Origin: Lachnospiraceae bacterium | Lineage (GTDB): Bacteria; Bacillota; Clostridia; Lachnospirales; Lachnospiraceae | Length of the DNA: 61,325 nt | Direction of reading: 5' to 3' | Assembly (NCBI GenBank): GCA_017436865.1 | Contig: JAFSCH010000065.1 | Location: forward strand, 1 to 61,325 | Part shown: piece by piece, positions 1 to 61,325 of the stretch | Layout of the letters: every line of letters starts with the position of its first letter | Numbering within the stretch: position 1 is the stretch's first letter | The notes under the pieces: generated by a model | What the model was told of the DNA's origin: nothing | Databases searched by the model: none | Seen by the model: only the letters and a program-made list of their open reading frames with translations | Program-made: the position numbers and the translations under genes

Positions 1-318
1 ACGTTTTATTTGGTGTACCCATTATTACTATATATCTGCCCTGTATGAGGTAAAGATCACTCCATAACCTTAGTTCCATTCAAAGACGGGTATCAAAAAG
101 TATTGAATATATTGAAAAAAACACTTGATTATATGGAGAGGAAGATGAGTGAAAAAGAATTAAAAATTTTTAGAAGAAACGCAATAATATATTTGGGAAT
201 AATAGATATTGTTTGCATTTTGATTTTTGTTTTCCGCATCAACATTCAATATCAATATTTGATTGGAGGCGTGATTTTATCAGCGTTTTTATTGGTGCTG
301 GGGAAAATAAAAATATAG
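1..318 (+). pseudogene. Interrupted AgrB-like membrane protein fragment (3' part)
   Basis: Frame 1 is open from the window edge to the TAG at 316-318 except for one TGA at 46-48. The part before it reads TFYLVYPLLLYICPV, the part after includes RKMSEKELKIFRRN followed by two hydrophobic segments. A cytoplasmic-edge 'Y-x-x-PV' motif, then a basic EKE/K-F-R-R stretch and a final membrane hairpin, is the usual C-terminal layout of AgrB peptide-processing proteases. A kinase and regulator of the AgrC/AgrA type lie 1.5 kb downstream, which fits. The last 57 codons could alternatively be a separate small two-helix membrane protein starting at the ATG at 145, which has a GGAG six bases upstream. The AgrB assignment is inference from pattern only; the catalytic part lies outside the window. 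Moderate to low confidence. Confidence 0.4.
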
Positions 319-406
319 GTTTAGCTGATAAAGAAGTAGTAAAAACGTTTAGAATATTTTTAAAACAAACAAGTAGAAAAAATGAGAATAATTATAGGGG
401 GATAAA

Positions 407-941
407 ATGATGAAGTTAAAGAGAAAAATAATTGCATTAATGACAAGTTTGGTTTTATGTTGCACTATGGGGACAACAGCGTTGGCAAGCGAAAGAACAG
501 AGGTGTTGTCAATAAGACAATGATAAAAACCCCAATATTGTGATGCAAGATGTTGAAAATGCGACACAATATTCTGCTAATACAACAGCTAGTACAAGTA
601 CGCAGTATGATGCAAATAAAGTAATTACGAGAAATAATAGTAATAGTGGGAAGTTTTATGGAAAGTATACATATTCATTTACTAGTACGAGCGTAACAAA
701 AATATGTTTAAATGTGTATATGCCAAATTACAGCGGTACAGATTATCTTCAAGGAACGATTACTTTAAAGGGAAGTGATGGTTCTAATGCAACTGTGAAT
801 ATTGCAAATTATACAGGAGATTCATGGACTTTAACTTTTACAGGAGTTAAACCAAATGTGAAATATTATTTTTATTACAATTTGTACTCAGTTGGTTCAT
901 CTAAAGTGGGGTATGTTGTGTCTCAAGCATATCCAAAGTGA
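407..941 (+). pseudogene. Secreted small protein split by a frameshift after the signal peptide
   Basis: A gene start with good SD (GGGGG at 397-401) at 407 encodes a clear signal peptide: MMKLKRKIIALMTSLVL, then a hydrophobic core and a TALAS-type cleavage site. It stops at TGA 521-523 after 38 residues. The +1 frame then runs open from 516 to 941 with no SD of its own near the GTG at 540, and encodes about 140 residues rich in Ser, Thr, Asn, Tyr and Gly, of predicted beta-strand character with no cysteine-rich or catalytic motif. Together they look like one secreted protein of about 175 residues broken by a single-base change near CAA-TGA-TAAAAACCCC. A real mutation, a sequencing error or recoding at the UGA are all possible. 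Its function is not recognised. Its place beside a two-component pair suggests an exported product of that system, which is inference. Confidence 0.6.
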
Positions 942-993
942 TCAATTATAATTTCACATTTGTTTGAACACTTATTTTCGGGGGGATAAGAGC

Positions 994-1662
994 ATGATAA
1001 ATGCAATTAACAATACAATAGATGATATCTACATAGGAAGGGGAAAGGTGCAAAAGCCTTTAAGTGTTTGCACATCTGGCGAAACGCTGGTGGCTTTAGA
1101 AGAGAAAAAGGAGAGTGCACAAAATAAGCAAGTTTGTATCCAAGAAGTATATGAAAAGTTAAAAAACAGAGTTATGGTAAATAATGCCAATGAGGATAAC
1201 AAACTGGTTGAACAACAAGAGAGTAATTCTGACGGATTAACAGTATGTTATCAAGGAATACCGTTAGAAAGTTGGGCATTGACCGATCCGAAGTACACAG
1301 ATGAAGAAACAGGAATCTCATGGTATATTAGAGATGGAAAATATCCTTATATGGTGGGAAAGGATGTAGAGAAGTTTGAGAAATTGTGTGAGGAATCAGG
1401 TGAATTTGCATTAAAGAAATTTGCAGAAATGACAGGACTAATAAAGCAGTTGGATGAAGATACTATAGCATATGTTGGGGATAACGGAATTGCTATAAAG
1501 TCAAAGAATGGAAAGGAATTATTTGTTGATACAAGCCAATTGTCATACGATATAATAAAAGATATGTTTGATAATCTTTCAATCACAGATGATTATTTTG
1601 AAGAACAATATTGGGAGAGAAATATTGAAAAATTTGCTGGTATGCAGCATGAATGGTATTGA
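994..1662 (+). CDS. Unknown protein, 222 residues
   Basis: The ATG at 994 follows a strong GGGGGG at 980-985; a TTG at 964 would extend the frame but lacks an SD. The product is acidic and soluble, with no signal peptide or membrane segment. The first 80 residues are low-complexity and probably disordered. Residues about 85-222 look folded, with a Trp/Tyr-rich stretch (GISWYIRDGKYPYM), a helical middle and a second strand-rich part containing YVGDNGIAIKSKNG. I do not recognise a family with confidence; similar unassigned proteins (possibly the DUF3879 type) occur in gut Clostridia. It sits between the broken secreted gene and the two-component pair and is followed by its own terminator, so it is probably the end of that transcript. 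Confidence 0.65.
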   Translation: MINAINNTIDDIYIGRGKVQKPLSVCTSGETLVALEEKKESAQNKQVCIQEVYEKLKNRVMVNNANEDNKLVEQQESNSDGLTVCYQGIPLESWALTDPKYTDEETGISWYIRDGKYPYMVGKDVEKFEKLCEESGEFALKKFAEMTGLIKQLDEDTIAYVGDNGIAIKSKNGKELFVDTSQLSYDIIKDMFDNLSITDDYFEEQYWERNIEKFAGMQHEWY

Positions 1663-1704
1663 AGTTATCTTTTGTTTATAGTATAAAAGAAATGTCATTT
1701 TATG

Positions 1705-1746
1705 ATAGAGCATCTATATCAAGAATATGATGCTCTATATTTTTTT
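1705..1746 (+). terminator. Intrinsic terminator
   Basis: A ten-base stem (ATAGAGCATC at 1705-1714 with its complement at 1729-1738), a 14-base loop, then a run of T to 1746. It closes the transcript of the 994-1662 gene and shows that the response regulator starts at 1768 and not upstream. Confidence 0.8.
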
Positions 1747-1767
1747 GAAAAGTGTGGGGATGAAAAG

Positions 1768-2514
1768 ATGATTCAAATTGCTATATGCGACGATGCAGAG
1801 AAGGATATAGTAATATTGCAACGCTACGTTGAGAAATATATGGATATAAGAAAAATACAATATAACATTACTATTTTTAGAACAGGAGAGGATTTGCTGA
1901 ACGCAAATATAAGCTATGATATTTTATTGTTGGATATAGTAATGGGGCAAGGGATTAATGGTATTATAGCTGGAAGAAAATTTCGAGCTATATATACAAA
2001 TACAAAGATCATTTATACAACTCATTTTTCACAATATTGTGCGCAGGCAATAAATAAAGTACATGCATTCGCATACTTGGAAAAACCTATTATAGAAGAA
2101 CAAATTTTTGAACAATTGGATGAGGTTTTGAAATCGGTTTTTAAGGAACGAAACAAAAAAGAATTTATTAATTTTGAAATTATTAAAATTAGCAAAGAAC
2201 ATAGAGTAGATTCGATATTAAAAGAGTTTGAGGTAGATTCTATATATTATTTTGAATATATAAATAGAAGAATATGTATAAAGACAAAAGAGGGAGACTA
2301 TTATTTTTATGGGCAAATGAAAAAGCTTATCAATAGAATGAAGGAGTATAAATTTGAATGTTGCCATCAGAGCTATTTGATTAATCTGAAATATGTAAAG
2401 AGGATAAAAGGGTATGATTTATATTTGAAAAATGGAGAAAGAATACCTGTATCACAAAAAAAATCAGCAGAATTTCGGAAAAAACTGAACGAATATATTC
2501 AGAACAATATTTGA
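1768..2514 (+). CDS. LytTR-family response regulator (AgrA/ComE type)
   Basis: A 248-residue two-component regulator. The N-terminal receiver has the acidic pair D8-D9, the phosphoacceptor D56 in ILLLDIVMG, and the conserved Lys in YLEKPI near residue 111. The C-terminal half (about 150-245) is a LytTR DNA-binding domain with typical elements CHQSYLINLKYV, LKNGERIPVSQKK and a basic end. The start at 1768 has GGGG eight bases upstream and lies after the terminator; the longer open frame back to 1702 would cross that hairpin. The gene is followed 17 bases later by the kinase gene, so the two are cotranscribed. Family knowledge: such regulators bind direct-repeat sites and usually answer a peptide signal. 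Targets here are unknown. Confidence 0.9.
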   Translation: MIQIAICDDAEKDIVILQRYVEKYMDIRKIQYNITIFRTGEDLLNANISYDILLLDIVMGQGINGIIAGRKFRAIYTNTKIIYTTHFSQYCAQAINKVHAFAYLEKPIIEEQIFEQLDEVLKSVFKERNKKEFINFEIIKISKEHRVDSILKEFEVDSIYYFEYINRRICIKTKEGDYYFYGQMKKLINRMKEYKFECCHQSYLINLKYVKRIKGYDLYLKNGERIPVSQKKSAEFRKKLNEYIQNNI

Positions 2515-2531
2515 AACAGGAGAGGAAAAAA

Positions 2532-3848
2532 ATGGAAAGTAATATAACACTTTTGTTTGGAATACTAATTTCTTGTTTGGTTTATACAATTATTTTGTAT
2601 CAATTTATGGAAGAACACTACATGAGGATTTATGAAAGCAAGGCATTATACTGCGTTTTGCAAGTAATTTCTTGCGGAATGATGATAGGGGTAAATCTGC
2701 TTGATATACCAATTTTAAATTTATTAAGCTGGATTGTAATATTTGGGTGTGTTTCGATAAAATTTTATACAGATTTTGAGAAAAGTTCTAGTCAAAGGGC
2801 GATTGAAATCATAGTTTTACTTTTGATTTTAACTGCATGTGAAACGATAGGATATTTATTGTTTGAATTTGCTTTATGGAAACTACATATTTTAAATATT
2901 CAACCAATGATGTACGAATGTTTACATATGACTTTTTCAAAATTGGTTATTTTAATATTGTACTATTTATTCATTGTTAGGTTGTGGAAAAATACAGGGA
3001 AAAATAAACTTACAAAAGCACAATATATAATCTATGGAATTATAGTTGTTTATAGTGTAATGAATCTTTTTGTTATTATAGTTGTAGTGTCTAAGGGAAT
3101 GCAGACTACTTTTGCGGAGAGGCTATTGCTGCTTGTTAACATGTTTTGTATTGTATTTGGAGATTTACTTATATTGTATTTTACCAAGTTTGCGGAAGAA
3201 AACGGGCAACTAAAGACAAAATTGATGTTGCTAGAACAACAAGCTTCTTTGCAATATGAGTATTATTTGGAACAGACAAATAAATATGATGAATCGATAA
3301 GAATTTTACATGATGTTAATAAACATTTAGCATTGCTGGATGATTTATACAAGCTAGAATGTAAAGAAGAAGCAAAAGAGTATGAAAAAGAAATAAAAGA
3401 AATGTTATTTCCATTGATACCACAAGAATATACCAATCATGCTATACTAAATGTGATTTTGAACGATAAAAAGAGATGCGCAAATGCTTGTGAGATAAAA
3501 TTTGATTTGGAAATTGGGGAAGTAGACATGGCTTTTATGAGTCCAATTGAGATTACGACAATATTTGTTAATCTATTAGATAATGCAATTGATGCATGCA
3601 AATGCGTAAAGAAAAATAGGTATATAAAGATAAAATTGGATACATATAATGATTTTGTTGCAATTCATATGTCAAATAGCATGGAGGGAAAATTGATGTG
3701 GTATCATGGAAAACCAGTATCCAGGAAGGGGAAAAATCATGGTATTGGTTTGATAAATGTAGAAAATACGATAAAGAAATATAATGGCAATATGATATTG
3801 AAGGAAAAACAAGGAGAATTTGTTTGTGATATTATTTTAAACAGTTAA
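2532..3848 (+). CDS. GHKL sensor histidine kinase (AgrC type)
   Basis: A 438-residue membrane kinase. The N-terminal half has about six hydrophobic helices. After a coiled-coil linker comes an H-box with LHDVNKHL, in which H260 is the likely phosphorylation site. The ATPase part has an N-box (FVNLLDNAIDAC) and a G-box (GKNHGIGLINVENTIKKYNG). This arrangement is that of peptide-pheromone receptors such as AgrC. The ATG at 2532 sits seven bases after AGGAGAGG; the in-frame TTG at 2511 overlaps the regulator stop and has no better SD. The pair with the upstream LytTR regulator is clear; the ligand is not visible, because no intact agrD-like peptide gene was found in the window. Confidence 0.88.
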   Translation: MESNITLLFGILISCLVYTIILYQFMEEHYMRIYESKALYCVLQVISCGMMIGVNLLDIPILNLLSWIVIFGCVSIKFYTDFEKSSSQRAIEIIVLLLILTACETIGYLLFEFALWKLHILNIQPMMYECLHMTFSKLVILILYYLFIVRLWKNTGKNKLTKAQYIIYGIIVVYSVMNLFVIIVVVSKGMQTTFAERLLLLVNMFCIVFGDLLILYFTKFAEENGQLKTKLMLLEQQASLQYEYYLEQTNKYDESIRILHDVNKHLALLDDLYKLECKEEAKEYEKEIKEMLFPLIPQEYTNHAILNVILNDKKRCANACEIKFDLEIGEVDMAFMSPIEITTIFVNLLDNAIDACKCVKKNRYIKIKLDTYNDFVAIHMSNSMEGKLMWYHGKPVSRKGKNHGIGLINVENTIKKYNGNMILKEKQGEFVCDIILNS

Positions 3849-3886
3849 TAATAAAGAATGTACAAAAAATATTCGCGTAGAAATAT

Positions 3887-3922
3887 AAAAAAACAACCCA
3901 CATGACGGTATGGGTTGTTTTT
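3887..3922. terminator. Bidirectional terminator between kinase gene and rpsT
   Basis: Stem ACAACCCA (3893-3900) pairs with TGGGTTGT (3911-3918). It is flanked by an A-run on one side and a T-run on the other, so it can stop both the plus-strand kinase transcript and the minus-strand rpsT transcript. Confidence 0.85.
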
Positions 3923-3943
3923 GAGTACTCTATATATTCAAGA

Positions 3944-4207
3944 CTATGCCATCTGGTTAACAGCTTTGGATAAACGAGAAACTTTTCTAGAAGCATAATT
4001 CTTATGGTATACGCCCTTAGATGTAGCCTTATCGATTACGCTAGTAGCGTTTAATAAAGCAGCAGCTGCAGCTTCCTTATCGTTAGCTTCGATTGCTGTG
4101 TAGACTTTCTTAATAGCAGTCTTCACACCAGACTTAATAGCTTTATTTCTATCAGCCTTTGTTCTGTTAACTAAAATTCTCTTCTTTGCAGATTTGATGT
4201 TTGCCAT
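3944..4207 (-). CDS. rpsT: 30S ribosomal protein S20
   Basis: An 87-residue, Lys/Arg/Ala-rich protein starting MANIKSAKKRIL, the standard S20 N-terminus, and of normal family length. It binds 16S rRNA in the 30S subunit. The start is the ATG at 4205-4207, with GGGAGGTG six to eight bases upstream on the minus strand. A GTG inside that SD would give three extra residues and is not the likely start. The gene is monocistronic, opposite in direction to its neighbours, with its own promoter at 4304-4332 and a shared bidirectional terminator. rpsT next to gpr and spoIIP is a common order in Clostridia. Confidence 0.97.
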   Translation of the reverse strand: MANIKSAKKRILVNRTKADRNKAIKSGVKTAIKKVYTAIEANDKEAAAAALLNATSVIDKATSKGVYHKNYASRKVSRLSKAVNQMA

Positions 4208-4303
4208 GCTTAACACCTCCCATTTTCCAGTATTGTCATTATTTCAAATGAAAATGTTTCATTAAATCCGGACACGGACGTTCTAATGTAAACACACTTA
4301 GAT

Positions 4304-4332
4304 ATTGTAATTTATGGAACCTTTTCTGTCAA
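4304..4332 (-). promoter_or_regulatory. Sigma-A promoter of rpsT
   Basis: On the minus strand TTGACA (4332-4327), a 17-base spacer, then TACAAT (4309-4304). This is close to consensus and lies about 100 bases upstream of the rpsT start codon. Confidence 0.8.
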
Positions 4333-4422
4333 TACATATTTCAAAAAATGTCGGAAATAATTATAAAAAACAACGTTAAGAGTAGTTGTAAAAACAGGTG
4401 GAGAGATAGAAGGTAGAGGATT

Positions 4423-5349
4423 ATGCAGCAGATACAGATTAGAACTGACCTTGCCTTAGAGGCAACAGAAAGCATGCGTAAGCAGGCAGAAGGAGAGATA
4501 CGTGGTGTTGTTCTTGAGGAATATGATTGTATGGAAGATGTACATGTAACTCGTGTAATGATTACTAGTAAAAATGCAGCAAAAAGCGTAGGAAAACCAG
4601 TTGGAACGTATGTTACTTTTGAAGCGCCTCAACTACAGGGATACGATGAAGATTATCATAGAAGTATATCGGAAGAATTGGCAAAGGCGCTTAGAAGTGT
4701 GCTTCCAGGAATAGAAGAGGAGAAATCGGTTTTGGTTGTAGGACTTGGAAATAGAGATGTTACAGCAGATGCATTAGGACCGGAAACAGTAGATAATCTG
4801 TTTATTACACGACATATTATCAATGAATACGGCAAGCAGGCGTATCGGGCAGAGAAGATGCATCGCATTAGTAGTCTTGTTCCAGGGGTTATGGCAAAGA
4901 CAGGAATGGAAACAGCAGAGATTGTAAAAGGGGTTATCCATCAGACGAAACCGGATATGGTGATTGTGATTGATGCCCTTGCGGCTAGAAGTACCAAAAG
5001 GCTTAATAGAACGGTACAAATAACGGATACGGGTATACATCCCGGTTCAGGGGTGGGAAATCATAGAAATGCATTAACAAAAGAATCCTTGGGAGTTCCT
5101 GTAGTTGCAATAGGAATTCCAATGGTAGTAGACGCGGCTACGATTGTGAGTGATGCATTAGAAAAACTTGCAACAGAATTAGATAGTGGAAAAGAATCTT
5201 TGGAGTATTTTAGGAATAGTGCAGACACACAGCTTCATAACATGTATGTAACAGCAAAAAATATTGATGAGACAACAAAGAGATTAAGCTTTACCTTGTC
5301 AGAGGCTATCAATATTGCGTTGGATATGGAACAAGATAAGGAGCGATAG
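4423..5349 (+). CDS. gpr: Germination protease GPR
   Basis: A 308-residue protein of the GPR family, the aspartic-type endopeptidase that degrades small acid-soluble proteins when spores germinate. Conserved family stretches are present: RTDLALEA at residues 7-14 (around the propeptide cleavage region), VVGLGNRDVTADALGPETV and PGVMAKTGMETAEI. A further block, VIDALAARS, is followed by TDTGIHPGSGVGNHR. Length is slightly below the B. subtilis form because the N-terminal propeptide is short. The gene is immediately followed (one base between stop and start) by spoIIP, the usual sporulation pair. Expression in the forespore under sigma-F/G is expected from family knowledge; I could not identify the promoter with confidence. 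Confidence 0.95.
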   Translation: MQQIQIRTDLALEATESMRKQAEGEIRGVVLEEYDCMEDVHVTRVMITSKNAAKSVGKPVGTYVTFEAPQLQGYDEDYHRSISEELAKALRSVLPGIEEEKSVLVVGLGNRDVTADALGPETVDNLFITRHIINEYGKQAYRAEKMHRISSLVPGVMAKTGMETAEIVKGVIHQTKPDMVIVIDALAARSTKRLNRTVQITDTGIHPGSGVGNHRNALTKESLGVPVVAIGIPMVVDAATIVSDALEKLATELDSGKESLEYFRNSADTQLHNMYVTAKNIDETTKRLSFTLSEAINIALDMEQDKER

Positions 5350-5350
5350 T

Positions 5351-6658
5351 GTGAAAAAAAGGGACATAAAGGGGAAGAGAAGGGTAATGGTAGGGATTTC
5401 TTGTTTTCTCCTTTTTGGACCGCTTGTTTTACAGGCGGTTGAGGATATTGAAGTTGGGAAAGAATCTGTTAGAAAAGGAGTTTTGACTGCGATTTCAGAA
5501 CAAGCAATGCAGTTGTATCATCCTTTTTGGCAATATGAGGAGGAACGACAGGAGACAGGAACCTTTGCGGAAAAAATGCTAAGACGAATTACAGATAATA
5601 TTCCGTTTTATTATTATGGGAAGGAGTCGATAGATGAAACTTGTCTCGTAGAGGTAGTGGAGTTTGAACAATTGCAAGAAGAATTACAAGAAAAGGAAAA
5701 AGTAGAAGATTTAAGAGGACAGGAACTGGCAGCAGCAGTATTAGAGGAAAATCGAAATATAGAAGAAACTATGAAGATTCAGATAAATATGCCACAGGAA
5801 TTACAAAATATTGAGCAGGAGTCATCAAAAAAGGAGCAGTCATCTGCCGTAGTAAATGGATTCGTGCCTCAAAGGCAAAAGCAGGCTAGGTATGTCGCTG
5901 CGCAGCTACAAAGTACGGAATTTATGAAAAAAACTTTTTTTACAGAGGATGCAACGACAATGATTCGACCGGAACAAATAGAATATCATACTTTAATGAA
6001 TTTTGACGCTACTTTGAAGCAAGGTACGGAGGCACCTCAAATATTGATTTATCACACGCATTCGCAGGAGGCTTATGTTGACTCAAATCCACAAGATGCA
6101 GCGACTACCATAATGGGAGTAGGGGAACACTTGGCGGCAATTCTTCGAACGGAATATGGATTTCATGTGTTGCATCATATGGGGCAGTATGATGTGGATA
6201 GTAGAGATGATGCTTATGCCAAAGCAGCAGTTGGCCTGGAAAAAGTTTTAGAGGAGAATCCGTCCATAGAGGTTATTATAGATTTACATAGAGATGCCGT
6301 TGCAGAAGGAAATAAACTGGTCACTACATTACAAGGACAGGATATGGCACAATTTATGTTTTTTAATGGACTGAGCTATACTAGGGCGCGTGGGGAATTG
6401 ACAAGTTTACCCAATCCTTATGTACAAGATAATCTAGCATTTGCATTTCAAATGAAACTTGCCGCAGATGAATATTATCCGGGGCTTACAAGAAAAACAT
6501 ATCTAAAAGGGTATCGATATAATTTGCAATACAGACCTAAAAGCTTGTTGGTAGAGTTAGGTGCGCAAACGAATACGGTCGAAGAAGCTATGAATGCATG
6601 TAGGCCACTTGCTCATATTATATCCATGGTTCTAAAAGGGGAAAATAAGCAGGAATAA
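5351..6658 (+). CDS. spoIIP: Stage II sporulation protein P (peptidoglycan hydrolase of the engulfment complex)
   Basis: A 435-residue protein with one N-terminal membrane segment (about residues 13-30), a charged extracytoplasmic linker rich in Gln/Glu, and the SpoIIP amidase/endopeptidase domain. Diagnostic motifs are IYHTHSQEAY (metal-binding His), IIDLHRDAV and LVELGAQTNT near the end. With SpoIID and SpoIIM it thins septal peptidoglycan during engulfment. Start choice: GTG at 5351 lies eight bases after AAGGAG (5338-5343). An in-frame ATG at 5315 lies inside gpr and would add 12 residues ahead of the basic signal anchor. One base separates it from the gpr stop codon. Confidence 0.95.
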   Translation: MKKRDIKGKRRVMVGISCFLLFGPLVLQAVEDIEVGKESVRKGVLTAISEQAMQLYHPFWQYEEERQETGTFAEKMLRRITDNIPFYYYGKESIDETCLVEVVEFEQLQEELQEKEKVEDLRGQELAAAVLEENRNIEETMKIQINMPQELQNIEQESSKKEQSSAVVNGFVPQRQKQARYVAAQLQSTEFMKKTFFTEDATTMIRPEQIEYHTLMNFDATLKQGTEAPQILIYHTHSQEAYVDSNPQDAATTIMGVGEHLAAILRTEYGFHVLHHMGQYDVDSRDDAYAKAAVGLEKVLEENPSIEVIIDLHRDAVAEGNKLVTTLQGQDMAQFMFFNGLSYTRARGELTSLPNPYVQDNLAFAFQMKLAADEYYPGLTRKTYLKGYRYNLQYRPKSLLVELGAQTNTVEEAMNACRPLAHIISMVLKGENKQE

Positions 6659-6670
6659 GGGGGATTCACG

Positions 6671-6700
6671 TAGACAATTTAGAACTAGTTGTGCTATAAT
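6671..6700 (+). promoter_or_regulatory. Probable sigma-A promoter of lepA
   Basis: TAGACA (6671-6676), an 18-base spacer and TATAAT (6695-6700), 33 bases before the lepA start codon, in the short spoIIP-lepA gap. Confidence 0.65.
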
Positions 6701-6732
6701 CACACAGAGTATGTTTAAATTGGAGGAACACT

Positions 6733-8550
6733 ATGGCGAACATGGACCAGAGTAAGATCAGAAATTTTTGTATCGTAGCACACATTGACCACGGTAAATC
6801 TACCCTGGCTGATAGAATTATTGAAAAAACAGGACTTTTGACCAGCAGAGAAATGCAGGAACAGGTTCTTGATAATATGGAACTGGAAAGAGAAAGAGGT
6901 ATTACGATTAAGGCTCAGACAGTTCGTACCGTTTATCATGCAGAGGATGGCGAAGAATATATCTTTAATCTTATTGATACGCCAGGACATGTAGACTTTA
7001 ATTACGAAGTTAGTAGAGCTCTTGCTGCATGTGATGGTGCTATTCTTGTTGTAGATGCTGCACAGGGAATCGAAGCACAGACACTTGCAAATGTATATCT
7101 TGCCTTAGATCATGACCTTGATGTATTTCCAGTTATTAATAAGATTGATTTACCAAGTGCAAGACCGGATTGGGTGAAAAATGAGATTGAAGATGTAATT
7201 GGAATTGAAGCACAGGATGCACCATTGATTTCGGCAAAAAATGGTATTGGAATTGAAGAAGTGTTAGAGGCAATTGTTCACAAAATTCCAGCTCCAAAAG
7301 GAGATGCTGAAAAACCATTGCAGGCATTAATTTTTGACTCAATATATGACTCTTATAAAGGCGTTATCATTTTCTGCCGCGTGATGGAAGGACGAGTTTC
7401 TAAGGGAACAAAGATTAAAATGATGGCAACAGGAGCTTCTGCTGATGTTGTTGAAGTTGGATATTTTGGTGCAGGACAGTTTATTCCCTGTGAGGAACTG
7501 TCAGCAGGTATGGTAGGCTATATTACAGCTTCCATTAAGAATGTAAAAGATACAGAGGTCGGAGATACAGTGACAGATGCAAACAGACCTTGTGAAGAAC
7601 CACTTCCGGGTTATAAAAAAGTGCAATCTATGGTATTTTGTGGATTATATCCGGCAGATGGTGCAAAATATGGAGATTTGAGAGATGCTCTTGAGAAGTT
7701 ACAGCTAAATGATGCTTCCTTGCATTATGAACCGGAAACGTCTATTGCATTAGGATTTGGTTTCCGTTGTGGTTTCCTTGGATTGCTTCACTTGGAGATT
7801 ATTCAGGAGAGACTAGAACGAGAATATAATCTTGATCTTGTTACGACAGCACCGGGTGTTGTTTATAAAGTGTACAAGACTAGCGGTGAGGTAATCGAAT
7901 TAACCAATCCTTCCAATTTGCCGGATCCATCTGAGATTGATTATATGGAGGAACCGATTGTAACCGCAGAGATTATGGTAACAACAGAGTTCATTGGTTC
8001 TATTATGGAGTTGTGTCAAGAGCGTAGAGGACGTTATCTTGGAATGGAATATGTTGAAGAAACAAGAGCGATTTTGCGTTATGAGTTACCGTTAAATGAG
8101 ATTATTTATGATTTCTTTGACGCTCTAAAATCACGTTCGCGTGGATATGCTTCTTTTGATTATGATATTAAGGGATATGAGCAGTCTGAGCTTGTAAAGC
8201 TTGATATTTTGATTAACAAAGAAGAAGTGGATGCGCTTTCCTTTATTGTACATAAGGAATCGGCATACGAGCGTGGAAGAAGAATGTGTGAAAAGTTAAA
8301 GGATGAGATTCCAAGACATTTATTCGAAATTCCGATTCAGGCAGCAGTAGGTGGCAAGGTCATTGCCAGAGAAACGGTAAAAGCTATGAGAAAAGACGTT
8401 CTTGCAAAATGCTATGGCGGTGATATTACACGTAAGAAGAAGCTGCTTGAGAAGCAAAAAGAAGGTAAGAAACGTATGAGACAGATTGGAAATGTCGAGA
8501 TTCCACAGAAGGCGTTTATGTCTGTTCTAAAGCTTGATGATGGTAGGTAG
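6733..8550 (+). CDS. lepA: Elongation factor 4 (LepA), ribosome back-translocase GTPase
   Basis: A 605-residue translational GTPase of full family length. G1 is AHIDHGKST at residues 16-24, G3 is DTPGHVDF and G4 is NKID. Domain II, EF-G-like domains III and V, and the LepA-specific C-terminal domain (ending [18 protein letters not shown]) follow in order. It acts on stalled or mistranslocated ribosomes. The ATG at 6733 has GGAGG eight bases upstream. The next gene, hemW, follows after a 78-base gap containing a perfect palindrome of repeat family 3; lepA-hemW is a common neighbour pair in Firmicutes. Confidence 0.98.
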
Positions 8551-8588
8551 TGTGAAAAATGAATTTTTCACACGCAACTTTGTTCTGC
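8550..8588 (+). repeat. Repeat family 3, copy c (palindrome and part of the tail)
   Basis: A perfect 11-base inverted repeat: GTGTGAAAAAT (8550-8560), two bases, then its complement (8563-8573), followed by CGCAACTTTGTTCTGC. The same palindrome with the same following bases occurs at 29841-29864, and a degenerate form at 55823. It begins in the last base of the lepA stop codon. Confidence 0.7.
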
Positions 8589-8628
8589 AATTTGAAAAAA
8601 TAAAACGATGGAGATAGGAGGGATGTGT

Positions 8629-9753
8629 ATGCAAACACTTGGTGTGTATATCCACATCCCTTTTTGCGTGCAAAAATGTGTATACTGTGATTTCCTTTCT
8701 GCTCCGGCAACAAGAGAAAGACAGCAGACATATCTGAATGCACTCAAAAGGGAGATAAAGGATGAAGCAAAGAATTATACAGAGTATGTAATAGAGACGG
8801 TTTTTTTTGGTGGTGGAACACCGTCTATTTTGAAAGCGGAAGATATTGCGGAGTGTATTGGGCTTTTAAAAGCAAATTATTTTATGAGTGCTAATGCAGA
8901 AATAACAATAGAAATGAATCCAGGAACTGCATCAAAAGAAAAGTTAGAAGGATTAAAAAGAGCTGGGGTGAATCGGTTAAGCATAGGATTGCAGTCAGCA
9001 CAAAATGAAGAATTAAAGATGCTTGGAAGGATTCATACCTGGGAGGAGTTTGTTGATACTTATAAAATGGCAAGAAAAGTAGGTTTTGCAAATATCAATG
9101 TTGATTTGATGTCTGCACTTCCAGGGCAGAATATAAAAACTTGGGAGGATACCTTGCGTAAGGTATTAGAGCTGGAACCAGAGCATATTTCTGCATATAG
9201 TCTTATTATTGAAGAAGGAACGGTATTATATGACAGACTGGAAGAGTATCCACCAATTCCTTCGGAGGAAGAAGACAGGATGATGTATCAGCGCACGAAG
9301 ATACTTCTAAGCGAAAAAGGATACGAAAGGTATGAAATATCAAATTATGCAAAAAAAGGCTGTGAGAGCCGCCATAACACCGTATATTGGGTAAGGAAAT
9401 CGTATGTTGGCTTTGGTTTAGGAGCTTCGTCTATGGTAGCAGACAGAAGATGGAGCAATACAGGAGAGATGGCAGTTTATTTGGATGCAGAGATAGAAAA
9501 AAAGGAAGAATTTCATATACTGACACAAGAAGAATGTATGGAAGAGTATATGTTTTTGGGACTTCGTATGATACAAGGAGTATCAGAAAAGAAATTTTTT
9601 GTACTTTATGGTAAGCAAATGGAAGAGGTTTATGGGAAAGTGATTAGTAAGTGGATAAAAGAAGGTTTCTTACAAAAAAAGGAGGACAGAGTTAGTCTTA
9701 CGGACAAGGGCATAGATGTCAGTAATGTAATTCTGGCAGAATTTTTATTGTAA
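8629..9753 (+). CDS. hemW: Radical SAM heme chaperone HemW
   Basis: A 374-residue radical SAM protein. The iron-sulfur motif is C13-x3-C17-x2-C20 in PFCVQKCVYC. It is followed by FFGGGTPS (SAM-binding GGGTP), the LSIGLQS and DLMSALPGQ stretches, and the HemW-typical RHNTVYW in the C-terminal part. The four-residue spacing and the HN-x-x-YW motif favour HemW over oxygen-independent coproporphyrinogen oxidase HemN. The start at 8629 is preferred: AGGAGG (8617-8622) is six bases upstream, whereas ATGs at 8608 and 8623 precede or touch the SD. Family role: it binds heme and inserts it into target proteins. It follows lepA. Confidence 0.93.
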   Translation: MQTLGVYIHIPFCVQKCVYCDFLSAPATRERQQTYLNALKREIKDEAKNYTEYVIETVFFGGGTPSILKAEDIAECIGLLKANYFMSANAEITIEMNPGTASKEKLEGLKRAGVNRLSIGLQSAQNEELKMLGRIHTWEEFVDTYKMARKVGFANINVDLMSALPGQNIKTWEDTLRKVLELEPEHISAYSLIIEEGTVLYDRLEEYPPIPSEEEDRMMYQRTKILLSEKGYERYEISNYAKKGCESRHNTVYWVRKSYVGFGLGASSMVADRRWSNTGEMAVYLDAEIEKKEEFHILTQEECMEEYMFLGLRMIQGVSEKKFFVLYGKQMEEVYGKVISKWIKEGFLQKKEDRVSLTDKGIDVSNVILAEFLL

Positions 9754-9851
9754 CGACGAAGGTGTTGAATTGTTATAGAAATAAAAAGTGGAAAGGCACA
9801 GAAAGGAAAGTTATCACATAGAATATAAGAAACAGGTCCGGGAGGAATTCC

Positions 9852-10502
9852 TTGAAAACCTTTCAACAGCCATTAACATCCCAGGAAGAAACCGGATATC
9901 TTAGTATCATGTGTGGTGAGGATCGAGAAGCAGCGGAAAAAGCACGTCAGATATTAATAGAGAGGAATCTTCGCCTGGTAGCACATGTAGCCAAAAAATA
10001 CATAGGGGCAGGCGAAGATATGGAGGATTTGATTTCGATAGGTACAATAGGTCTGATTAAGGCCATTTCTACATTTCGTCAGGAAAAGGGAAATAGATTG
10101 GGTACATATGCGGCAAAATGTATTGATAATGAACTGCTGATGATGTTCCGTTCTAGAAAGAAATCCACAAGGGAAGTGTCTTTGTATGAACCTATCGGCA
10201 CAGATAAAGAAGGCAACGAAATCAATCTTCTTGATGTCTGTGTTCAGGAACAGATAGACGTTGTGGAACAGCTTGATAACAATGAGAAGATTTGTAAGAT
10301 TTCAGCTTTAATAGAAAAGGTGCTGGATGACAGGGAAAAAGAAATTATTCAACTTCGTTATGGTCTTGGTAGAGAAAAAGAAATGACGCAACGAGAGATT
10401 GGAAACATGAAGGGAATATCAAGAAGCTATGTTTCTAGAATTGAAAAAAAGGCACTGGAAAAATTAAGAGTAGCTTTCCAAAAAGACATAAAAATTGTCT
10501 GA
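9852..10502 (+). CDS. sigK: Mother-cell sporulation sigma factor SigK, without pro-sequence
   Basis: A 216-residue sigma-70 family protein with region 2 (NLRLVAHVAKKY, DLISIGTIGLIKAI), then PIGTDKEGNEINLLDV, and region 4 (REKEIIQLRYGLG, ISRSYVSRIEKKAL). These are hallmarks of SigK. Start is TTG at 9852 with GGAGG seven bases upstream. The frame upstream reaches a stop at 9819 with no other start. The protein therefore begins at FQQPL, matching the mature B. subtilis protein (NNAFPQPL), and lacks the roughly 20-residue hydrophobic pro-sequence removed by SpoIVFB. No skin-type insertion is present. Known from Clostridioides difficile: SigK there also lacks a pro-sequence. Expected role: late mother-cell genes for cortex and coat. 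Confidence 0.92.
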   Translation: MKTFQQPLTSQEETGYLSIMCGEDREAAEKARQILIERNLRLVAHVAKKYIGAGEDMEDLISIGTIGLIKAISTFRQEKGNRLGTYAAKCIDNELLMMFRSRKKSTREVSLYEPIGTDKEGNEINLLDVCVQEQIDVVEQLDNNEKICKISALIEKVLDDREKEIIQLRYGLGREKEMTQREIGNMKGISRSYVSRIEKKALEKLRVAFQKDIKIV

Positions 10503-10507
10503 AAATA
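10493..10507 (+). promoter_or_regulatory. Possible CodY-box-like site before the comM-dprA promoter
   Basis: AATTGTCTGAAAATA matches the CodY box AATTTTCWGAAAATT at 13 of 15 positions. It straddles the sigK stop codon about 40 bases upstream of the -35 at 10548. Matches of this quality also occur by chance in AT-rich DNA, so this is weak. Confidence 0.3.
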
Positions 10508-10547
10508 ACGATTTTTTACATTTAAAACGCGTTTTATTACATTTGAA

Positions 10548-10576
10548 TTGAGTTTAAAGAACATATATGCTATAAA
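10548..10576 (+). promoter_or_regulatory. Probable sigma-A promoter of comM-dprA
   Basis: TTGAGT (10548-10553), a 17-base spacer, TATAAA (10571-10576), about 70 bases before the comM-like start. A 14-base palindrome TAAAACGCGTTTTA lies about a dozen bases upstream of the -35. Confidence 0.6.
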
Positions 10577-10644
10577 AAGGGACACGAGTGTTATTGAAAG
10601 GAAAAGAACAGTAACATACAAGGGACAAAGGAGAAGAAGTATAT

Positions 10645-12204
10645 ATGTACAGTAAAGTATTGACGGGGGCAATCAGTGGAATTGAAAGTCTGATTGCGGC
10701 AGTGGAAGTAGATGTATCTACGGGAATGCCCGGTTTTGAGATGGTGGGACAGCTAAGCAATGAAGTGCGTGAAGCAAGGGAACGAGTCAAGGTGGCATTG
10801 AAGAATACAGGAATTGAAATACCGGCAAAGAGGATAACGATTAGTATTTTTCCGGCAGATATGCGAAAAGAGGGTGCCTCCTATGATCTTCCTATTGCAA
10901 TCGGAGTGTTAGTGTCTTTGGGGTATATTCCGGAGGAGTATGTGAAAGACACCTTAGTTGTAGGAGAACTAGGACTTGATGGACGTGTGCAGCCTGCAAA
11001 AGGAATTCTACCTATTGTAGCAAAAGCTAAGCAAAACGGATTAAAACGCTGTGTGATTCCCAAAGGAAATGAAAGAGAAGGTGCTGTTATTGAAGGAATT
11101 GAAGTTATTGGTGTTACAACGCTAGAAGAAACGATAGCTTATCTTACAAAGAGTGAAATAGAGAAATATGCAATGATAGAGCCAGCAAGACCGATAATTA
11201 GGGATAAGTCGGAGAATGAGAAAGAATCAGAGGTTGATTTTTCAGAGATAAATGGACAGGAAAGTGTAAAGCGGGCAGTTGAGATTGCTGCGGCTGGCTT
11301 TCATCATGTGCTGATGATTGGGCCACCAGGCTCGGGAAAAACAATGATAGCAAAAAGAATTCCAGGTATTCTTCCAAGCCTTACAATGGAAGAGAGTCTG
11401 GAAGTTTCAACAATTTACAGTGTAGCAGGAATGTTGAATGAGCAGAAAGCTTTGATGACACAAAGACCATTTCTTGCACCACATCATACAATTTCAGAGC
11501 AGGCACTTGCCGGAGGTGGACGAGTTCCAAGACCGGGTGTCATATCACTTGCTCACAGAGGCGTCTTATTCATGGACGAGCTTCCGGAATTTCGTAGAAC
11601 GACATTAGAAATCTTAAGACAACCCCTAGAAGATAAAAAAATACATATTGCGAGGACTTATGGAAGTTTTATATATCCTGCGGATTTTATGTTGGTTGCA
11701 GCTATGAATCCATGTCCGTGTGGTTTTTATCCTGACAGGAATAAATGTACCTGTTCGGAAAATGAGGTAAAACGTTATCTAAACCGTATTTCAGGACCAA
11801 TCCTTGATCGAATAGATGTAACAATAGAAGCACCTAGAATTGACATTAAGCAACTTTCTGCCAATATGAAAAATGAGAGTACAAAGCAAATAAAGGAAAG
11901 AGTCTTAGAAGCTCGTAGTCGTCAGGAAAGAAGATATCGTAATACAAGGTATCGTTTCAATGCAGAATTAGGGGCTGGTGATATAAGGAATTATTGTGCG
12001 CTTGGAATGAAGCAGCAGGAGCTGATGGAACAGGTGTTTCAAGTAATGAAGCTCTCTGCAAGGGCGTATCATAAGATTATTAAGGTTGCAAGAACGATAG
12101 CAGATTTGGATGGTGCGGAGCAAATACAGGAAATACATTTAAGTGAAGCGATCTGTTATCGTATGAATGATGGGAAATATTGGAATGGAAGAAAGGATGC
12201 ATAA
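10645..12204 (+). CDS. ComM/YifB-family AAA+ ATPase (Mg-chelatase-like)
   Basis: A 519-residue protein of the YifB/ComM family. An N-terminal Lon-type domain (GAISGIESLIAAVEVDVSTG, MPGFEMVG) is followed by an AAA+ core with Walker A GPPGSGKT at residues 226-233, a Walker-B-like LFMDELPEF, and the family's cysteine cluster NPCPCGFYPD...CTC. The C-terminal helical domain is typical. In naturally competent bacteria ComM is a hexameric branch-migration helicase acting on recombination intermediates. The dprA gene follows two bases after its stop codon, so the pair handles incoming or recombining DNA. The ATG at 10645 has AAGGAG upstream at a slightly long spacing. Confidence 0.92.
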   Translation: MYSKVLTGAISGIESLIAAVEVDVSTGMPGFEMVGQLSNEVREARERVKVALKNTGIEIPAKRITISIFPADMRKEGASYDLPIAIGVLVSLGYIPEEYVKDTLVVGELGLDGRVQPAKGILPIVAKAKQNGLKRCVIPKGNEREGAVIEGIEVIGVTTLEETIAYLTKSEIEKYAMIEPARPIIRDKSENEKESEVDFSEINGQESVKRAVEIAAAGFHHVLMIGPPGSGKTMIAKRIPGILPSLTMEESLEVSTIYSVAGMLNEQKALMTQRPFLAPHHTISEQALAGGGRVPRPGVISLAHRGVLFMDELPEFRRTTLEILRQPLEDKKIHIARTYGSFIYPADFMLVAAMNPCPCGFYPDRNKCTCSENEVKRYLNRISGPILDRIDVTIEAPRIDIKQLSANMKNESTKQIKERVLEARSRQERRYRNTRYRFNAELGAGDIRNYCALGMKQQELMEQVFQVMKLSARAYHKIIKVARTIADLDGAEQIQEIHLSEAICYRMNDGKYWNGRKDA

Positions 12205-12206
12205 AA

Positions 12207-13319
12207 ATGCATTATAATATAGAAGAAAAAATATATGCCTGTTGGATGGCTACTCTTTACGGAATAGGAAGAAAGAAGCTTCATGATCTTGTGCATGTAG
12301 TTGGGTCATATAGGGAAGCATATCAATTAAATGTAAGACAGGTAGAGATATTATTGGGAGACGCAGCAGGTAAATGGCAGCAGTATAAGAAAGCTACTTC
12401 GCCCTTGGCATTGTGGGACAATATAGTGAAAAAAGAAATTAGTTTTACTTATTATGGGGCGATGGATTTTCCACAAAAGCTTATGTTTATACCAGACCCA
12501 CCGCTTGGTCTTTTCTATTTAGGAAGTTTGCCTATGGATGATGAAAAAGTGATAGCGATGATTGGTGCAAGGAAATATAGTGATTATGGCAGATGTATGG
12601 CAGAACATTTTGCTGAAAGATTGGCGCGTGCGGGAATTACTATTGTAAGTGGTATGGCAATGGGAATTGATGGAATCAGTCAGAGAACAGCATTAAAGGC
12701 AGGTGGAAAGTCTTACGCGGTGCTTGGTTGTGGAGTAGATGTGATATATCCGCAAAGCAATGAAAAACTGTATTATGAATTGATAGAAAAAGGTGGTGTG
12801 ATGTCAGAAGTAGCACCGGGAACAGAACCAAGACCTATGTTGTTTCCTCAAAGAAATCGTATTATTAGTGCCCTGTCAGATGTTGTGTTAGTCGTGGAGG
12901 CGAGAGAAAAAAGTGGAACGTTTATTACGGTTGATATGGCATTAGAACAAGGACGAGAGGTGTATGCGATTCCGGGAAGGTGTACAGATGGATTAAGTAT
13001 GGGATGTAACAAGCTATTACGTCAGGGAGCAGGAATTGCAGTAACACCACAAGAGTTGTTGGAAGATTTAAAATGGACTTGTGGAATAGATAAAACGAAT
13101 AAAAGAAGATTACAGTATGAATTGTCGGATATTGCAGAAAAAATATATACAGTTCTAGATATTATGTCCTGCACTCAAGATGACATTATAGAAAAGTTAA
13201 GAAAAAGAAAGGTTTATGCTACTGTGCCGGAGATTTGTCGAGGGTTATTAGAGCTTGAAATGCAGCAAATTGTATCAAGAACGGGAGGGCAATATAGGCT
13301 GATAAAACCAAAAATATGA
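12207..13319 (+). CDS. dprA: DNA-processing protein DprA (Smf)
   Basis: A 370-residue protein with an N-terminal HhH/SAM-like region, a Rossmann-fold DprA domain and a C-terminal winged-helix. Conserved stretches include AMIGARKYSDYG, IVSGMAMGIDGISQ, YAVLGCGVDVIYP and LFPQRNRIISALSD. DprA protects single-stranded DNA and loads RecA during transformation. The start is taken as the ATG at 12207 with GGAAGAAAGGA upstream; an earlier in-frame ATG at 12180 lies inside the comM-like gene without an SD. The order dprA then topA matches B. subtilis. Confidence 0.95.
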   Translation: MHYNIEEKIYACWMATLYGIGRKKLHDLVHVVGSYREAYQLNVRQVEILLGDAAGKWQQYKKATSPLALWDNIVKKEISFTYYGAMDFPQKLMFIPDPPLGLFYLGSLPMDDEKVIAMIGARKYSDYGRCMAEHFAERLARAGITIVSGMAMGIDGISQRTALKAGGKSYAVLGCGVDVIYPQSNEKLYYELIEKGGVMSEVAPGTEPRPMLFPQRNRIISALSDVVLVVEAREKSGTFITVDMALEQGREVYAIPGRCTDGLSMGCNKLLRQGAGIAVTPQELLEDLKWTCGIDKTNKRRLQYELSDIAEKIYTVLDIMSCTQDDIIEKLRKRKVYATVPEICRGLLELEMQQIVSRTGGQYRLIKPKI

Positions 13320-13337
13320 TAAATTCTGAATTTTTGC

Positions 13338-13366
13338 TTGCAACGATGAAAAATGTGGTGTATAGT
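13338..13366 (+). promoter_or_regulatory. Sigma-A promoter of topA
   Basis: TTGCAA (13338-13343), a 17-base spacer, TATAGT (13361-13366). Transcription would start about 13373, giving a structured leader of about 215 bases before topA. Confidence 0.7.
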
Positions 13367-13386
13367 GAAACTCGATTACGAAAAAA

Positions 13387-13550
13387 CAAGTAATTATTCA
13401 GTACCTTCATAATTACTTGCAAAAATCCATATTAAATTTGCTTTGCAAATGGATTTTTGCTTAATAATGATACATTTTCTTACGGAATCCGCAGTAAATG
13501 CGTATTCCTGCTGAATAATTATAAAAATCCATATATTTTGAAATATATGA
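13387..13550 (+). repeat. Structured topA leader with several inverted repeats
   Basis: The stretch holds a CAAGTAATTAT hairpin (arms 13387-13397 and 13411-13421), the 42-base imperfect palindrome of repeat family 2 (13419-13460), and a CATATATTT/AAATATATG hairpin at about 13532-13551. No open frame or T-run terminator is present. It lies between the topA promoter and its start codon, so it is probably transcribed as leader RNA. Confidence 0.55.
13419..13460 (+). repeat. Repeat family 2, copy a
   Basis: An imperfect palindrome with outer arms GCAAAAATCCAT and ATGGATTTTTGC and an inner stem AATTTGC/GCAAAT. The reverse complement of 23302-23342 has the same layout and much of the same sequence (CAAAATCCATAT, TTGCTT, GCAA, GGATTTTG). 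Confidence 0.6.
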
Positions 13551-13587
13551 AAATCGTAAGTATGAATATGTGATAAGGGGTAACTTT

Positions 13588-15651
13588 ATGGCAAAGTATC
13601 TAGTGATAGTGGAATCACCCGCAAAAGTTAAGACAATTAAAAAATTTTTAGGATCTAATTATGAAGTTTTGGCAAGTAACGGTCATGTCAGAGATATGCC
13701 GAAGAGCCAAATGGGAATTGATTTTGAGAATAACTATGAGCCTAAGTATATTACAATACGAGGCAAGGGTGATATTCTTGCAAAGCTTCGCAAGGAAGTA
13801 AAAAAAGCAGAAAAAATCTATCTTGCAACTGACCCTGACCGTGAAGGAGAAGCAATTTCATGGCATTTACAGGTTGCATTAAAACTTGAGGACAAAAAAG
13901 TATACCGTATTACATTTAATGAGATTACAAAAAATGCGGTTAAGGAATCCTTGAAAAATGCAAGAGAGATTGATATGAACCTTGTTGATGCACAGCAGGC
14001 TAGAAGAGTGCTCGACAGAATGGTTGGATACCGCATTTCGCCGCTTTTGTGGGATAAGATTAAGAGAGGATTGAGTGCAGGTCGTGTGCAGTCGGTTGCA
14101 TTGCGTATTATTTGTGATCGAGAAGATGAGATTAATGCGTTTATTCCGGAGGAATACTGGACATTGGATGCAACTTTTCAGATTCCTGGAGAGAAAAAAC
14201 CGCTCGTAGCAAAATATTATGGCACAGAAAATGGCAAGGTTGACATAAATTCTGAAGAAGAGTTAAATAAGATTCTCAAAGAACTGGAACAGGCAGAGTA
14301 TAAAGTTACAGATGTTAAAAAGGGTGAACGAATGAAAAAAGCCCCGTTACCATTTACGACCTCAACATTGCAACAGGAAGCAAGTAAGGTGTTGAATTTC
14401 TCAACACAAAAAACAATGCGTCTTGCACAGCAGTTGTATGAAGGAATCGAGATTAAAGGTTCGGGCACGGTAGGTATCATTACGTATCTGCGTACCGATT
14501 CAACGAGAGTATCTGATGAAGCTGTAAGTGCAGCACAAGAATATATCCAACAGGTATATGGCGCTGATTATGCAGCGATGGAAACGACCGAGAAGAAGAA
14601 TGGACAGAAGATTCAGGATGCACATGAAGCAATCCGCCCTACAGATATTCGTAATACACCGGCTAATTTGAAGGAGTCCTTGAGTAGGGATCAGTTCCGC
14701 TTATATCAGTTGATATGGAAGCGTTTTGCGGCGAGCAGAATGACAAATGCAAGATATGAAACTACCTCTGTTAAAATAGGTGCAAATGGTCATAGATTTA
14801 CTGTGGCAGCATCGAAGATTGTGTTTGATGGTTTTATGAGTGTTTATCGTGATGATGAAGATGATAAAACAGAAGCAAACACAGTTGTAAAAGACATTAC
14901 AACGGATACGAAGCTTATGCTGGAGCAGTTTGATAAAAAACAGCATTTCACACAGCCACCGGCACATTTTACAGAAGCTTCACTTGTCCGTGCATTGGAA
15001 GAACTTGGAATCGGACGTCCAAGTACTTATGCACCAACCATTACCACAATTTTGGCTAGAAGATATGTAGTAAAGGAAGATAAGAATCTTTATATATCTG
15101 AGCTTGGAGAAGCAGTAAATAATATGATGAAAACAGCATTTCCTTCTATTGTTGATGTCAATTTCACTGCGAATATGGAAGCGTTGCTGGATAAGATTGG
15201 TGAAGGTGCAATTGATTGGAAGACTGTAGTGTCTAATTTTTATCCTGATTTGGATGAAGCTGTAAATGATGCAGAAAAGCAACTCGAAAAGATAAACATT
15301 GCAGATGAAGAATCGGATGAAATCTGTGATGTATGTGGAAGACGTATGGTAATCAAATATGGTCCTCATGGTAAGTTTTTGGCATGTCCTGGATTTCCAG
15401 AGTGTCGTAATACAAAAACTTATTTTGAAAAAATCGGAGTGGCTTGTCCAAAATGTGGAAAAGACATTGTTATACGTAAGTCCAAAAAGGGAAGGAAATA
15501 TTACGGATGTGAGAATAATCCGGAATGTGATTTCATGGTATGGCAGAGACCAGCAGAAGAAAAGTGTGACAAATGTGGTAGTTTAATGCTTATTAAAGGA
15601 AATAAGCTGGTATGTACCAAGGAAGAATGTGGTAATATCAAGAACAAATAA
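13588..15651 (+). CDS. topA: DNA topoisomerase I (type IA)
   Basis: A 687-residue protein with the Toprim domain first (YLVIVESPAKVKTIKKFLG, ATDPDREGEAISWHL), then the type IA core. The active-site tyrosine lies in GIITYLRTDSTRVS near residue 300, followed by EAIRPTD and GIGRPSTYA. Three C-terminal zinc-finger cysteine sets follow (CDVCGRRM, CPKCGKD, CDKCGSL). It relaxes negative supercoils behind RNA polymerase. The ATG at 13588 follows AAGGGG; an in-frame GTG at 13570 would add six residues ahead of the standard MAKYLVIVESP start. Located between dprA and codY, as in B. subtilis but without trmFO, codV and clpQY between. Confidence 0.98.
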   Translation: MAKYLVIVESPAKVKTIKKFLGSNYEVLASNGHVRDMPKSQMGIDFENNYEPKYITIRGKGDILAKLRKEVKKAEKIYLATDPDREGEAISWHLQVALKLEDKKVYRITFNEITKNAVKESLKNAREIDMNLVDAQQARRVLDRMVGYRISPLLWDKIKRGLSAGRVQSVALRIICDREDEINAFIPEEYWTLDATFQIPGEKKPLVAKYYGTENGKVDINSEEELNKILKELEQAEYKVTDVKKGERMKKAPLPFTTSTLQQEASKVLNFSTQKTMRLAQQLYEGIEIKGSGTVGIITYLRTDSTRVSDEAVSAAQEYIQQVYGADYAAMETTEKKNGQKIQDAHEAIRPTDIRNTPANLKESLSRDQFRLYQLIWKRFAASRMTNARYETTSVKIGANGHRFTVAASKIVFDGFMSVYRDDEDDKTEANTVVKDITTDTKLMLEQFDKKQHFTQPPAHFTEASLVRALEELGIGRPSTYAPTITTILARRYVVKEDKNLYISELGEAVNNMMKTAFPSIVDVNFTANMEALLDKIGEGAIDWKTVVSNFYPDLDEAVNDAEKQLEKINIADEESDEICDVCGRRMVIKYGPHGKFLACPGFPECRNTKTYFEKIGVACPKCGKDIVIRKSKKGRKYYGCENNPECDFMVWQRPAEEKCDKCGSLMLIKGNKLVCTKEECGNIKNK

Positions 15652-15700
15652 TTTGTGCAATTTTCATAATAACCATGAATTATTATCCAATTCTGATAAA

Positions 15701-15756
15701 AACGTGAGTAATCGTAAAAGTTCAGCAAAAAGCGTAAGTATTGCTAAAATATCAGT
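15701..15756 (+). repeat. Imperfect tandem 26-base direct repeat upstream of codY
   Basis: AACGTGAGTAATCGTAAAAG at 15701 and AGCGTAAGTATTGCTAAAAT at 15731 begin two 26-base units, 30 bases apart, that agree at about 18 of 26 positions and both end in TCAG. They lie just upstream of the codY -35. Confidence 0.4.
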
Positions 15757-15764
15757 TTGGAGTA

Positions 15765-15793
15765 TTGAAAAAAGAGTAAACGTATGTTAAAAT
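15765..15793 (+). promoter_or_regulatory. Sigma-A promoter of codY
   Basis: TTGAAA (15765-15770), a 17-base spacer, TAAAAT (15788-15793), about 60 bases before the codY start codon. Confidence 0.7.
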
Positions 15794-15854
15794 GCCCAAT
15801 ATAGACAATTGAGGGAAATTTTAACTGGTCGGTAAAAAAACTTGGAGGTTTGTT

Positions 15855-16640
15855 ATGAGTAGCGTACAGTTGTTGGATAAAACAAGAAAGATAGGTAAAC
15901 TTTTACACAATAATAATTCCAGTAAGGTGGTTTTTAATGATATTTGCAAAGTAATGCGTGATATCGTTGATTCTAACGTATTGGTTATTAGTAAAAAGGG
16001 TAAGGTTTTAGGCGTAGGTAACTGCGAGAAGGTAGAAGAGTTAAAGGAACTTGTTGAAGATAATGTAGGTGGTTTTATTGATCCTATGTTAAACGAGAGA
16101 CTTTTAGCGATTCTTTCGACGAAAGAAAATGTGAACCTTGCAACATTAGGGTTCGAAAGCCCGGATATTCGTAAATTTCAGGCAACAATTGCTCCGATTG
16201 AGATTGCAGGAGAACGTCTTGGTACGTTGTTCATTTATAAGTGTAATGAGCAGTATGATATTGATGATATTATTCTCTGTGAATATGGTACAACAGTAGT
16301 TGGACTTGAAATGCTTCGTGCAGTAAGTGAAGAAAGTGCAGAGGAGAACAGAAAGGTAGCAGTTGTTAAGTCTGCGATTTCTACTTTATCATTCTCTGAA
16401 ATGGAAGCAATCACTCATATCTTTGATGAGTTAAATGGTACAGAAGGTATCCTTGTAGCAAGTAAGATTGCAGACAGAGTTGGTATTACAAGAAGCGTTA
16501 TCGTAAATGCTCTTCGTAAGTTTGAAAGTGCCGGAGTTATTGAATCACGTTCATCGGGTATGAAGGGAACATACATCAAAGTATTAAATGATGTAGTGTT
16601 TGAAGAAGTAGAAGCTTTAAAGCGCCAGTTAAATAAATAA
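15855..16640 (+). CDS. codY: Global nutrient regulator CodY
   Basis: A 261-residue protein, the normal length of CodY. It has the N-terminal GAF domain that binds branched-chain amino acids (start SVQLLDKTRKIGKLL, ATIAPIEIAGERLGTLFIY), a linker helix, and a C-terminal winged helix-turn-helix at about residues 200-245 (ASKIADRVGITRSVIVNALR, then ESRSSGMKGTYIKV). With GTP and branched-chain amino acids it binds AATTTTCWGAAAATT boxes and represses nutrient-limitation genes. The gene is monocistronic with its own promoter and terminator. The fla/che promoter about 320 bases downstream carries a CodY-box-like site, so motility is a probable target. Confidence 0.97.
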   Translation: MSSVQLLDKTRKIGKLLHNNNSSKVVFNDICKVMRDIVDSNVLVISKKGKVLGVGNCEKVEELKELVEDNVGGFIDPMLNERLLAILSTKENVNLATLGFESPDIRKFQATIAPIEIAGERLGTLFIYKCNEQYDIDDIILCEYGTTVVGLEMLRAVSEESAEENRKVAVVKSAISTLSFSEMEAITHIFDELNGTEGILVASKIADRVGITRSVIVNALRKFESAGVIESRSSGMKGTYIKVLNDVVFEEVEALKRQLNK

Positions 16641-16656
16641 TAAATATATAAAAAGA

Positions 16657-16684
16657 ACGAGTAGTTTATACTACTCGTTTTTTG
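16657..16684 (+). terminator. Intrinsic terminator of codY
   Basis: Stem ACGAGTAG (16657-16664) and CTACTCGT (16671-16678) with a six-base loop, followed by TTTTTTG. Confidence 0.9.
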
Positions 16685-16686
16685 TG

Positions 16687-16777
16687 TATTAGGAAATTGC
16701 TGTAACATAGTGGTAGTTAATAAAGAATTTACGAAGTAAATTCTTTGAGTGATTGCCGCTGGGCAATCACTTTTTTA
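16687..16777 (+). repeat. Repeat family 1, copy A1 (two-hairpin element)
   Basis: Begins TAGGAAATTGCTGTAACATA, then hairpin 1 (AAAGAATTTAC, GAA loop, GTAAATTCTTT), then hairpin 2 (GTGATTGCC, GCTG loop, GGCAATCAC) and TTTTTT. It lies directly behind the codY terminator and directly before copy B1. Homologous copies are at 55527-55673 and 58367-58451. Confidence 0.85.
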
Positions 16778-16871
16778 CTTTATAGGAAAGTGCTGTAGCG
16801 TAGTGGCAGTTAGACAAGAATTTCGTAAGAAATTCTTGCCAAAGTGCGTGCGCTGGCACGCACTATTTTTA
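16778..16871 (+). repeat. Repeat family 1, copy B1 (two-hairpin element)
   Basis: Head TAGGAAAGTGCTGTAGCGTA, hairpin 1 (AAGAATTTC, GTAA loop, GAAATTCTT), hairpin 2 (AAGTGCGTGC, GCTG loop, GCACGCACT) and ATTTTT. All 94 bases are identical to 55527-55620, about 39 kb away. Confidence 0.9.
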
Positions 16872-16893
16872 CGTTATGCCTACAATTAAGCGA

Positions 16894-17018
16894 TTTACAT
16901 AATAAATTGCAATTATTGATAGAAAAAACGAAAAATAATTTACATAATAACAAAAATATACTTGAAATTATCTGAAAATAATATATAATGGAATAAGAAA
17001 CAGATAATATTATGTAAA
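16894..17018 (+). promoter_or_regulatory. Three copies of a TTTACATAAT motif around the fla/che promoter
   Basis: TTTACATAAT occurs at 16894-16903 and 16939-16948, and its exact reverse complement ATTATGTAAA at 17009-17018. The first two are upstream of the -35 and the third is just downstream of the likely transcription start. The arrangement suggests an operator for an unknown DNA-binding protein. Confidence 0.45.
16962..16989 (+). promoter_or_regulatory. fla/che operon promoter with CodY-box-like site between -35 and -10
   Basis: TTGAAA (16962-16967), a 16-base spacer and TATAAT (16984-16989), about 65 bases before flgB. The sequence AATTATCTGAAAATA (16966-16980), matching the CodY box at 13 of 15 positions, covers the end of the -35 and most of the spacer. 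CodY bound there would block RNA polymerase directly. CodY control of fla/che is known in B. subtilis; here it is inferred. Confidence 0.7.
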
Positions 17019-17053
17019 TTTACAGTTCTATTAAAAAATTAGGAGGAGCATAC

Positions 17054-17443
17054 ATGTTTTGTTCAAACGTATATGATTATGTAAATGTATTAGGAACGGC
17101 GTTAGATGCGACAGCAACACGAAATGAGATTATTTCAAATAATATAGCAAATGTGAATACGCCAGAGTACAAAAGAAAAGATATTCGCTTTGAAACGGAA
17201 TTAAAGCATGCATTTGCCCATTCTGGTGAGAAGACTGTAGATGCAAGGGTACGACATTTGGAATTAGGCGCTTTAGAACCTGAAGTATATACAGATTATG
17301 CAGATCTTTCTTATCGCTATGATGGCAATAATGTGGATATCGACACAGAAAATGCGATACTTGCAAAGAATCAAATTAAGTATAATGGTTTGCAGGCGAG
17401 CGTAAATAAAGAATTTTCTAATTTGAAAATGGTAATGAAATAA
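17054..17443 (+). CDS. flgB: Flagellar rod protein FlgB
   Basis: A 129-residue proximal rod protein. The N-terminal rod-family motif RNEIISNNIANVNTPEYKRK is present, as is the coiled C-terminal helix (LAKNQIKYNGLQASVNKEFS) used for assembly. FlgB with FlgC forms the part of the rod nearest the MS ring and export gate. First gene of the fla/che operon; ATG with AGGAGGAG eight bases upstream and 14 bases before flgC. Confidence 0.95.
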   Translation: MFCSNVYDYVNVLGTALDATATRNEIISNNIANVNTPEYKRKDIRFETELKHAFAHSGEKTVDARVRHLELGALEPEVYTDYADLSYRYDGNNVDIDTENAILAKNQIKYNGLQASVNKEFSNLKMVMK

Positions 17444-17456
17444 GGGGGATTGAGCT

Positions 17457-17951
17457 ATGGGAATGTTTGATGCATTTGATATCAGCGCTTCGGGTATGAC
17501 AGCGGAGAGGTATCGTATGGATATTATTTCACAGAACGTAGCGAATGCGGAAACGACTAGGACAGAGGATGGAACACCTTATGTTAGAAAAGTTGTTACA
17601 TTTCAGGAAAAGCAGGATGTAAAAAAACGAAGTTTTTCACATATGTTAGATACTGCATTTAGCAACTTAAGCGGAAGACCGATAGGGCAGATTAATTCGG
17701 CGGAGCTTAGCAATGCTGGCGAGGGTGTTAAGATAGGTGGTGTGTATGAGGATACATGGACAGAACCGACTATGGTATATGATCCTTCACATCCGGATGC
17801 AGACGAAAACGGTTATGTAACATATACAAATGTAAATACTATTACAGAAATGACAAATTTGATTGATGCAAGCCGCGGATATGAAGCAAATGCGACAGCA
17901 TTTGAAGCAAGTAAAGCAATTGCGTTAAAAGGACTGGAAATGAGTCAGTAA
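17457..17951 (+). CDS. flgC: Flagellar rod protein FlgC
   Basis: A 164-residue rod protein. The N-terminus carries DISASGMTAERYRMDIISQN followed by VANAE, the rod/hook family signature. The C-terminus carries TEMTNLIDASRGYEANATAF, the second conserved helix. It polymerises with FlgB and FliE beneath the distal rod. An AAGGGGG SD precedes the ATG at 17457. Length is slightly above the B. subtilis protein, with a loop of about 30 residues in the centre. The operon neighbours flgB and fliE are in the standard order. Confidence 0.96.
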   Translation: MGMFDAFDISASGMTAERYRMDIISQNVANAETTRTEDGTPYVRKVVTFQEKQDVKKRSFSHMLDTAFSNLSGRPIGQINSAELSNAGEGVKIGGVYEDTWTEPTMVYDPSHPDADENGYVTYTNVNTITEMTNLIDASRGYEANATAFEASKAIALKGLEMSQ

Positions 17952-17986
17952 TAAGCAAGTGAGAATAAGTAAAAGGGGAAAATGGC

Positions 17987-18319
17987 ATGACAATAACGGC
18001 AGCGAATGATATCAAGGATTTATATAGTATAAATTCTGAGGCGGTAAAAAATACATTGTATGGAAATACAGAAACAATAGAAGGCAATGCAAATATGTTT
18101 GACTCTCTCTTGAATGCGGCAATGAATAACATTAATGAAACAAATGGTTATCTATCGGATCAGGAGAATGAGGAATTGAAGCTTGCGATGGGAATTAGCG
18201 AGAATACACATGACCTTTCTATTGCGATTCAAAAGGCAGAGACAGCATTGCAATATACCGTAGCAGTAAGAGATAAGTTACTGGCGGCATACAATGAGAT
18301 TATGCAAATGCAAATTTAA
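17987..18319 (+). CDS. fliE: Flagellar hook-basal body complex protein FliE
   Basis: A 110-residue protein, normal for FliE, which joins the MS ring to the rod and sits at the export gate. The C-terminal half has the conserved pattern NTHDLSIAIQKAETALQYTV followed by AVRDKLLAAYNEIMQMQI. The N-terminal 40 residues are variable, as in other members. An AAAAGGGG SD precedes the ATG at 17987. It lies 35 bases after flgC and 87 bases before fliF; the latter gap has an SD but no hairpin. Confidence 0.95.
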   Translation: MTITAANDIKDLYSINSEAVKNTLYGNTETIEGNANMFDSLLNAAMNNINETNGYLSDQENEELKLAMGISENTHDLSIAIQKAETALQYTVAVRDKLLAAYNEIMQMQI

Positions 18320-18406
18320 TGGGAATAATTTGCAATACGGAAGAGGTAACATGATGTGTAAAAGAAGCATTGAGGAATAAGGGGACTTGAAAAGGAGACA
18401 CTTGAG

Positions 18407-20020
18407 ATGACTGACAAGGTGATGGAGATATGGAAAAAAATCTACGAAAAGATGAAAGCGTGGTGGAACCAGTTCCAGCCAAAGCAGAAAACACTCATCA
18501 TATGCGTAGGAGTAGCGATAGTTGTTGCGATTACCATTTTGGTTGCAGTGCTGACAAAAAAACAGTATGAAAGCCTGGTGGTATGTGAATCTACAAAGGA
18601 AGCATCGCAAATTCAAGAGTTGTTAGAGGGTGATGGACTTGATTATAAAGTATCAAGTGATGGGCTTTCATTTACAATTTTGAAAGAACAGGTATCAGAT
18701 GCAAATCTTTTGCTTGGAGCAAACAATATTCCGACTTCGGCGTATACACTAGATGATGTTTTGGATGGAAACTTTTCTACAACAGAAGCTGATAAACAGA
18801 AGAGGTATCGATTGTATCTGGAAAGCCAGATGGAAGATGATCTTGAAAGTTACGCAGCAGTTAGTACAGCAACGGTACAGCTTACTATTCCAGAAGATGA
18901 CGGTACATTAATCGCACAGAACCTTGAAACATATGCAAGTGTCCTGTTGGAAATCGTAGACGGAGAAACATTTACAGAAGAGAATGCAGCGAACATGGCT
19001 AGATTTGTTGCAACAGCATTAGGAAATGATACAACAGATAATGTTACGATTACAGATGTAAAAGGACAGATTTGGTTTCCTGTTGAAGATACTTATGCAT
19101 CGATTGAAAAGGCAGACACGATGATGTTATTAAAACAGGAAGCAGAAAGCCTGATTAAGAATGAAGTGAGAAAGGTTCTTCTTGGAACCAATGAATTTAC
19201 ACAGATAGAAGTAGCAACTAATGTTTCTATGGATTTCTCACAGACAGAAATCACAGAGCATAACTATACACCAGCTGAAGGTCAGGAGCAGGGAGTGCTT
19301 TCACACGATGAATTATATGAGTCAAATGCGACAGATACAACAGGTGGTGTGCCTGGTACAGATTCGAATTCAGAAACAGATTACATGATTGATGAATCAA
19401 CCAGTACAAATACTCGTCAGTATGAACACAAGAGAGATTATCTTCCAAATGAGAAGATTACCACAACAAAGATGCCAACGGGAAAAATTGTATATGATAA
19501 CTGTTCTGTATCAGTGGCAGCGGTAAGATATAAGATTTTACGTGAACAGGATGCACAGATTCAAGGGCTGTTGGATGGCATTACATGGGAAGAATACAAG
19601 CTTGCAAATGATGTAAGAACTAAATTAGAGGTGGATGAAGATTTAGTAAGTGTAGTTGCAACAGCAACAGGGATTCCTTCCAAGAATGTTACCTTCGTAG
19701 CATACGAAGAGATGCAGTTTATCGATGCGATTGAAGAAGAAGTATCTTATAAGGATATTATCCAGATTGTCTTAATACTTATTATTCTCGGATTACTCGG
19801 CTTTGTAGTATTTATGAGCTTGAAGACAAAGAAAGAAGTCGAAGAGGAAGAAGAAATTTCAGTAGAAGATTTATTACAGTCAACACAGCAGGAAGAACTT
19901 GAAAATATCGAATTAGAACAGAAATCAGAGGCTAGAAAGCTTATTGAAAGCTTTGTGGAAGAAAATCCGGAGGCAGTGGCTACGTTGTTACGCAACTGGT
20001 TAGATGAGGATTGGGGGTAA
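18407..20020 (+). CDS. fliF: Flagellar MS-ring protein FliF
   Basis: A 537-residue integral membrane protein. It has a first membrane helix at about residues 25-48 (LIICVGVAIVVAITILVAVL), a periplasmic-side YscJ/FliF ring-building region (TVQLTIPEDDG, ASVLLEIVDG), and a second large domain. A second membrane helix lies near residues 447-468 (DIIQIVLILIILGLLGFVVF). A cytoplasmic tail ending in LIESFVEENPEAVATLLRNW binds FliG. It forms the base on which rod, switch and export machinery assemble. The tail motif for FliG binding is intact. FliG follows six bases later. Confidence 0.97.
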   Translation: MTDKVMEIWKKIYEKMKAWWNQFQPKQKTLIICVGVAIVVAITILVAVLTKKQYESLVVCESTKEASQIQELLEGDGLDYKVSSDGLSFTILKEQVSDANLLLGANNIPTSAYTLDDVLDGNFSTTEADKQKRYRLYLESQMEDDLESYAAVSTATVQLTIPEDDGTLIAQNLETYASVLLEIVDGETFTEENAANMARFVATALGNDTTDNVTITDVKGQIWFPVEDTYASIEKADTMMLLKQEAESLIKNEVRKVLLGTNEFTQIEVATNVSMDFSQTEITEHNYTPAEGQEQGVLSHDELYESNATDTTGGVPGTDSNSETDYMIDESTSTNTRQYEHKRDYLPNEKITTTKMPTGKIVYDNCSVSVAAVRYKILREQDAQIQGLLDGITWEEYKLANDVRTKLEVDEDLVSVVATATGIPSKNVTFVAYEEMQFIDAIEEEVSYKDIIQIVLILIILGLLGFVVFMSLKTKKEVEEEEEISVEDLLQSTQQEELENIELEQKSEARKLIESFVEENPEAVATLLRNWLDEDWG

Positions 20021-20026
20021 TCAGAC

Positions 20027-21031
20027 ATGGCAGAAGACTTAAAAGGGGTACAAAAGGCAGCAATATTATTGATTGCACTTGGTCCTGAAAAATCATCCAT
20101 GATTTTCAAACATTTAAAAGAAGAAGAAATTGAAGATTTAACATTAGAAATAGCGAATACAAAAAGTGTTACATCACAGATGAAGGAAAGAGTGATTAAT
20201 GAGTTTTATGAAGTGTGCTTGGCACAGCAGTATATCGCAGAAGGTGGTATCGGATACGCCAAAGAACTTCTGGAAAAGGCTCTTGGAAGCGAAAAAGCAA
20301 TGGATGTTATTGGAAAGCTGACAGCATCTTTACAGGTAAAGCCTTTCGAGTTTATCAAAAAAACAGATGCGTCACAGTTGCTTAACTTCATTCAGGACGA
20401 ACACCCACAGACAATTGCATTGGTATTGTCTTACCTTTCATCAGGTCAGGCTGCAGCGGTTTTAGCAGCACTGACCCCTGAGAAACAGGCAGATGTTGCT
20501 AAGAGAATTGCAACGATGGATAGAACGAGTCCGGATGTAATTAAAGAAGTGGAAAGAGTGTTAGAGTCAAAGTTATCATCACTGGTAAATCAGGACTACA
20601 CAATCATCGGTGGTGTCGATGCAGTGGTAGATATCTTAAATACAGTAGATCGTGGAACAGAGAAACATATTATGGAAACACTCGAAATCGAAGAGCCAGA
20701 GCTTGCAGACGAGATCAGAAAGAAGATGTTCGTATTCGAAGATATCTTGTTGCTTGATGATCGTGCAATTCAGAGAGTTCTTAGAGATGTTGATAATAAC
20801 GATCTTGCAATTGCTTGTAAGGGATCTAATGAAGATGTACAAAATGCAATTTTCAATAATATGTCTAAGCGTCTTGCAGAGATGATTAAGGAAGATATGG
20901 AATTCATGGGACCTGTTCGTATGAAGGATGTTGAAGAGGCACAGCAAAAGATTGTTAATATCATAAGAAAACTTGAAGACTCTGCAGAAATTGTTATTTC
21001 CAGAGGTGGAGGTGACGAAATCGTTGTCTAA
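20027..21031 (+). CDS. fliG: Flagellar motor switch protein FliG
   Basis: A 334-residue switch protein of normal length. FliG_N (GVQKAAILLIALGPEKSSMI) binds FliF, the middle domain carries EHPQTIALVLSYL, and the C-terminal torque domain carries FVFEDILLLDDRAIQRVLRD with charged residues for the stator interface. It couples MotA force to rotation and sets direction with FliM and FliY. The 3' end contains the SD GGAGGTGA (21008-21015) for fliH, whose start overlaps the fliG stop, so the two are translationally coupled. Confidence 0.98.
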   Translation: MAEDLKGVQKAAILLIALGPEKSSMIFKHLKEEEIEDLTLEIANTKSVTSQMKERVINEFYEVCLAQQYIAEGGIGYAKELLEKALGSEKAMDVIGKLTASLQVKPFEFIKKTDASQLLNFIQDEHPQTIALVLSYLSSGQAAAVLAALTPEKQADVAKRIATMDRTSPDVIKEVERVLESKLSSLVNQDYTIIGGVDAVVDILNTVDRGTEKHIMETLEIEEPELADEIRKKMFVFEDILLLDDRAIQRVLRDVDNNDLAIACKGSNEDVQNAIFNNMSKRLAEMIKEDMEFMGPVRMKDVEEAQQKIVNIIRKLEDSAEIVISRGGGDEIVV

Positions 21032-21917
21032 GGGTAGCGTATTAAAATCTGGTTGGATGTATATGAATCCAACAGAAGCAAGAGTGATTGATACAAATGC
21101 AATGGTTGAGAGCAAGCTAAAGGAATTATCCTTTAAGCTTGCAGCAGAAACCGATGGTGATGCTGGTTTTACAGAAGGTTTTGTTCAGGGAATTAAAGCG
21201 GAACAGGTTACAGAACTTATTGGAGAAAGGCTAGAATCAATATCAGAAGAACCTGAAAATACAATACCTGAAAGTGAACTTCTGCTTCAACAGGCACAGG
21301 AAGAAATAGAGAATATGAAGGCGCAGGCACTTGCTGAAATTGAAGAAGCAAGAGTGCAGGTGATTGAAGAGGCTAGAAAACTTGGCTTCCAAGAAGGTTT
21401 TGCGCAGGGAGAACAGGAAGGCTATGAAAAAGGTCATGTAGACGGACTTAATAGCGTAGCTGAAGAAAGAGAAGAAGTTCTAAGAGAAGCATCTGTTCGG
21501 ATTGCTCAGATGGAAGATGAGTATCAGAAAAAGATAGATGAATTAGAGCCACAGTTTATAGAGATGCTGACAGGAATCTATGAACATATTTTTCATGTAA
21601 GTTTAAAGAATTCAAGAGACTTAGTTGTGTATCTGATAGCAAATACAATGAGAAATCTCGAAGGAAGCAATGGGTTCTTGATTCATGTTTCCAAGGAAGA
21701 TTATCCATTTGTAAGTATGCAGAAGAAGGAACTGGTAAAAGGAACCGGAATCTCAGTAGATGATATTGATATTCTGGAGGATGCAACACTTGGAAGAAGT
21801 GAGTGCATGATTGAAACAGGGAATGGAGTGTTTGATTGTGGACTGGGAACACAGCTAGAAGCTCTAAATGAAGAATTACGATTATTATCTTATGAGCCGA
21901 TAAAGACAGAAGGGTGA
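21024..21917 (+). CDS. fliH: Flagellar assembly protein FliH
   Basis: A 297-residue FliH/YscL-type protein that regulates the export ATPase FliI. The middle carries a long Glu/Ala/Gln coiled coil with the GxxxG-like run FQEGFAQGEQEGYEKGHVDG, the classical FliH signature. The C-terminal part (VSKEDYPFV, LGRSECMIETGNGVFDCGL) matches the FliI-binding domain. The start is chosen as TTG at 21024, eight bases after a perfect GGAGGTGA; a GTG at 21012 lies inside that SD and the earlier open frame from 20973 overlaps fliG. Overlap with fliG is eight bases, implying coupling. Confidence 0.9.
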   Translation: MSKGSVLKSGWMYMNPTEARVIDTNAMVESKLKELSFKLAAETDGDAGFTEGFVQGIKAEQVTELIGERLESISEEPENTIPESELLLQQAQEEIENMKAQALAEIEEARVQVIEEARKLGFQEGFAQGEQEGYEKGHVDGLNSVAEEREEVLREASVRIAQMEDEYQKKIDELEPQFIEMLTGIYEHIFHVSLKNSRDLVVYLIANTMRNLEGSNGFLIHVSKEDYPFVSMQKKELVKGTGISVDDIDILEDATLGRSECMIETGNGVFDCGLGTQLEALNEELRLLSYEPIKTEG

Positions 21918-21920
21918 GAT

Positions 21921-23237
21921 ATGGAAACAGGAATTTCCTTAGATAAATATCAGACAGTATTAAACAAGACATATTTTAAAAAGCTAGGGAAGGTTGAAAA
22001 TGTAGTAGGTCTTACGATTGAATCGGCAGGACCAGATGCGAAGATGGGTGATCTTTGCAGAATTTATACGGATGCTGAGAAAACGAGCTTTATATTGGCT
22101 GAGGTTGTTGGATTTAAGGATAAAAAAACATTGCTCATGCCGTATGAAGTGACAGATGGAATTGGTCTTGGATGCATTGTAGAGAATATGAATTATCCAT
22201 TGTGTGTTTCAGTAGGTGAGAGTTTACTTGGTAAGACATTAGATGGACTTGGAAGATGCGTGGATGGTTTTATACCAGATCCAAGGACAGTGGAAAGATA
22301 TCCGTTAGAGGCACCGCCACCAGATCCTATGAGCCGAACAATTATTAATGAAGTACTTCCGTTAGGAGTAAAGGCTGTAGATGGCTTGATTACCGTTGGT
22401 AAAGGACAAAGAATTGGTATTTTTGCCGGATCCGGTGTAGGAAAGTCTACTTTGATGGGGATGTTTGCAAGAAATACCAAGGCAGATATAAATGTCATTG
22501 CTTTGATAGGAGAACGAGGCAGAGAGGTACGAGAATTTATAGAAAGAGACCTTGGAGAAGAAGGTATGAGACGTTCAGTTGTTGTAGTTGCTACATCTGA
22601 TAGACCCGCATTGGAACGTAACAAAGCTGCCAAGACAGCAACAGCAATTGCAGAGTACTTCAGAGACCAGGGAAAAGATGTTTTGCTGATGATGGATTCT
22701 TTAACACGTTTTTCTATGGCCCAAAGAGAAATTGGACTTGCAAGCGGAGAACCACCGGTAACAAGAGGATATCCACCCAGTGTATATTCTGAAATGCCAA
22801 AGCTTTTAGAACGTGCTGGATGTGCGGAAAAAGGTTCCATTACAGGATTGTATACGGTATTGGTAGATGGTGAAGATTTTAATGAACCAATTACCGATAC
22901 GGCGAGAAGTATTTTGGATGGACATATTATGTTAACTAGAAAGCTTGCAAATAAAAACCATTATCCTGCGATTGATGTATTACAGAGTATTTCAAGATGC
23001 ATGTCAATGATTGCAACCAGAGAGCATAAGGATGCAGCAGGTAAGTTGAAAAATATCATGGCAACTTATAATGAGGCTGAAGACTTAATTAATATAGGTG
23101 CATACAAGAAAGGAAGCAATCCAAATATTGATAATGCAATTAGCAAGATTGATGCAGTAAATGAATTTTTATTACAGTCTACGGAAGATAAAATTGATTT
23201 TGAAGAGACATTAGAACAGTTGCAAGGCTTATTTTAA
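21921..23237 (+). CDS. fliI: Flagellum-specific export ATPase FliI
   Basis: A 438-residue F1-beta-like ATPase. Walker A is GIFAGSGVGKSTLMGM, Walker B is VLLMMDSLTRFSMAQREIG, and the family stretches RGYPPSVYSEMPKLLERAG and GEDFNEPITDTARSILDGHI are intact. It unfolds and feeds rod, hook and filament subunits to the export gate. It starts four bases after the fliH stop. The gap of about 140 bases to fliJ contains two inverted-repeat structures and no terminator T-run. Confidence 0.98.
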   Translation: METGISLDKYQTVLNKTYFKKLGKVENVVGLTIESAGPDAKMGDLCRIYTDAEKTSFILAEVVGFKDKKTLLMPYEVTDGIGLGCIVENMNYPLCVSVGESLLGKTLDGLGRCVDGFIPDPRTVERYPLEAPPPDPMSRTIINEVLPLGVKAVDGLITVGKGQRIGIFAGSGVGKSTLMGMFARNTKADINVIALIGERGREVREFIERDLGEEGMRRSVVVVATSDRPALERNKAAKTATAIAEYFRDQGKDVLLMMDSLTRFSMAQREIGLASGEPPVTRGYPPSVYSEMPKLLERAGCAEKGSITGLYTVLVDGEDFNEPITDTARSILDGHIMLTRKLANKNHYPAIDVLQSISRCMSMIATREHKDAAGKLKNIMATYNEAEDLINIGAYKKGSNPNIDNAISKIDAVNEFLLQSTEDKIDFEETLEQLQGLF

Positions 23238-23256
23238 TACAGAATGACATACAGTG

Positions 23257-23281
23257 CTTAGCATTTACGGCTAAGCACGTG
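23257..23281 (+). repeat. Hairpin in the fliI-fliJ gap
   Basis: A perfect nine-base inverted repeat, GTGCTTAGC and GCTAAGCAC, with a seven-base loop and no following T-run. It may affect mRNA stability or processing between fliI and fliJ. Confidence 0.5.
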
Positions 23282-23301
23282 AGAAAAGGTATATTTAGTA
23301 A

Positions 23302-23342
23302 GGCAAAATCCCGTTGCGAAGCAACTTTATATGGATTTTGAC
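23302..23342 (-). repeat. Repeat family 2, copy b
   Basis: An imperfect palindrome with outer arms CAAAATCC/GGATTTTG and inner stem GTTGC-GAA-GCAAC. Read on the minus strand it aligns with 13419-13460 over about 40 bases. Confidence 0.6.
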
Positions 23343-23380
23343 ACATGCTGCGAACATAGTGAGCAGAATGGAGTGATAAG

Positions 23381-23848
23381 ATGGCTGTATTCCGTTATAA
23401 GATGCAGGGGATCCTGAATGTAAAAGAAAAGCTTGAAACAAGAGCAAAGCAGGAGTTTGCAGAGGCGAACAATCGATTAGCCGAGGAAAAAGAAAAACTT
23501 GCAGAACTGCAGAGAAGAAAAGCTACTTATATGGAAGAAGGAGTCGCGCTTCGTTTAGAACATATCGATGTTAGAAAAATCAGAGAAAATAAAATGGCTG
23601 TCATGAAGATGGATGAGTATATAGCCAAACAAATTATTCAGATTAATCAGGCAGCCAAAGCAGTTGAAAGAGCAAGACTAGCGTTGCAGGAGCTTGTACA
23701 GGAACGTAAGACTCATGAAAAATTGAAGGAGAATGCTTTTGTTGAATTTGTAAAAGATGAGCTATATCAGGAAAGCAAAGAAATAGATCAATTAACGACA
23801 TACACACATGGACAGAAAATGATGGGAGAAAACGAACATGGCAGGTAG
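23381..23848 (+). CDS. fliJ: Flagellar export chaperone FliJ
   Basis: A 155-residue, almost wholly coiled-coil protein starting MAVFRYKMQGILNVKEKLE, the usual FliJ opening (F-x-Y/F...Q.ILN.KE). FliJ forms the stalk of the export ATPase complex, as gamma does in F1. Position after fliI and length support the call. The 3' end overlaps the next gene by 11 bases, so translation is coupled. Confidence 0.92.
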   Translation: MAVFRYKMQGILNVKEKLETRAKQEFAEANNRLAEEKEKLAELQRRKATYMEEGVALRLEHIDVRKIRENKMAVMKMDEYIAKQIIQINQAAKAVERARLALQELVQERKTHEKLKENAFVEFVKDELYQESKEIDQLTTYTHGQKMMGENEHGR

Positions 23849-24719
23849 AAATGCAAATTTAAGTCCGGAAGCACCGGAATATCAGATGCAACAATTGAAG
23901 GAATCAAAAAAACAGTTCAAACAGGAAGAAAAGAACAGAAAGAAAGAAGCGAAGAAAAGAGCAAAAGAAATTGAAACACAGGAAAGAGAACTTGATGAGC
24001 AAATTGATGGAAATAGTGTTTCGGTAGTTATTGTTACTTTGTTTATTATTGTAATCTGGCTTGGAATTCTAGGGCTGTTGATAAAAATGGATGTTGGTGG
24101 GTTTGGCTCTAATGTTTTAACACCAATATTTAAAGATATACCGGTCATTAATATGATTCTGCCGTCAGAATCAACAGTAGAGACTGTGAAAAAGGAAGAA
24201 ACGTATGGTGGCTATAGTAGCTTAAAGGATGCAGCAGAGCAGATTAAGAAGTTGGAGTTGCAGATAGAACAGCTACAATCTTCAAACACAACTTATGTAG
24301 AACAGATTGAAGCGTTAAAGGCGGAAGTGAAGCGTTTGAAAACGTTTGAAGATAATCAGGTAGCGTTTCAGGAAATTAAGGAGGAGTTCTACCAAGAAGT
24401 TGTATATGCAGAAAATGGACCTGGACCAGATGAATATCAGAAATACTATGAAGAAATGGATCCGACAACAGCAGAACAGCTGTATAAGCAGGTGATTCAA
24501 TCTGAAGCGACAGATAAGAAGATGAAAGAGTATGCTACAACATTTAGTAAAATGCAGGCGGCAGAGGCTGCTAAAATACTTGGGGCTATGACAGATAATC
24601 TGGAGCTTGCGGCACAGATTTTAGAATCATTAGGAGTAGAAGACAGAGGAGCTATTATGGGAGCGATGGATCCTGGAGTAGCTGCAAGGATTACCAAAAT
24701 AATGGATCCAAACTCTTAA
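23838..24719 (+). CDS. MotE/YlxF-like flagellar protein with MgtE-N-type domain
   Basis: A 293-residue protein. It has a charged cytoplasmic N-terminal coiled coil (residues 15-55), one membrane helix near 60-82, an external coiled coil with ELQIEQLQSSNTTYVEQIEALK, and a C-terminal helical domain with KMQAAEAAKILGAMTDN and VAARITKIMDP. The last is the MgtE intracellular N-domain-like fold also found in MotE. Such proteins act as stator chaperones or assist export; the B. subtilis positional equivalent is YlxF. The gene sits between fliJ and fliK exactly as ylxF does. The role is inferred. Its TAA overlaps the TAAA of a candidate sigma-28 promoter. Confidence 0.82.
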   Translation: MAGRNANLSPEAPEYQMQQLKESKKQFKQEEKNRKKEAKKRAKEIETQERELDEQIDGNSVSVVIVTLFIIVIWLGILGLLIKMDVGGFGSNVLTPIFKDIPVINMILPSESTVETVKKEETYGGYSSLKDAAEQIKKLELQIEQLQSSNTTYVEQIEALKAEVKRLKTFEDNQVAFQEIKEEFYQEVVYAENGPGPDEYQKYYEEMDPTTAEQLYKQVIQSEATDKKMKEYATTFSKMQAAEAAKILGAMTDNLELAAQILESLGVEDRGAIMGAMDPGVAARITKIMDPNS

Positions 24720-24742
24720 AAAAACAGGAAAATTACCGATAT
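24717..24742 (+). promoter_or_regulatory. Candidate sigma-28 promoter before fliK
   Basis: TAAA (24717-24720), 14 bases, ACCGATAT (24735-24742). This matches the SigD/FliA pattern TAAA-N14-16-GCCGATAT at all but one defined base. It lies in the 108-base gap before fliK. The operon's own FliA could boost late hook genes from here. Confidence 0.5.
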
Positions 24743-24755
24743 ATATTATGTAAGC

Positions 24756-24784
24756 AAATGCGCTTTTGTGAGCGCATTTTGTTT
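24756..24784 (+). terminator. Terminator-like hairpin between motE-like gene and fliK
   Basis: Stem AAATGCGCT (24756-24764) and AGCGCATTT (24771-24779) with a six-base loop, then TGTTT. The T-run is weak, so partial termination or a 5' protective hairpin for the sigma-28 transcript are both possible. Confidence 0.5.
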
Positions 24785-24827
24785 AATAGATTAAGCACAT
24801 TGAAAACAAAAGAGAGGAGGAAATGAT

Positions 24828-26294
24828 ATGACAAGTGCACCAGTGAGAGATGTGATGTATGGAATGGAATCAGTCTCTCATGCAAACACTGCAAAGAAAA
24901 CAGAAACTGCACAGTCAAAAGAGCGAGACTTTGGACAGATTATGAATCAGGCCAAAGACCACGCAAAACAGACTGTGCATCAGCCAAATAATCAAATGGT
25001 TGAAAAAAATGATGTTTCGCAAACGAAAGATACATATGAAGCTAAGGAAGACTTTAAGGCGAAGGAAACTCCTAAAAAGGAGGATTTTGGTAGTAAGGAA
25101 GTTGAAAATGACACGTCTGATAAGCTGAATAATGTATCAGAAGCTGAGTCAATTGATGAAGAGATAGAAACCGCGTTGGAAGATGCAGTAGAAGATGTAA
25201 TGAAGGAAATAGAGGAAATGCTTGAGGTAAGCGAAGAAGAGCTGGTGGATGTTTTAGAACAGCTTGGACTACAACCAATTGATTTACTTAATCCTGATAA
25301 TATGGCATCGATTATGACAGCATTAACTGGTGAAGATTCGACGATTCAGCTTGTGATGGATGAGGAAATGTATCTAACTTTACAGGATCTAATGCAGATG
25401 GTAGAGGAAAAAACACAGGAGCTTTTAAATGCAACAGGGCTTTCTGATGAAGAGCTGGAATCAATTATGGATCAGCTGAAACTGTTAATAGACCAGCAAT
25501 TATCACGAGAAGAGACAGAGATGAATCAAGCACAGATTCTTCCGTTCGAGGTAGCGAAAGAAGAAATGAAAGCACAAGCTGGAGAAGTACCAATTATTGT
25601 GAAGAACGAAAATGATATGCAGGATATGCAGCCAGTAGAAGAAATACAGGATTCTACAGAAGGTATTGAAAAAAATGCAGAAGCAGGAAAAAATGAGGAT
25701 TCATTATTTCAACAGCAACAGCAGAATATGCAAAGCTTTCAAAATATGTCAGATGAAATTGCACAGTTGGCAGAAGAGAGCAAGTTACAAGGTACAGGAA
25801 CACAGAATACAGAAAGTATTTTGAAACAGCTTGCAGATTATGTAAAAATACAGAATGGAAAAGAACTGACAGAAATGGAGTTACAGCTTCATCCGGCAAG
25901 TCTTGGAAACGTAAAAGTTACACTTGCTACAAAAGGTGGTGTTGTTACAGCACAGCTTACAACAGAAAATGAAATCGTAAAGAATGCGATAGAATCACAG
26001 GTGTCGCAGTTAAAACAGAATCTTGAAGAACAGGGGGTTAGAGTAGAGGCGATTGAAGTATCTGTAGCAAGTCACCAAATGGAAAAAAATCTGGAACAAA
26101 ATGCAAATGACAGACAACAGGAACAAAACCAAGAGACAGGCGGTATTCACAAAATCCGCAAAACAAGCATCAATCTGAATTCTTTTGAGGATGCAGATGA
26201 ACTGCTCGAAGAAATGACAGGAGCAGATGATGCAACAAGAATTGCCATGGAAATGATGGCAATGGGTGGCAATAGGATGGATTTACTTGCGTAG
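24828..26294 (+). CDS. fliK: Flagellar hook-length control protein FliK
   Basis: A 488-residue protein with a long Glu/Gln-rich, disordered N-terminal and central part that acts as the ruler. The conserved C-terminal Flg_hook domain (about residues 350-430) has LQLHPASLGNVKV and VVTAQLTTENEIVK. It is secreted during hook growth and switches the export gate via FlhB. The position before flgD and flgE is standard. The sequence has several Glu-rich helices (EEELVDVLEQLGL). ATG with GAGGAGG upstream. Confidence 0.93.
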   Translation: MTSAPVRDVMYGMESVSHANTAKKTETAQSKERDFGQIMNQAKDHAKQTVHQPNNQMVEKNDVSQTKDTYEAKEDFKAKETPKKEDFGSKEVENDTSDKLNNVSEAESIDEEIETALEDAVEDVMKEIEEMLEVSEEELVDVLEQLGLQPIDLLNPDNMASIMTALTGEDSTIQLVMDEEMYLTLQDLMQMVEEKTQELLNATGLSDEELESIMDQLKLLIDQQLSREETEMNQAQILPFEVAKEEMKAQAGEVPIIVKNENDMQDMQPVEEIQDSTEGIEKNAEAGKNEDSLFQQQQQNMQSFQNMSDEIAQLAEESKLQGTGTQNTESILKQLADYVKIQNGKELTEMELQLHPASLGNVKVTLATKGGVVTAQLTTENEIVKNAIESQVSQLKQNLEEQGVRVEAIEVSVASHQMEKNLEQNANDRQQEQNQETGGIHKIRKTSINLNSFEDADELLEEMTGADDATRIAMEMMAMGGNRMDLLA

Positions 26295-26312
26295 AAAGAA
26301 AGGAAATAAGTT

Positions 26313-27509
26313 ATGAGTTTAGTGGCACCAGTCGTAGATGGACAATTAAAAACATCATCAGCTTCTTCGGATTCTCTTACGGGTGCAAAAAATAAGTCAA
26401 GTGTAGATAGTGATATGTTTCTTACCTTATTGGTAGCGGAAATGCAGAATCAAGACCCGTTAGAGCCAACCAGTAATACAGAATGGGTTTCTCAGTATGC
26501 AACCTTTACACAGGTAGAGCAAATGACAGAAATGGGAGAATCCATGGATTTGCTACGTGCAAACAGCATGATTGGAAAAGAAGTTGTTATGAAGGTAACA
26601 AGTGAAAGCACAGGTGAGACAAGCTATAAGAGAGGTATGGTAGATTATGTTACGGTAGAAGATGGCGAGGCACTTCTTGTTATTGATGAAGAGAAATACT
26701 CGATCGGTGACCTTGATAGTGTTGCAAGTGAAGAATACTTTACGGCATATGATTTATATACTGAGTTTGTAGGTATGGTAGAAGCACTTCCAAATCTGAA
26801 CTTAATCGATAAGTCATACGAAAATACTGTTGGTAAAGTATATAAGCTTTATAATGGCCTTAATGAGTATCAGAAGAATTACATTGATAAGTATGCAGCG
26901 GGTCATGTATCTTCATACGAAGCATACATCAAGAAGATGGAACAGTTGGGTATAACGTTTAATGAAGAGACAACAGAAAAGGTAACTACCTTAGATGATG
27001 TATTGAATGCATTTAATAAAAAGATGGATGATTTGTTGGTTCAAATCTCAGCTTTAAATATGACAAACAAAAATAATACTTCAGAAGGTCAGGCTTCAGG
27101 AATAGCAGGTGCAGGAAACGAAGCGGCTGGAGGAACACAGCCTTCAGAAAAGGTAGAAGGAAGCGAAGCGGCTGGAGGAACACAGCCTTCAGAAAAGGCA
27201 GAAGGAAGCGAAGCAACCGGAGGAACACAGCCTTCAGAAAAGGCAGAAGGAAGCGAAGCAACCGGAGGAACACAGCCTTCAGAAAAGGCAGAAGGAAGCG
27301 AAGCAACCGGAGGAACACAGCCTTCAGAAAAGGCAGAAGGAAGCGAAGCGACTGGAGGAACACAGTCTTCAGAAAAAACAGAAGGAAGTAAAGAGAACGA
27401 CTCAAGTGATGCTTCGAGTAATGAACAGACATCTGATGGCACACAAAGTGGTAGTGAAGATACAGGAGACATGTTAGACCAGCTGACACAAGATACAGAA
27501 AATGTTTAA
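26313..27509 (+). CDS. flgD: Hook-capping protein FlgD with extra helical domain and tandem-repeat tail
   Basis: A 398-residue protein, far longer than the roughly 140-residue B. subtilis form. Residues about 25-75 are the FlgD core (FLTLLVAEMQNQDPLEP, QYATFTQVEQM), followed by a short beta region. Residues about 148-215 form a three-helix unit with LYNGLNEYQKNYIDKY, like the ALTDEQKALV modules common in surface proteins of Gram-positive bacteria. Residues 269-358 are six 15-residue repeats of the form SEATGGTQPSEKAEG; the end is Ser/Asp/Gly-rich. FlgD caps the growing hook. The extra parts could be exposed outside the cell or act in length or export control; that is inference. Confidence 0.93.
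   Translation: MSLVAPVVDGQLKTSSASSDSLTGAKNKSSVDSDMFLTLLVAEMQNQDPLEPTSNTEWVSQYATFTQVEQMTEMGESMDLLRANSMIGKEVVMKVTSESTGETSYKRGMVDYVTVEDGEALLVIDEEKYSIGDLDSVASEEYFTAYDLYTEFVGMVEALPNLNLIDKSYENTVGKVYKLYNGLNEYQKNYIDKYAAGHVSSYEAYIKKMEQLGITFNEETTEKVTTLDDVLNAFNKKMDDLLVQISALNMTNKNNTSEGQASGIAGAGNEAAGGTQPSEKVEGSEAAGGTQPSEKAEGSEATGGTQPSEKAEGSEATGGTQPSEKAEGSEATGGTQPSEKAEGSEATGGTQSSEKTEGSKENDSSDASSNEQTSDGTQSGSEDTGDMLDQLTQDTENV
27117..27386 (+). repeat. Six 45-base tandem repeats inside flgD
   Basis: Six in-frame units of 45 bases. The inner copies are almost identical at DNA level (GGAACACAGCCTTCAGAAAA in each), while the first and last have diverged. No length-breaking indel is seen. Copy number could vary between strains by slippage or recombination without breaking the frame. 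Confidence 0.95.
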
Positions 27510-27540
27510 GAAAAGCCAACAAGGGTAAGGAGATATGGTT

Positions 27541-27933
27541 ATGAATATAAATAATAAGCAATTCCTTTCCATTGAACAGCTACAAGATCAGTTTTTAATA
27601 GGGCAAAAGAGTAGGCCAGCAATCAAGACTGCTGAAGGATTAAGTTTTGAAGAGATTCTTCAAAAAACACAGGAAAATGGACAAGTTCATTTTTCAAAAC
27701 ATGCAGCCAATAGATTGAATGATAGGAATATCGAGCTTACAGAGGAACAACTGGAAAGGTTGAAGGATGGTACGAAAAAGGCGGGAGATAAAGGGATTAA
27801 GGAATCCTTAGTACTGATTGATGAACTCGCATTTATCGTAGATACAAAAAGCAACACAGTAATTACTGCATTTGTGCAGGGGGGAACAAAAGAAAATATT
27901 TTTACAAATATTGATGGAGCCGTAATAACATAA
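27541..27933 (+). CDS. Flagellar operon protein, TIGR02530 type
   Basis: A 130-residue protein always found between flgD and flgE in Firmicutes operons. The core HFSKHAANRLNDRNIELTEE followed by a helix, and ALVLIDELAFIV-like and NTVITAF stretches, match the family. Its function is not established; a chaperone or assembly role for the hook is assumed from position. The start is taken as the ATG at 27541, eight bases after AAGGAG; the in-frame ATG at 27535 touches that SD. Confidence 0.85.
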   Translation: MNINNKQFLSIEQLQDQFLIGQKSRPAIKTAEGLSFEEILQKTQENGQVHFSKHAANRLNDRNIELTEEQLERLKDGTKKAGDKGIKESLVLIDELAFIVDTKSNTVITAFVQGGTKENIFTNIDGAVIT

Positions 27934-28015
27934 TAGCCGGACCTTTAAAGGAGGCTTACGCTTCTGAATGACAGAGGAAGCAGAATACGGCAAGAAAATT
28001 AGGAGGTCAATCGTT

Positions 28016-29752
28016 ATGCTGAGATCAATGTATTCTGGTGTATCAGGTTTAAGAACACACCAGACAAAAATGGACGTTATTGGTAACAATATTGCAAACG
28101 TAAATACAACAGCTTATAAGAGCATGTCAATCAATTTCTCTGATCTTATGTATCAGACAACACAGGCAGCAACAGGACCAAATGCAAAGACTGGAACAGC
28201 AGGTACAAACCCTAGACAGATTGGTCTTGGTGTTCAGACAGCAGCAATTTCTACAAAAATTACAGAAGAAGGTGCAACACAGTCAACAGGTAATCCTTTT
28301 GATTTAAAGATAGCAGGAAGTGAGTTCTTCGTTGTTAGTAACGGTGTAGATACCTTCTTTACAAGAGACGGTTCTTTCTATGTAGATGCAGCAGGTAATC
28401 TTGCCATGTCAAGTACCGGTTATAATGTTATGGGATGGGAGGTAGATCCACAGACCATGAATATTAAACCGGATACCGTAAAGCCATTGAAGGTTATGGG
28501 TGACAATGAGACCTATGGTGCAGAGTGGACACAGTCAGCAACAGCAAGTGGTATTGTAGATTGGAATGATAAAAATCAGGGTGAAGCATCTGGCAAAATG
28601 ATAAATTTACAGATTTATGATAATGTTGGATTTAGTTATACAGCAAAGATGAGTATTCATAATGCAAATCACCCGATTGGAGGAGATTATCAGTATTATG
28701 TAGAGTTAGAGGATATTATTGATTCTACTGGTACATCAATTCTTGATCAAAAAGGAAATAAAGATGGTGTAGTAGATGCGGACGAGAAAGCAAATCTTTT
28801 AGGTTCACCAGCAGATGTGGATGTATCAGAAGTTTTTGGATTAGCAGAAGGTTCGGTTGTTCCAGGAACAGCAACACATGTGGCATATTATGTGGATGAT
28901 ACGGCAGATCCTACTAAGAAAGTAGAGGTTTCTGTAAATCTTTGTCAGGGAGGTGATGGGCTATTTAAAGTAGATGCAGGTAAATGGAGTTTTAATGACG
29001 GATATACAGTTGATGTAACCATGTCTGATGGAAATACGGTTACATATACCGCAGAAGATATTTTTGCAACATTATATGGTGGAGCAATTAGTATGGATGA
29101 GGTTAATACTTTTGAGCTTGATCCATCAACCCTTAATATGAAGGTAACCAATAAGCATATTCCGAACGGTATCATTCTTACCTACGACGGAAAAGACGGT
29201 GTACTTACAGGAGTACAGGGCGGTGGTGGAGACAACAACACCAGTGCAACACTTGATTTATCATCCTTAGGAGAAGCATTTACTAAGATTAATGTTGACT
29301 TCTCTAAAACTTTAGTATCTGATAATAAGGGTAAGTCAACCATTGAAATGGAAAAGGGAGATGTAAAGGGATTAGAAGCAGGAAGAGCACTAGGTACTTT
29401 ACAGGGTGTTTCGATTCAGACAAATGGTATGATTTATGCATCCTACAGTAATGGACAGAAGAGACTTCTTGGACAGATAGCAGTAGCAGAATTTGCAAAT
29501 GCATCCGGTCTTCAGAAGGAAGGAAACAATCTCTATTCTGCAACTCAGAACTCAGGTGACTTTAATGGTATCGGTATTGATATTAGTGCAAACGGTCATT
29601 GCATGAATACTGGTGTATTGGAAATGAGTAATGTAGACTTATCTTCAGAATTTACAGAGATGATTACAACTCAGAGAGGCTTCCAGGCAAACAGCCGTAT
29701 CATTACTGTATCTGATACACTTCTTGAAGAACTTGTAAACTTAAAGAGATAA
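28016..29752 (+). CDS. flgE: Flagellar hook protein FlgE
   Basis: A 578-residue hook subunit. The N-terminal rod/hook motif MYSGVSGLRTHQTKMDVIGN with NIANVNTTAYK and the C-terminal FTEMITTQRGFQANSRIITV are complete. The middle domains (residues about 150-450) are expanded and surface exposed. The ATG at 28016 follows TAGGAGGT; the open frame back to 27968 has no SD. The gene is followed by a strong terminator at 29787-29817, which separates it from flbD and motA. Confidence 0.97.
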   Translation: MLRSMYSGVSGLRTHQTKMDVIGNNIANVNTTAYKSMSINFSDLMYQTTQAATGPNAKTGTAGTNPRQIGLGVQTAAISTKITEEGATQSTGNPFDLKIAGSEFFVVSNGVDTFFTRDGSFYVDAAGNLAMSSTGYNVMGWEVDPQTMNIKPDTVKPLKVMGDNETYGAEWTQSATASGIVDWNDKNQGEASGKMINLQIYDNVGFSYTAKMSIHNANHPIGGDYQYYVELEDIIDSTGTSILDQKGNKDGVVDADEKANLLGSPADVDVSEVFGLAEGSVVPGTATHVAYYVDDTADPTKKVEVSVNLCQGGDGLFKVDAGKWSFNDGYTVDVTMSDGNTVTYTAEDIFATLYGGAISMDEVNTFELDPSTLNMKVTNKHIPNGIILTYDGKDGVLTGVQGGGGDNNTSATLDLSSLGEAFTKINVDFSKTLVSDNKGKSTIEMEKGDVKGLEAGRALGTLQGVSIQTNGMIYASYSNGQKRLLGQIAVAEFANASGLQKEGNNLYSATQNSGDFNGIGIDISANGHCMNTGVLEMSNVDLSSEFTEMITTQRGFQANSRIITVSDTLLEELVNLKR

Positions 29753-29786
29753 ATTGACATCGTAGTTTAACATCAGTAAGGCATTG

Positions 29787-29817
29787 AGGGAGAATTACTA
29801 TGTAATTCTCCCTTTTT
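29787..29817 (+). terminator. Strong terminator after flgE
   Basis: A 12-base perfect stem, AGGGAGAATTAC (29787-29798) and GTAATTCTCCCT (29802-29813), with a three-base loop and TTTTT. It is inside the fla/che cluster. Confidence 0.85.
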
Positions 29818-29840
29818 GGAGACAGAAAGGCAAGGCTATA

Positions 29841-29920
29841 GTGTGAAAAATAAATTTTTCACACGCAAATTTGTGCCTGCGGCCCAAAGTTTGCAGATAT
29901 TGGAAAGGCAAGGTTATAAA
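29841..29920 (+). repeat. Repeat family 3, copy a, upstream of flbD
   Basis: A perfect palindrome GTGTGAAAAAT-AA-complement (29841-29864) is followed by a conserved tail with GCCTGCGGCCCAAAGTTTGC and GGAAAGGCAAGGTTATA that runs into the flbD start. The tail aligns with 55847-55902. A near-identical 16-base segment GAAAGGCAAGG(C/T)TATA flanks the element at 29825-29840 and 29903-29918. Confidence 0.7.
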
Positions 29921-30121
29921 ATGATTGAAGTAACAAAAATTAATGGCGTGAAAATGCTTGTGAACACAAGCTTAATTGAGACGGTAGAAGAAACACCGGA
30001 TACCATGATTACGTTAACGTCCGGCAAGAAATTAATTGTGAAAGAAAGCCGCCAGGAGGTTAAAGAGCTGGTGAGAATAACGAGAAAAGATGTTTTTTCA
30101 AATATTCATGCGGAAAATTAA
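29921..30121 (+). CDS. flbD: Flagellar protein FlbD (small)
   Basis: A 66-residue protein of the small FlbD family found after flgE in Firmicutes: MIEVTKINGVKMLVNTSLIE, ETVEETPDTMITLTSGKKLI. Unlike the Caulobacter regulator of the same name it has no HTH. Its role is not settled; operon position links it to swarming or motor output. The start is at MIEVTKING (29921). The open frame upstream to 29816 is the repeat element read through and should not be translated. Confidence 0.88.
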   Translation: MIEVTKINGVKMLVNTSLIETVEETPDTMITLTSGKKLIVKESRQEVKELVRITRKDVFSNIHAEN

Positions 30122-30135
30122 TAAAAAAATGACAA

Positions 30136-30150
30136 AATTTTCAGAAAATT
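30136..30150 (+). promoter_or_regulatory. Perfect CodY box upstream of motA
   Basis: AATTTTCAGAAAATT equals the 15-base CodY consensus AATTTTCWGAAAATT without a mismatch. It ends one base before the -35 of the motA promoter. Confidence 0.75.
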
Positions 30151-30151
30151 G

Positions 30152-30180
30152 TTGCAATTTATGTAACCTTACAGTATTAT
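30152..30180 (+). promoter_or_regulatory. Internal sigma-A promoter for motA and downstream genes
   Basis: TTGCAA (30152-30157), a 17-base spacer, TATTAT (30175-30180), about 55 bases before motA and directly after a perfect CodY box. A distinct transcript for motA onward fits the terminator placed after flgE. Confidence 0.7.
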
Positions 30181-30235
30181 AGATATATAAGAAATGTCAA
30201 ATTGTGTTTGATAAGTAAAAGGGGTGTGTAAAAAA

Positions 30236-31033
30236 GTGGATTTAGCGTCAATTATTGGTCTGGTAGCGTGTATGGGACTTGTAATCTTCGGTATTGTCAG
30301 TGGTGAAGATGGTGTTGCCGCAATTGGATTTTTTATTGATCCAGCATCAATATTCATTACATTTGGCGGTGCATTTTGTGCGACAATGGCGTCTGTATCA
30401 ATGTCAGATTTTATAGGCGGTTTAAAGAGTGTTACTTTGGTTTTTAAATCGGTAACAGTAAATATTCCGGAGATGATTACAAAGATTATTGAATTGTCGA
30501 ATGTTGCCAGAAAAGAAGGTTTGCTTTCTTTGGAAGAAGCGGCAGGAGATTTGGATGATCAGTTTATGAAAAAAGGGATTCTGCTTATTGTAGATGGTAC
30601 GGATCCGGAGTTAGTAAGGAGTATCTTGGAAACAGAGCTTGATAGTATCGAAGAACGACATAAAGCTAAAATTGGTTTTTGGGAGACGTGTGCTTCTATG
30701 GGACCTGCGTGGGGGATGATTGGTACGTTGGTTGGTTTGGTTATTATGTTACAACATATGTCTGACCCTTCAGCTCTGGGACCTTCCATGGCGGTTGCAT
30801 TGATTACAACGTTCTATGGTTCTGTACTCGCAAACTGGTTGTGTACACCGGTTGCAAATAAGTTAAAGGCTAATAATGCAATTGAAATACAGGCAAAATC
30901 AATTATGATTGAAGGTTTATTGTCAATACAGGCAGGTGAAAACCCACGAGTTATTGAAGAAAAATTGAAATCATTCCTTGCACCGAAGGATAGAACCAGT
31001 ACAAGTGAAGAAGGAGCCGGAGGTGAGGCTTAA
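30236..31033 (+). CDS. motA: Flagellar stator protein MotA
   Basis: A 265-residue stator subunit with four membrane segments (first LASIIGLVACMGLVIFGIVS; last pair around WGMIGTLVGLVIML and AVALITTFYGSVLANWL). A cytoplasmic loop includes the conserved acidic and basic stretch contacting FliG. With MotB it forms the ion channel driving rotation. GTG at 30236 gives the standard MDLASIIG start, 11 bases after GGGG; GTG at 30224 would add four residues but touches the SD. The stop overlaps the motB start by one base. Confidence 0.95.
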   Translation: MDLASIIGLVACMGLVIFGIVSGEDGVAAIGFFIDPASIFITFGGAFCATMASVSMSDFIGGLKSVTLVFKSVTVNIPEMITKIIELSNVARKEGLLSLEEAAGDLDDQFMKKGILLIVDGTDPELVRSILETELDSIEERHKAKIGFWETCASMGPAWGMIGTLVGLVIMLQHMSDPSALGPSMAVALITTFYGSVLANWLCTPVANKLKANNAIEIQAKSIMIEGLLSIQAGENPRVIEEKLKSFLAPKDRTSTSEEGAGGEA

Positions 31034-31941
31034 TGGCAAAAAAGAAAGAAGAGGAAGTAAAAAAAGGCCTAGACGAATGGATGGGTACCTTCTCGGATAT
31101 GATGACTTTGCTGATGTGTTTCTTCGTAATGCTGTTCTCTATGTCATCTATTGACGCGGCTAAGTTTGAAGAGGCAGCACAGTCTTTTCAACAGACGATA
31201 AGTATATTTAAAGGTGGAGCAAAAGCCATTGGTGATGGTATTTTGGTGAGTAATGGTGTGAGTCAGTTGAATCAGTTGGATGAATTTTTTAACACGACTG
31301 GAAAAACAGCGGCAAGTGACAGTGATGATATTGAATTCGAAGAAAACGCACAAGGAATACAACTAGAAGAAAGACTTGGACTTACAGAAGAAGAATTAAA
31401 AGCAATGCTGGAAGAACTGGATATGACTGAGGAAGAGTTAAAAAAACTTCTGTCTAACATGGAAGAAGAAAAGATGAAGCAGTCAGAAGAACTTGCAGAG
31501 AGAATAGAAGAGTCTATAGCAGAAAGTATGATGCAAGACAAAATTGATGTGGAATTTAATGCAAATTGTGTTATATTATCATTAAGTGGAGCATTCCTTT
31601 TTGATTCAGGACAAGCAAGTTTAAAAAGAGAAGCGATTCCGGTATTAGATAAGATAGGTGTGATACTTACAAAATATGCAGATCACACAGTTGAAATTGA
31701 GGGTCATACAGATTCTGTTCCATTAAATGGTGGCAGATATGAAAATAATGACGTATTAAGTAGCTATCGAGCATTAGCTGTATTTAATTATTTAAAAGAT
31801 AATGCTGCGTTAGATCCTGGTGTGATGAAACACACAGGAAGAGGGGAATATATACCGGTGGCAGATAATGCTACACCGGAAGGAAGAGCAAAAAACAGAA
31901 GAGTTGAAATTAAAATTTATAACGCATTGAGTGCCTATTAA
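31033..31941 (+). CDS. motB: Flagellar stator protein MotB
   Basis: A 302-residue protein. A membrane helix near residues 20-40 contains the ion-binding Asp in GTFSDMMTLLMCFFVMLFSM. A plug and an acidic linker with duplicated LTEEELKAMLEELD and MTEEELKKLLSN units come next. The OmpA peptidoglycan-binding domain closes the protein (VEIEGHTDSVPLNGGRYENN, GRAKNRRVEIKI). The linker of about 90 residues is longer than in B. subtilis MotB. The ion, proton or sodium, cannot be told from sequence alone. Coupled to motA by the TAATG overlap. Confidence 0.96.
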   Translation: MAKKKEEEVKKGLDEWMGTFSDMMTLLMCFFVMLFSMSSIDAAKFEEAAQSFQQTISIFKGGAKAIGDGILVSNGVSQLNQLDEFFNTTGKTAASDSDDIEFEENAQGIQLEERLGLTEEELKAMLEELDMTEEELKKLLSNMEEEKMKQSEELAERIEESIAESMMQDKIDVEFNANCVILSLSGAFLFDSGQASLKREAIPVLDKIGVILTKYADHTVEIEGHTDSVPLNGGRYENNDVLSSYRALAVFNYLKDNAALDPGVMKHTGRGEYIPVADNATPEGRAKNRRVEIKIYNALSAY

Positions 31942-31956
31942 AAGGGGGAGCATGAA

Positions 31957-32475
31957 ATGAAGAAAAATCTATTATCTATTATTATTCTAGCACTGTTAGT
32001 TGTTAATATTGTTTTATCGGCAATTATGATGATTAGCGTAACAAGTGCATCTAAGAAAACAGCAGCATTGGTTGCGGATATTTCTACTATTATTGGTCTT
32101 GAAATAGACGGAATCGAAAAGACAGGCGTTGCAGGTGCTGTTTCTCAGCAGGATACCGTTGTATATACTCTGAGTAATACAGAGATGACGATTCCGTTAA
32201 AAGCAGGAGCTGATGGAAAAGTTCATTATGCGGTAGGCAAAGTATCTTTATCTATTAACTCAACCCATGAAGACTATGCAACATATTATACAGAAGATTT
32301 CTCATCCAAAGAAGGATTGATTGAAGATATTATCTTTAGTGTACTTGCAAATTACACTATGGAGGAGGCTTCAGGTAATCCATCACAAATTAAGGCAGAA
32401 ATCTTACAAAAGATTCAGGAATTATATGGCTCTGATTTTATCTTTGGAGTATCATTTAGTTTCTTGTATTCATAA
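31957..32475 (+). CDS. fliL: Flagellar basal body protein FliL
   Basis: A 172-residue single-pass protein with an N-terminal membrane helix (IIILALLVVNIVLSAIMMI) and an external stomatin-like domain with KVSLSINSTHEDYA and EILQKIQELYGSDFIFGVSF. It encircles and stabilises stators and supports torque. It follows motB by 15 bases. A short hairpin (32492-32511) lies between it and fliM. Confidence 0.9.
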   Translation: MKKNLLSIIILALLVVNIVLSAIMMISVTSASKKTAALVADISTIIGLEIDGIEKTGVAGAVSQQDTVVYTLSNTEMTIPLKAGADGKVHYAVGKVSLSINSTHEDYATYYTEDFSSKEGLIEDIIFSVLANYTMEEASGNPSQIKAEILQKIQELYGSDFIFGVSFSFLYS

Positions 32476-32491
32476 AACGGAATAAACCTCG

Positions 32492-32516
32492 AATGGTTCT
32501 CTTGAACCATTTTATT
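32492..32516 (+). terminator. Weak hairpin between fliL and fliM
   Basis: Stem AATGGTTC (32492-32499) and GAACCATT (32504-32511), TCTT loop, then TTATT. AT-rich with a poor T-run, so at most a weak attenuator. Confidence 0.35.
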
Positions 32517-32541
32517 ACAGCTACAGGGGGTGATTAGCAAC

Positions 32542-33525
32542 ATGGGAGAGGTATTATCTCAAAGCGAGATTGACAGCTTGCTTGCGGCATTAAGTAGCGG
32601 TGAGTTGGATGCAGAGACAGCAATGCAGGAAAAGGAAGAAAAACAAGTTAAAAACTATGATTTCTCTCGTCCTGCAAAGTTCTCTAAGGAACATTTAAGA
32701 ACGTTAGGCATGATTTTTGAACATTATGGAAGATTACTATCTACGAATTTACCTGTATATTTGCGCAAAAATGTACAGGTGAGCGTAGCGAGTTCGGAAA
32801 CAGTAACCTTTGCAGAATTTTCAAACGCTTTGTCGAATCCGGTATTACTTACAATTGTCAACTTTTCACCATTACAAGGAAGTATCATAATGGAACTTAC
32901 ATCCGGTCTTGGGTATGCAATTATTGACAGAATGTTGGGCGGAAAAGGAGAAACATTGGAAAAGACCAGAGAGTTCTCGGAGATTGAGATGAGTATTATT
33001 GAACGTGTCATGGTAATCTGTATGCAATTGCTCAGAGAGCCATGGAAGAACGTGACGGAGGTCAATCCTTATTTAGAAAGGATTGAGACAAATCCGCAGT
33101 TCGCACAGATAATCTCACCGAGTGATATGGTTGCGTTAGTTACGATGAATGTCAAAGTTGGTGATGTCGAAGGTTTAATGAATGTATGTCTTCCATTTTT
33201 TACATTAGAATCTGTTATGGACAGGCTGAACACTAAGTTTTGGTTTGCAAATATGCAGAAGATGGATGAAGAAGACTACGAACAATTCATTGAGACTATG
33301 GTTCGTAAAGTTGATGTTCCTGTAAAAGCAGTACTTGGTAAGAGTGTAATAACAGTAAATGACTTTGTAAATATTCAGGTTGGTGATATTATCAGGCTGG
33401 ATTCTAAAGTGGATGATGAACTTGATGTTTACGTAGGTAATATTAAGAAGTTCTCGGCAGTACCGGGTGCAAGTAAGGAAGCATATGCGGTGAGAATAAC
33501 ATCAGTTAACAGGGAGGAGGAATAG
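32542..33525 (+). CDS. fliM: Flagellar motor switch protein FliM
   Basis: A 327-residue switch protein. The N-terminal CheY-binding segment LSQSEIDSLLAAL (residues 4-16) is intact. The CheC-like middle domain has LGYAIIDRMLGGKG, and the C-terminal SpoA/FliN-like domain includes ALGKSVITVNDFVNIQVGDI. CheY-P binds the N-terminus to change rotation. The start at 32542 lies nine bases after GGGGGTGAT; the GTG at 32530 is inside that SD. Confidence 0.97.
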   Translation: MGEVLSQSEIDSLLAALSSGELDAETAMQEKEEKQVKNYDFSRPAKFSKEHLRTLGMIFEHYGRLLSTNLPVYLRKNVQVSVASSETVTFAEFSNALSNPVLLTIVNFSPLQGSIIMELTSGLGYAIIDRMLGGKGETLEKTREFSEIEMSIIERVMVICMQLLREPWKNVTEVNPYLERIETNPQFAQIISPSDMVALVTMNVKVGDVEGLMNVCLPFFTLESVMDRLNTKFWFANMQKMDEEDYEQFIETMVRKVDVPVKAVLGKSVITVNDFVNIQVGDIIRLDSKVDDELDVYVGNIKKFSAVPGASKEAYAVRITSVNREEE

Positions 33526-33528
33526 ACA

Positions 33529-34770
33529 ATGGATGGTATGTTATCTCAAGATGAAATAAATGCGCTGTTGAATGGTGTTGATTTATCAGCAGACAGCGGA
33601 ATGGAAACCAGTACAGCGACTGTTACAATGGAGGAAGGCTCATCTGGTGGGGGAAAATTAACAGAAGTAGAAAAGGATGCAATTGGTGAGGTAGCTAATA
33701 TTAGTATGGGAACCTCAGCTACAACATTGTATTCTTTAGTTAATAAAAAAGTTAACATAACAACTCCTGTTGTAGAAGAAACGACATGGGATGAAGTGGT
33801 AGGAAATTATGAAAAACCATGTGTGTTTATTCAGATTAAGTACACAGTTGGCTTGAATGGTACTAATATTTTAGTGTTAAAGGAGCATGATGTAAAAGTA
33901 ATCACTGACTTAATGATGGGCGGCGATGGCACAAATGTAGATGGTGAAATTTCAGAATTGCATTTGAGCGCTATCTCAGAAGCTATGAATCAGATGATGG
34001 GATCTTCAGCAACGTCGCTTTCGTCAATGCTTGGCAAGACAATAGATATTAGTCCACCAGAAGCAAGTCTTGTTGATTTACATAGTAGAGAGCCAAAAGA
34101 ATTGACACCATTACTTGGTGATGAATTTGTAAAAATTTCTTTTAGTATGCAAATAGACGACTTGGTAGATTCTACATTGATGCAGTTATATCCGCTTGAT
34201 TTTGCAAAATCAATTTATGAGACTTTTATGACAAATCAGATGGGTGGGGGAGCGACTGAGGAGCCGGCACCAATACCGACACCGGCGCCAACACCAATGG
34301 CATCAACTCCAGCGCCAGCGCCAGCGGCACCGACACCAACACCGGCACCAATGCCACAGCAGAGCATGGATATGAATCAGATGGGTATGGGAATGCCACA
34401 GATGGGAATGCCGCAGATGGCTATGCCACAAATGGGAATGCCGATGAATTATGGAGCGCCATATGGAATGCCAAATGTGAATATTCAGCCGGCACAATTC
34501 CAAAACTTTGCTGCTGGAGGCACGGAAATGGTAAGCGCCGAAAGCATTGGACTGATAAAAGATGTTCCGTTAGAAGTTACTGTAGAGCTTGGAAGAACGA
34601 GTAAATCCATATCCGATATATTAGAATTTGCTCCCGGAACGATTATTGAACTTGATAAGATTGCAGGAGAACCGATAGATGTTCTAGTCAATGGTAAGTT
34701 CGTAGCAAAAGGCGAGGTCGTAGTAATCGAGGAAAGCTTTGGCGTAAGAATTATGGAAATTATCAAATAA
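33529..34770 (+). CDS. fliY: Flagellar switch protein FliY (CheC-FliN fusion)
   Basis: A 413-residue protein. The N-terminal EIDALLNG-type CheY-binding peptide (LSQDEINALLNGVD) precedes a CheC-like phosphatase domain with both active-site motifs (AIGEVANISMGTSATTL and AISEAMNQMMGSSATSL). A low-complexity linker at residues about 243-330 is first Pro/Ala/Thr-rich and then built of repeated MGMPQM units. A C-terminal FliN domain (about 335-413, VTVELGRTSKSISDILEFAP, GTIIELDKIAGEPIDVLVNG) closes it. It is both a C-ring part and the main CheY-P phosphatase in Bacillus-type systems. The Met-Gln-Pro linker is unusual. Confidence 0.96.
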   Translation: MDGMLSQDEINALLNGVDLSADSGMETSTATVTMEEGSSGGGKLTEVEKDAIGEVANISMGTSATTLYSLVNKKVNITTPVVEETTWDEVVGNYEKPCVFIQIKYTVGLNGTNILVLKEHDVKVITDLMMGGDGTNVDGEISELHLSAISEAMNQMMGSSATSLSSMLGKTIDISPPEASLVDLHSREPKELTPLLGDEFVKISFSMQIDDLVDSTLMQLYPLDFAKSIYETFMTNQMGGGATEEPAPIPTPAPTPMASTPAPAPAAPTPTPAPMPQQSMDMNQMGMGMPQMGMPQMAMPQMGMPMNYGAPYGMPNVNIQPAQFQNFAAGGTEMVSAESIGLIKDVPLEVTVELGRTSKSISDILEFAPGTIIELDKIAGEPIDVLVNGKFVAKGEVVVIEESFGVRIMEIIK

Positions 34771-34798
34771 GGAATTACCGATAAATGGAGGGTAAAAA

Positions 34799-35161
34799 AT
34801 GGGCAAGAGAATTCTAATTGTAGACGATGCAGCTTTTATGAGAATGATGATTAAGGATATCTTAACCAAAAATGGTTATGAAGTGGCTGCAGAGGCAGAA
34901 AATGGAAAAATTGCTATTGACAAATTTAAAGAAGTATCTCCGGATCTTACATTACTTGATATCACAATGCCTGAATTAGATGGAATTCAGGCGTTAAAAG
35001 GTATCAAGGCCATTGATCCGGCTGCGAATGTAATCATGTGTTCAGCAATGGGACAGCAGGCAATGGTTATCGAGGCAATACAGTCTGGTGCAAAGGATTT
35101 CATCGTAAAACCTTTCCAGGCAGAAAGAGTATTAGAGGCAGTTAAGAAGGTAGTAGGTTAA
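34799..35161 (+). CDS. cheY: Chemotaxis response regulator CheY
   Basis: A 120-residue single-domain receiver with the acidic pair D9-D10, phosphoacceptor D54 in LTLLDITMPELDG, Ser/Thr in MCSAMGQQ, and Lys in FIVKPFQAERV. CheA phosphorylates it; it then binds FliM/FliY to alter rotation, and FliY and CheC dephosphorylate it. Its place between fliY and fliO is that of B. subtilis. The SD is TGGAGG. Confidence 0.97.
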   Translation: MGKRILIVDDAAFMRMMIKDILTKNGYEVAAEAENGKIAIDKFKEVSPDLTLLDITMPELDGIQALKGIKAIDPAANVIMCSAMGQQAMVIEAIQSGAKDFIVKPFQAERVLEAVKKVVG

Positions 35162-35167
35162 TGAAAT

Positions 35168-35533
35168 ATGCTTTTATCAATGACATCTAATAGGTTTGAC
35201 TCAATAGTTCAATTGATTACCGTAATACTCATATTTATATTTGTTCTGGCGATTACGTATTATACAACAAAGTTTACAGCAGGACTTCAAAAGGGGAGAA
35301 TGCAGAATTCCAATATGGAGATTGTAGATACGTTTCGGATCGCTCAGAACAAATATATACAGATTGTAAGAGTGGGCGATAAATATTATTCCATGATAGT
35401 GTGTAAAGACACGGTTACTTTACTGGGTGAAGTATCTCAAGAAGAGTTAAAATTAGGGGAATCACAACTTGGAACGACTATGAGTTTTAAAGAAATTTTG
35501 GAGAAGGCAAAAATTACGAAACAGAAGAAGTAG
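35168..35533 (+). CDS. fliO: Flagellar export protein FliO (FliZ)
   Basis: A 121-residue protein with one membrane helix (LITVILIFIFVLAITYYTT) and a cytoplasmic part with NMEIVDTFRIAQNKYIQIVRV, typical of FliO. It helps assemble the FliP-FliQ-FliR gate. The start at 35168 is seven bases after the cheY stop; ATG at 35180 is another possibility, because the SD (GAAGG) is distant. Confidence 0.88.
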   Translation: MLLSMTSNRFDSIVQLITVILIFIFVLAITYYTTKFTAGLQKGRMQNSNMEIVDTFRIAQNKYIQIVRVGDKYYSMIVCKDTVTLLGEVSQEELKLGESQLGTTMSFKEILEKAKITKQKK

Positions 35534-35542
35534 GCGAAATTT

Positions 35543-36430
35543 ATGAAGAAACAAATTACTCGTGACAAGATAAAAACTTTTCTGTATATGCTTTGCATGA
35601 TACTTGTCATACTTGGGGCAGATACAATGGTGGCAAATGCGACGAATGATGATATCATAGCGGATTCGATTCTTTCGAATGAGCCAATTGATGAAAATAG
35701 GACAAACATCAAGGATCCGGGAACAGCAGAAACAGGAGAGGATTTAAAGGAATTAAATATAGCGAACAATCTTACCATTTCTTATGACAATGGAAATGGG
35801 GAATTATCAGGTACGTTAAGAATTTTATTGATTCTAACCCTGATATCGCTAGCACCTATTTTACTGGTAACATTAACATCGTTTACAAGAATACTTATTG
35901 TACTTCACTTTACAAGGCAGGCATTAAACACAACAACTGCGCCGCCAAATCAAATATTGATTGCAATTTCGTTATTTTTAACATTTTTCATCATGCAACC
36001 GGTATTTACGGAAGTGTATGAGGAAGCGATTATTCCTTTTGAAGCCGGTGAACTTACTACAGAGGAAGCTTTTTCTGTAGCAATGGAGCCGATGCGAGAA
36101 TTCATGATGACTCATGCGCAGACAAAGGATGCAGATGCATTTATGCAGATTGCAAATATTCCATGGGATGGAAAAGATTTGAATGCGGTACCAACCTCAG
36201 TATTAATACCAAGTTTTATTATCAGTGAATTAAGAACGGCATTTATTATGGGATTTATGATTTATATACCGTTTATTGTCATTGATATGGTAGTAGCGAG
36301 TGTACTGATGAGTATGGGTATGATGATGCTGCCGCCAACAACGATTTCCATGCCATTTAAGATTTTGTTATTTGTTCTTGCAGATGGATGGAATTTAGTT
36401 ATTGTAAATTTGGTAAGGACATTCTATTAG
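35543..36430 (+). CDS. fliP: Flagellar export gate protein FliP
   Basis: A 295-residue membrane protein with a cleavable signal peptide (KTFLYMLCMILVILGADTMV) and an acidic mature N-terminus. The conserved core follows: LLILTLISLAPILLVTLTSF, TRILIVLHFTRQALNT and PPNQILIAISLFLTFFIM. Near the end it has PTTISMPFKILLFVLADGWN. Five FliP with FliQ and FliR form the export gate. Order fliO-P-Q-R-flhB-flhA is standard. Confidence 0.97.
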   Translation: MKKQITRDKIKTFLYMLCMILVILGADTMVANATNDDIIADSILSNEPIDENRTNIKDPGTAETGEDLKELNIANNLTISYDNGNGELSGTLRILLILTLISLAPILLVTLTSFTRILIVLHFTRQALNTTTAPPNQILIAISLFLTFFIMQPVFTEVYEEAIIPFEAGELTTEEAFSVAMEPMREFMMTHAQTKDADAFMQIANIPWDGKDLNAVPTSVLIPSFIISELRTAFIMGFMIYIPFIVIDMVVASVLMSMGMMMLPPTTISMPFKILLFVLADGWNLVIVNLVRTFY

Positions 36431-36445
36431 AAAGGCGGGTAGCAG

Positions 36446-36715
36446 ATGAATGTAGATATTGTAGTTGATATTGTGCGTGAAGCGTTGTTTCTTGTTTTAA
36501 AAACAGCTGCTCCGCCATTAATAGTATCTTTGGTAATTGGTTTACTTGTTAGTGTGTTTCAGACAGTGACTTCTATACAGGAACAGACACTGACCTTTGT
36601 CCCCAAGATGGTAGGAATGTTTCTTACCTTAATGCTAATAGGGCATTGGATGTTAAATGGGATGACTACATTTATGGAAGAGTTGTGGAGAAATTTTTCA
36701 TTATACATTCGATAA
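36446..36715 (+). CDS. fliQ: Flagellar export gate protein FliQ
   Basis: An 89-residue protein of two membrane helices (ALFLVLKTAAPPLIVSLVIG and MFLTLMLIGHWML), with the family loop VSVFQTVTSIQEQTLTFVPK between them. Part of the FliPQR gate. SD AAAGGCGGG. Normal length. Confidence 0.96.
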   Translation: MNVDIVVDIVREALFLVLKTAAPPLIVSLVIGLLVSVFQTVTSIQEQTLTFVPKMVGMFLTLMLIGHWMLNGMTTFMEELWRNFSLYIR

Positions 36716-36739
36716 TCGGAAAGGAGTTTTTTAGACTTC

Positions 36740-37522
36740 ATGGTAGACTTATCTTTTCCGGTACAGGAACTGGAATATTTCCTGCTTGTACTTGTAAGAA
36801 TTGCAAGTTTTGTATTTGCAGCTCCTTTTTTTAATCAGAGGGGAGTTCCCAATACTGTTAAAATTGGATTAAGTGTGTTCATAGCCTATGTAATGTATAC
36901 ATTCATTCAACCACACGTATATCCGGAATACAGCAGCGTATTTGGTTATAGTGTTATCGTCATGAAGGAAGTTGCAGTAGGTTTGTTTCTAGGAACAGGA
37001 GCACAACTGTGTACTTCCATTGTTTTATTTGCGGGAAGAATCATTGATATGGAGATTGGTTTATCAATGGCGAATGTGTTTGATCCGACTACGAATCAGC
37101 AGTCTTCCATTACAGGTTTGTTATTGCAGTATGGTGTAACATTAATACTTTATGTAACAGGATTACATAGATATCTGTTAAAAGCGCTAATGGAGACATT
37201 TGCTTTGATTCCGGTTGGAGGAGCTGTTATTCACACAGATGAATTGCTTGTAACGGTAATTGGATTTTTAAGTGATTATATTATAATAGGATTTCGAATT
37301 TGTTTACCGGTTTTTGCAAGTATATTATTAATGAATATTGTACTTGGCCTGTTGGCTAAGCTTGCACCACAGATGAATATGTTCTCTGTAGGTATCCAAT
37401 TGAAATTATTAGCCGGACTTAGTGTTTTATTCTTGACAATTGGAATGTTACCAAATATCTGTAGTTTTATTTCGACACAGATACAACAGATAATGGTAGC
37501 AGTCGTGGAGGGCATGATGTGA
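36740..37522 (+). CDS. fliR: Flagellar export gate protein FliR
   Basis: A 260-residue protein with about six membrane helices and conserved stretches RIASFVFAAPFFNQRGVPNT, EVAVGLFLGTGAQL and GRIIDMEIGLSMANVFDP. It completes the FliPQR gate with FlhB. Its SD AAGGAG is 13 bases from the ATG, longer than usual. The stop codon overlaps the GTG start of flhB by four bases, indicating coupling (FliR-FlhB fusions occur in some Clostridia). Confidence 0.95.
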   Translation: MVDLSFPVQELEYFLLVLVRIASFVFAAPFFNQRGVPNTVKIGLSVFIAYVMYTFIQPHVYPEYSSVFGYSVIVMKEVAVGLFLGTGAQLCTSIVLFAGRIIDMEIGLSMANVFDPTTNQQSSITGLLLQYGVTLILYVTGLHRYLLKALMETFALIPVGGAVIHTDELLVTVIGFLSDYIIIGFRICLPVFASILLMNIVLGLLAKLAPQMNMFSVGIQLKLLAGLSVLFLTIGMLPNICSFISTQIQQIMVAVVEGMM

Positions 37523-38631
37523 TTTTAGAATTAAACCTACAGTTCTTCGCAGCAGAAGGACCTGGCGGTGAGAAAACAGAAGAACCTACCGCCAAAAAGA
37601 AAGAAGACACCCGTAAAGATGGCAAAGTTGCTAAGAGTAAGGAACTTTCCAGCGGTGTTGAGCTTATTGCATTATTTCTTATATTGAAGTTTTGGATTGG
37701 ACATATGGGAACACAATTTATGGAGTTGTTTGGCAATGTCTATGAAAAGTTCCCAGAATATACAACGTACTGGGAAGGGAATATTGTAAAAGAAGATTAT
37801 AATATTTTGTTTAAATCTGTATATTTGGAAATTTTATTAATATTATTACCGTTTTTTGCGGTTGGTGTTGCAATTGCTTTTATTGTAAATATGATGCAGT
37901 TTAAATTTAAAGTGTCAAGCAAACCATTGCAACCGAAGTTTAGTAAGTTAAGTCCGATATCTGGTATGAAGCGACTTTTTTCAGGAGAAAAGCTGATGGA
38001 GTTGCTGAAGTCAATTTTAAAGGTTACTTTAATCAGTTATGTGGTGTATGACACCATAAAAGATGATTGGATATATCTTTATAAGTTTTATGAAATGCCA
38101 ATGAATCAAGCATTGGAGTTGATTGGCAGTATTGTTATTAATTTAGGATTGAAAATATCACTTTTCTTTCTAGTCATTGCTTTTGGGGATTTTGCATATC
38201 AAAAGTACAAGTTTAATAAAGATATTAAGATGACAAAACAGGAAGTTAAGGATGAATATAAAAATGCAGAAGGAGATCCGCAGATTAAAGGAAAAATCAG
38301 GCAGAAAATGCGCGAAGTATCGCAAAGAAGAATGATGCAGGATTTGAAACAAGCGGATGTAGTAATTACAAACCCGACACATTTTGCAGTAGCAATCAAA
38401 TATGCACCGGAAGAACATGCGGCTCCGATTGTCGTAGCCAAGGGTGCTGATTATCTGGCTCAGAAGATTAAAGCGGCAGCCAGAGAAGAAGGCATAGAGA
38501 TTGTAGAAAATAAACCGCTTGCCAGAATGCTATTTGCAAATGTGGAAATCGGTCAGGAAGTACCGCCGGAGCTGTATCAAGCGGTAGCGGAAGTGCTTGC
38601 TTTCGTATATAAGATGCAGGGAAAGCTGTAA
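37519..38631 (+). CDS. flhB: Flagellar export switch protein FlhB
   Basis: A 370-residue protein. The N-terminus has GGEKTEEPTAKKKEDTRKDG, and four membrane helices follow. The cytoplasmic domain has the autocleavage motif NPTH in VVITNPTHFAVAIKY. It switches export specificity from rod/hook to filament when FliK signals. It starts with GTG overlapping fliR; the annotation could also begin at a later codon, but the N-terminal motif supports this one. Confidence 0.96.
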   Translation: MILELNLQFFAAEGPGGEKTEEPTAKKKEDTRKDGKVAKSKELSSGVELIALFLILKFWIGHMGTQFMELFGNVYEKFPEYTTYWEGNIVKEDYNILFKSVYLEILLILLPFFAVGVAIAFIVNMMQFKFKVSSKPLQPKFSKLSPISGMKRLFSGEKLMELLKSILKVTLISYVVYDTIKDDWIYLYKFYEMPMNQALELIGSIVINLGLKISLFFLVIAFGDFAYQKYKFNKDIKMTKQEVKDEYKNAEGDPQIKGKIRQKMREVSQRRMMQDLKQADVVITNPTHFAVAIKYAPEEHAAPIVVAKGADYLAQKIKAAAREEGIEIVENKPLARMLFANVEIGQEVPPELYQAVAEVLAFVYKMQGKL

Positions 38632-38729
38632 AGAAATAACATAGAGCTTTACAGAAGAAGAATACATGGATGTATTTTTCGTAGCCTATTAAGTGGCTTC
38701 AGAGAAGGTTTGAAAAGGGGAGACAGCAG

Positions 38730-40763
38730 ATGAAGAAGCAGGACTTGGGAGTTGCACTGTATTTACTGGCAGCAGTTGTTATGTTGATTGTACCAATCAA
38801 TAGTACATTGCTTGACGTATTACTTGCATTTAACATCGCGATTGCATTCACAATTTTATTTGTCACAATGTTTGTTAAAGAAGTGTTGGATATGTCATTT
38901 TTTCCAACTATATTATTGTTCACAACAATTTTTCGAATTGCTTTGAACATATCCTCAACTAGATTGATTCTTACTACAGGAGATCCGGGAAATGTTGTTG
39001 CTACTTTTGGGGGATTTGTAGGTGGTGGCGATCTCGTTATCGGTATCGTAGTATTTATCATCTTATTGATTGTACAGTTTGTTGTTATCAACAAAGGTTC
39101 TGAACGAGTTGCAGAAGTAACAGCCAGATTTACTTTGGACGCAATGCCAGGTAAGCAGATGGCGATAGATGCAGATTTAAATACAGGAGCGATTACCGAT
39201 GCACAGGCAAAAGAAAGGCGCCAGAAGCTTCAAGATGAAGCAAGTTTCTTTGGCTCTATGGATGGTGCAGTTAAGTATGTAAAGGGAGATGCAGTGGCAG
39301 GACTCATCATTACAGGTGTAAACATTGTTGGTGGTATTGTAATGGGAGTTATCAGGCAGAATATGGAGTTTGGAGCAGCTCTTGATAAGTATACGATTCT
39401 TACTATTGGTGATGGACTTGTAAGTCAGATACCTTCGCTTCTCATTTCGCTATCAACAGGTATTTTGGTAACAAAAGGATCAAAAGAAGCAGATTTTGGT
39501 ACCGTTCTTGTTAAACAGATGTTTGGATTGCCAAAAGTTTTATACATGGTGGGTGGAGTGATTACGGTACTGGGTATTATTACTCCATTAAGTAATTTGA
39601 TTTTTATTCCGATGGGAGCCATTTTTATCGTATGTGGAAGAATGGTTGCAAATACGATTGAAACAGCAGAAATTGAAGCGCAGGTTGACAGTGACGAAGA
39701 ATCAGCGGAAGAAATCAGAAGACCGGAAAATGTCAATTCTCTTTTACAGGTTGATCCGATTGAGTTGGAATTTGGATATGGCATTATCCCACTTGCAGAT
39801 GTAAATCAGGGTGGTGACCTACTTGACCGAGTGGTTATGATTCGAAGACAGATAGCGTTAGAGCTGGGGACAGTCGTTCCGATTATTCGTCTACGAGATA
39901 ATATTCAGCTTAATCCGAATCAGTATATTATCAAGATTAAAGGTATACAGGTTAGTGAAGGAGAGATTCTATTTGATCACTATATGGCAATGAATCCAGG
40001 ATTTGTAGAGGAAGAAATATCGGGTATTCCAACCTTTGAGCCATCTTTCCACCTTCCGGCTATTTGGATTACAGAAAACCAAAGGGAACGAGCAGAAAGT
40101 GTTGGTTATACGGTAGTAGATCCACCTTCTATTATTGCAACACATTTGACGGAGATTATAAGGCAGTATCTTGCAGATTTACTTACAAGACAGGATGTAC
40201 AGAATCTGGTCAACAACGTAAAGGAGTCCAATCCATCCCTTGTGGAAGAACTTGTTCCAAAGTTGCTTGGTCTTGGTGATATTCAGAAAGTATTACAGAA
40301 TTTGTTAAAAGAGGGCATCTCTGTAAGGGATTTAGTAACGATTTTTGAAACACTGGCAGATCATGCGGCAACGACAAGGGATACGGATATCTTGACAGAA
40401 TATGTTAGACAAAGCCTTAAGAGGGCAATATCCAATAAATATTTTCCAATAAATGAAACAACCAGTGTAGTAACATTGGATCCAAAGTTAGAACAGGAAA
40501 TTATGGGAAGTGTGAAGCAGACGGAGCAGGGAGCATATTTAACTCTTGATCCGGATAAAACGAAGGATATTATGGCATCTGTTGAGGTGGAGGTTGGCAA
40601 GTTAGAAAAACTTGGCAAGAATCCTATCGTAATAACTTCTCCAATTGTCAGAATGTATTTCAAGCGACTGACAGAGGATTATTATAAGGATTTGGTAGTA
40701 GTGTCATATAATGAAATTGACACAAGCGTAGAATTACAATCAGTAGGAATGGTGACGGCATAA
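38730..40763 (+). CDS. flhA: Flagellar export protein FlhA
   Basis: A 677-residue protein with eight membrane helices in the first 310 residues. The FHIPEP-region signature includes FLLRIALNISSTR-like (FRIALNISSTRLIL) and ARFTLDAMPGKQMAIDADLN. The soluble C-terminal part docks chaperone-substrate complexes (EFGYGIIPLADVNQGGDLLD, PPSIIATHLTEIIRQ). Normal length. The 98-base gap before it has a small ATACAT/ATGTAT hairpin with TTTT. The stop overlaps flhF by one base (TAATG). Confidence 0.97.
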   Translation: MKKQDLGVALYLLAAVVMLIVPINSTLLDVLLAFNIAIAFTILFVTMFVKEVLDMSFFPTILLFTTIFRIALNISSTRLILTTGDPGNVVATFGGFVGGGDLVIGIVVFIILLIVQFVVINKGSERVAEVTARFTLDAMPGKQMAIDADLNTGAITDAQAKERRQKLQDEASFFGSMDGAVKYVKGDAVAGLIITGVNIVGGIVMGVIRQNMEFGAALDKYTILTIGDGLVSQIPSLLISLSTGILVTKGSKEADFGTVLVKQMFGLPKVLYMVGGVITVLGIITPLSNLIFIPMGAIFIVCGRMVANTIETAEIEAQVDSDEESAEEIRRPENVNSLLQVDPIELEFGYGIIPLADVNQGGDLLDRVVMIRRQIALELGTVVPIIRLRDNIQLNPNQYIIKIKGIQVSEGEILFDHYMAMNPGFVEEEISGIPTFEPSFHLPAIWITENQRERAESVGYTVVDPPSIIATHLTEIIRQYLADLLTRQDVQNLVNNVKESNPSLVEELVPKLLGLGDIQKVLQNLLKEGISVRDLVTIFETLADHAATTRDTDILTEYVRQSLKRAISNKYFPINETTSVVTLDPKLEQEIMGSVKQTEQGAYLTLDPDKTKDIMASVEVEVGKLEKLGKNPIVITSPIVRMYFKRLTEDYYKDLVVVSYNEIDTSVELQSVGMVTA

Positions 40764-42166
40764 TGATTATTAAGAAATTTCAAGGAAAAACAAAAGAAGA
40801 AGCATTAGAATGTGCAAAGAAGGAGCTTGGAGAAGGCATTGTAGAAATGAATGTCAAAACAGTAAAAGCGAAAGGCTTACTTGGTGTTTTTAAAGGAACA
40901 AAAGTAGAAGTAACTGTGGCAAAGGAAGAAGAAAGCGAAAAATATGGAATTGCTTCGAATAAGGTTTCTAAAGAAGTAGCCGATGGGGTATCAGTAAACT
41001 TGAATGTAAGCAATCAGGCCGGAAAAATTATACCGATGAAGCAGCCGGTGAAGCTTGCTTCGGGACAAGGCTCAGAAACAGTCATGGAGGATGCAAGAGT
41101 GATGGGGGAGACAGTGGCAGACGTACTTGCCGCTTTCCCACAGGCAATGAAGAAGAGCACAGCAAATAGTACAGAAGCATCCAAGACAGTGGAACATAGA
41201 AGAACCACAGAGGAAGCAGATGCTTCCAAGGGAAGCCTTTTGGAAGAAAAATTGGATAATTTACAGAATCTTTTAGAGAAACAGTTATCACAGCAAGAGG
41301 AAAAAGCAGCAGCAGAGGAAGCAGAAAAGGAAGCTGCATTAGAAGCACAGAAGAAGGAAGAAGAAAATCGGACAAGAGTCAATTTTTTAAGACTGTTGTA
41401 TAACAAGATGATTGATAATGAAGTGCATGAAACCTATGCAAATGAGATTATTGATGAGATTGAGAAGAATTGTAAGCAAGATTCCAGCATGGACTATATG
41501 CTTTCTGATATTTATCAGAGAATGATTTTAAAATTTGGAAAGCCATATATGTTAGAGGAAGAAAAGGGACCTAAGGTATTATTCTTTGTGGGACCAACTG
41601 GAGTAGGTAAGACGACAACGATTGCTAAAATAGCATCCTCTTTCCGAGTAGAGCAGAAGAAAAAGGTGGCTCTTCTTACATCGGATACCTATCGAATTGC
41701 AGCTGCAGAACAACTTAGAACGTATGCCAATATTTTGGAAGTACCATTTAGAGTTGTATATACAGCGCAAGAAATAACGAATGCAATCAGCGATTTTCAA
41801 GAATACGATTATATTTTGGTAGATACAACAGGGCATTCGCCAAATAACGAAGCTCAAAGAGAGAGTATGAGTGAATTGATTCATTTGGTTGAAACGGATG
41901 CGAAAAAAGAAGTGTTTTTAGTATTATCTGCAGCTACAAAATATAGAGATTTAATGAAGATTGCGGATACCTATAAAGAAATAGCAGATTATAAACTTAT
42001 TTTTACAAAATTGGACGAAACATCAACACTTGGAAATATTTATAACTTAAAGATGTATACAGGTGCTTCGCTGTCCTATGTTACATGTGGTCAAAACGTT
42101 CCCGATGATATTGCATACTTCAATCCACAAGCAACAGTAAAACAGCTCCTAGGTGGAAGAAAATAA
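40763..42166 (+). CDS. flhF: Flagellar SRP-type GTPase FlhF
   Basis: A 467-residue protein. Its N-terminal basic region has IIKKFQGKTKEEALECAKKE, followed by a long, Glu/Ala-rich coiled linker (residues about 60-200) and then the NG GTPase domain (Walker A GPTGVGKTTTIAKIA, LLTSDTYRIAAAEQLRTYA, LVDTTGHSP, FTKLDET). FlhF places the flagellum, with FlhG controlling number. The DTTGHSP motif replaces the more common DTAGRS/P, a minor change seen in relatives. Confidence 0.95.
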   Translation: MIIKKFQGKTKEEALECAKKELGEGIVEMNVKTVKAKGLLGVFKGTKVEVTVAKEEESEKYGIASNKVSKEVADGVSVNLNVSNQAGKIIPMKQPVKLASGQGSETVMEDARVMGETVADVLAAFPQAMKKSTANSTEASKTVEHRRTTEEADASKGSLLEEKLDNLQNLLEKQLSQQEEKAAAEEAEKEAALEAQKKEEENRTRVNFLRLLYNKMIDNEVHETYANEIIDEIEKNCKQDSSMDYMLSDIYQRMILKFGKPYMLEEEKGPKVLFFVGPTGVGKTTTIAKIASSFRVEQKKKVALLTSDTYRIAAAEQLRTYANILEVPFRVVYTAQEITNAISDFQEYDYILVDTTGHSPNNEAQRESMSELIHLVETDAKKEVFLVLSAATKYRDLMKIADTYKEIADYKLIFTKLDETSTLGNIYNLKMYTGASLSYVTCGQNVPDDIAYFNPQATVKQLLGGRK

Positions 42167-42186
42167 GTGTGAGGGGGAGTGAAAAT

Positions 42187-43074
42187 ATGATGGATCAGGC
42201 AGAACAGTTACGAAATGTCATAAAAATGAATCCTGCGCCAAAACCACTTGCAAGAGTCATAACCGTAACAAGTGGTAAAGGTGGTGTTGGAAAGTCAAAT
42301 ACTGCAATTAATCTCGCATGCCAGTTTAAAAAATTAGGACAAAGAGTTATTATTCTGGATGCAGATTTTGGATTAGCAAATATAGAAATTATGTTTGGAG
42401 CAGTACCAAAACATAATTTGTGTGATCTGATTTATCAAGGTAAAAGCATAACAGATATTATTACCTGGGGTCCGATGGATATAGGATTTATTTCAGGAGG
42501 TTCCGGAATTACCGGATTATCAAACCTTAGTCGTGATTATTTGAATTATATTATTCAGAATCTGGCAAAGTTGGATGCTATTGCAGACATTATTATCGTA
42601 GATACTGGAGCAGGAATCTCGGATGCAGTTCTTGATTTTTTGGTAGCAAGCGGTGAGATTTTAGTAGTGGCCACGCCAGAACCAACATCAATTACTGATT
42701 CTTATTCATTACTAAAGGCATTAAACAGCCACTCGAGATATTCTCGAGACGATTCCAAGATTAAAGTGATTGCAAATAAGGTTACTTCGTTTGATGAAGG
42801 TGAAATAATGTATAATAAATTATATTCTGTAGTAAACAGATATTTAAAACTTCCAATTTCTTTTTTGGGAGCAGTAACACAGGATGTACAGTTGGAAAAG
42901 GCAGTTATGCAACAGATGCCAGTAAGCATGCAGAGTCCAAATTCAAAGTCGGCAAGAGCATTTGAGAAAATGGCATATGCGTTGATGGATAAGGAATACG
43001 ATAGAACCCTTTCGAAACGTGGAATGGCTGCTTTTTTCTCACATATTGTGGCTACAAATAAAAAAATGGGGTAA
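42187..43074 (+). CDS. flhG: MinD-like ATPase FlhG (YlxH)
   Basis: A 295-residue ParA/MinD-type ATPase. It has the deviant Walker A SGKGGVGKSN, DADFGLANIEIMFG, IIVDTGAGIS, and a C-terminal basic amphipathic tail (LSKRGMAAFFSHIV) likely to bind membrane. The N-terminal DQAEQLRNVI motif stimulates FlhF GTPase in characterised members. It limits flagellar number. ATG at 42187 follows GGGGGAG; the upstream GTG frame is not needed. Confidence 0.94.
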   Translation: MMDQAEQLRNVIKMNPAPKPLARVITVTSGKGGVGKSNTAINLACQFKKLGQRVIILDADFGLANIEIMFGAVPKHNLCDLIYQGKSITDIITWGPMDIGFISGGSGITGLSNLSRDYLNYIIQNLAKLDAIADIIIVDTGAGISDAVLDFLVASGEILVVATPEPTSITDSYSLLKALNSHSRYSRDDSKIKVIANKVTSFDEGEIMYNKLYSVVNRYLKLPISFLGAVTQDVQLEKAVMQQMPVSMQSPNSKSARAFEKMAYALMDKEYDRTLSKRGMAAFFSHIVATNKKMG

Positions 43075-43096
43075 CGGTAAATAAGGAGAGGGGAAT

Positions 43097-43858
43097 ATGG
43101 GTGTATTAGCAAAAAAATTAGAGCAGGAGGCTTCTATGATTGAAAAGTTTATTTCGCCGGGCGATAAGCTTGAGATGAAATCCATACAGGAAGTGACTTT
43201 GCCGGATGAAACGGTAGGTATTAAAATGTATAAATCTACGGTTTTTGATATATCGGAAGATGGAAAGATTATGATAGTAATGCCGATGGAGAAAACGAAA
43301 ATGGTACTTCTGCCAACAGAAGGGGAATATGAAGTATGTTTCTTCACTCATGGAGGCATGTATAATGCTAATATTAGAATAATTGACAGACAGAAGATAA
43401 ATAATACATATGTTTTGGTTACGGAAATGCTCACAAATCTGCATAAATATCAGAGACGAGAGTATTATCGATTTAACTGCATTATTGAAATGGTGACGAA
43501 AGAATTGGATAAGGCAGAAGCAGAGGCTTTTGGAAAGCATCTAGGATATCTGATATCAGAAACAGATATGAAACGTGGTGTTATTGTTGATATAAGTGGT
43601 GGAGGACTTCGATTTGTTTCCAGGCAGCCGTTTCAAGAAGGAAACATATTATACCTAAGATTTCGACTTCCATTCAATGATAAGGAAAAAGAATTTAAAC
43701 TGGCAGCAAGAGTTATACTCTCAAGAGAAATTGAAAAGCGTCAGAATGAATATGAGAATCGTGTGAAATTTTTATATATTGATAATATAACTCGTGAAGA
43801 AATTATCAAATACATTTTTAATGAAGAACGCAAAAATAGAAAAAATGGAAAAAGGTAG
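43097..43858 (+). CDS. PilZ-domain flagellar brake protein (YcgR/YpfA type)
   Basis: A 253-residue protein with an N-terminal YcgR-N-like beta barrel (about 1-105) and a C-terminal PilZ domain with the c-di-GMP binding motifs RREYYRF (RxxxR) and DISGGGLRF (D/NxSxxG). Bound to c-di-GMP such proteins contact the stator or rotor and slow the motor. Its location between flhG and cheB, inside the motility operon, supports this. It implies c-di-GMP signalling in the organism, although no cyclase or phosphodiesterase gene is in the window. Confidence 0.9.
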   Translation: MGVLAKKLEQEASMIEKFISPGDKLEMKSIQEVTLPDETVGIKMYKSTVFDISEDGKIMIVMPMEKTKMVLLPTEGEYEVCFFTHGGMYNANIRIIDRQKINNTYVLVTEMLTNLHKYQRREYYRFNCIIEMVTKELDKAEAEAFGKHLGYLISETDMKRGVIVDISGGGLRFVSRQPFQEGNILYLRFRLPFNDKEKEFKLAARVILSREIEKRQNEYENRVKFLYIDNITREEIIKYIFNEERKNRKNGKR

Positions 43859-43867
43859 GAGAAAAGT

Positions 43868-44977
43868 ATGACAATTAACTCTTTAAATGAAAAAAGTAAG
43901 AAAAAAATATTGATAGTTGATGATTCTGCACTTATGAGAAGAGTTATGTGTGATATAATCAATTCAGATGAACGGTTCCAGGTTGTTGAACAGGCATTTG
44001 ATGGAGAAGCGGCATATGAATTATTGAAAAAAAATGAGTATGACGGCGTCGTACTAGATGTAAATATGCCAAAGCTGAATGGTATTCAACTCTTACGGAT
44101 GTTACAAAAGGACAAGATTCGTGCAAGAATTATGATGGCAAGTACCGATACGAAAGACGGTGCATCGGTAACTTTGGAATCACTCGACTTAGGTGCGATT
44201 GATTTTGTCGAGAAACCAGCGAATCTTAGTTACTTAAAAGGTGATCAGTTCAAGAAAAAATTCCTTGATATTTTGTATGCGGTAGTAACAAGTCGCCAAA
44301 CAAATATTCAGAAGGAAAGTGTAATTCCTAAACAAAAACAGGAAGAAAGCACAAGAAAACTTGTTGATATCGTAAGAAGAAGCCAGCCTGCAGTTGGAGG
44401 GCAGAAGATTGTAGCTATTGCAAGCTCCACAGGTGGTCCGAAAGCATTACAAAGTGTTATTCCGAGATTACCGGCAGAACTGGCAGCGCCTGTTCTGATA
44501 GTTCAGCATATGCCGAAAGGTTTTACTCAGTCATTAGCAGAACGCTTGAATTCACTTAGCAAGATGAATGTGAAAGAAGCGGTAGACGGTGAGACGGTAG
44601 AAAATGGTACTGTATATATTGCCAAAGGAGGACAACATATGAATGTTGTTACCAAGGGTGGAAAGGCATGTATCAGCTATACGGATGAACCACCAAGAGA
44701 AGGGGTTAAGCCTTGCGCGAATTATATGTATGAATCTTTGAAAAATAGCAATTATTCTCAAGTCGTATGTGTTGTGCTTACGGGGATGGGAGCGGATGGA
44801 ACAAAAGGAATCGTGAATTTGGAAACTGCAAAAAAAGTACACGTCATCGCACAGGATGAAGCAACTTCTACCGTTTATGGAATGCCCAAATGTATAGCAG
44901 CTACGGGATTAGTGAATCAGGTCGTCGAATTGGATGACGTGGCCCAGGAAATAATAATGAATGTGGGGGTCAAGTAG
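43868..44977 (+). CDS. cheB: Chemoreceptor glutamate methylesterase CheB
   Basis: A 369-residue protein with an N-terminal receiver domain (acidic pair D18-D19, phosphoacceptor D64 in VVLDVNMPKLNG, Lys in FVEKPANL) and a C-terminal esterase with the catalytic Ser in IASSTGGPKAL, the His in QHMPKGFT and the Asp in MGADGTKG. It removes methyl groups from MCPs and deamidates Gln. The matching methyltransferase cheR is not in the window. The 3' end overlaps the SD region of cheA. Confidence 0.96.
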   Translation: MTINSLNEKSKKKILIVDDSALMRRVMCDIINSDERFQVVEQAFDGEAAYELLKKNEYDGVVLDVNMPKLNGIQLLRMLQKDKIRARIMMASTDTKDGASVTLESLDLGAIDFVEKPANLSYLKGDQFKKKFLDILYAVVTSRQTNIQKESVIPKQKQEESTRKLVDIVRRSQPAVGGQKIVAIASSTGGPKALQSVIPRLPAELAAPVLIVQHMPKGFTQSLAERLNSLSKMNVKEAVDGETVENGTVYIAKGGQHMNVVTKGGKACISYTDEPPREGVKPCANYMYESLKNSNYSQVVCVVLTGMGADGTKGIVNLETAKKVHVIAQDEATSTVYGMPKCIAATGLVNQVVELDDVAQEIIMNVGVK

Positions 44978-44978
44978 C

Positions 44979-47045
44979 ATGGATACAAGTCAATATCTTG
45001 AAATTTTCCTTGATGAAACAAAGGAGCATTTACAGAATTTGAACACACAGATTCTGGATTTAGAGCAGGAACCGGATAACATGGATACTATTAATGAGAT
45101 CTTCAGAGCTGCTCATTCGTTAAAGGGTATGGCTGGTACGATGGGATTTAAACGTATGCAGACATTAACTCATGATATGGAGAATGTATTCTCGGAAGTA
45201 AGAAACGGAGCAATTAAGATTCAGTCAGATATGATTGATACATTGTTCAAATGTTTGGATGCGTTAGAGGAGTATCTTGCTAACATTCAACAAACAACAG
45301 ATGAAGGAACGAATGACAATGCAGATCTTATTGCTATCTTAAATGGTATTTTGAATGGCGATAAGGCGCCGACAGCACCAGCAAAAGAAGCACCGAAAGA
45401 AAAAACAGCAGAAACAGTTGAAAATGCTGATAAAGAAAAATGGAGACAAATTAAGGTTAATGATACAGAGAGAATGCTGGTAGAAAAGGCATATCAGGAA
45501 GGATTAAAAGCCTATGGCATTTCCGTATATATTGACGAAACATGTGTTTTAAAGGCTGCTAGAGCTTTTTTGGTATTCAAAGCGTTAGAAAAGCTTGGTG
45601 AGATTATTATATCAGAACCATCTGCGCAGGATATTGAGGATGAAAAGTTTGATCTTACCTTTAGTTTGATATTTATATCAGGAAGCACAAGAGATGAAGT
45701 GGTTGCAGCAGTAAAGAGCGTATCTGAGATTGCAGAAGTGTTCTGCTCTGAATTTGAACTCACACAGCAAGCACAGGAGGTTAAGGAAGCAACAAAACAG
45801 GAAGGTAAAAAAGAAATAACTCCTGCAGTAGCTCAGACAACAGCTGTAAAAACAGAAGTAAAGAAAACGACAACAAAGCCAGTTGTTAATAGAACAGTCA
45901 GAGTCGATCTGGAGAAGTTAGATGGACTTATGAATCTGGTAAGTGAGCTTATTATTGCAAAGAACTCATTAGTATCTGCAGCTACAGCGGCGCAGAGCAA
46001 TGGAGAAAATTACTCGAATGTAAATGAACAGATTGAATATCTGGAAAGTGTAACGACTAACCTTCATGAGTCTGTTATGAAAGTTCGAATGGTTTCTATC
46101 GAAAGTGTTGTGGCAAAGTTTCCACGTATGATTCGTGATTTGTCCAAGAAACTTGGCAAAAAGATGGAACTGTATATGACAGGTGAAGATACAGAGCTTG
46201 ATAGAACCGTGGTTGACGAGATTGGCGATCCATTAATGCATATGTTGAGAAATTCAGCAGATCATGGCCTTGAGCCAAATGACGTCAGAGTTGCAAATGG
46301 AAAACCAGAGGTTGGATCAATTTTTCTTGATGCATATCAGGATGGTAATAACGTAGTCATCGAAGTAAGAGATGATGGTGGCGGAATTAATACCGAGGCT
46401 GTAAAGAAAAAGGCGATTGAGCGTGGAACCATTACAGCTGAGCAGGCAGAGAGTATGTCTGAGAAGGAAATTGTTGATTTACTATTCCTTCCAAGTTTCT
46501 CTACTGCAAAATCTGTTACAGACGTATCTGGAAGAGGTGTGGGTCTTGATGTTGTAAGATCTAAGATTGAGGCTTTAAGTGGTGAAGTAGAAGTTAAGAC
46601 AAAGTTTGGTGAAGGTTCAACCTTTACAATCAGACTTCCACTTACACTTGCGATTATTCAGGCATTAATGGTAGTAATCGGAAATGAAAAGTATGCCATT
46701 TCATTAGGTTCTATACAGACAATTGAAGATATCTCTCCTGATGAGATAAAGTTAGTTCAAAATAAAGAAGTTATACATATTCGTGGAACCGTTATTCCAA
46801 TTATCCGTCTTAATAAGATACTGGATATTGAGTCAACAAAAGACGAGAAGAGCAGTATGACAGTAATCATTGTTAAGAAGGGCGATAAGCAGGCAGGTCT
46901 TGTGGTTGATGAACTGATTGGACAGCAGGAAATCGTTATCAAGTCTATGGGTAAGTTTATCAAAGTACCAAAGATTATCAGCGGTGCAACTATCTTAGGC
47001 AATGGTGAAGTAGCATTAATCTTAGATGCAAACACATTGATTTAG
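44979..47045 (+). CDS. cheA: Chemotaxis histidine kinase CheA
   Basis: A 688-residue protein. The P1 Hpt domain has H46 in FRAAHSLKGMAGTMGF. The P2 domain is about residues 155-270, P3 dimerisation uses VRVDLEKLDGLMNLVSELI, and the P4 ATPase has LMHMLRNSADHGLE, DDGGGI and GRGVGLDVV. The P5 CheW-like domain closes the protein. It phosphorylates CheY and CheB. Start ATG at 44979; the GTG frame back to 44961 overlaps cheB. All catalytic boxes are intact. Confidence 0.97.
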   Translation: MDTSQYLEIFLDETKEHLQNLNTQILDLEQEPDNMDTINEIFRAAHSLKGMAGTMGFKRMQTLTHDMENVFSEVRNGAIKIQSDMIDTLFKCLDALEEYLANIQQTTDEGTNDNADLIAILNGILNGDKAPTAPAKEAPKEKTAETVENADKEKWRQIKVNDTERMLVEKAYQEGLKAYGISVYIDETCVLKAARAFLVFKALEKLGEIIISEPSAQDIEDEKFDLTFSLIFISGSTRDEVVAAVKSVSEIAEVFCSEFELTQQAQEVKEATKQEGKKEITPAVAQTTAVKTEVKKTTTKPVVNRTVRVDLEKLDGLMNLVSELIIAKNSLVSAATAAQSNGENYSNVNEQIEYLESVTTNLHESVMKVRMVSIESVVAKFPRMIRDLSKKLGKKMELYMTGEDTELDRTVVDEIGDPLMHMLRNSADHGLEPNDVRVANGKPEVGSIFLDAYQDGNNVVIEVRDDGGGINTEAVKKKAIERGTITAEQAESMSEKEIVDLLFLPSFSTAKSVTDVSGRGVGLDVVRSKIEALSGEVEVKTKFGEGSTFTIRLPLTLAIIQALMVVIGNEKYAISLGSIQTIEDISPDEIKLVQNKEVIHIRGTVIPIIRLNKILDIESTKDEKSSMTVIIVKKGDKQAGLVVDELIGQQEIVIKSMGKFIKVPKIISGATILGNGEVALILDANTLI

Positions 47046-47062
47046 TGTGATGGAGGGATAAC

Positions 47063-47557
47063 ATGGAAGAATTAAAAGTAATGGATGACCAGAAGCGTGC
47101 AGAAAGCCTGAATCGTCCAAGAGAATATAATACAACGCAGTACATTGTTACACAATTGGGTGAGGAACAGTATGGTATTGATATTAAATTGATTTCAAAT
47201 ATTGTAAGAATGCAGAAAATCACAAGAGTACCAAAGGTAACACCGTATATCAGAGGCGTTATTAATCTTCGAGGAGAGGTTATTCCGGTTATTAGTCTTA
47301 GATTGAAAATGGGATTATCAGATGATGAGATTACCAAAAAGACTAGAATTATCATTCTTACGTTAGAACAGCATGATTCTATTGGCGTTTTGGTAGATGA
47401 AGTTAAAGAAGTGGTTACCTTAGACGAGGAACATGTTGAAAAAGTATCTTATGATAAGGAGGATAAGTCAAAGTTCCTCAGCGGTGTAGGAAAGTACGAT
47501 GATAAGTTGATTTCACTTTTGGAAATTCATTCTGTGTTAGCGGAGAATGAGTCATAA
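47063..47557 (+). CDS. cheW: Chemotaxis coupling protein CheW
   Basis: A 164-residue CheW-domain protein (QYIVTQLGEEQYGIDIKLIS, TPYIRGVINLRGEVIPVISL, IGVLVDEVKEVVTLD). It links MCP tips to CheA P5. SD TGGAGGG; 17 bases after cheA. Confidence 0.97.
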   Translation: MEELKVMDDQKRAESLNRPREYNTTQYIVTQLGEEQYGIDIKLISNIVRMQKITRVPKVTPYIRGVINLRGEVIPVISLRLKMGLSDDEITKKTRIIILTLEQHDSIGVLVDEVKEVVTLDEEHVEKVSYDKEDKSKFLSGVGKYDDKLISLLEIHSVLAENES

Positions 47558-47576
47558 GTAAAGGGCATGGTATTAT

Positions 47577-48197
47577 ATGGCAGAGAAGATAAGCTTTCAG
47601 AAGGTTACAGCAGAATATTATGATGTATTAAAGGAACTTGGAAACATTGGGGCAGGCAACGCAACTACGGCGCTTGCCCAGATGCTTCAATGCAAGGTTG
47701 ATATGCATGTTCCGCAGGTTCGACTTCTTAACTTTAGTGAAGTAGGAGAAGTTATGGGAGGCGAAGAGCAGATTGTGGCAGGAATCTATCTTGCTGTTGA
47801 AGGTGATATTACCGGAAGTATGATGTTTATATTGGAACAAAATGCCGGTAAAGCGTTGGTGTCTAAACTTATGGGAACACCAATGGCAGATGGCGAATTT
47901 AATGAGATAGAAATTTCGGCAATGAAGGAAATAGGTAATATTATTACAGGCGCTTATCTCAATTCTTTGTCGCAGTTGACAAATCTCAAAATGCTTCCGT
48001 CTGTGCCTGATTTGAATATCGATATGCTGAATGCAATTTTAAGTGTCCCGGCAATTGAATTTGGTATTATGGGGGATCAGATTCTGTTAATACAGACAAG
48101 ATTTACCGATGATGTTGATTTGAATGGATACTTTATTTTGTTACCTGATTTGGAATCTTATAGTAAGATTTTAACAGCGTTAGGATTAAGCATATAG
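47577..48197 (+). CDS. cheC: CheY-P phosphatase CheC
   Basis: A 206-residue protein with two phosphatase active-site motifs, KELGNIGAGNATTALAQML near the start and MKEIGNIITGAYLNSL in the second half. It works with CheD in Bacillus-type adaptation. Length and order cheW-cheC-cheD are standard. Confidence 0.96.
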   Translation: MAEKISFQKVTAEYYDVLKELGNIGAGNATTALAQMLQCKVDMHVPQVRLLNFSEVGEVMGGEEQIVAGIYLAVEGDITGSMMFILEQNAGKALVSKLMGTPMADGEFNEIEISAMKEIGNIITGAYLNSLSQLTNLKMLPSVPDLNIDMLNAILSVPAIEFGIMGDQILLIQTRFTDDVDLNGYFILLPDLESYSKILTALGLSI

Positions 48198-48224
48198 TAG
48201 TGCATAGGAAAGAGGCATGGAGCC

Positions 48225-48710
48225 ATGAGTGAGATTATAAAGGTAGGTATGGCTGATTTGAAGGCATGCAAGAGTCCGGACGGGGTGACGACACTGGGAT
48301 TGGGTTCTTGTGTTGGTATCGCAATTCGTGATCCGATTGCAAAAGTGGGTGGCTTGGCTCATGTTATGCTACCGGATAGTACACAAATTGAGAATAATTC
48401 CAATAAATTCAAATTTGCTGATACAGGTATAGAAGAACTAGTAAAACAAGTTATCGCTTTAGGTGGAAATAAGTCTAGATTTGAAGCCAAAATTGCAGGT
48501 GGTGCACAGATGTTTGCGTTCCAAAATAAGTCGGATATGGTTCGGGTAGGCGAACGTAATGTTGAAGCCAGCAAAAAGAAGCTTAAAGAGCTGGGGATAC
48601 CACTAAAAGCAGAGGATACAGGATTGAATTATGGTCGTACCGTTATTTTTTATCCTGAGAACGGTAATTTTGTGATACGTTCCGCTGGTAAACCGGAAAA
48701 AACAATCTGA
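48225..48710 (+). CDS. cheD: Chemoreceptor glutamine deamidase CheD
   Basis: A 161-residue protein with the catalytic Cys29 in TLGLGSCVGIAIRDP and His46 in GGLAHVMLP. The KIAGGAQMF and LNYGRTVIFYPENG stretches are conserved. It deamidates receptor Gln residues and binds CheC. SD AAAGAGG. Confidence 0.96.
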   Translation: MSEIIKVGMADLKACKSPDGVTTLGLGSCVGIAIRDPIAKVGGLAHVMLPDSTQIENNSNKFKFADTGIEELVKQVIALGGNKSRFEAKIAGGAQMFAFQNKSDMVRVGERNVEASKKKLKELGIPLKAEDTGLNYGRTVIFYPENGNFVIRSAGKPEKTI

Positions 48711-48750
48711 TATATTGCATGTATCACATAGAAAAAGGGGAAAAGAAAAA

Positions 48751-49146
48751 ATGCAAAATGGTAAGGTAAAGCTTATTACACCATTTTTGATGCTTTTTGC
48801 AGGAGCATTGGCATCAATTATTATGTTTGTGAAAAAGTATGATTTATATACGATGTTATGGGTTTTACTGATAGTTCTGATTGTGTTTTACGTGATAGGT
48901 GATGTAGCACGTTATCTTTATATGTCAGTGCGGCCTCGTGTACTTCCTCAAGGTGAAATTGAGGACATGATAACTATGTTAAATAGTGGTGTAATGGAAA
49001 AAGATACGGAAGAGAACGAAGAAGATGTATTGACAGATGAAGAAGAATTCCAAGAAGAATCTTTGGAATTTGACACGGATGAAGAATACAGCATGGATGA
49101 AGAGTCTGTGGAAGAATATACTGATGAGAATCTGGACGAGATGTGA
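48751..49146 (+). CDS. Small membrane protein with acidic tail, between cheD and fliA
   Basis: A 131-residue protein with two membrane helices (ITPFLMLFAGALASIIMFV and TMLWVLLIVLIVFYVIGDVA), a short cytoplasmic link with YMSVRPRVLPQGE, and a tail of about 50 residues in which most are Glu or Asp. I do not recognise a named family; position between cheD and sigma-28 suggests a motility-linked accessory protein. The ATG at 48751 follows AGGGGA; the open frame back to 48715 lacks an SD. Confidence 0.7.
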   Translation: MQNGKVKLITPFLMLFAGALASIIMFVKKYDLYTMLWVLLIVLIVFYVIGDVARYLYMSVRPRVLPQGEIEDMITMLNSGVMEKDTEENEEDVLTDEEEFQEESLEFDTDEEYSMDEESVEEYTDENLDEM

Positions 49147-49162
49147 TAGACGGGGGTAAAGA

Positions 49163-49927
49163 ATGAACGAAGCAGTACGCAGAAAACTTTGGGAAGACTA
49201 CAGCAGACTAAAAACACCGGAGATAAGAGAAAAAATTATTTTGGAATATGCGCCATTAGTAAAAGTAGTGGCAGGACGACTTAGTATGTATCTAGGCTAT
49301 AGTGTAGAGTACGATGATATGGTAAGTTATGGTGTTTTTGGATTGATTGATGCGATTGATAAGTTTGATATGACAAAGGAAGTAAAGTTTGAAACCTATG
49401 CAAGTCTGCGTATTCGAGGTGCGATTTTGGACCAGATTAGAAAGATGGACTGGATTCCAAGAACAATCAGGCAAAGGCAGAAACAAATAGATGCTGCTAT
49501 GAAGGAGATTGAACAAAGTACAGGTAGAGAAGCAAAAGACGAAGAAATTGCTGCAAAGCTCGGTATTAGTCAAGATGAATTTTTAGAATGGCAGTCACAA
49601 ATGAAAGTGAATAATATTGTTTCCTTGAATGAATATGTGGAGCAGGGAAGCGATATTCCTTCTGATAAAAATACAACAGGCGGGTTTGAATCGCCAGAAT
49701 CAGTGATTGAAAAAAGTGAACTTAAGGAAGTGCTTGCTGAGGCACTAGAACTTTTGACTGAAAAGGAAAAAAAGGTCGTATTATTGTATTATTATGAGGA
49801 ACTTACACTGAAAGAAATAAGCCGTGTTTTGGAGGTGTCGGAATCTAGAATTTCACAGTTGCATACCAAGGCATTGCAAAAAATGAAAACGAAGATGGGT
49901 GCATATATTGGCATTCTGAATCCCTAA
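49163..49927 (+). CDS. fliA: Flagellar sigma factor sigma-28 (FliA/SigD)
   Basis: A 254-residue sigma factor of the FliA/WhiG group with region 2 (YDDMVSYGVFGLIDAIDKFD, FETYASLRIRGAILDQIRK), region 3 (GREAKDEEIAAKLGISQDEF) and region 4 (ALELLTEKEKKVVLLYYYEE, LKEISRVLEVSESRISQLHT). It directs late flagellar and chemotaxis genes from TAAA-N15-GCCGATAT promoters. The anti-sigma factor flgM is not in the window. Placed before the swrB-like gene, as in B. subtilis. Confidence 0.97.
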   Translation: MNEAVRRKLWEDYSRLKTPEIREKIILEYAPLVKVVAGRLSMYLGYSVEYDDMVSYGVFGLIDAIDKFDMTKEVKFETYASLRIRGAILDQIRKMDWIPRTIRQRQKQIDAAMKEIEQSTGREAKDEEIAAKLGISQDEFLEWQSQMKVNNIVSLNEYVEQGSDIPSDKNTTGGFESPESVIEKSELKEVLAEALELLTEKEKKVVLLYYYEELTLKEISRVLEVSESRISQLHTKALQKMKTKMGAYIGILNP

Positions 49928-49939
49928 GAAAGGAGTAAT

Positions 49940-51526
49940 ATGAACAGCTATTTTCAAATATCAATTGATGCAAAAGGTGTAAGCCTTGTTTTGATACCAC
50001 CAACGGATGGTGGGGAAAAAATTAAAGTACAGGAATTAAGAGAATATCTTGAGAGAATAGGTGTTCTCTTTGATCCTGTGGCAATCAACTCAGCCTTATA
50101 TAATATGGGGGAGGAGAAGGTTGTCCTTTTTTTGAGTCCGATAAAAATTCCTACGGTTGATGAAAAGTGTAAAATGATTGTCAGTCAGGATAAAATGACT
50201 GTAACGGCAAGAATCTATCCGCCAAGTGAAGGTGGAAAGATGTTGACAAAGGGTGAGCTTAAGCAAGAATTGGTGAATTTGAAAGTTAAATTTGGAATAG
50301 ATGAAGATGCAATTGATTTGGCAATTGATGGAAAGATGTATTGTACGGATGTGATTCTTGCAAAAGGAAAGTTGCCAACGGCAGGAAGAGATGGTAAAAT
50401 AAACTATTATTTTGATACAAATAATAAGGCAAGGCCAGAAATTAAAGAAGATGGAAGTGTTGATTATTTTAAACTAAATATGCTTCATCATTGTACAAAA
50501 GGACAAGTGCTTGCAGAGATTGAGCCAGAAGAACGTGGACAAGATGGTGTAGATGTGTTTGGAACTATTACGAAGGCAAGAGAAGTTAAAAAGCCTAAGT
50601 TTGATTATGGACGTAACCTTGAGATTTCCAAAGATGGTTTAAAACTTATGAGTATGGTTGATGGTCATGCATCGTTAGTAGATGGTGCAGTGTTTGTATC
50701 AGATATTTATGAAGTAGAGAATGTAGATACTTCAACGGGTAATATCGAATATCATGGAAATGTTGAGGTAAGAGGAAATGTCTGTGAAAACTTCAGTATC
50801 AAGACAGATGGAAATGTCTTTGTTGGTGGTGTAGTAGAAGGAGCGGAAATCGAAGCGGGTGGTAATATTGTCATTGCCAGAGGTATGCATGGACAAAATA
50901 AAGGAAAGCTTAAAGCTGGTGGAAATGTTGTTGCAAAATTTATTTCAGCAGCAGAGGTACAAGCGAAAGGATATGTAGAATCAGAACAGATATTGAATTC
51001 TACAGTAGAAGCTGTGGAAGTACATGCAGAAGCTGGAAAAGGGCTTATAACAGGTGGCAAGATTATGGCATCCAAGGCGGTTAATGTGAAAAATGCAGGC
51101 TCACCAATGGGAGCAGCTACTATAATAGAAGTCGGCAATGATCCGGAGATGAAAAAACGTTTTGTAGAGCTTCAGAAAGACATTGCTGAGAAGTCAAAGT
51201 CAATTAGCCAGATGCAGATGATTCTAAAAGCAACGACAGAAAAAATAAAGTCAGGAACAAAACCGACTGTCGAACAACTTAAAAATGTACAGATGATTCA
51301 ACAGACGTTACCAGAACAGCAGAAGACATTAGCAGCAGAACTTCAAGAGGTACAAGAGCTTGAAGAGGCTTTGAAATATGATGATAATGCTCATATTGAT
51401 GTGAGAGGAACCATGTATCAAGGCGTTGCGGTAACTATTTCGGGAGCGGCTAAGACGATTAGGAATGAATATACATTCTGTCGTTTGATAAAAAAAGCGG
51501 GAGATGTTGCTTCAACGAATTTGTAA
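49940..51526 (+). CDS. FapA-family protein (DUF342)
   Basis: A 528-residue protein of the DUF342/FapA group: an N-terminal alpha/beta region with repeats of GGEKIKVQELREYL and SEGGKMLTKGELKQEL, then a right-handed beta-helix region (EYHGNVEVRGNVCENFSIKT, GNIVIARGMHGQNKGKLKAG). A C-terminal coiled coil (KSISQMQMILKATTEKI) precedes a final small part. Related proteins are linked to polar localisation and flagellar assembly. The SD AAAGGAG precedes the ATG. Confidence 0.85.
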   Translation: MNSYFQISIDAKGVSLVLIPPTDGGEKIKVQELREYLERIGVLFDPVAINSALYNMGEEKVVLFLSPIKIPTVDEKCKMIVSQDKMTVTARIYPPSEGGKMLTKGELKQELVNLKVKFGIDEDAIDLAIDGKMYCTDVILAKGKLPTAGRDGKINYYFDTNNKARPEIKEDGSVDYFKLNMLHHCTKGQVLAEIEPEERGQDGVDVFGTITKAREVKKPKFDYGRNLEISKDGLKLMSMVDGHASLVDGAVFVSDIYEVENVDTSTGNIEYHGNVEVRGNVCENFSIKTDGNVFVGGVVEGAEIEAGGNIVIARGMHGQNKGKLKAGGNVVAKFISAAEVQAKGYVESEQILNSTVEAVEVHAEAGKGLITGGKIMASKAVNVKNAGSPMGAATIIEVGNDPEMKKRFVELQKDIAEKSKSISQMQMILKATTEKIKSGTKPTVEQLKNVQMIQQTLPEQQKTLAAELQEVQELEEALKYDDNAHIDVRGTMYQGVAVTISGAAKTIRNEYTFCRLIKKAGDVASTNL

Positions 51527-51566
51527 ATTTGAATTGACTTATGCTATATAGGTAGGAGGAGGATAT

Positions 51567-51878
51567 ATGGCTATTAGTCCTATTTTATTAAATGCAACAA
51601 TACAACAGACGAATGATGTTCTTCAGAATCAGACCCGTCAGATGGAGAAGGGGATGTTGGATCAGGGAAATATTGTTACTCAGGAGACCAAGCAGGAATA
51701 TCAGAAGGCTCGTCAAGTTGTGCGTTCGGAACAGTCTTTTATGAAAGAAGGACGTTTTGATGCAAAAGAAAAAGGGAATGGAAGTTATCAGGGGGATGGT
51801 GGAAAAAATAGAAAAAAACAGTCACAGGAAGGCAGAGTGATTACGAAGCCGGAGAGTGGTTTTGATATGAAAATTTAA
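51567..51878 (+). CDS. Unknown small protein in fla/che operon
   Basis: A 103-residue hydrophilic protein. The first 60 residues form a likely amphipathic helix pair (SPILLNATIQQTNDVLQNQT), and the end is basic and disordered (KGNGSYQGDGGKNRKKQSQE). No signal peptide or membrane helix. An excellent AGGAGGAGG SD supports translation. No family is recognised. Between fapA and the swrB-like gene it may be a small accessory or export-related factor, which is only a guess from context. Confidence 0.65.
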   Translation: MAISPILLNATIQQTNDVLQNQTRQMEKGMLDQGNIVTQETKQEYQKARQVVRSEQSFMKEGRFDAKEKGNGSYQGDGGKNRKKQSQEGRVITKPESGFDMKI

Positions 51879-51906
51879 TTATTATATGGAGGGTTAAGAA
51901 GAAAAG

Positions 51907-52923
51907 ATGAATTGGATGGAAGCAGCATTACTGATTTTGGGCATAGGAGCATTTGTGGCAAGCTTTATCATCCCGGAAAAAAAGAATAAAGAAGAGAAAA
52001 TACAGGAAATTGATGTAGAAGTTATTCGAAAGTTGATTGAAAAGGAAATGGAAGCTGCAAAAAGTAGAGTGTCTGAGGTAGTTGATGAGACTCTGGAGTA
52101 TGCAGTAGAAAAGACAGAACGTGCATCCGAAAGAATTTCAAATGAAAAGATTATGGCAATCAGTGAATATTCAGAGACGGTACTGGCGGATATGAATAAG
52201 ACACATCAGGAGATTATGTTCTTGTATGATATGCTTAATGATAAGCATGAGAACCTCAAAGAAACAGCGAAGCAGGTGGATAAACAGGCAAAGGAAGCAG
52301 AAGAAAAAGCTAACGCTGCGGCTACTGCATTAGCTGCGAAAGAAGAGGCAAGTGCATTTCTTGAAAAACAAGTACAGCTTACAACACAGGTGGTAGAAGC
52401 TAAACTTACGGAAGCAAAGAGTGAAGAAACGAAGAAGGAAGATATAAAAAAAGTAGAAACTACAGAGTTTGTTCCTATGGAAAGTAAGCCACTTGAACGT
52501 ATTACGCTTGATAAGATTTTTGGGGATAATATTCCGACAGAAGTAGTAGCGGTAGAACAAGCCAGAGTGCAGGTTCAGACAGAAGACTCTGGTTCAGATG
52601 AACAGGAGGAAAGAAAAACACCAGAAGAGAAAAATGTAGAAGTATATTCTTTTGTGGAACAGGCACCACATGTAGAACGTCCGGAAAAAAGAGAAGACCA
52701 GGCGGTTAAATTGGAAGATTCTATACAGGCGATGAAACAGCAGGAAGAAAGGAAAGAAGTTTTAAAGGGAATGGGAGAACTACAAGAACCAGCTGTTGAA
52801 AATAATAATGATAAGATTCTTCGTATGTATAAGGAAGGCATGTCTAATGTAGATATTGCTAAAGAATTAGGACTTGGAGTAGGGGAAGTCAAACTTGTGA
52901 TTAACCTATTCAAGGGAGCATGA
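51907..52923 (+). CDS. SwrB-like membrane-anchored coiled-coil protein (DUF6115 type)
   Basis: A 338-residue protein with an N-terminal membrane anchor (MEAALLILGIGAFVASFII), long coiled coils (residues about 30-180), an acidic middle and a C-terminal helix-turn-helix-like unit (KILRMYKEGMSNVDIAKELG, LGVGEVKLVINLFKGA). In B. subtilis the gene right after sigD and before rpsB is swrB, whose product has a membrane helix and coiled coil and activates basal-body assembly. The same position and layout suggest a counterpart. Length is about double. Confidence 0.75.
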   Translation: MNWMEAALLILGIGAFVASFIIPEKKNKEEKIQEIDVEVIRKLIEKEMEAAKSRVSEVVDETLEYAVEKTERASERISNEKIMAISEYSETVLADMNKTHQEIMFLYDMLNDKHENLKETAKQVDKQAKEAEEKANAAATALAAKEEASAFLEKQVQLTTQVVEAKLTEAKSEETKKEDIKKVETTEFVPMESKPLERITLDKIFGDNIPTEVVAVEQARVQVQTEDSGSDEQEERKTPEEKNVEVYSFVEQAPHVERPEKREDQAVKLEDSIQAMKQQEERKEVLKGMGELQEPAVENNNDKILRMYKEGMSNVDIAKELGLGVGEVKLVINLFKGA

Positions 52924-52939
52924 TGGAGGAATATTACAT

Positions 52940-53527
52940 ATGAGATTGAAGTATCAGTTAAGAGGACTGGGAATCGGAATTATTTTAACTGCGGCGCTTC
53001 TTATGGCTTTTGCGGATGATGGAAAAGACTCTGTAAAAGCAGATGATATGGAAGTTTTAGCGAGTATAGAGAACGAAACACAAGAGAGTTCTATGGAAAC
53101 AGAGAGTGTTAGTAGTGTGGAAGAAACTTCTGTGGTAGTTGAGGAAGAGTTCTCGACAGAAGAAAACAGTTTGGAAATGGAAACAACATCGGAAGAAGAA
53201 TCAATTGTTCAGACGCAGATGGAAAATGAGTTGGTTATAGCGACAACAGAGGAAAGTCTAGAGGAAAAGTCTGTAGAAGAGGAATTGAGTTTAGAAGAAG
53301 ATGAAACAAAAGTTTTAACAGATGTAGTAAAAATAAAAGTTGCCAGTGGAGATGATTCGGGAACAGTTGCAAGAAAGTTACAGATTGCAGGACTTGTAGA
53401 TAATGCAAGTGAATTTGATGCATATCTTATGCAACATGGATATGATAAGAAGATTGCGGTTGGAGAAAAAGAAATTCCAATGGATGCAACGTGGATAGAG
53501 ATTGCAGAAAAAATTTCATCAAGATAA
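52940..53527 (+). CDS. Last operon gene: MltG-N-like domain protein with acidic stalk
   Basis: A 195-residue protein with a signal anchor (LGIGIILTAALLMAFA), a stalk of about 90 residues made of Glu, Ser, Thr and Val, and a C-terminal unit (about 130-195) with VASGDDSGTVARKLQIAGLV, then FDAYLMQHGYDKKI and TWIEIAEKI. This pattern resembles the N-terminal LysM-like part of MltG/YceG, but the lytic transglycosylase domain is absent. It closes the fla/che operon. A role at the cell wall around the flagellum is possible but not shown. Confidence 0.7.
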   Translation: MRLKYQLRGLGIGIILTAALLMAFADDGKDSVKADDMEVLASIENETQESSMETESVSSVEETSVVVEEEFSTEENSLEMETTSEEESIVQTQMENELVIATTEESLEEKSVEEELSLEEDETKVLTDVVKIKVASGDDSGTVARKLQIAGLVDNASEFDAYLMQHGYDKKIAVGEKEIPMDATWIEIAEKISSR

Positions 53528-53536
53528 TAAAATAAT

Positions 53537-53567
53537 AGAAAAAGCCCCTTGATTAGGGGCTTTTTTT
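53537..53567 (+). terminator. Terminator of the fla/che operon
   Basis: Stem AAAGCCCCT and AGGGGCTTT with a five-base loop TGATT (53549-53553) and seven T. The loop forms part of the -35 of the next promoter. Confidence 0.9.
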
Positions 53568-53576
53568 GTGGTAAAA
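53548..53576 (+). promoter_or_regulatory. rpsB promoter embedded in the preceding terminator
   Basis: TTGATT (53548-53553), a 17-base spacer, TAAAAT (53571-53576). The -35 is the terminator loop plus a base of the stem, and the T-run forms much of the spacer. The leader of about 150 bases that follows contains a GCGGTAAGACCGC hairpin near 53705. Confidence 0.55.
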
Positions 53577-53736
53577 TGCAAATGTTGTGGTTATGCGCTG
53601 CTTGCATACACAATAAGAAAAATATCAATGATTCACGTTTACTGATTTGTGGCCCATTGCCCTATACGTTCGGGGTGGCACACAAAGATGATGTGGACGG
53701 AAGAGGCGGTAAGACCGCAGAAAATGGAGGTAAAAC

Positions 53737-54468
53737 ATGAGCGTTATTTCAATGAAGCAGTTATTAGAAGCAGGTGTTCATTTTGGACATCAGACAAGAA
53801 GATGGAACCCTAAGATGGCTCCATACATCTTTACAGAGAGAAATGGTATCTATATCATCGACTTACAGAAGTCTGTAGGTAAGGTTGACGAGGCTTACAA
53901 GGCTGTGGCTGATATCGCAGCACAGGGTGGTACAGTTCTTTTCGTTGGTACAAAGAAGCAGGCTCAGGATGCTGTTAAGACAGAAGCAGAGCGTTGTGGA
54001 ATGTTCTATGTAAATGAGAGATGGTTAGGTGGTATGCTTACAAACTTCAAGACCATCAGAAGCAGAATTGCTAGATTAAAGGCAATCGAGACAATGGCTG
54101 AGGATGGAACATTTGATGTTCTTCCAAAGAAGGAAGTTATCGAACTTAAGAAGGAATGGGAGAAGTTAGAGAAGAATCTTGGTGGTATCAAGAACATGAC
54201 AAAGGTTCCAGATGCTATCTTCGTTGTAGATCCTAAGAAGGAAAGAATCTGTGTACAGGAAGCTCATACACTTGGTATTCCTTTAATTGGTATTGCAGAT
54301 ACTAACTGTGATCCAGAAGAACTTGATTATGTAATTCCTGGTAACGATGATGCTATCAGAGCAGTTAAGTTAATCGTTTCTGCTATGGCTGATGCAGTTA
54401 TCGAAGCTAAGCAGGGTGAAGTTATGGTAGATGCAGCAGAAGAAGCTGCTGAAGAAGTAGAAGCATAA
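53737..54468 (+). CDS. rpsB: 30S ribosomal protein S2
   Basis: A 243-residue S2 protein: [53 protein letters not shown] and [20 protein letters not shown]. The end is acidic. Placed downstream of the motility operon and followed by tsf, as in B. subtilis. Start ATG with TGGAGG. Confidence 0.98.
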
Positions 54469-54500
54469 TTACACACATTCTTTGATTGGAGGATATTAAT

Positions 54501-55439
54501 ATGGCTATCACAGCAGCAATGGTAAAAGAATTAAGAGAAATGACCGGTGCAGGTATGATGGACTGCAAGAAGGCTCTTAACGAGACTAACGGTAATATGG
54601 AAGAAGCAGTAGAATTTTTAAGAAAGAACGGACAGGCAAAGGCTGAGAAGAAGGCTAGCAGAATTGCAGCAGAAGGTCTTTGCAAGGTTATCGTTGATGG
54701 CGATAAGACAGCAGCAGTTGTTGAAGTTAACTCTGAGACAGACTTCGTTGCTAAGAATGAAGAATTCCAGAATTATGTTGCAGCAGTAGCAGAGCAGGCT
54801 CTTGCTACAACAGCTACAGATATCGATACATTCCTTGCAGAAGCTTGGAAGGCAGATGCCTCTAAGACAGTTAAGGAAGCATTAGTAGAGAAGATTGCAG
54901 TTATCGGTGAGAACTTATCTATCAGAAGATTTGAGAAGGTTGCAGCTGAGAATGGATGTGTTGTAACATATACACACGGTGGTGGAAGAATTGGTGTTAT
55001 CGTTGAAGCAGAAACAGCTGTTGTTAACGATGCAGTTAAGGAAGCACTTACAAATATCGCTATGCAGATTGCGGCTTTAAATCCTAAGTATATCTCTACA
55101 GAGGAAGTTTCTGAAGAATACAAGGAGCATGAGAAGGCAATTATCGCTGAGCAGATTAAGAATGATCCTAAGATGGCTGGAAAGCCTGAAAAGGTTATTG
55201 AAGGTGCTGTAAACGGACGTCTTAACAAGGAATTAAAGGAAGTTTGCTTACTTGAGCAGGCATATGTAAAAGCAGAAGATGGAAAGCAGACAGTTAAGCA
55301 GTATATTGAGGCTGTTTCTAAGGCTAACGATACAACTGTTACACTTAAGAAGTTTGTTCGTTTCGAGACAGGTGAAGGTATCGAGAAGAAGGTTGATGAC
55401 TTCGCAGCAGAAGTTGCAGCACAGGTTGCAGGCAACTAA
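54501..55439 (+). CDS. tsf: Elongation factor Ts
   Basis: A 312-residue guanine-exchange factor for EF-Tu. The N-terminal UBA-like part has AAMVKELREMTGAGMMDCKK and ALNET. The core has TDFVAKNEEFQ and MQIAALNPKYIS. The ATG at 54501 follows TTGGAGG; the in-frame TTG at 54486 is that SD. Codon use is highly biased, as in strongly expressed genes. Terminator follows at 55490. Confidence 0.98.
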   Translation: MAITAAMVKELREMTGAGMMDCKKALNETNGNMEEAVEFLRKNGQAKAEKKASRIAAEGLCKVIVDGDKTAAVVEVNSETDFVAKNEEFQNYVAAVAEQALATTATDIDTFLAEAWKADASKTVKEALVEKIAVIGENLSIRRFEKVAAENGCVVTYTHGGGRIGVIVEAETAVVNDAVKEALTNIAMQIAALNPKYISTEEVSEEYKEHEKAIIAEQIKNDPKMAGKPEKVIEGAVNGRLNKELKEVCLLEQAYVKAEDGKQTVKQYIEAVSKANDTTVTLKKFVRFETGEGIEKKVDDFAAEVAAQVAGN

Positions 55440-55489
55440 AATATAAGGTAATTATTTGATTACAGAGTGTTAGAAAGAAAATAAAAGGT

Positions 55490-55526
55490 AAGGCGCTGAA
55501 TTCTTATAAGTTCAGCGTCTTTTTTG
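55490..55526 (+). terminator. Terminator of rpsB-tsf
   Basis: Stem GCGCTGAA (55493-55500) and TTCAGCGT (55511-55518) with a ten-base loop, followed by CTTTTTTG. Confidence 0.85.
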
Positions 55527-55620
55527 CTTTATAGGAAAGTGCTGTAGCGTAGTGGCAGTTAGACAAGAATTTCGTAAGAAATTCTTGCCAAAGTGCGTGC
55601 GCTGGCACGCACTATTTTTA
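55527..55620 (+). repeat. Repeat family 1, copy B2
   Basis: 94 bases identical to 16778-16871, with both hairpins and the final T-run. It begins at the last bases of the tsf terminator. Confidence 0.9.
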
Positions 55621-55623
55621 TGT

Positions 55624-55673
55624 ATTAGGAAAATGCTGTTACATAGTGGTAGTTAATAAAGAATTTACTATGT
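55624..55673 (+). repeat. Repeat family 1, copy A2 (truncated)
   Basis: Head TAGGAAAATGCTGTTACATA through AAAGAATTTAC aligns with A1. The right arm of hairpin 1 and all of hairpin 2 are missing. Tandem behind B2, as A1 and B1 are tandem in the other order. The rest of the gap to 55902 holds the promoter at 55779 and repeat family 3 copy b. Confidence 0.75.
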
Positions 55674-55778
55674 ACTGAGAAATAACAAAGATTATATTTT
55701 GTTAATTGTATAAAAACGATACTATAGAGCGAATAGCAATATGAAAAACGGTTGTATATAGAAAATGACAAAAAATTA

Positions 55779-55808
55779 TTGCCATATAACAATAATAAAA
55801 GTTATAAT
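55779..55808 (+). promoter_or_regulatory. Probable sigma-A promoter of the MCP-like gene
   Basis: TTGCCA (55779-55784), an 18-base spacer, TATAAT (55803-55808), about 95 bases before the start. A weaker sigma-28-like TAAA-N14-GCGAATAG lies at 55711-55736. Confidence 0.55.
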
Positions 55809-55822
55809 ATGAAAGAAGGATG

Positions 55823-55902
55823 GTGTAAAAAGTGAAAAAATAACACACAAATTTTGTCTGCGACCCAAAACTTGCAGGTGTTGGAAAGGCATGGTTAATA
55901 TT
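55823..55902 (+). repeat. Repeat family 3, copy b, upstream of the MCP-like gene
   Basis: A degenerate palindrome (GTGT ... ACAC, 55823-55845) is followed by CAAATTTTGTCTGCGACCCA and TTGGAAAGGCATGG. It aligns with 29859-29920 up to the start codon. Confidence 0.65.
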
Positions 55903-57456
55903 ATGGAAAGTGTAAAAGAGGGAATGGTTTCAAAAAACAGTCAGGAATATCGATTGAAAAAAATTATAAAAAATTCGCATAGATCATTGGTGATAGGGAC
56001 GATATTATTAATATTGTTTTTGCTTGCAAGCGTATTGATGGTAAGAGTTTCGGATAAGTGTCTTGAAAATACTATGTATTTAAATCAGTATAGGCTTGGC
56101 TCGAAGACTCTGACTTATGCAGTGCAAGCGTATGCAGTAACAGGAGATAAACATTATTATGATGATTATATGCAGGAATTGAACGAGGATAGAAATCGCG
56201 ATATTGCATGGCGTGGATTAGAGCGAAATGATATTAAAGAACAGGAATGGGAAGCACTTCGAGAAATTGCTAATTTTTCAAATGGTTTGGTTCCGTTGGA
56301 AGAAGATGCGATGAAGGCTGTAGAAAGTGGGGATATAGGAAAAGCAACTGCATTTGTGTTTGGAACAGAGTATGGTGATACAATTCAGAAAATTAATGAT
56401 TTGACAGATAGAACAATTCAGAAGATTCAGGAACGTATGGATAGAGAAAAACAAGTGATTTTGCTGATTCAGGCAGGACTTGGATTTGCATTTCTAATAT
56501 ACTTTATGCATATGATATTCCAGAATGTGAGAACACTACGTTTTTCGGTGCAGGAGTTATTGACACCGATATTGAAGGTATCGGAACAGATGATTATTAT
56601 GTCAAAAGGTAATCTTCATACGCGATTAGAAATGGAAGTAGATGATAGTGAAGTAGGACAGATGGTGGCAGCGATTGATGCTATGAAACTGAATTTGGTT
56701 AATATTATAGATGAGATTTCGTTTATTCTAGAGCAGATGGGATCGGGGAATTATAATGTTACAATTAGTCAAAAATATGTAGGAGAATTTATTCAGATTA
56801 AAGATTCGTTTTTGCAGATTGTAGAAGAGATGCGCCACACAGTTGGGACGATACAGGAAGCGTCCAAAGAGTTAGATGGTGGTTCTGGTCAATTGGCAAA
56901 GGCAGCAGAGGAACTGGCAATTTCTTGCACGTCTCAGGCAACACAAGTGTCTGATTTAATGATGTTGTTAGATTTTTTGGAACAGAATATAATGAGTAAT
57001 GAAAGGGATGCGGAAGAGGCGGTTAAAATATCCAATACATCTCAATCTGTGTTAGAAATGAGTAATGTAAAGCTGAATGAACTAAAAGGTACCATGCAAT
57101 CGATTATGAATGCTGTGATGAAACTGAATGAGGTGATGATAGCGAATGGTGAAGAAGAGTTGATTCGGAAGGTTAATTCAGAAATAGAAAAAGGTATTTT
57201 TATCACGGAAGAAGCATCTGCTAATATGGAGGATGTACTTGTAGGAGCAGAAGAAACAACGGGAAGGATAGATAATATTGTAAAAAATCTTCAGGCTGAG
57301 ATGCAGAGTATTGAACAGATACAAGAAAGCATATCTGTAGTAGCAGGAGTTGTGGATAACAATTCTGCGATTTCACAAGAAACAGCGGCGATAAGTGAAG
57401 AACAAAAAAGTCAGGCAGAATCATTGGTACTATTATTGAATAAGTTTCATATATAA
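55903..57456 (+). CDS. MCP-like membrane protein lacking the signalling tip
   Basis: A 517-residue protein with membrane helices near residues 27-50 and 185-205 enclosing a helical sensor domain of about 130 residues. A HAMP unit and a long coiled-coil cytoplasmic part follow. The C-terminal leg has the MCP pattern VAGVVDNNSAISQETAAISE. But the highly conserved hairpin tip (the Q-T-N-L-L-A-L-N-A-A-I-E-A-A-R region that binds CheA and CheW) is absent. The chain passes from VMKLNEVMIANGEEELI straight to the descending helix, about 50-60 residues short, without a frameshift. It probably cannot signal to CheA in the normal way. Start aligned with flbD over the shared upstream repeat; ATG at 55891 is an alternative. 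Confidence 0.8.
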   Translation: MESVKEGMVSKNSQEYRLKKIIKNSHRSLVIGTILLILFLLASVLMVRVSDKCLENTMYLNQYRLGSKTLTYAVQAYAVTGDKHYYDDYMQELNEDRNRDIAWRGLERNDIKEQEWEALREIANFSNGLVPLEEDAMKAVESGDIGKATAFVFGTEYGDTIQKINDLTDRTIQKIQERMDREKQVILLIQAGLGFAFLIYFMHMIFQNVRTLRFSVQELLTPILKVSEQMIIMSKGNLHTRLEMEVDDSEVGQMVAAIDAMKLNLVNIIDEISFILEQMGSGNYNVTISQKYVGEFIQIKDSFLQIVEEMRHTVGTIQEASKELDGGSGQLAKAAEELAISCTSQATQVSDLMMLLDFLEQNIMSNERDAEEAVKISNTSQSVLEMSNVKLNELKGTMQSIMNAVMKLNEVMIANGEEELIRKVNSEIEKGIFITEEASANMEDVLVGAEETTGRIDNIVKNLQAEMQSIEQIQESISVVAGVVDNNSAISQETAAISEEQKSQAESLVLLLNKFHI

Positions 57457-57460
57457 TAAG

Positions 57461-57490
57461 AAAAGGCCTGTGTTGTATACGGGTCTTTTT
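57461..57490 (+). terminator. Terminator after the MCP-like gene
   Basis: AAAAGGCCTG (57461-57470) pairs, with G-U pairs, with CGGGTCTTTT (57480-57489). It ends in T-run ATAA just before the ZIP gene SD. Confidence 0.6.
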
Positions 57491-57507
57491 ATAAAGGAGG
57501 GAATTGT

Positions 57508-58290
57508 ATGATTATTGATGTTTTTAAAGGGTTAATGATTCCGTTTGTGGGAACAACATTAGGAGCAGCATGTGTATTTTTAATGAAAAACAAAATGAAA
57601 CTGAATGTACAGAGGGCACTAACAGGATTTGCAGCAGGTGTTATGGTAGCGGCATCTATTTGGAGTCTTATTATTCCGGCAATGAATCAGGCCGAAGATA
57701 TGGGAAAAATGGCATTTTTACCTGCAGTAATAGGATTTTGGATAGGGATTTTTTTTCTATTGATGCTTGACCACATTATTCCTCATTTGCATATAAATAG
57801 TGAAAAAACGGAAGGCCCAAAGAGCCAGCTTCAGAAAACTACAATGCTAGTACTAACAGTAGCATTACACAACATACCAGAAGGTATGGCGGTTGGTGTT
57901 GTTTATGCTGGATTATTAGCTGGAAGTACACATATTACTATCATGGGTGCTTTGGCGTTGTCGCTTGGAATTGCGATTCAGAATTTTCCTGAGGGAGCAA
58001 TTATATCTATGCCTCTTCGTGCAGCAGGAATGAAGAAAACGAAGGCATTTGTTTATGGTCTGCTTTCGGGAATTGTAGAACCGATAGCAGCACTTCTTAC
58101 AATTCTGGCGACAAGTTTTATAGAGCCGGCATTGCCATATTTACTTAGTTTTGCGGCTGGTTCTATGATATATGTAGTGGTAGAGGAACTGGTGCCAGAA
58201 ATGGCAGAGGGAGAACACTCTAATATTGGAACAATATTTTTTGCAGTAGGATTTACTGTAATGATGAGTCTGGATGTGGCACTGGGATAA
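57508..58290 (+). CDS. ZIP-family divalent metal transporter
   Basis: A 260-residue protein of about eight membrane helices with the ZIP helix IV motif HNIPEGMAVGV and helix V QNFPEGAIISMPL, which carry the metal-binding His, Asn and Glu. The cytosolic loop is short with few His. It most resembles prokaryotic ZupT/GufA-type members that move zinc or other divalent metals into the cell. AAAGGAGGG SD. It stands alone, between two terminators. Confidence 0.93.
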   Translation: MIIDVFKGLMIPFVGTTLGAACVFLMKNKMKLNVQRALTGFAAGVMVAASIWSLIIPAMNQAEDMGKMAFLPAVIGFWIGIFFLLMLDHIIPHLHINSEKTEGPKSQLQKTTMLVLTVALHNIPEGMAVGVVYAGLLAGSTHITIMGALALSLGIAIQNFPEGAIISMPLRAAGMKKTKAFVYGLLSGIVEPIAALLTILATSFIEPALPYLLSFAAGSMIYVVVEELVPEMAEGEHSNIGTIFFAVGFTVMMSLDVALG

Positions 58291-58313
58291 TTATTGCTTA
58301 GTATGAATAGTAA

Positions 58314-58357
58314 AGCACCACGGATACAGATATAAAAGTCGTATTCGTGGTGCTATT
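58314..58357 (+). terminator. Terminator of the ZIP gene
   Basis: Stem AGCACCACG (58314-58322) with CGTGGTGCT (58336-58344, plus inner ATAC/GTAT), then ATTTTT. Confidence 0.85.
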
Positions 58358-58366
58358 TTTATATGA

Positions 58367-58451
58367 TAGGAAATTGCTGTTACGTAGTGGTAGTTAATAA
58401 ATAATTTACGAAGTAAATTATTTGAGTGATTGCTGCGGGGCAATCACTTTT
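58367..58451 (+). repeat. Repeat family 1, copy A3
   Basis: TAGGAAATTGCTGTTACGTA head, hairpin 1 (AAATAATTTAC, GAA, GTAAATTATTT), hairpin 2 (GTGATTGCT, GCG, GGGCAATCAC), TTTT. It begins ten bases after the ZIP terminator and ends in the stop codon of the galactanase gene on the other strand. Confidence 0.85.
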
Positions 58452-60558
58452 AGTCGGATATTCTGTTTAAAGTAAAGTCGTCCACAGTTCCCCAGCTCTT
58501 AGCATTACAGCGCATGCGAACGCCAATCGTAAGAGTGCCATTTGTAACTTTTATTTCTGAAATCGTAGGTTCTTGCCAGTTGGCATAACCATTTACCATG
58601 AAGGAAGCAGTCTGTTCCTTGTCGTTAGTAATTGCGTACAGTTCAAGTATGGAATCTGTTGACATGTCACCACCTTGAGCGTAGGCGATTAGTTGATAGG
58701 TACCAGGCTCTAAGTCAGTGAATTCCTGCTCGATAGCAAATTCCATGTTTGATTCTGACCAGAAGTGATAGGCAACATCACCGGAGTGTGCATCAGCAGT
58801 TTTTTTCTGGAAATCAGTTGGATTCTTCTCGCCGGCATATGTAATATTCCACATAGAAGTATCGGAATCTTCGAAGCTTGGATTCTGAACAAAGTTCATC
58901 ATAATCACATCAATGTGACAAGTGACAGCAGTTCCGTCGTCAAGAGCGCCTGTAACCTCATATGTGCCGCCAATGGTGGTGTCGATAGCGGTAAGTTGTG
59001 CGTCATCCCATGTAACGGTAGCTTGTTCCTTTGCAGAACGGTCATTATAGATAACATCAATCGTTTCGGGAAGAATAATTTTACTGCCTACATTGCAGGA
59101 AAGGTAAAGTTCTGGAATAAAGTCTATGGCAAGTGGAGCAGTTGTACCGTGTTCTAAGTATTTAAACACGTTCAAGGAAGCAAGAGGATAACCGTTAAAA
59201 TCAAACATGGCCTGATTATCCCATGAGCATCCACCATAATATAATCCTGCATCATCAGGGTCGTAATGACCAGCAAAGCTGCTTGCCCAGCCGCTTCCAT
59301 ATTTTTCCCAAATAGGAGAATTGTTGGCAGTGGCTTCGCCTACAGGAATCCATGTACCCTCCCAGTAGAATATGCCAAGAACACCGACTTCATTTGCAGC
59401 TGCACAAATATCACGAATTATGGTAGCCTGACTTTGTACAGTAGCGGCATATCCTTCAACAAGGTCTTCCTTACCGCTTATACTGTTGCCACAGCCATCG
59501 CCATCTTCTGAGGTATAACAATAAGAAGTCTCTGCAATAACAACCTTTTTGCCATATTTTTCCTGAATATTTTTTGCTACAGTCTGCATGTTTTCAGGAG
59601 TACCGTGCCAAAATGGATAATAAGACATTGCAAAAATGTCGTAATCGACACCAAAATTTAATAAATTCATAGCAATACGGTCGATTTTATCGGCTTCGTT
59701 TATATCCGTATAATGTACGGCAATTTGAATGTCTTTTCCATAGGTTTCAGATATTTCACGAACAGCACGGCTTCCGGAAGAAAGAAGATTCATAACACTC
59801 GGAAGAAGAGTTTCTCCGGACATACCATTGTTTATTTCATTACCAATCTGCACCATTCCTACATCTACACCGGCATCGAGAATCTCGGAAAGACTTTCTT
59901 TGGTAAAATCATAAAGTGCATTACATTTTTCGTCTGCACTCATACCTTCCCATGCCTTTGGTGCATGCTGTCTCTTTGGATCTGCCCAAAAGTCAGAATA
60001 ATGAAAGTCGATACATACCTTCATTCCATATTTTGTAGCACGTTTACCGAGCTCAATGGCTGTTGGAACATCATTATTACCACCGCCATAGCCATTACCG
60101 TTTTCGTCATAAGGGTCATTCCAAACGCGTAAACGAATGTAATTTACGCCAGACTGTGCAAGGGTCATAAATACATCCTGCTCTTCACCATCATAATTAT
60201 AATAAGTAACACCACTGTTTTCGTTTGCGAGTACAGCAGAAGCGTCCATACCACGAATAAAGTCGTCTGAAATACCTGCGATTGGTTCCAGATAGATTGA
60301 TGATTCTTCCGAAGCATCTGGAAGAGGGAAGGTAGTTACATCGATTTGTTCCACATTCGGAGTGGAAGCAGCATTTGTTACAGTGGCTTCTAAGAGAGGG
60401 GGTTCTGTGGACACGTTCTCTGTGGTAGCTTCGGTTGTAACAGTAGACTGCGGAGCTTTGGTAGAAGTGGTATTTTTTGAACCACAACCTGCCAATGCTG
60501 CTAAAACAAGACTGGCACTGATACAAAGCGCCAGAAGCTTTGTATGATATCGTTTCAT
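58450..60558 (-). CDS. GH53 endo-beta-1,4-galactanase lipoprotein
   Basis: A 702-residue secreted enzyme. The signal peptide ends in a lipobox LAALAGC (Cys25), followed by a Thr/Ser-rich linker. The GH53 domain at about 80-435 has FIRGMDASAV, INYIRLRVWNDP-like (VNYIRLRVWNDP) and IDFHYSDFWADP. The acid/base is E241 in QIGNEINNG and the nucleophile E343 in VIAETSYC. A bacterial Ig-like domain (about 480-545) and a C-terminal beta-sandwich domain with VQNPSFEDSDTSMW resemble a galactan-binding CBM (CBM61-like, inferred). It cleaves pectic galactan side chains at the cell surface. No transporter or beta-galactosidase is adjacent. Confidence 0.94.
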   Translation of the reverse strand: MKRYHTKLLALCISASLVLAALAGCGSKNTTSTKAPQSTVTTEATTENVSTEPPLLEATVTNAASTPNVEQIDVTTFPLPDASEESSIYLEPIAGISDDFIRGMDASAVLANENSGVTYYNYDGEEQDVFMTLAQSGVNYIRLRVWNDPYDENGNGYGGGNNDVPTAIELGKRATKYGMKVCIDFHYSDFWADPKRQHAPKAWEGMSADEKCNALYDFTKESLSEILDAGVDVGMVQIGNEINNGMSGETLLPSVMNLLSSGSRAVREISETYGKDIQIAVHYTDINEADKIDRIAMNLLNFGVDYDIFAMSYYPFWHGTPENMQTVAKNIQEKYGKKVVIAETSYCYTSEDGDGCGNSISGKEDLVEGYAATVQSQATIIRDICAAANEVGVLGIFYWEGTWIPVGEATANNSPIWEKYGSGWASSFAGHYDPDDAGLYYGGCSWDNQAMFDFNGYPLASLNVFKYLEHGTTAPLAIDFIPELYLSCNVGSKIILPETIDVIYNDRSAKEQATVTWDDAQLTAIDTTIGGTYEVTGALDDGTAVTCHIDVIMMNFVQNPSFEDSDTSMWNITYAGEKNPTDFQKKTADAHSGDVAYHFWSESNMEFAIEQEFTDLEPGTYQLIAYAQGGDMSTDSILELYAITNDKEQTASFMVNGYANWQEPTISEIKVTNGTLTIGVRMRCNAKSWGTVDDFTLNRISD

Positions 60559-60670
60559 AAATAATCCTCCATGTTTTGTTTTTAGATACCATGATTACGC
60601 ATTAAGCGTCATAGTATGACATATTTACCAAATGATTCTTTGAGCCATTTGATAAATTGATTATGCGGAT

Positions 60671-60679
60671 ATTATACCA
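60671..60679 (-). promoter_or_regulatory. Extended -10 of the galactanase gene
   Basis: On the minus strand TGGTATAAT is an extended -10 (TGn-TATAAT) 113 bases upstream of the start codon. No good -35 is seen, which suggests activator dependence. Confidence 0.5.
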
Positions 60680-60807
60680 TAAAAAGAATAAAGCGAGTGA
60701 AATTTCGCATATCATGGTTTATTATGCATGGAAATTGAAATAATATAGCAAGAATTGGCTATACTATAGTGCGGTTTTTATATAATAAAGCAAAAGATAT
60801 AACAAGT

Positions 60808-60824
60808 GAATTGTTACACAATTC
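60808..60824. promoter_or_regulatory. Perfect 17-base dyad in the galactanase-rRNA gap
   Basis: GAATTGT-TAC-ACAATTC, with seven-base perfect arms. It may be an operator for either the galactanase gene or a nearby rRNA promoter. The rest of 60559-60920 shows no gene. Confidence 0.35.
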
Positions 60825-60926
60825 CTACAATTTAATTGGTTTTGAATTATTGTATAATGTATAAAAGGCGAAAAACGGGCGTTTCTTTGCAATGAAAAAA
60901 TAAATAAAAAAAGATACAATTTACTG

Positions 60927-60955
60927 TTGACATCTTCGGAACAGAGTGGTAAGAT
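60927..60955 (+). promoter_or_regulatory. rRNA promoter P1
   Basis: TTGACA (60927-60932), a 17-base spacer, TAAGAT (60950-60955), upstream of the 16S gene. Confidence 0.75.
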
Positions 60956-61041
60956 AAAATTCGTCGCTGAGGAAAACCGATAAAGCGACAGAAAACTTCT
61001 TTATTTTTCAAGATGTGAAAATAAAAAAGTCAAAAAAGTGC

Positions 61042-61071
61042 TTGACAGGAAATGACAACTTGTGATATTCT
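61042..61071 (+). promoter_or_regulatory. rRNA promoter P2
   Basis: TTGACA (61042-61047), an 18-base spacer, TATTCT (61066-61071). Tandem P1-P2 promoters are usual for rRNA operons. Confidence 0.75.
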
Positions 61072-61109
61072 ATCAGAGTTGCGCCTGACAATGTAAAACA
61101 AAGAGAAAC

Positions 61110-61294
61110 ACAGAACATTGACAAATAAACAGTAATGCAACCCTGAAAATTCTATTGAGAAAACGAACCTTTTGGTTCATGGTTCAAAAGGAACCATTCG
61201 ATGAATATTCAGAGAACAAATCCTTTATAAACAGCAATGAAAATTGCAACGGATATTTAGCCAGTTCTGAACTGGTGCTGGTATCAAAACTTTT
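61110..61294 (+). other. 16S rRNA leader with boxA-like sequence and hairpins
   Basis: GAACATTGACAAATAAACAG at 61112 resembles the boxA antitermination region of Firmicutes rRNA leaders. It is followed by GAACCTTTTGGTTC and GGTTCAAAAGGAACC hairpins (61165-61197) and CCAGTTCTGAACTGG (61261-61275), likely for processing. Confidence 0.5.
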
Positions 61295-61325
61295 AAACAT
61301 GAGAGTTTGATCCTGGCTCAGGATG
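61295..61325 (+). rRNA. 16S ribosomal RNA, 5' end only
   Basis: The universal AGAGTTTGATCCTGGCTCAG begins at 61302 (E. coli position 8), giving a gene start near 61295. The gene runs off the window after 31 bases. Confidence 0.95.

Follow-up and report, generated by a model that had tools for sequence, protein, structure and literature searches.

A two-hairpin repeat directly behind intrinsic terminators in Lachnospiraceae suggests a small mobile element with a harmless insertion place

A repeat of about 93 bases sits nearly always directly behind a gene's stop signal in a Lachnospiraceae genome and brings a stop signal of its own, which suggests a small mobile element with a harmless insertion place. 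It was noticed in a 61,325-nucleotide stretch of DNA that was analyzed as a whole (the window). The repeat is probably a small non-autonomous mobile element that inserts behind intrinsic terminators in a single orientation. The evidence, read from sequence, lies in the architecture of the unit, its copy number, its position behind terminators, its orientation, empty sites in a relative, its arrays, the covariation of its stems and the coupling of the T-runs on its two sides. From these we infer mobility and termination.

A sequence-only reading of the window had described five copies, and a pattern scan placed their heads at 16690, 16783, 55532, 55626 and 58367, all on the + strand (Table 1). 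The same scan of 100 shuffles gave no head. B1 and B2 proved identical at 94 of 94 bases (16778–16871 and 55527–55620). The compensatory changes claimed between A1 and A3 were reproduced by alignment: a G-C to T-A double change in hairpin 1 keeps the pair, and a C to T change in hairpin 2 leaves a G-U pair. The genes 5′ of the loci are codY, tsf and a ZIP transporter gene, as had been proposed. A1 and B1 lie between the genes for CodY and a flagellar rod protein, B2 and A2 between those for EF-Ts and a HAMP-domain protein, and at A3 the ZIP transporter gene faces that of a GH53 glycosidase. A terminator had also been claimed before each locus. A simple terminator scan found that of tsf and reported the codY stem on the minus strand only; near A3 it scored neither the upstream long-loop stem nor A3 hairpin 2, which has a short T-run, and both of these stems can be read by eye. 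Hairpin 2 of A1, B1 and B2 was detected by the same scan. The T-run of A3 (58448–58452) shares bases with the stop codon of the GH53 gene, which is convergent, such that the end of the element is also the end of the neighboring gene. No Rfam family matched the window at the gathering score; the matches around A1 and B1 were all below the cut-off and were taken as chance.

Table 1. Repeat units and adjoining terminators in the window
Feature	Position	Strand	Basis
Hairpin and T-run of the codY terminator; A1 landing site	16656–16683	+	Stem reported on − strand (16679–16656, 10 pairs); T-run read from sequence
A1 linker (GTGTAT) and conserved head	16684–16719	+	Pattern scan, sequence
A1 hairpin 1, 11 pairs	16722–16746	+	Fold
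A1 hairpin 2 and T-run, terminator-like, landing site of B1	16748–16777	+	Fold, terminator scan
B1 linker (CTTTA) and head	16778–16812	+	Pattern scan, B1/B2 alignment
B1 hairpin 1, 10 pairs	16815–16838	+	Fold, sequence
B1 hairpin 2 and T-run, terminator-like; right arm pairs with head in best whole-unit fold	16843–16871	+	Fold, terminator scan
tsf terminator and T-run, landing site of B2	55490–55525	+	Sequence, terminator scan
Unit B2, equal to B1 over 94 bases; hairpin 2 at 55592–55613	55527–55620	+	Sequence identity, terminator scan
Unit A2, truncated after the left arm of hairpin 1 (linker and head present)	55621–55668	+	Sequence, pattern scan; no fold signal
Unit A3: head, hairpin 1 (58399–58423), hairpin 2 (58424–58449), short T-run	58367–58451	+	Fold, pattern scan

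The unit consists of a linker of 5–6 bases before TAGG, a conserved head of ~30 bases, two hairpins of 9–11 pairs each and a T-run. Within arrays in the window's genome, units were spaced at 93–94 bases in 27 of 29 cases. Fold z-scores against shuffles were −5.8 for A1, −4.8 for B1 and −4.3 for A3, and 0.04 for the truncated A2. A point against two separate hairpins is the best fold of B1, in which hairpin 1 stands alone and the head pairs with an arm of hairpin 2. Both hairpins were present in 166 of 189 heads, one in 22 and none in 1, in a set drawn from all genomes examined; each head in it has a T-run upstream and departs from the pattern by no more than two changes.

Stem sequences diverge widely among lineages and pairing is kept; the copies in relatives have a similar head and very different stems. 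Elements chosen for having hairpins were used to quantify this covariation, with stems found one by one and pairing counted by script. For hairpin 1 (25 distinct stems), the paired fraction was 0.968 for a stem's own arms versus 0.605 for swapped arms; for hairpin 2 (42 distinct stems), the values were 0.958 and 0.513. RNAalifold recovered only 9 pairs from the first alignment because MAFFT had not aligned the stems of types A and B in register. Hybrid units were also seen (L004 and L006). In other units hairpin 1 is missing and the head is fused directly to CAAAGTGCG (L042, G000 C22:54411; L025, G000 C21:31419; and L205); two of these sites are in the window's genome, and one such site is also present in a near-identical strain. 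These units may represent a subfamily or a precise loss that occurred repeatedly. The unit has no clear terminal inverted repeats: 5′ TAGGAAA and 3′ TTTTTTA form a weak inverted match by eye. Pairing of head and tail, as a closing stem or an antiterminator, was considered and dropped, as the effect was small (duplex energy −6.56 for own versus −6.25 for swapped partners, with 0 of 100 shuffles as low) and came from a head table blurred by some heads one base out of register, which leaves the stem counts unaffected.

The window's genome (4.2 million bases in 169 contigs, with 7.68% contamination) contains 152 heads at no more than 3 mismatches, and a reversed-pattern control gave 0. We read 134 head copies at 105 sites, of which 79 are single, 23 double and 3 triple; these copies cover only part of the 152, and a few, taken at up to 6 mismatches, are chance matches. 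Identical copies recur elsewhere in the genome, for example at five places with 100% identity over 100–104 bases. Related Lachnospiraceae also carry copies, again paired and terminator-associated. With a sequence model, matches appeared in 12 of 60 genomes; the window's genome is one of the 12, and the others belong to the same genus. When 200 genomes from the family were scanned, 5 gave matches. Besides the window's genome these were two genomes with six matches apiece and two with a single weak match. Loci were read in four other genera and the element was present in three; the sole match in G187 (L300) has neither head nor T-run and was judged chance. When a single genome for each GTDB species was scanned with an exact pattern, 34 stretches came back, every one with Lachnospiraceae or Roseburia in its title, and several of the titles mention goat or dairy cattle gut. 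A viral collection gave no match to one exact pattern. In a tree built from 83 copies, to which large genomes contributed a subsample of 25, copies grouped by genome (22 label changes versus at least 46 in 200 shuffles), which is what multiplication within genomes predicts. Over 6 loci the only Rfam match at the gathering score was a cobalamin riboswitch (RF00174, 99.9 bits; L021:1186–1382), shortly upstream of a two-unit site.

After removal of two redundant sites from the 105, a T-run lay just upstream of the head at 102 of 103 sites. A hairpin of −6 kcal/mol or lower preceded it at 84 of the 103; among 1203 control T-runs, 11.3% had one. The 34-base stretch up to and including the upstream T-run had a median fold of −12.8 kcal/mol. 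By simple ORF calls, 72 of 83 sites have an upstream gene on the same strand and 10 on the opposite strand, and at 1 no such gene was found; a further 20 sites were omitted from this count because their flanks are short. At one bidirectional terminator (C102), a two-unit array lies on one side and a truncated unit on the other, both pointing outward.

The 3′ end of the unit resembles its landing site. At least five T residues occur in the 10 bases after hairpin 2 in 110 of 115 units, these being the ones among the 134 copies in which hairpin 2 could be typed. The combination is terminator-like, and hairpin 2 would be expected to stop transcription in the cell. An unusual class of T-run occurred on both sides of 11 of 108 parsed units (out of 134), where shuffling gave a mean of 1.55 and a maximum of 7 in 20000. 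Where TGTTC lies upstream, it also lies downstream at 8 of 9 sites, versus 5 of 75 others, with 19 of the 103 sites unparseable. Identity past the T-run exceeded that in shuffles at bases 1, 3 and 4 and not at bases 2, 5 and 6 (80 sites); it extends about 4 bases beyond the T-run. The coupled T-runs fit a duplicated target. Several of the coupled cases belong to one B lineage with the linker CTTTA, and for this reason both T-runs may have traveled together. Among the 24 arrays, 17 were labeled as having unlike neighbors, 3 of them because one unit was untypeable. Simple tandem duplication would give like neighbors, so arrays of unlike units require either that a unit landed behind an older one or that copies exchanged sequence. 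They fit re-insertion into the new T-run of a unit.

Comparison with the relative G014 provided sites without the element. Where both flanks could be compared, a script called 10 of 13 sites empty and 3 filled; we read one of the latter (C49_7194) as a chance match, giving 11 empty and 2 filled, in a comparison that covers 1.21 million of ~2.8 million bases, some stretches twice, and includes some loose alignments. An earlier round with half as much sequence had aligned 11 sites, of which 2 were filled and 9 empty. The tidiest case is C56_54368, where the terminator T-run of G014 joins the downstream sequence directly. In the window's genome two units separate the terminator T-run from that downstream sequence, which here too is preceded by a T-run. 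Many of the empty-site alignments are untidy, with bases extra or missing beside the T-run, and at C100 and C122 the projected flanks overlap by 36–41 bases; the insertion product is therefore left imprecise. Of the filled sites, the A3 site holds type A in the window's genome and type B in G014, making gene conversion between copies evident, and the other has two units versus one. Near-identical strains offered few comparable sites, and in most the element is present in both. At one terminator in such strains (L278:3080–3130 versus L283:4130–4290) there is either a full unit with a decayed head or a truncated head alone with a different linker, a clear strain-level rearrangement that marks turnover at a single site.

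A simple cycle would accommodate these observations. The unit would insert, in one orientation, in or beside the T-run of an intrinsic terminator, and insertion would probably duplicate the target T-run. Because the T-run is duplicated, the host terminator would keep its own and hairpin 2 of the element would gain one, and with it would act as an additional terminator. The T-run at the 3′ end would then offer a fresh landing site, so that head-to-tail arrays, often of unlike units, would build up. Since landing behind a terminator spares host genes, copies would be tolerated and could multiply within genomes. We envisage a dedicated route of movement, presumably by an enzyme acting in trans, for which the head would be the recognition site.

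The sequence-only reading had offered a mobile or selected structured element at gene 3′ ends, and mobility, structure, the tie to 3′ ends and conserved pairing all found support here. It had also suggested a backup terminator or a 3′ RNA. Under such selection the cell would keep copies against read-through or for transcript stability, and recombination would spread them. The structure fits: the 3′ end is terminator-like in nearly all typed units, the upstream gene is mostly on the same strand, the stems covary and the head is conserved in four genera. The element, however, stands behind a terminator that already exists, and truncated and one-hairpin copies remain. The patchy distribution (12 of 60 genomes, one genus), the 11 of 13 sites that by our reading are empty in G014 and the copies specific to single genomes point to termination as belonging to the element's way of life, not as the reason for its retention. 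We consider selection of this kind unlikely as the main explanation.

Spread might also proceed with no enzyme of its own, if terminator T-runs and hairpins underwent unequal exchange, template switching or gene conversion with one another. In favor of this are the hybrid units, the type swap at the A3 site, the strain-level rearrangement between heads and the T-run identity at both ends. What it accounts for poorly is the constant 5′ start, the single orientation, the predominance of single-unit sites (79 of 105) and the tidy gain at the C56_54368 terminator. As a full account, we judge enzyme-free spread rather unlikely, and favor the non-autonomous mobile element.

Four protein families were searched as candidate mobilizing enzymes (RVT_1, Y1_Tnp, rve and Transposase_mut), and each is missing from some element-bearing genomes. 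RVT_1 had no match in G011, G014 and G021, which are element-rich (32, 24 and 20 matches; 96%, 78% and 96% complete), and Y1_Tnp (PF01797) had none in these or in G027. rve was found in 4 of 8 carriers and Transposase_mut in 1 of 8. Thus no associated transposase was found among the families searched. A search for an autonomous partner, through heads that lack hairpins, returned only truncated or chance heads, and the loci examined included no parent transposon and no longer element sharing these ends. The absence of matches to reverse transcriptase and Y1 transposase in three element-rich relatives means that neither a group IIC nor a REP/RAYT reading is supported.

Group IIC introns land directly behind intrinsic terminators (PMC4424553), a landing site that the repeat shares. 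This similarity would suit a retroelement, either a terminator-ended RNA copied at a T-run/A-run by reverse transcriptase, as in SINEs, or the remnant of a group IIC intron. The unit does end like a terminated RNA, and the window's genome has RVT_1 matches. Compared with these introns, however, the repeat is only ~93 bases long, has likely T-run direct repeats and, in the Rfam searches of the window and of the loci, gave no group II intron match; several carriers (G011, G021 and G014) yielded no reverse transcriptase. A retroelement origin is very unlikely on these grounds.

Least probable, to the point of being nearly negligible, is that a RAYT or IS200/IS605 transposase moves the unit as a REP/BIME-like palindrome; the REP type had been suggested from sequence. 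REP/BIME elements, with their RAYT transposases, are abundant short intergenic palindromes that often form small clusters. The repeat is likewise abundant, short, intergenic, palindromic and often clustered, it has GTAG/GTGG motifs near hairpin 1 that we take to be REP features, and the window's genome has four Y1_Tnp matches. No head occurs, however, in the 1.6–2.1 kb around each of the four, and the Y1 family was not found in the three element-rich relatives (one 78% complete) or in G027. Moreover, the counted array units are co-oriented and the terminator is the landing site, and one would not expect an element of the REP class to have direct repeats at its ends.

The other suggested type, a MITE, agrees with the repeat in part. 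MITEs, including pneumococcal RUP and BOX (PMC10969869, PMC3049150), share with it short length, lack of coding capacity, high copy number and modular variants; target-derived direct repeats are likely in the repeat too, and the coupled T-runs would fit them. They differ in that the repeat has no convincing terminal inverted repeats and that neither a transposase nor, among the loci examined, a parent transposon was found. SPRITE of Streptococcus pneumoniae has a single 18-bp duplex with a long U-rich tract, AAAA/TTTT ends and no established target duplication (PMC3049150). Like SPRITE, the repeat is small, interspersed, similar to a Rho-independent terminator, enriched just behind genes and confined to few related species; unlike SPRITE, it has a 30-base head, two hairpins of 9–11 pairs, a T-run landing site and arrays, and it occurs in another lineage. 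Among the kinds compared, SPRITE is the nearest described one in form and group IIC introns are the nearest in landing site. Since neither shares its architecture, the repeat is best described as a small interspersed repeat with a distinctive targeting habit. Among the literature matches listed, we recognized no paper describing it.

Two further repeats of the window's genome also start behind T-runs. One starts behind terminator T-runs with ATAGGAAAGTTC (L306, L313 and L316; G000 C21:55774, C134:163 and C136:4327). It forms a palindrome in which the T-run and linker of the site itself recur, reverse-complemented, as the far arm, although the linkers differ from site to site (GTTCA, ATTCC and GAAGTA). 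It looks as if target sequence had been copied in inverted form. The other, an intergenic repeat of ~120 bases, begins with ATAGGAATTTCCTAT behind a T-run and ends with GAATGTGCTTTGCACATTC TTTGTTC; it is nearly full at three places (L096, G000 C135:5650–5780; C88:6858–6981; and C125:142–262), with partial copies elsewhere.

A bolder proposal, which we put forward tentatively and consider somewhat doubtful, is that the repeat represents a new class of mobile element. Such an element would home to terminators and rebuild its landing site at its own 3′ end, each insertion being harmless and opening the next. Its enzyme would differ from known reverse transcriptases and from Y1 transposases, and might be common to other TAGGAA-headed repeats of the genome. 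Small interspersed repeats are common in bacteria; a terminator-targeted family that rebuilds its site is unusual. Landing on a terminator and re-creating one would be an unusual way for a selfish element to multiply in a compact genome without damage to genes. The terminators across the genus would serve as a natural library of insertions, and both the target rule and the enzyme could be deduced from it. For annotation, copies of this repeat may account for some of the tandem terminators and unusual small RNAs of gut Lachnospiraceae.
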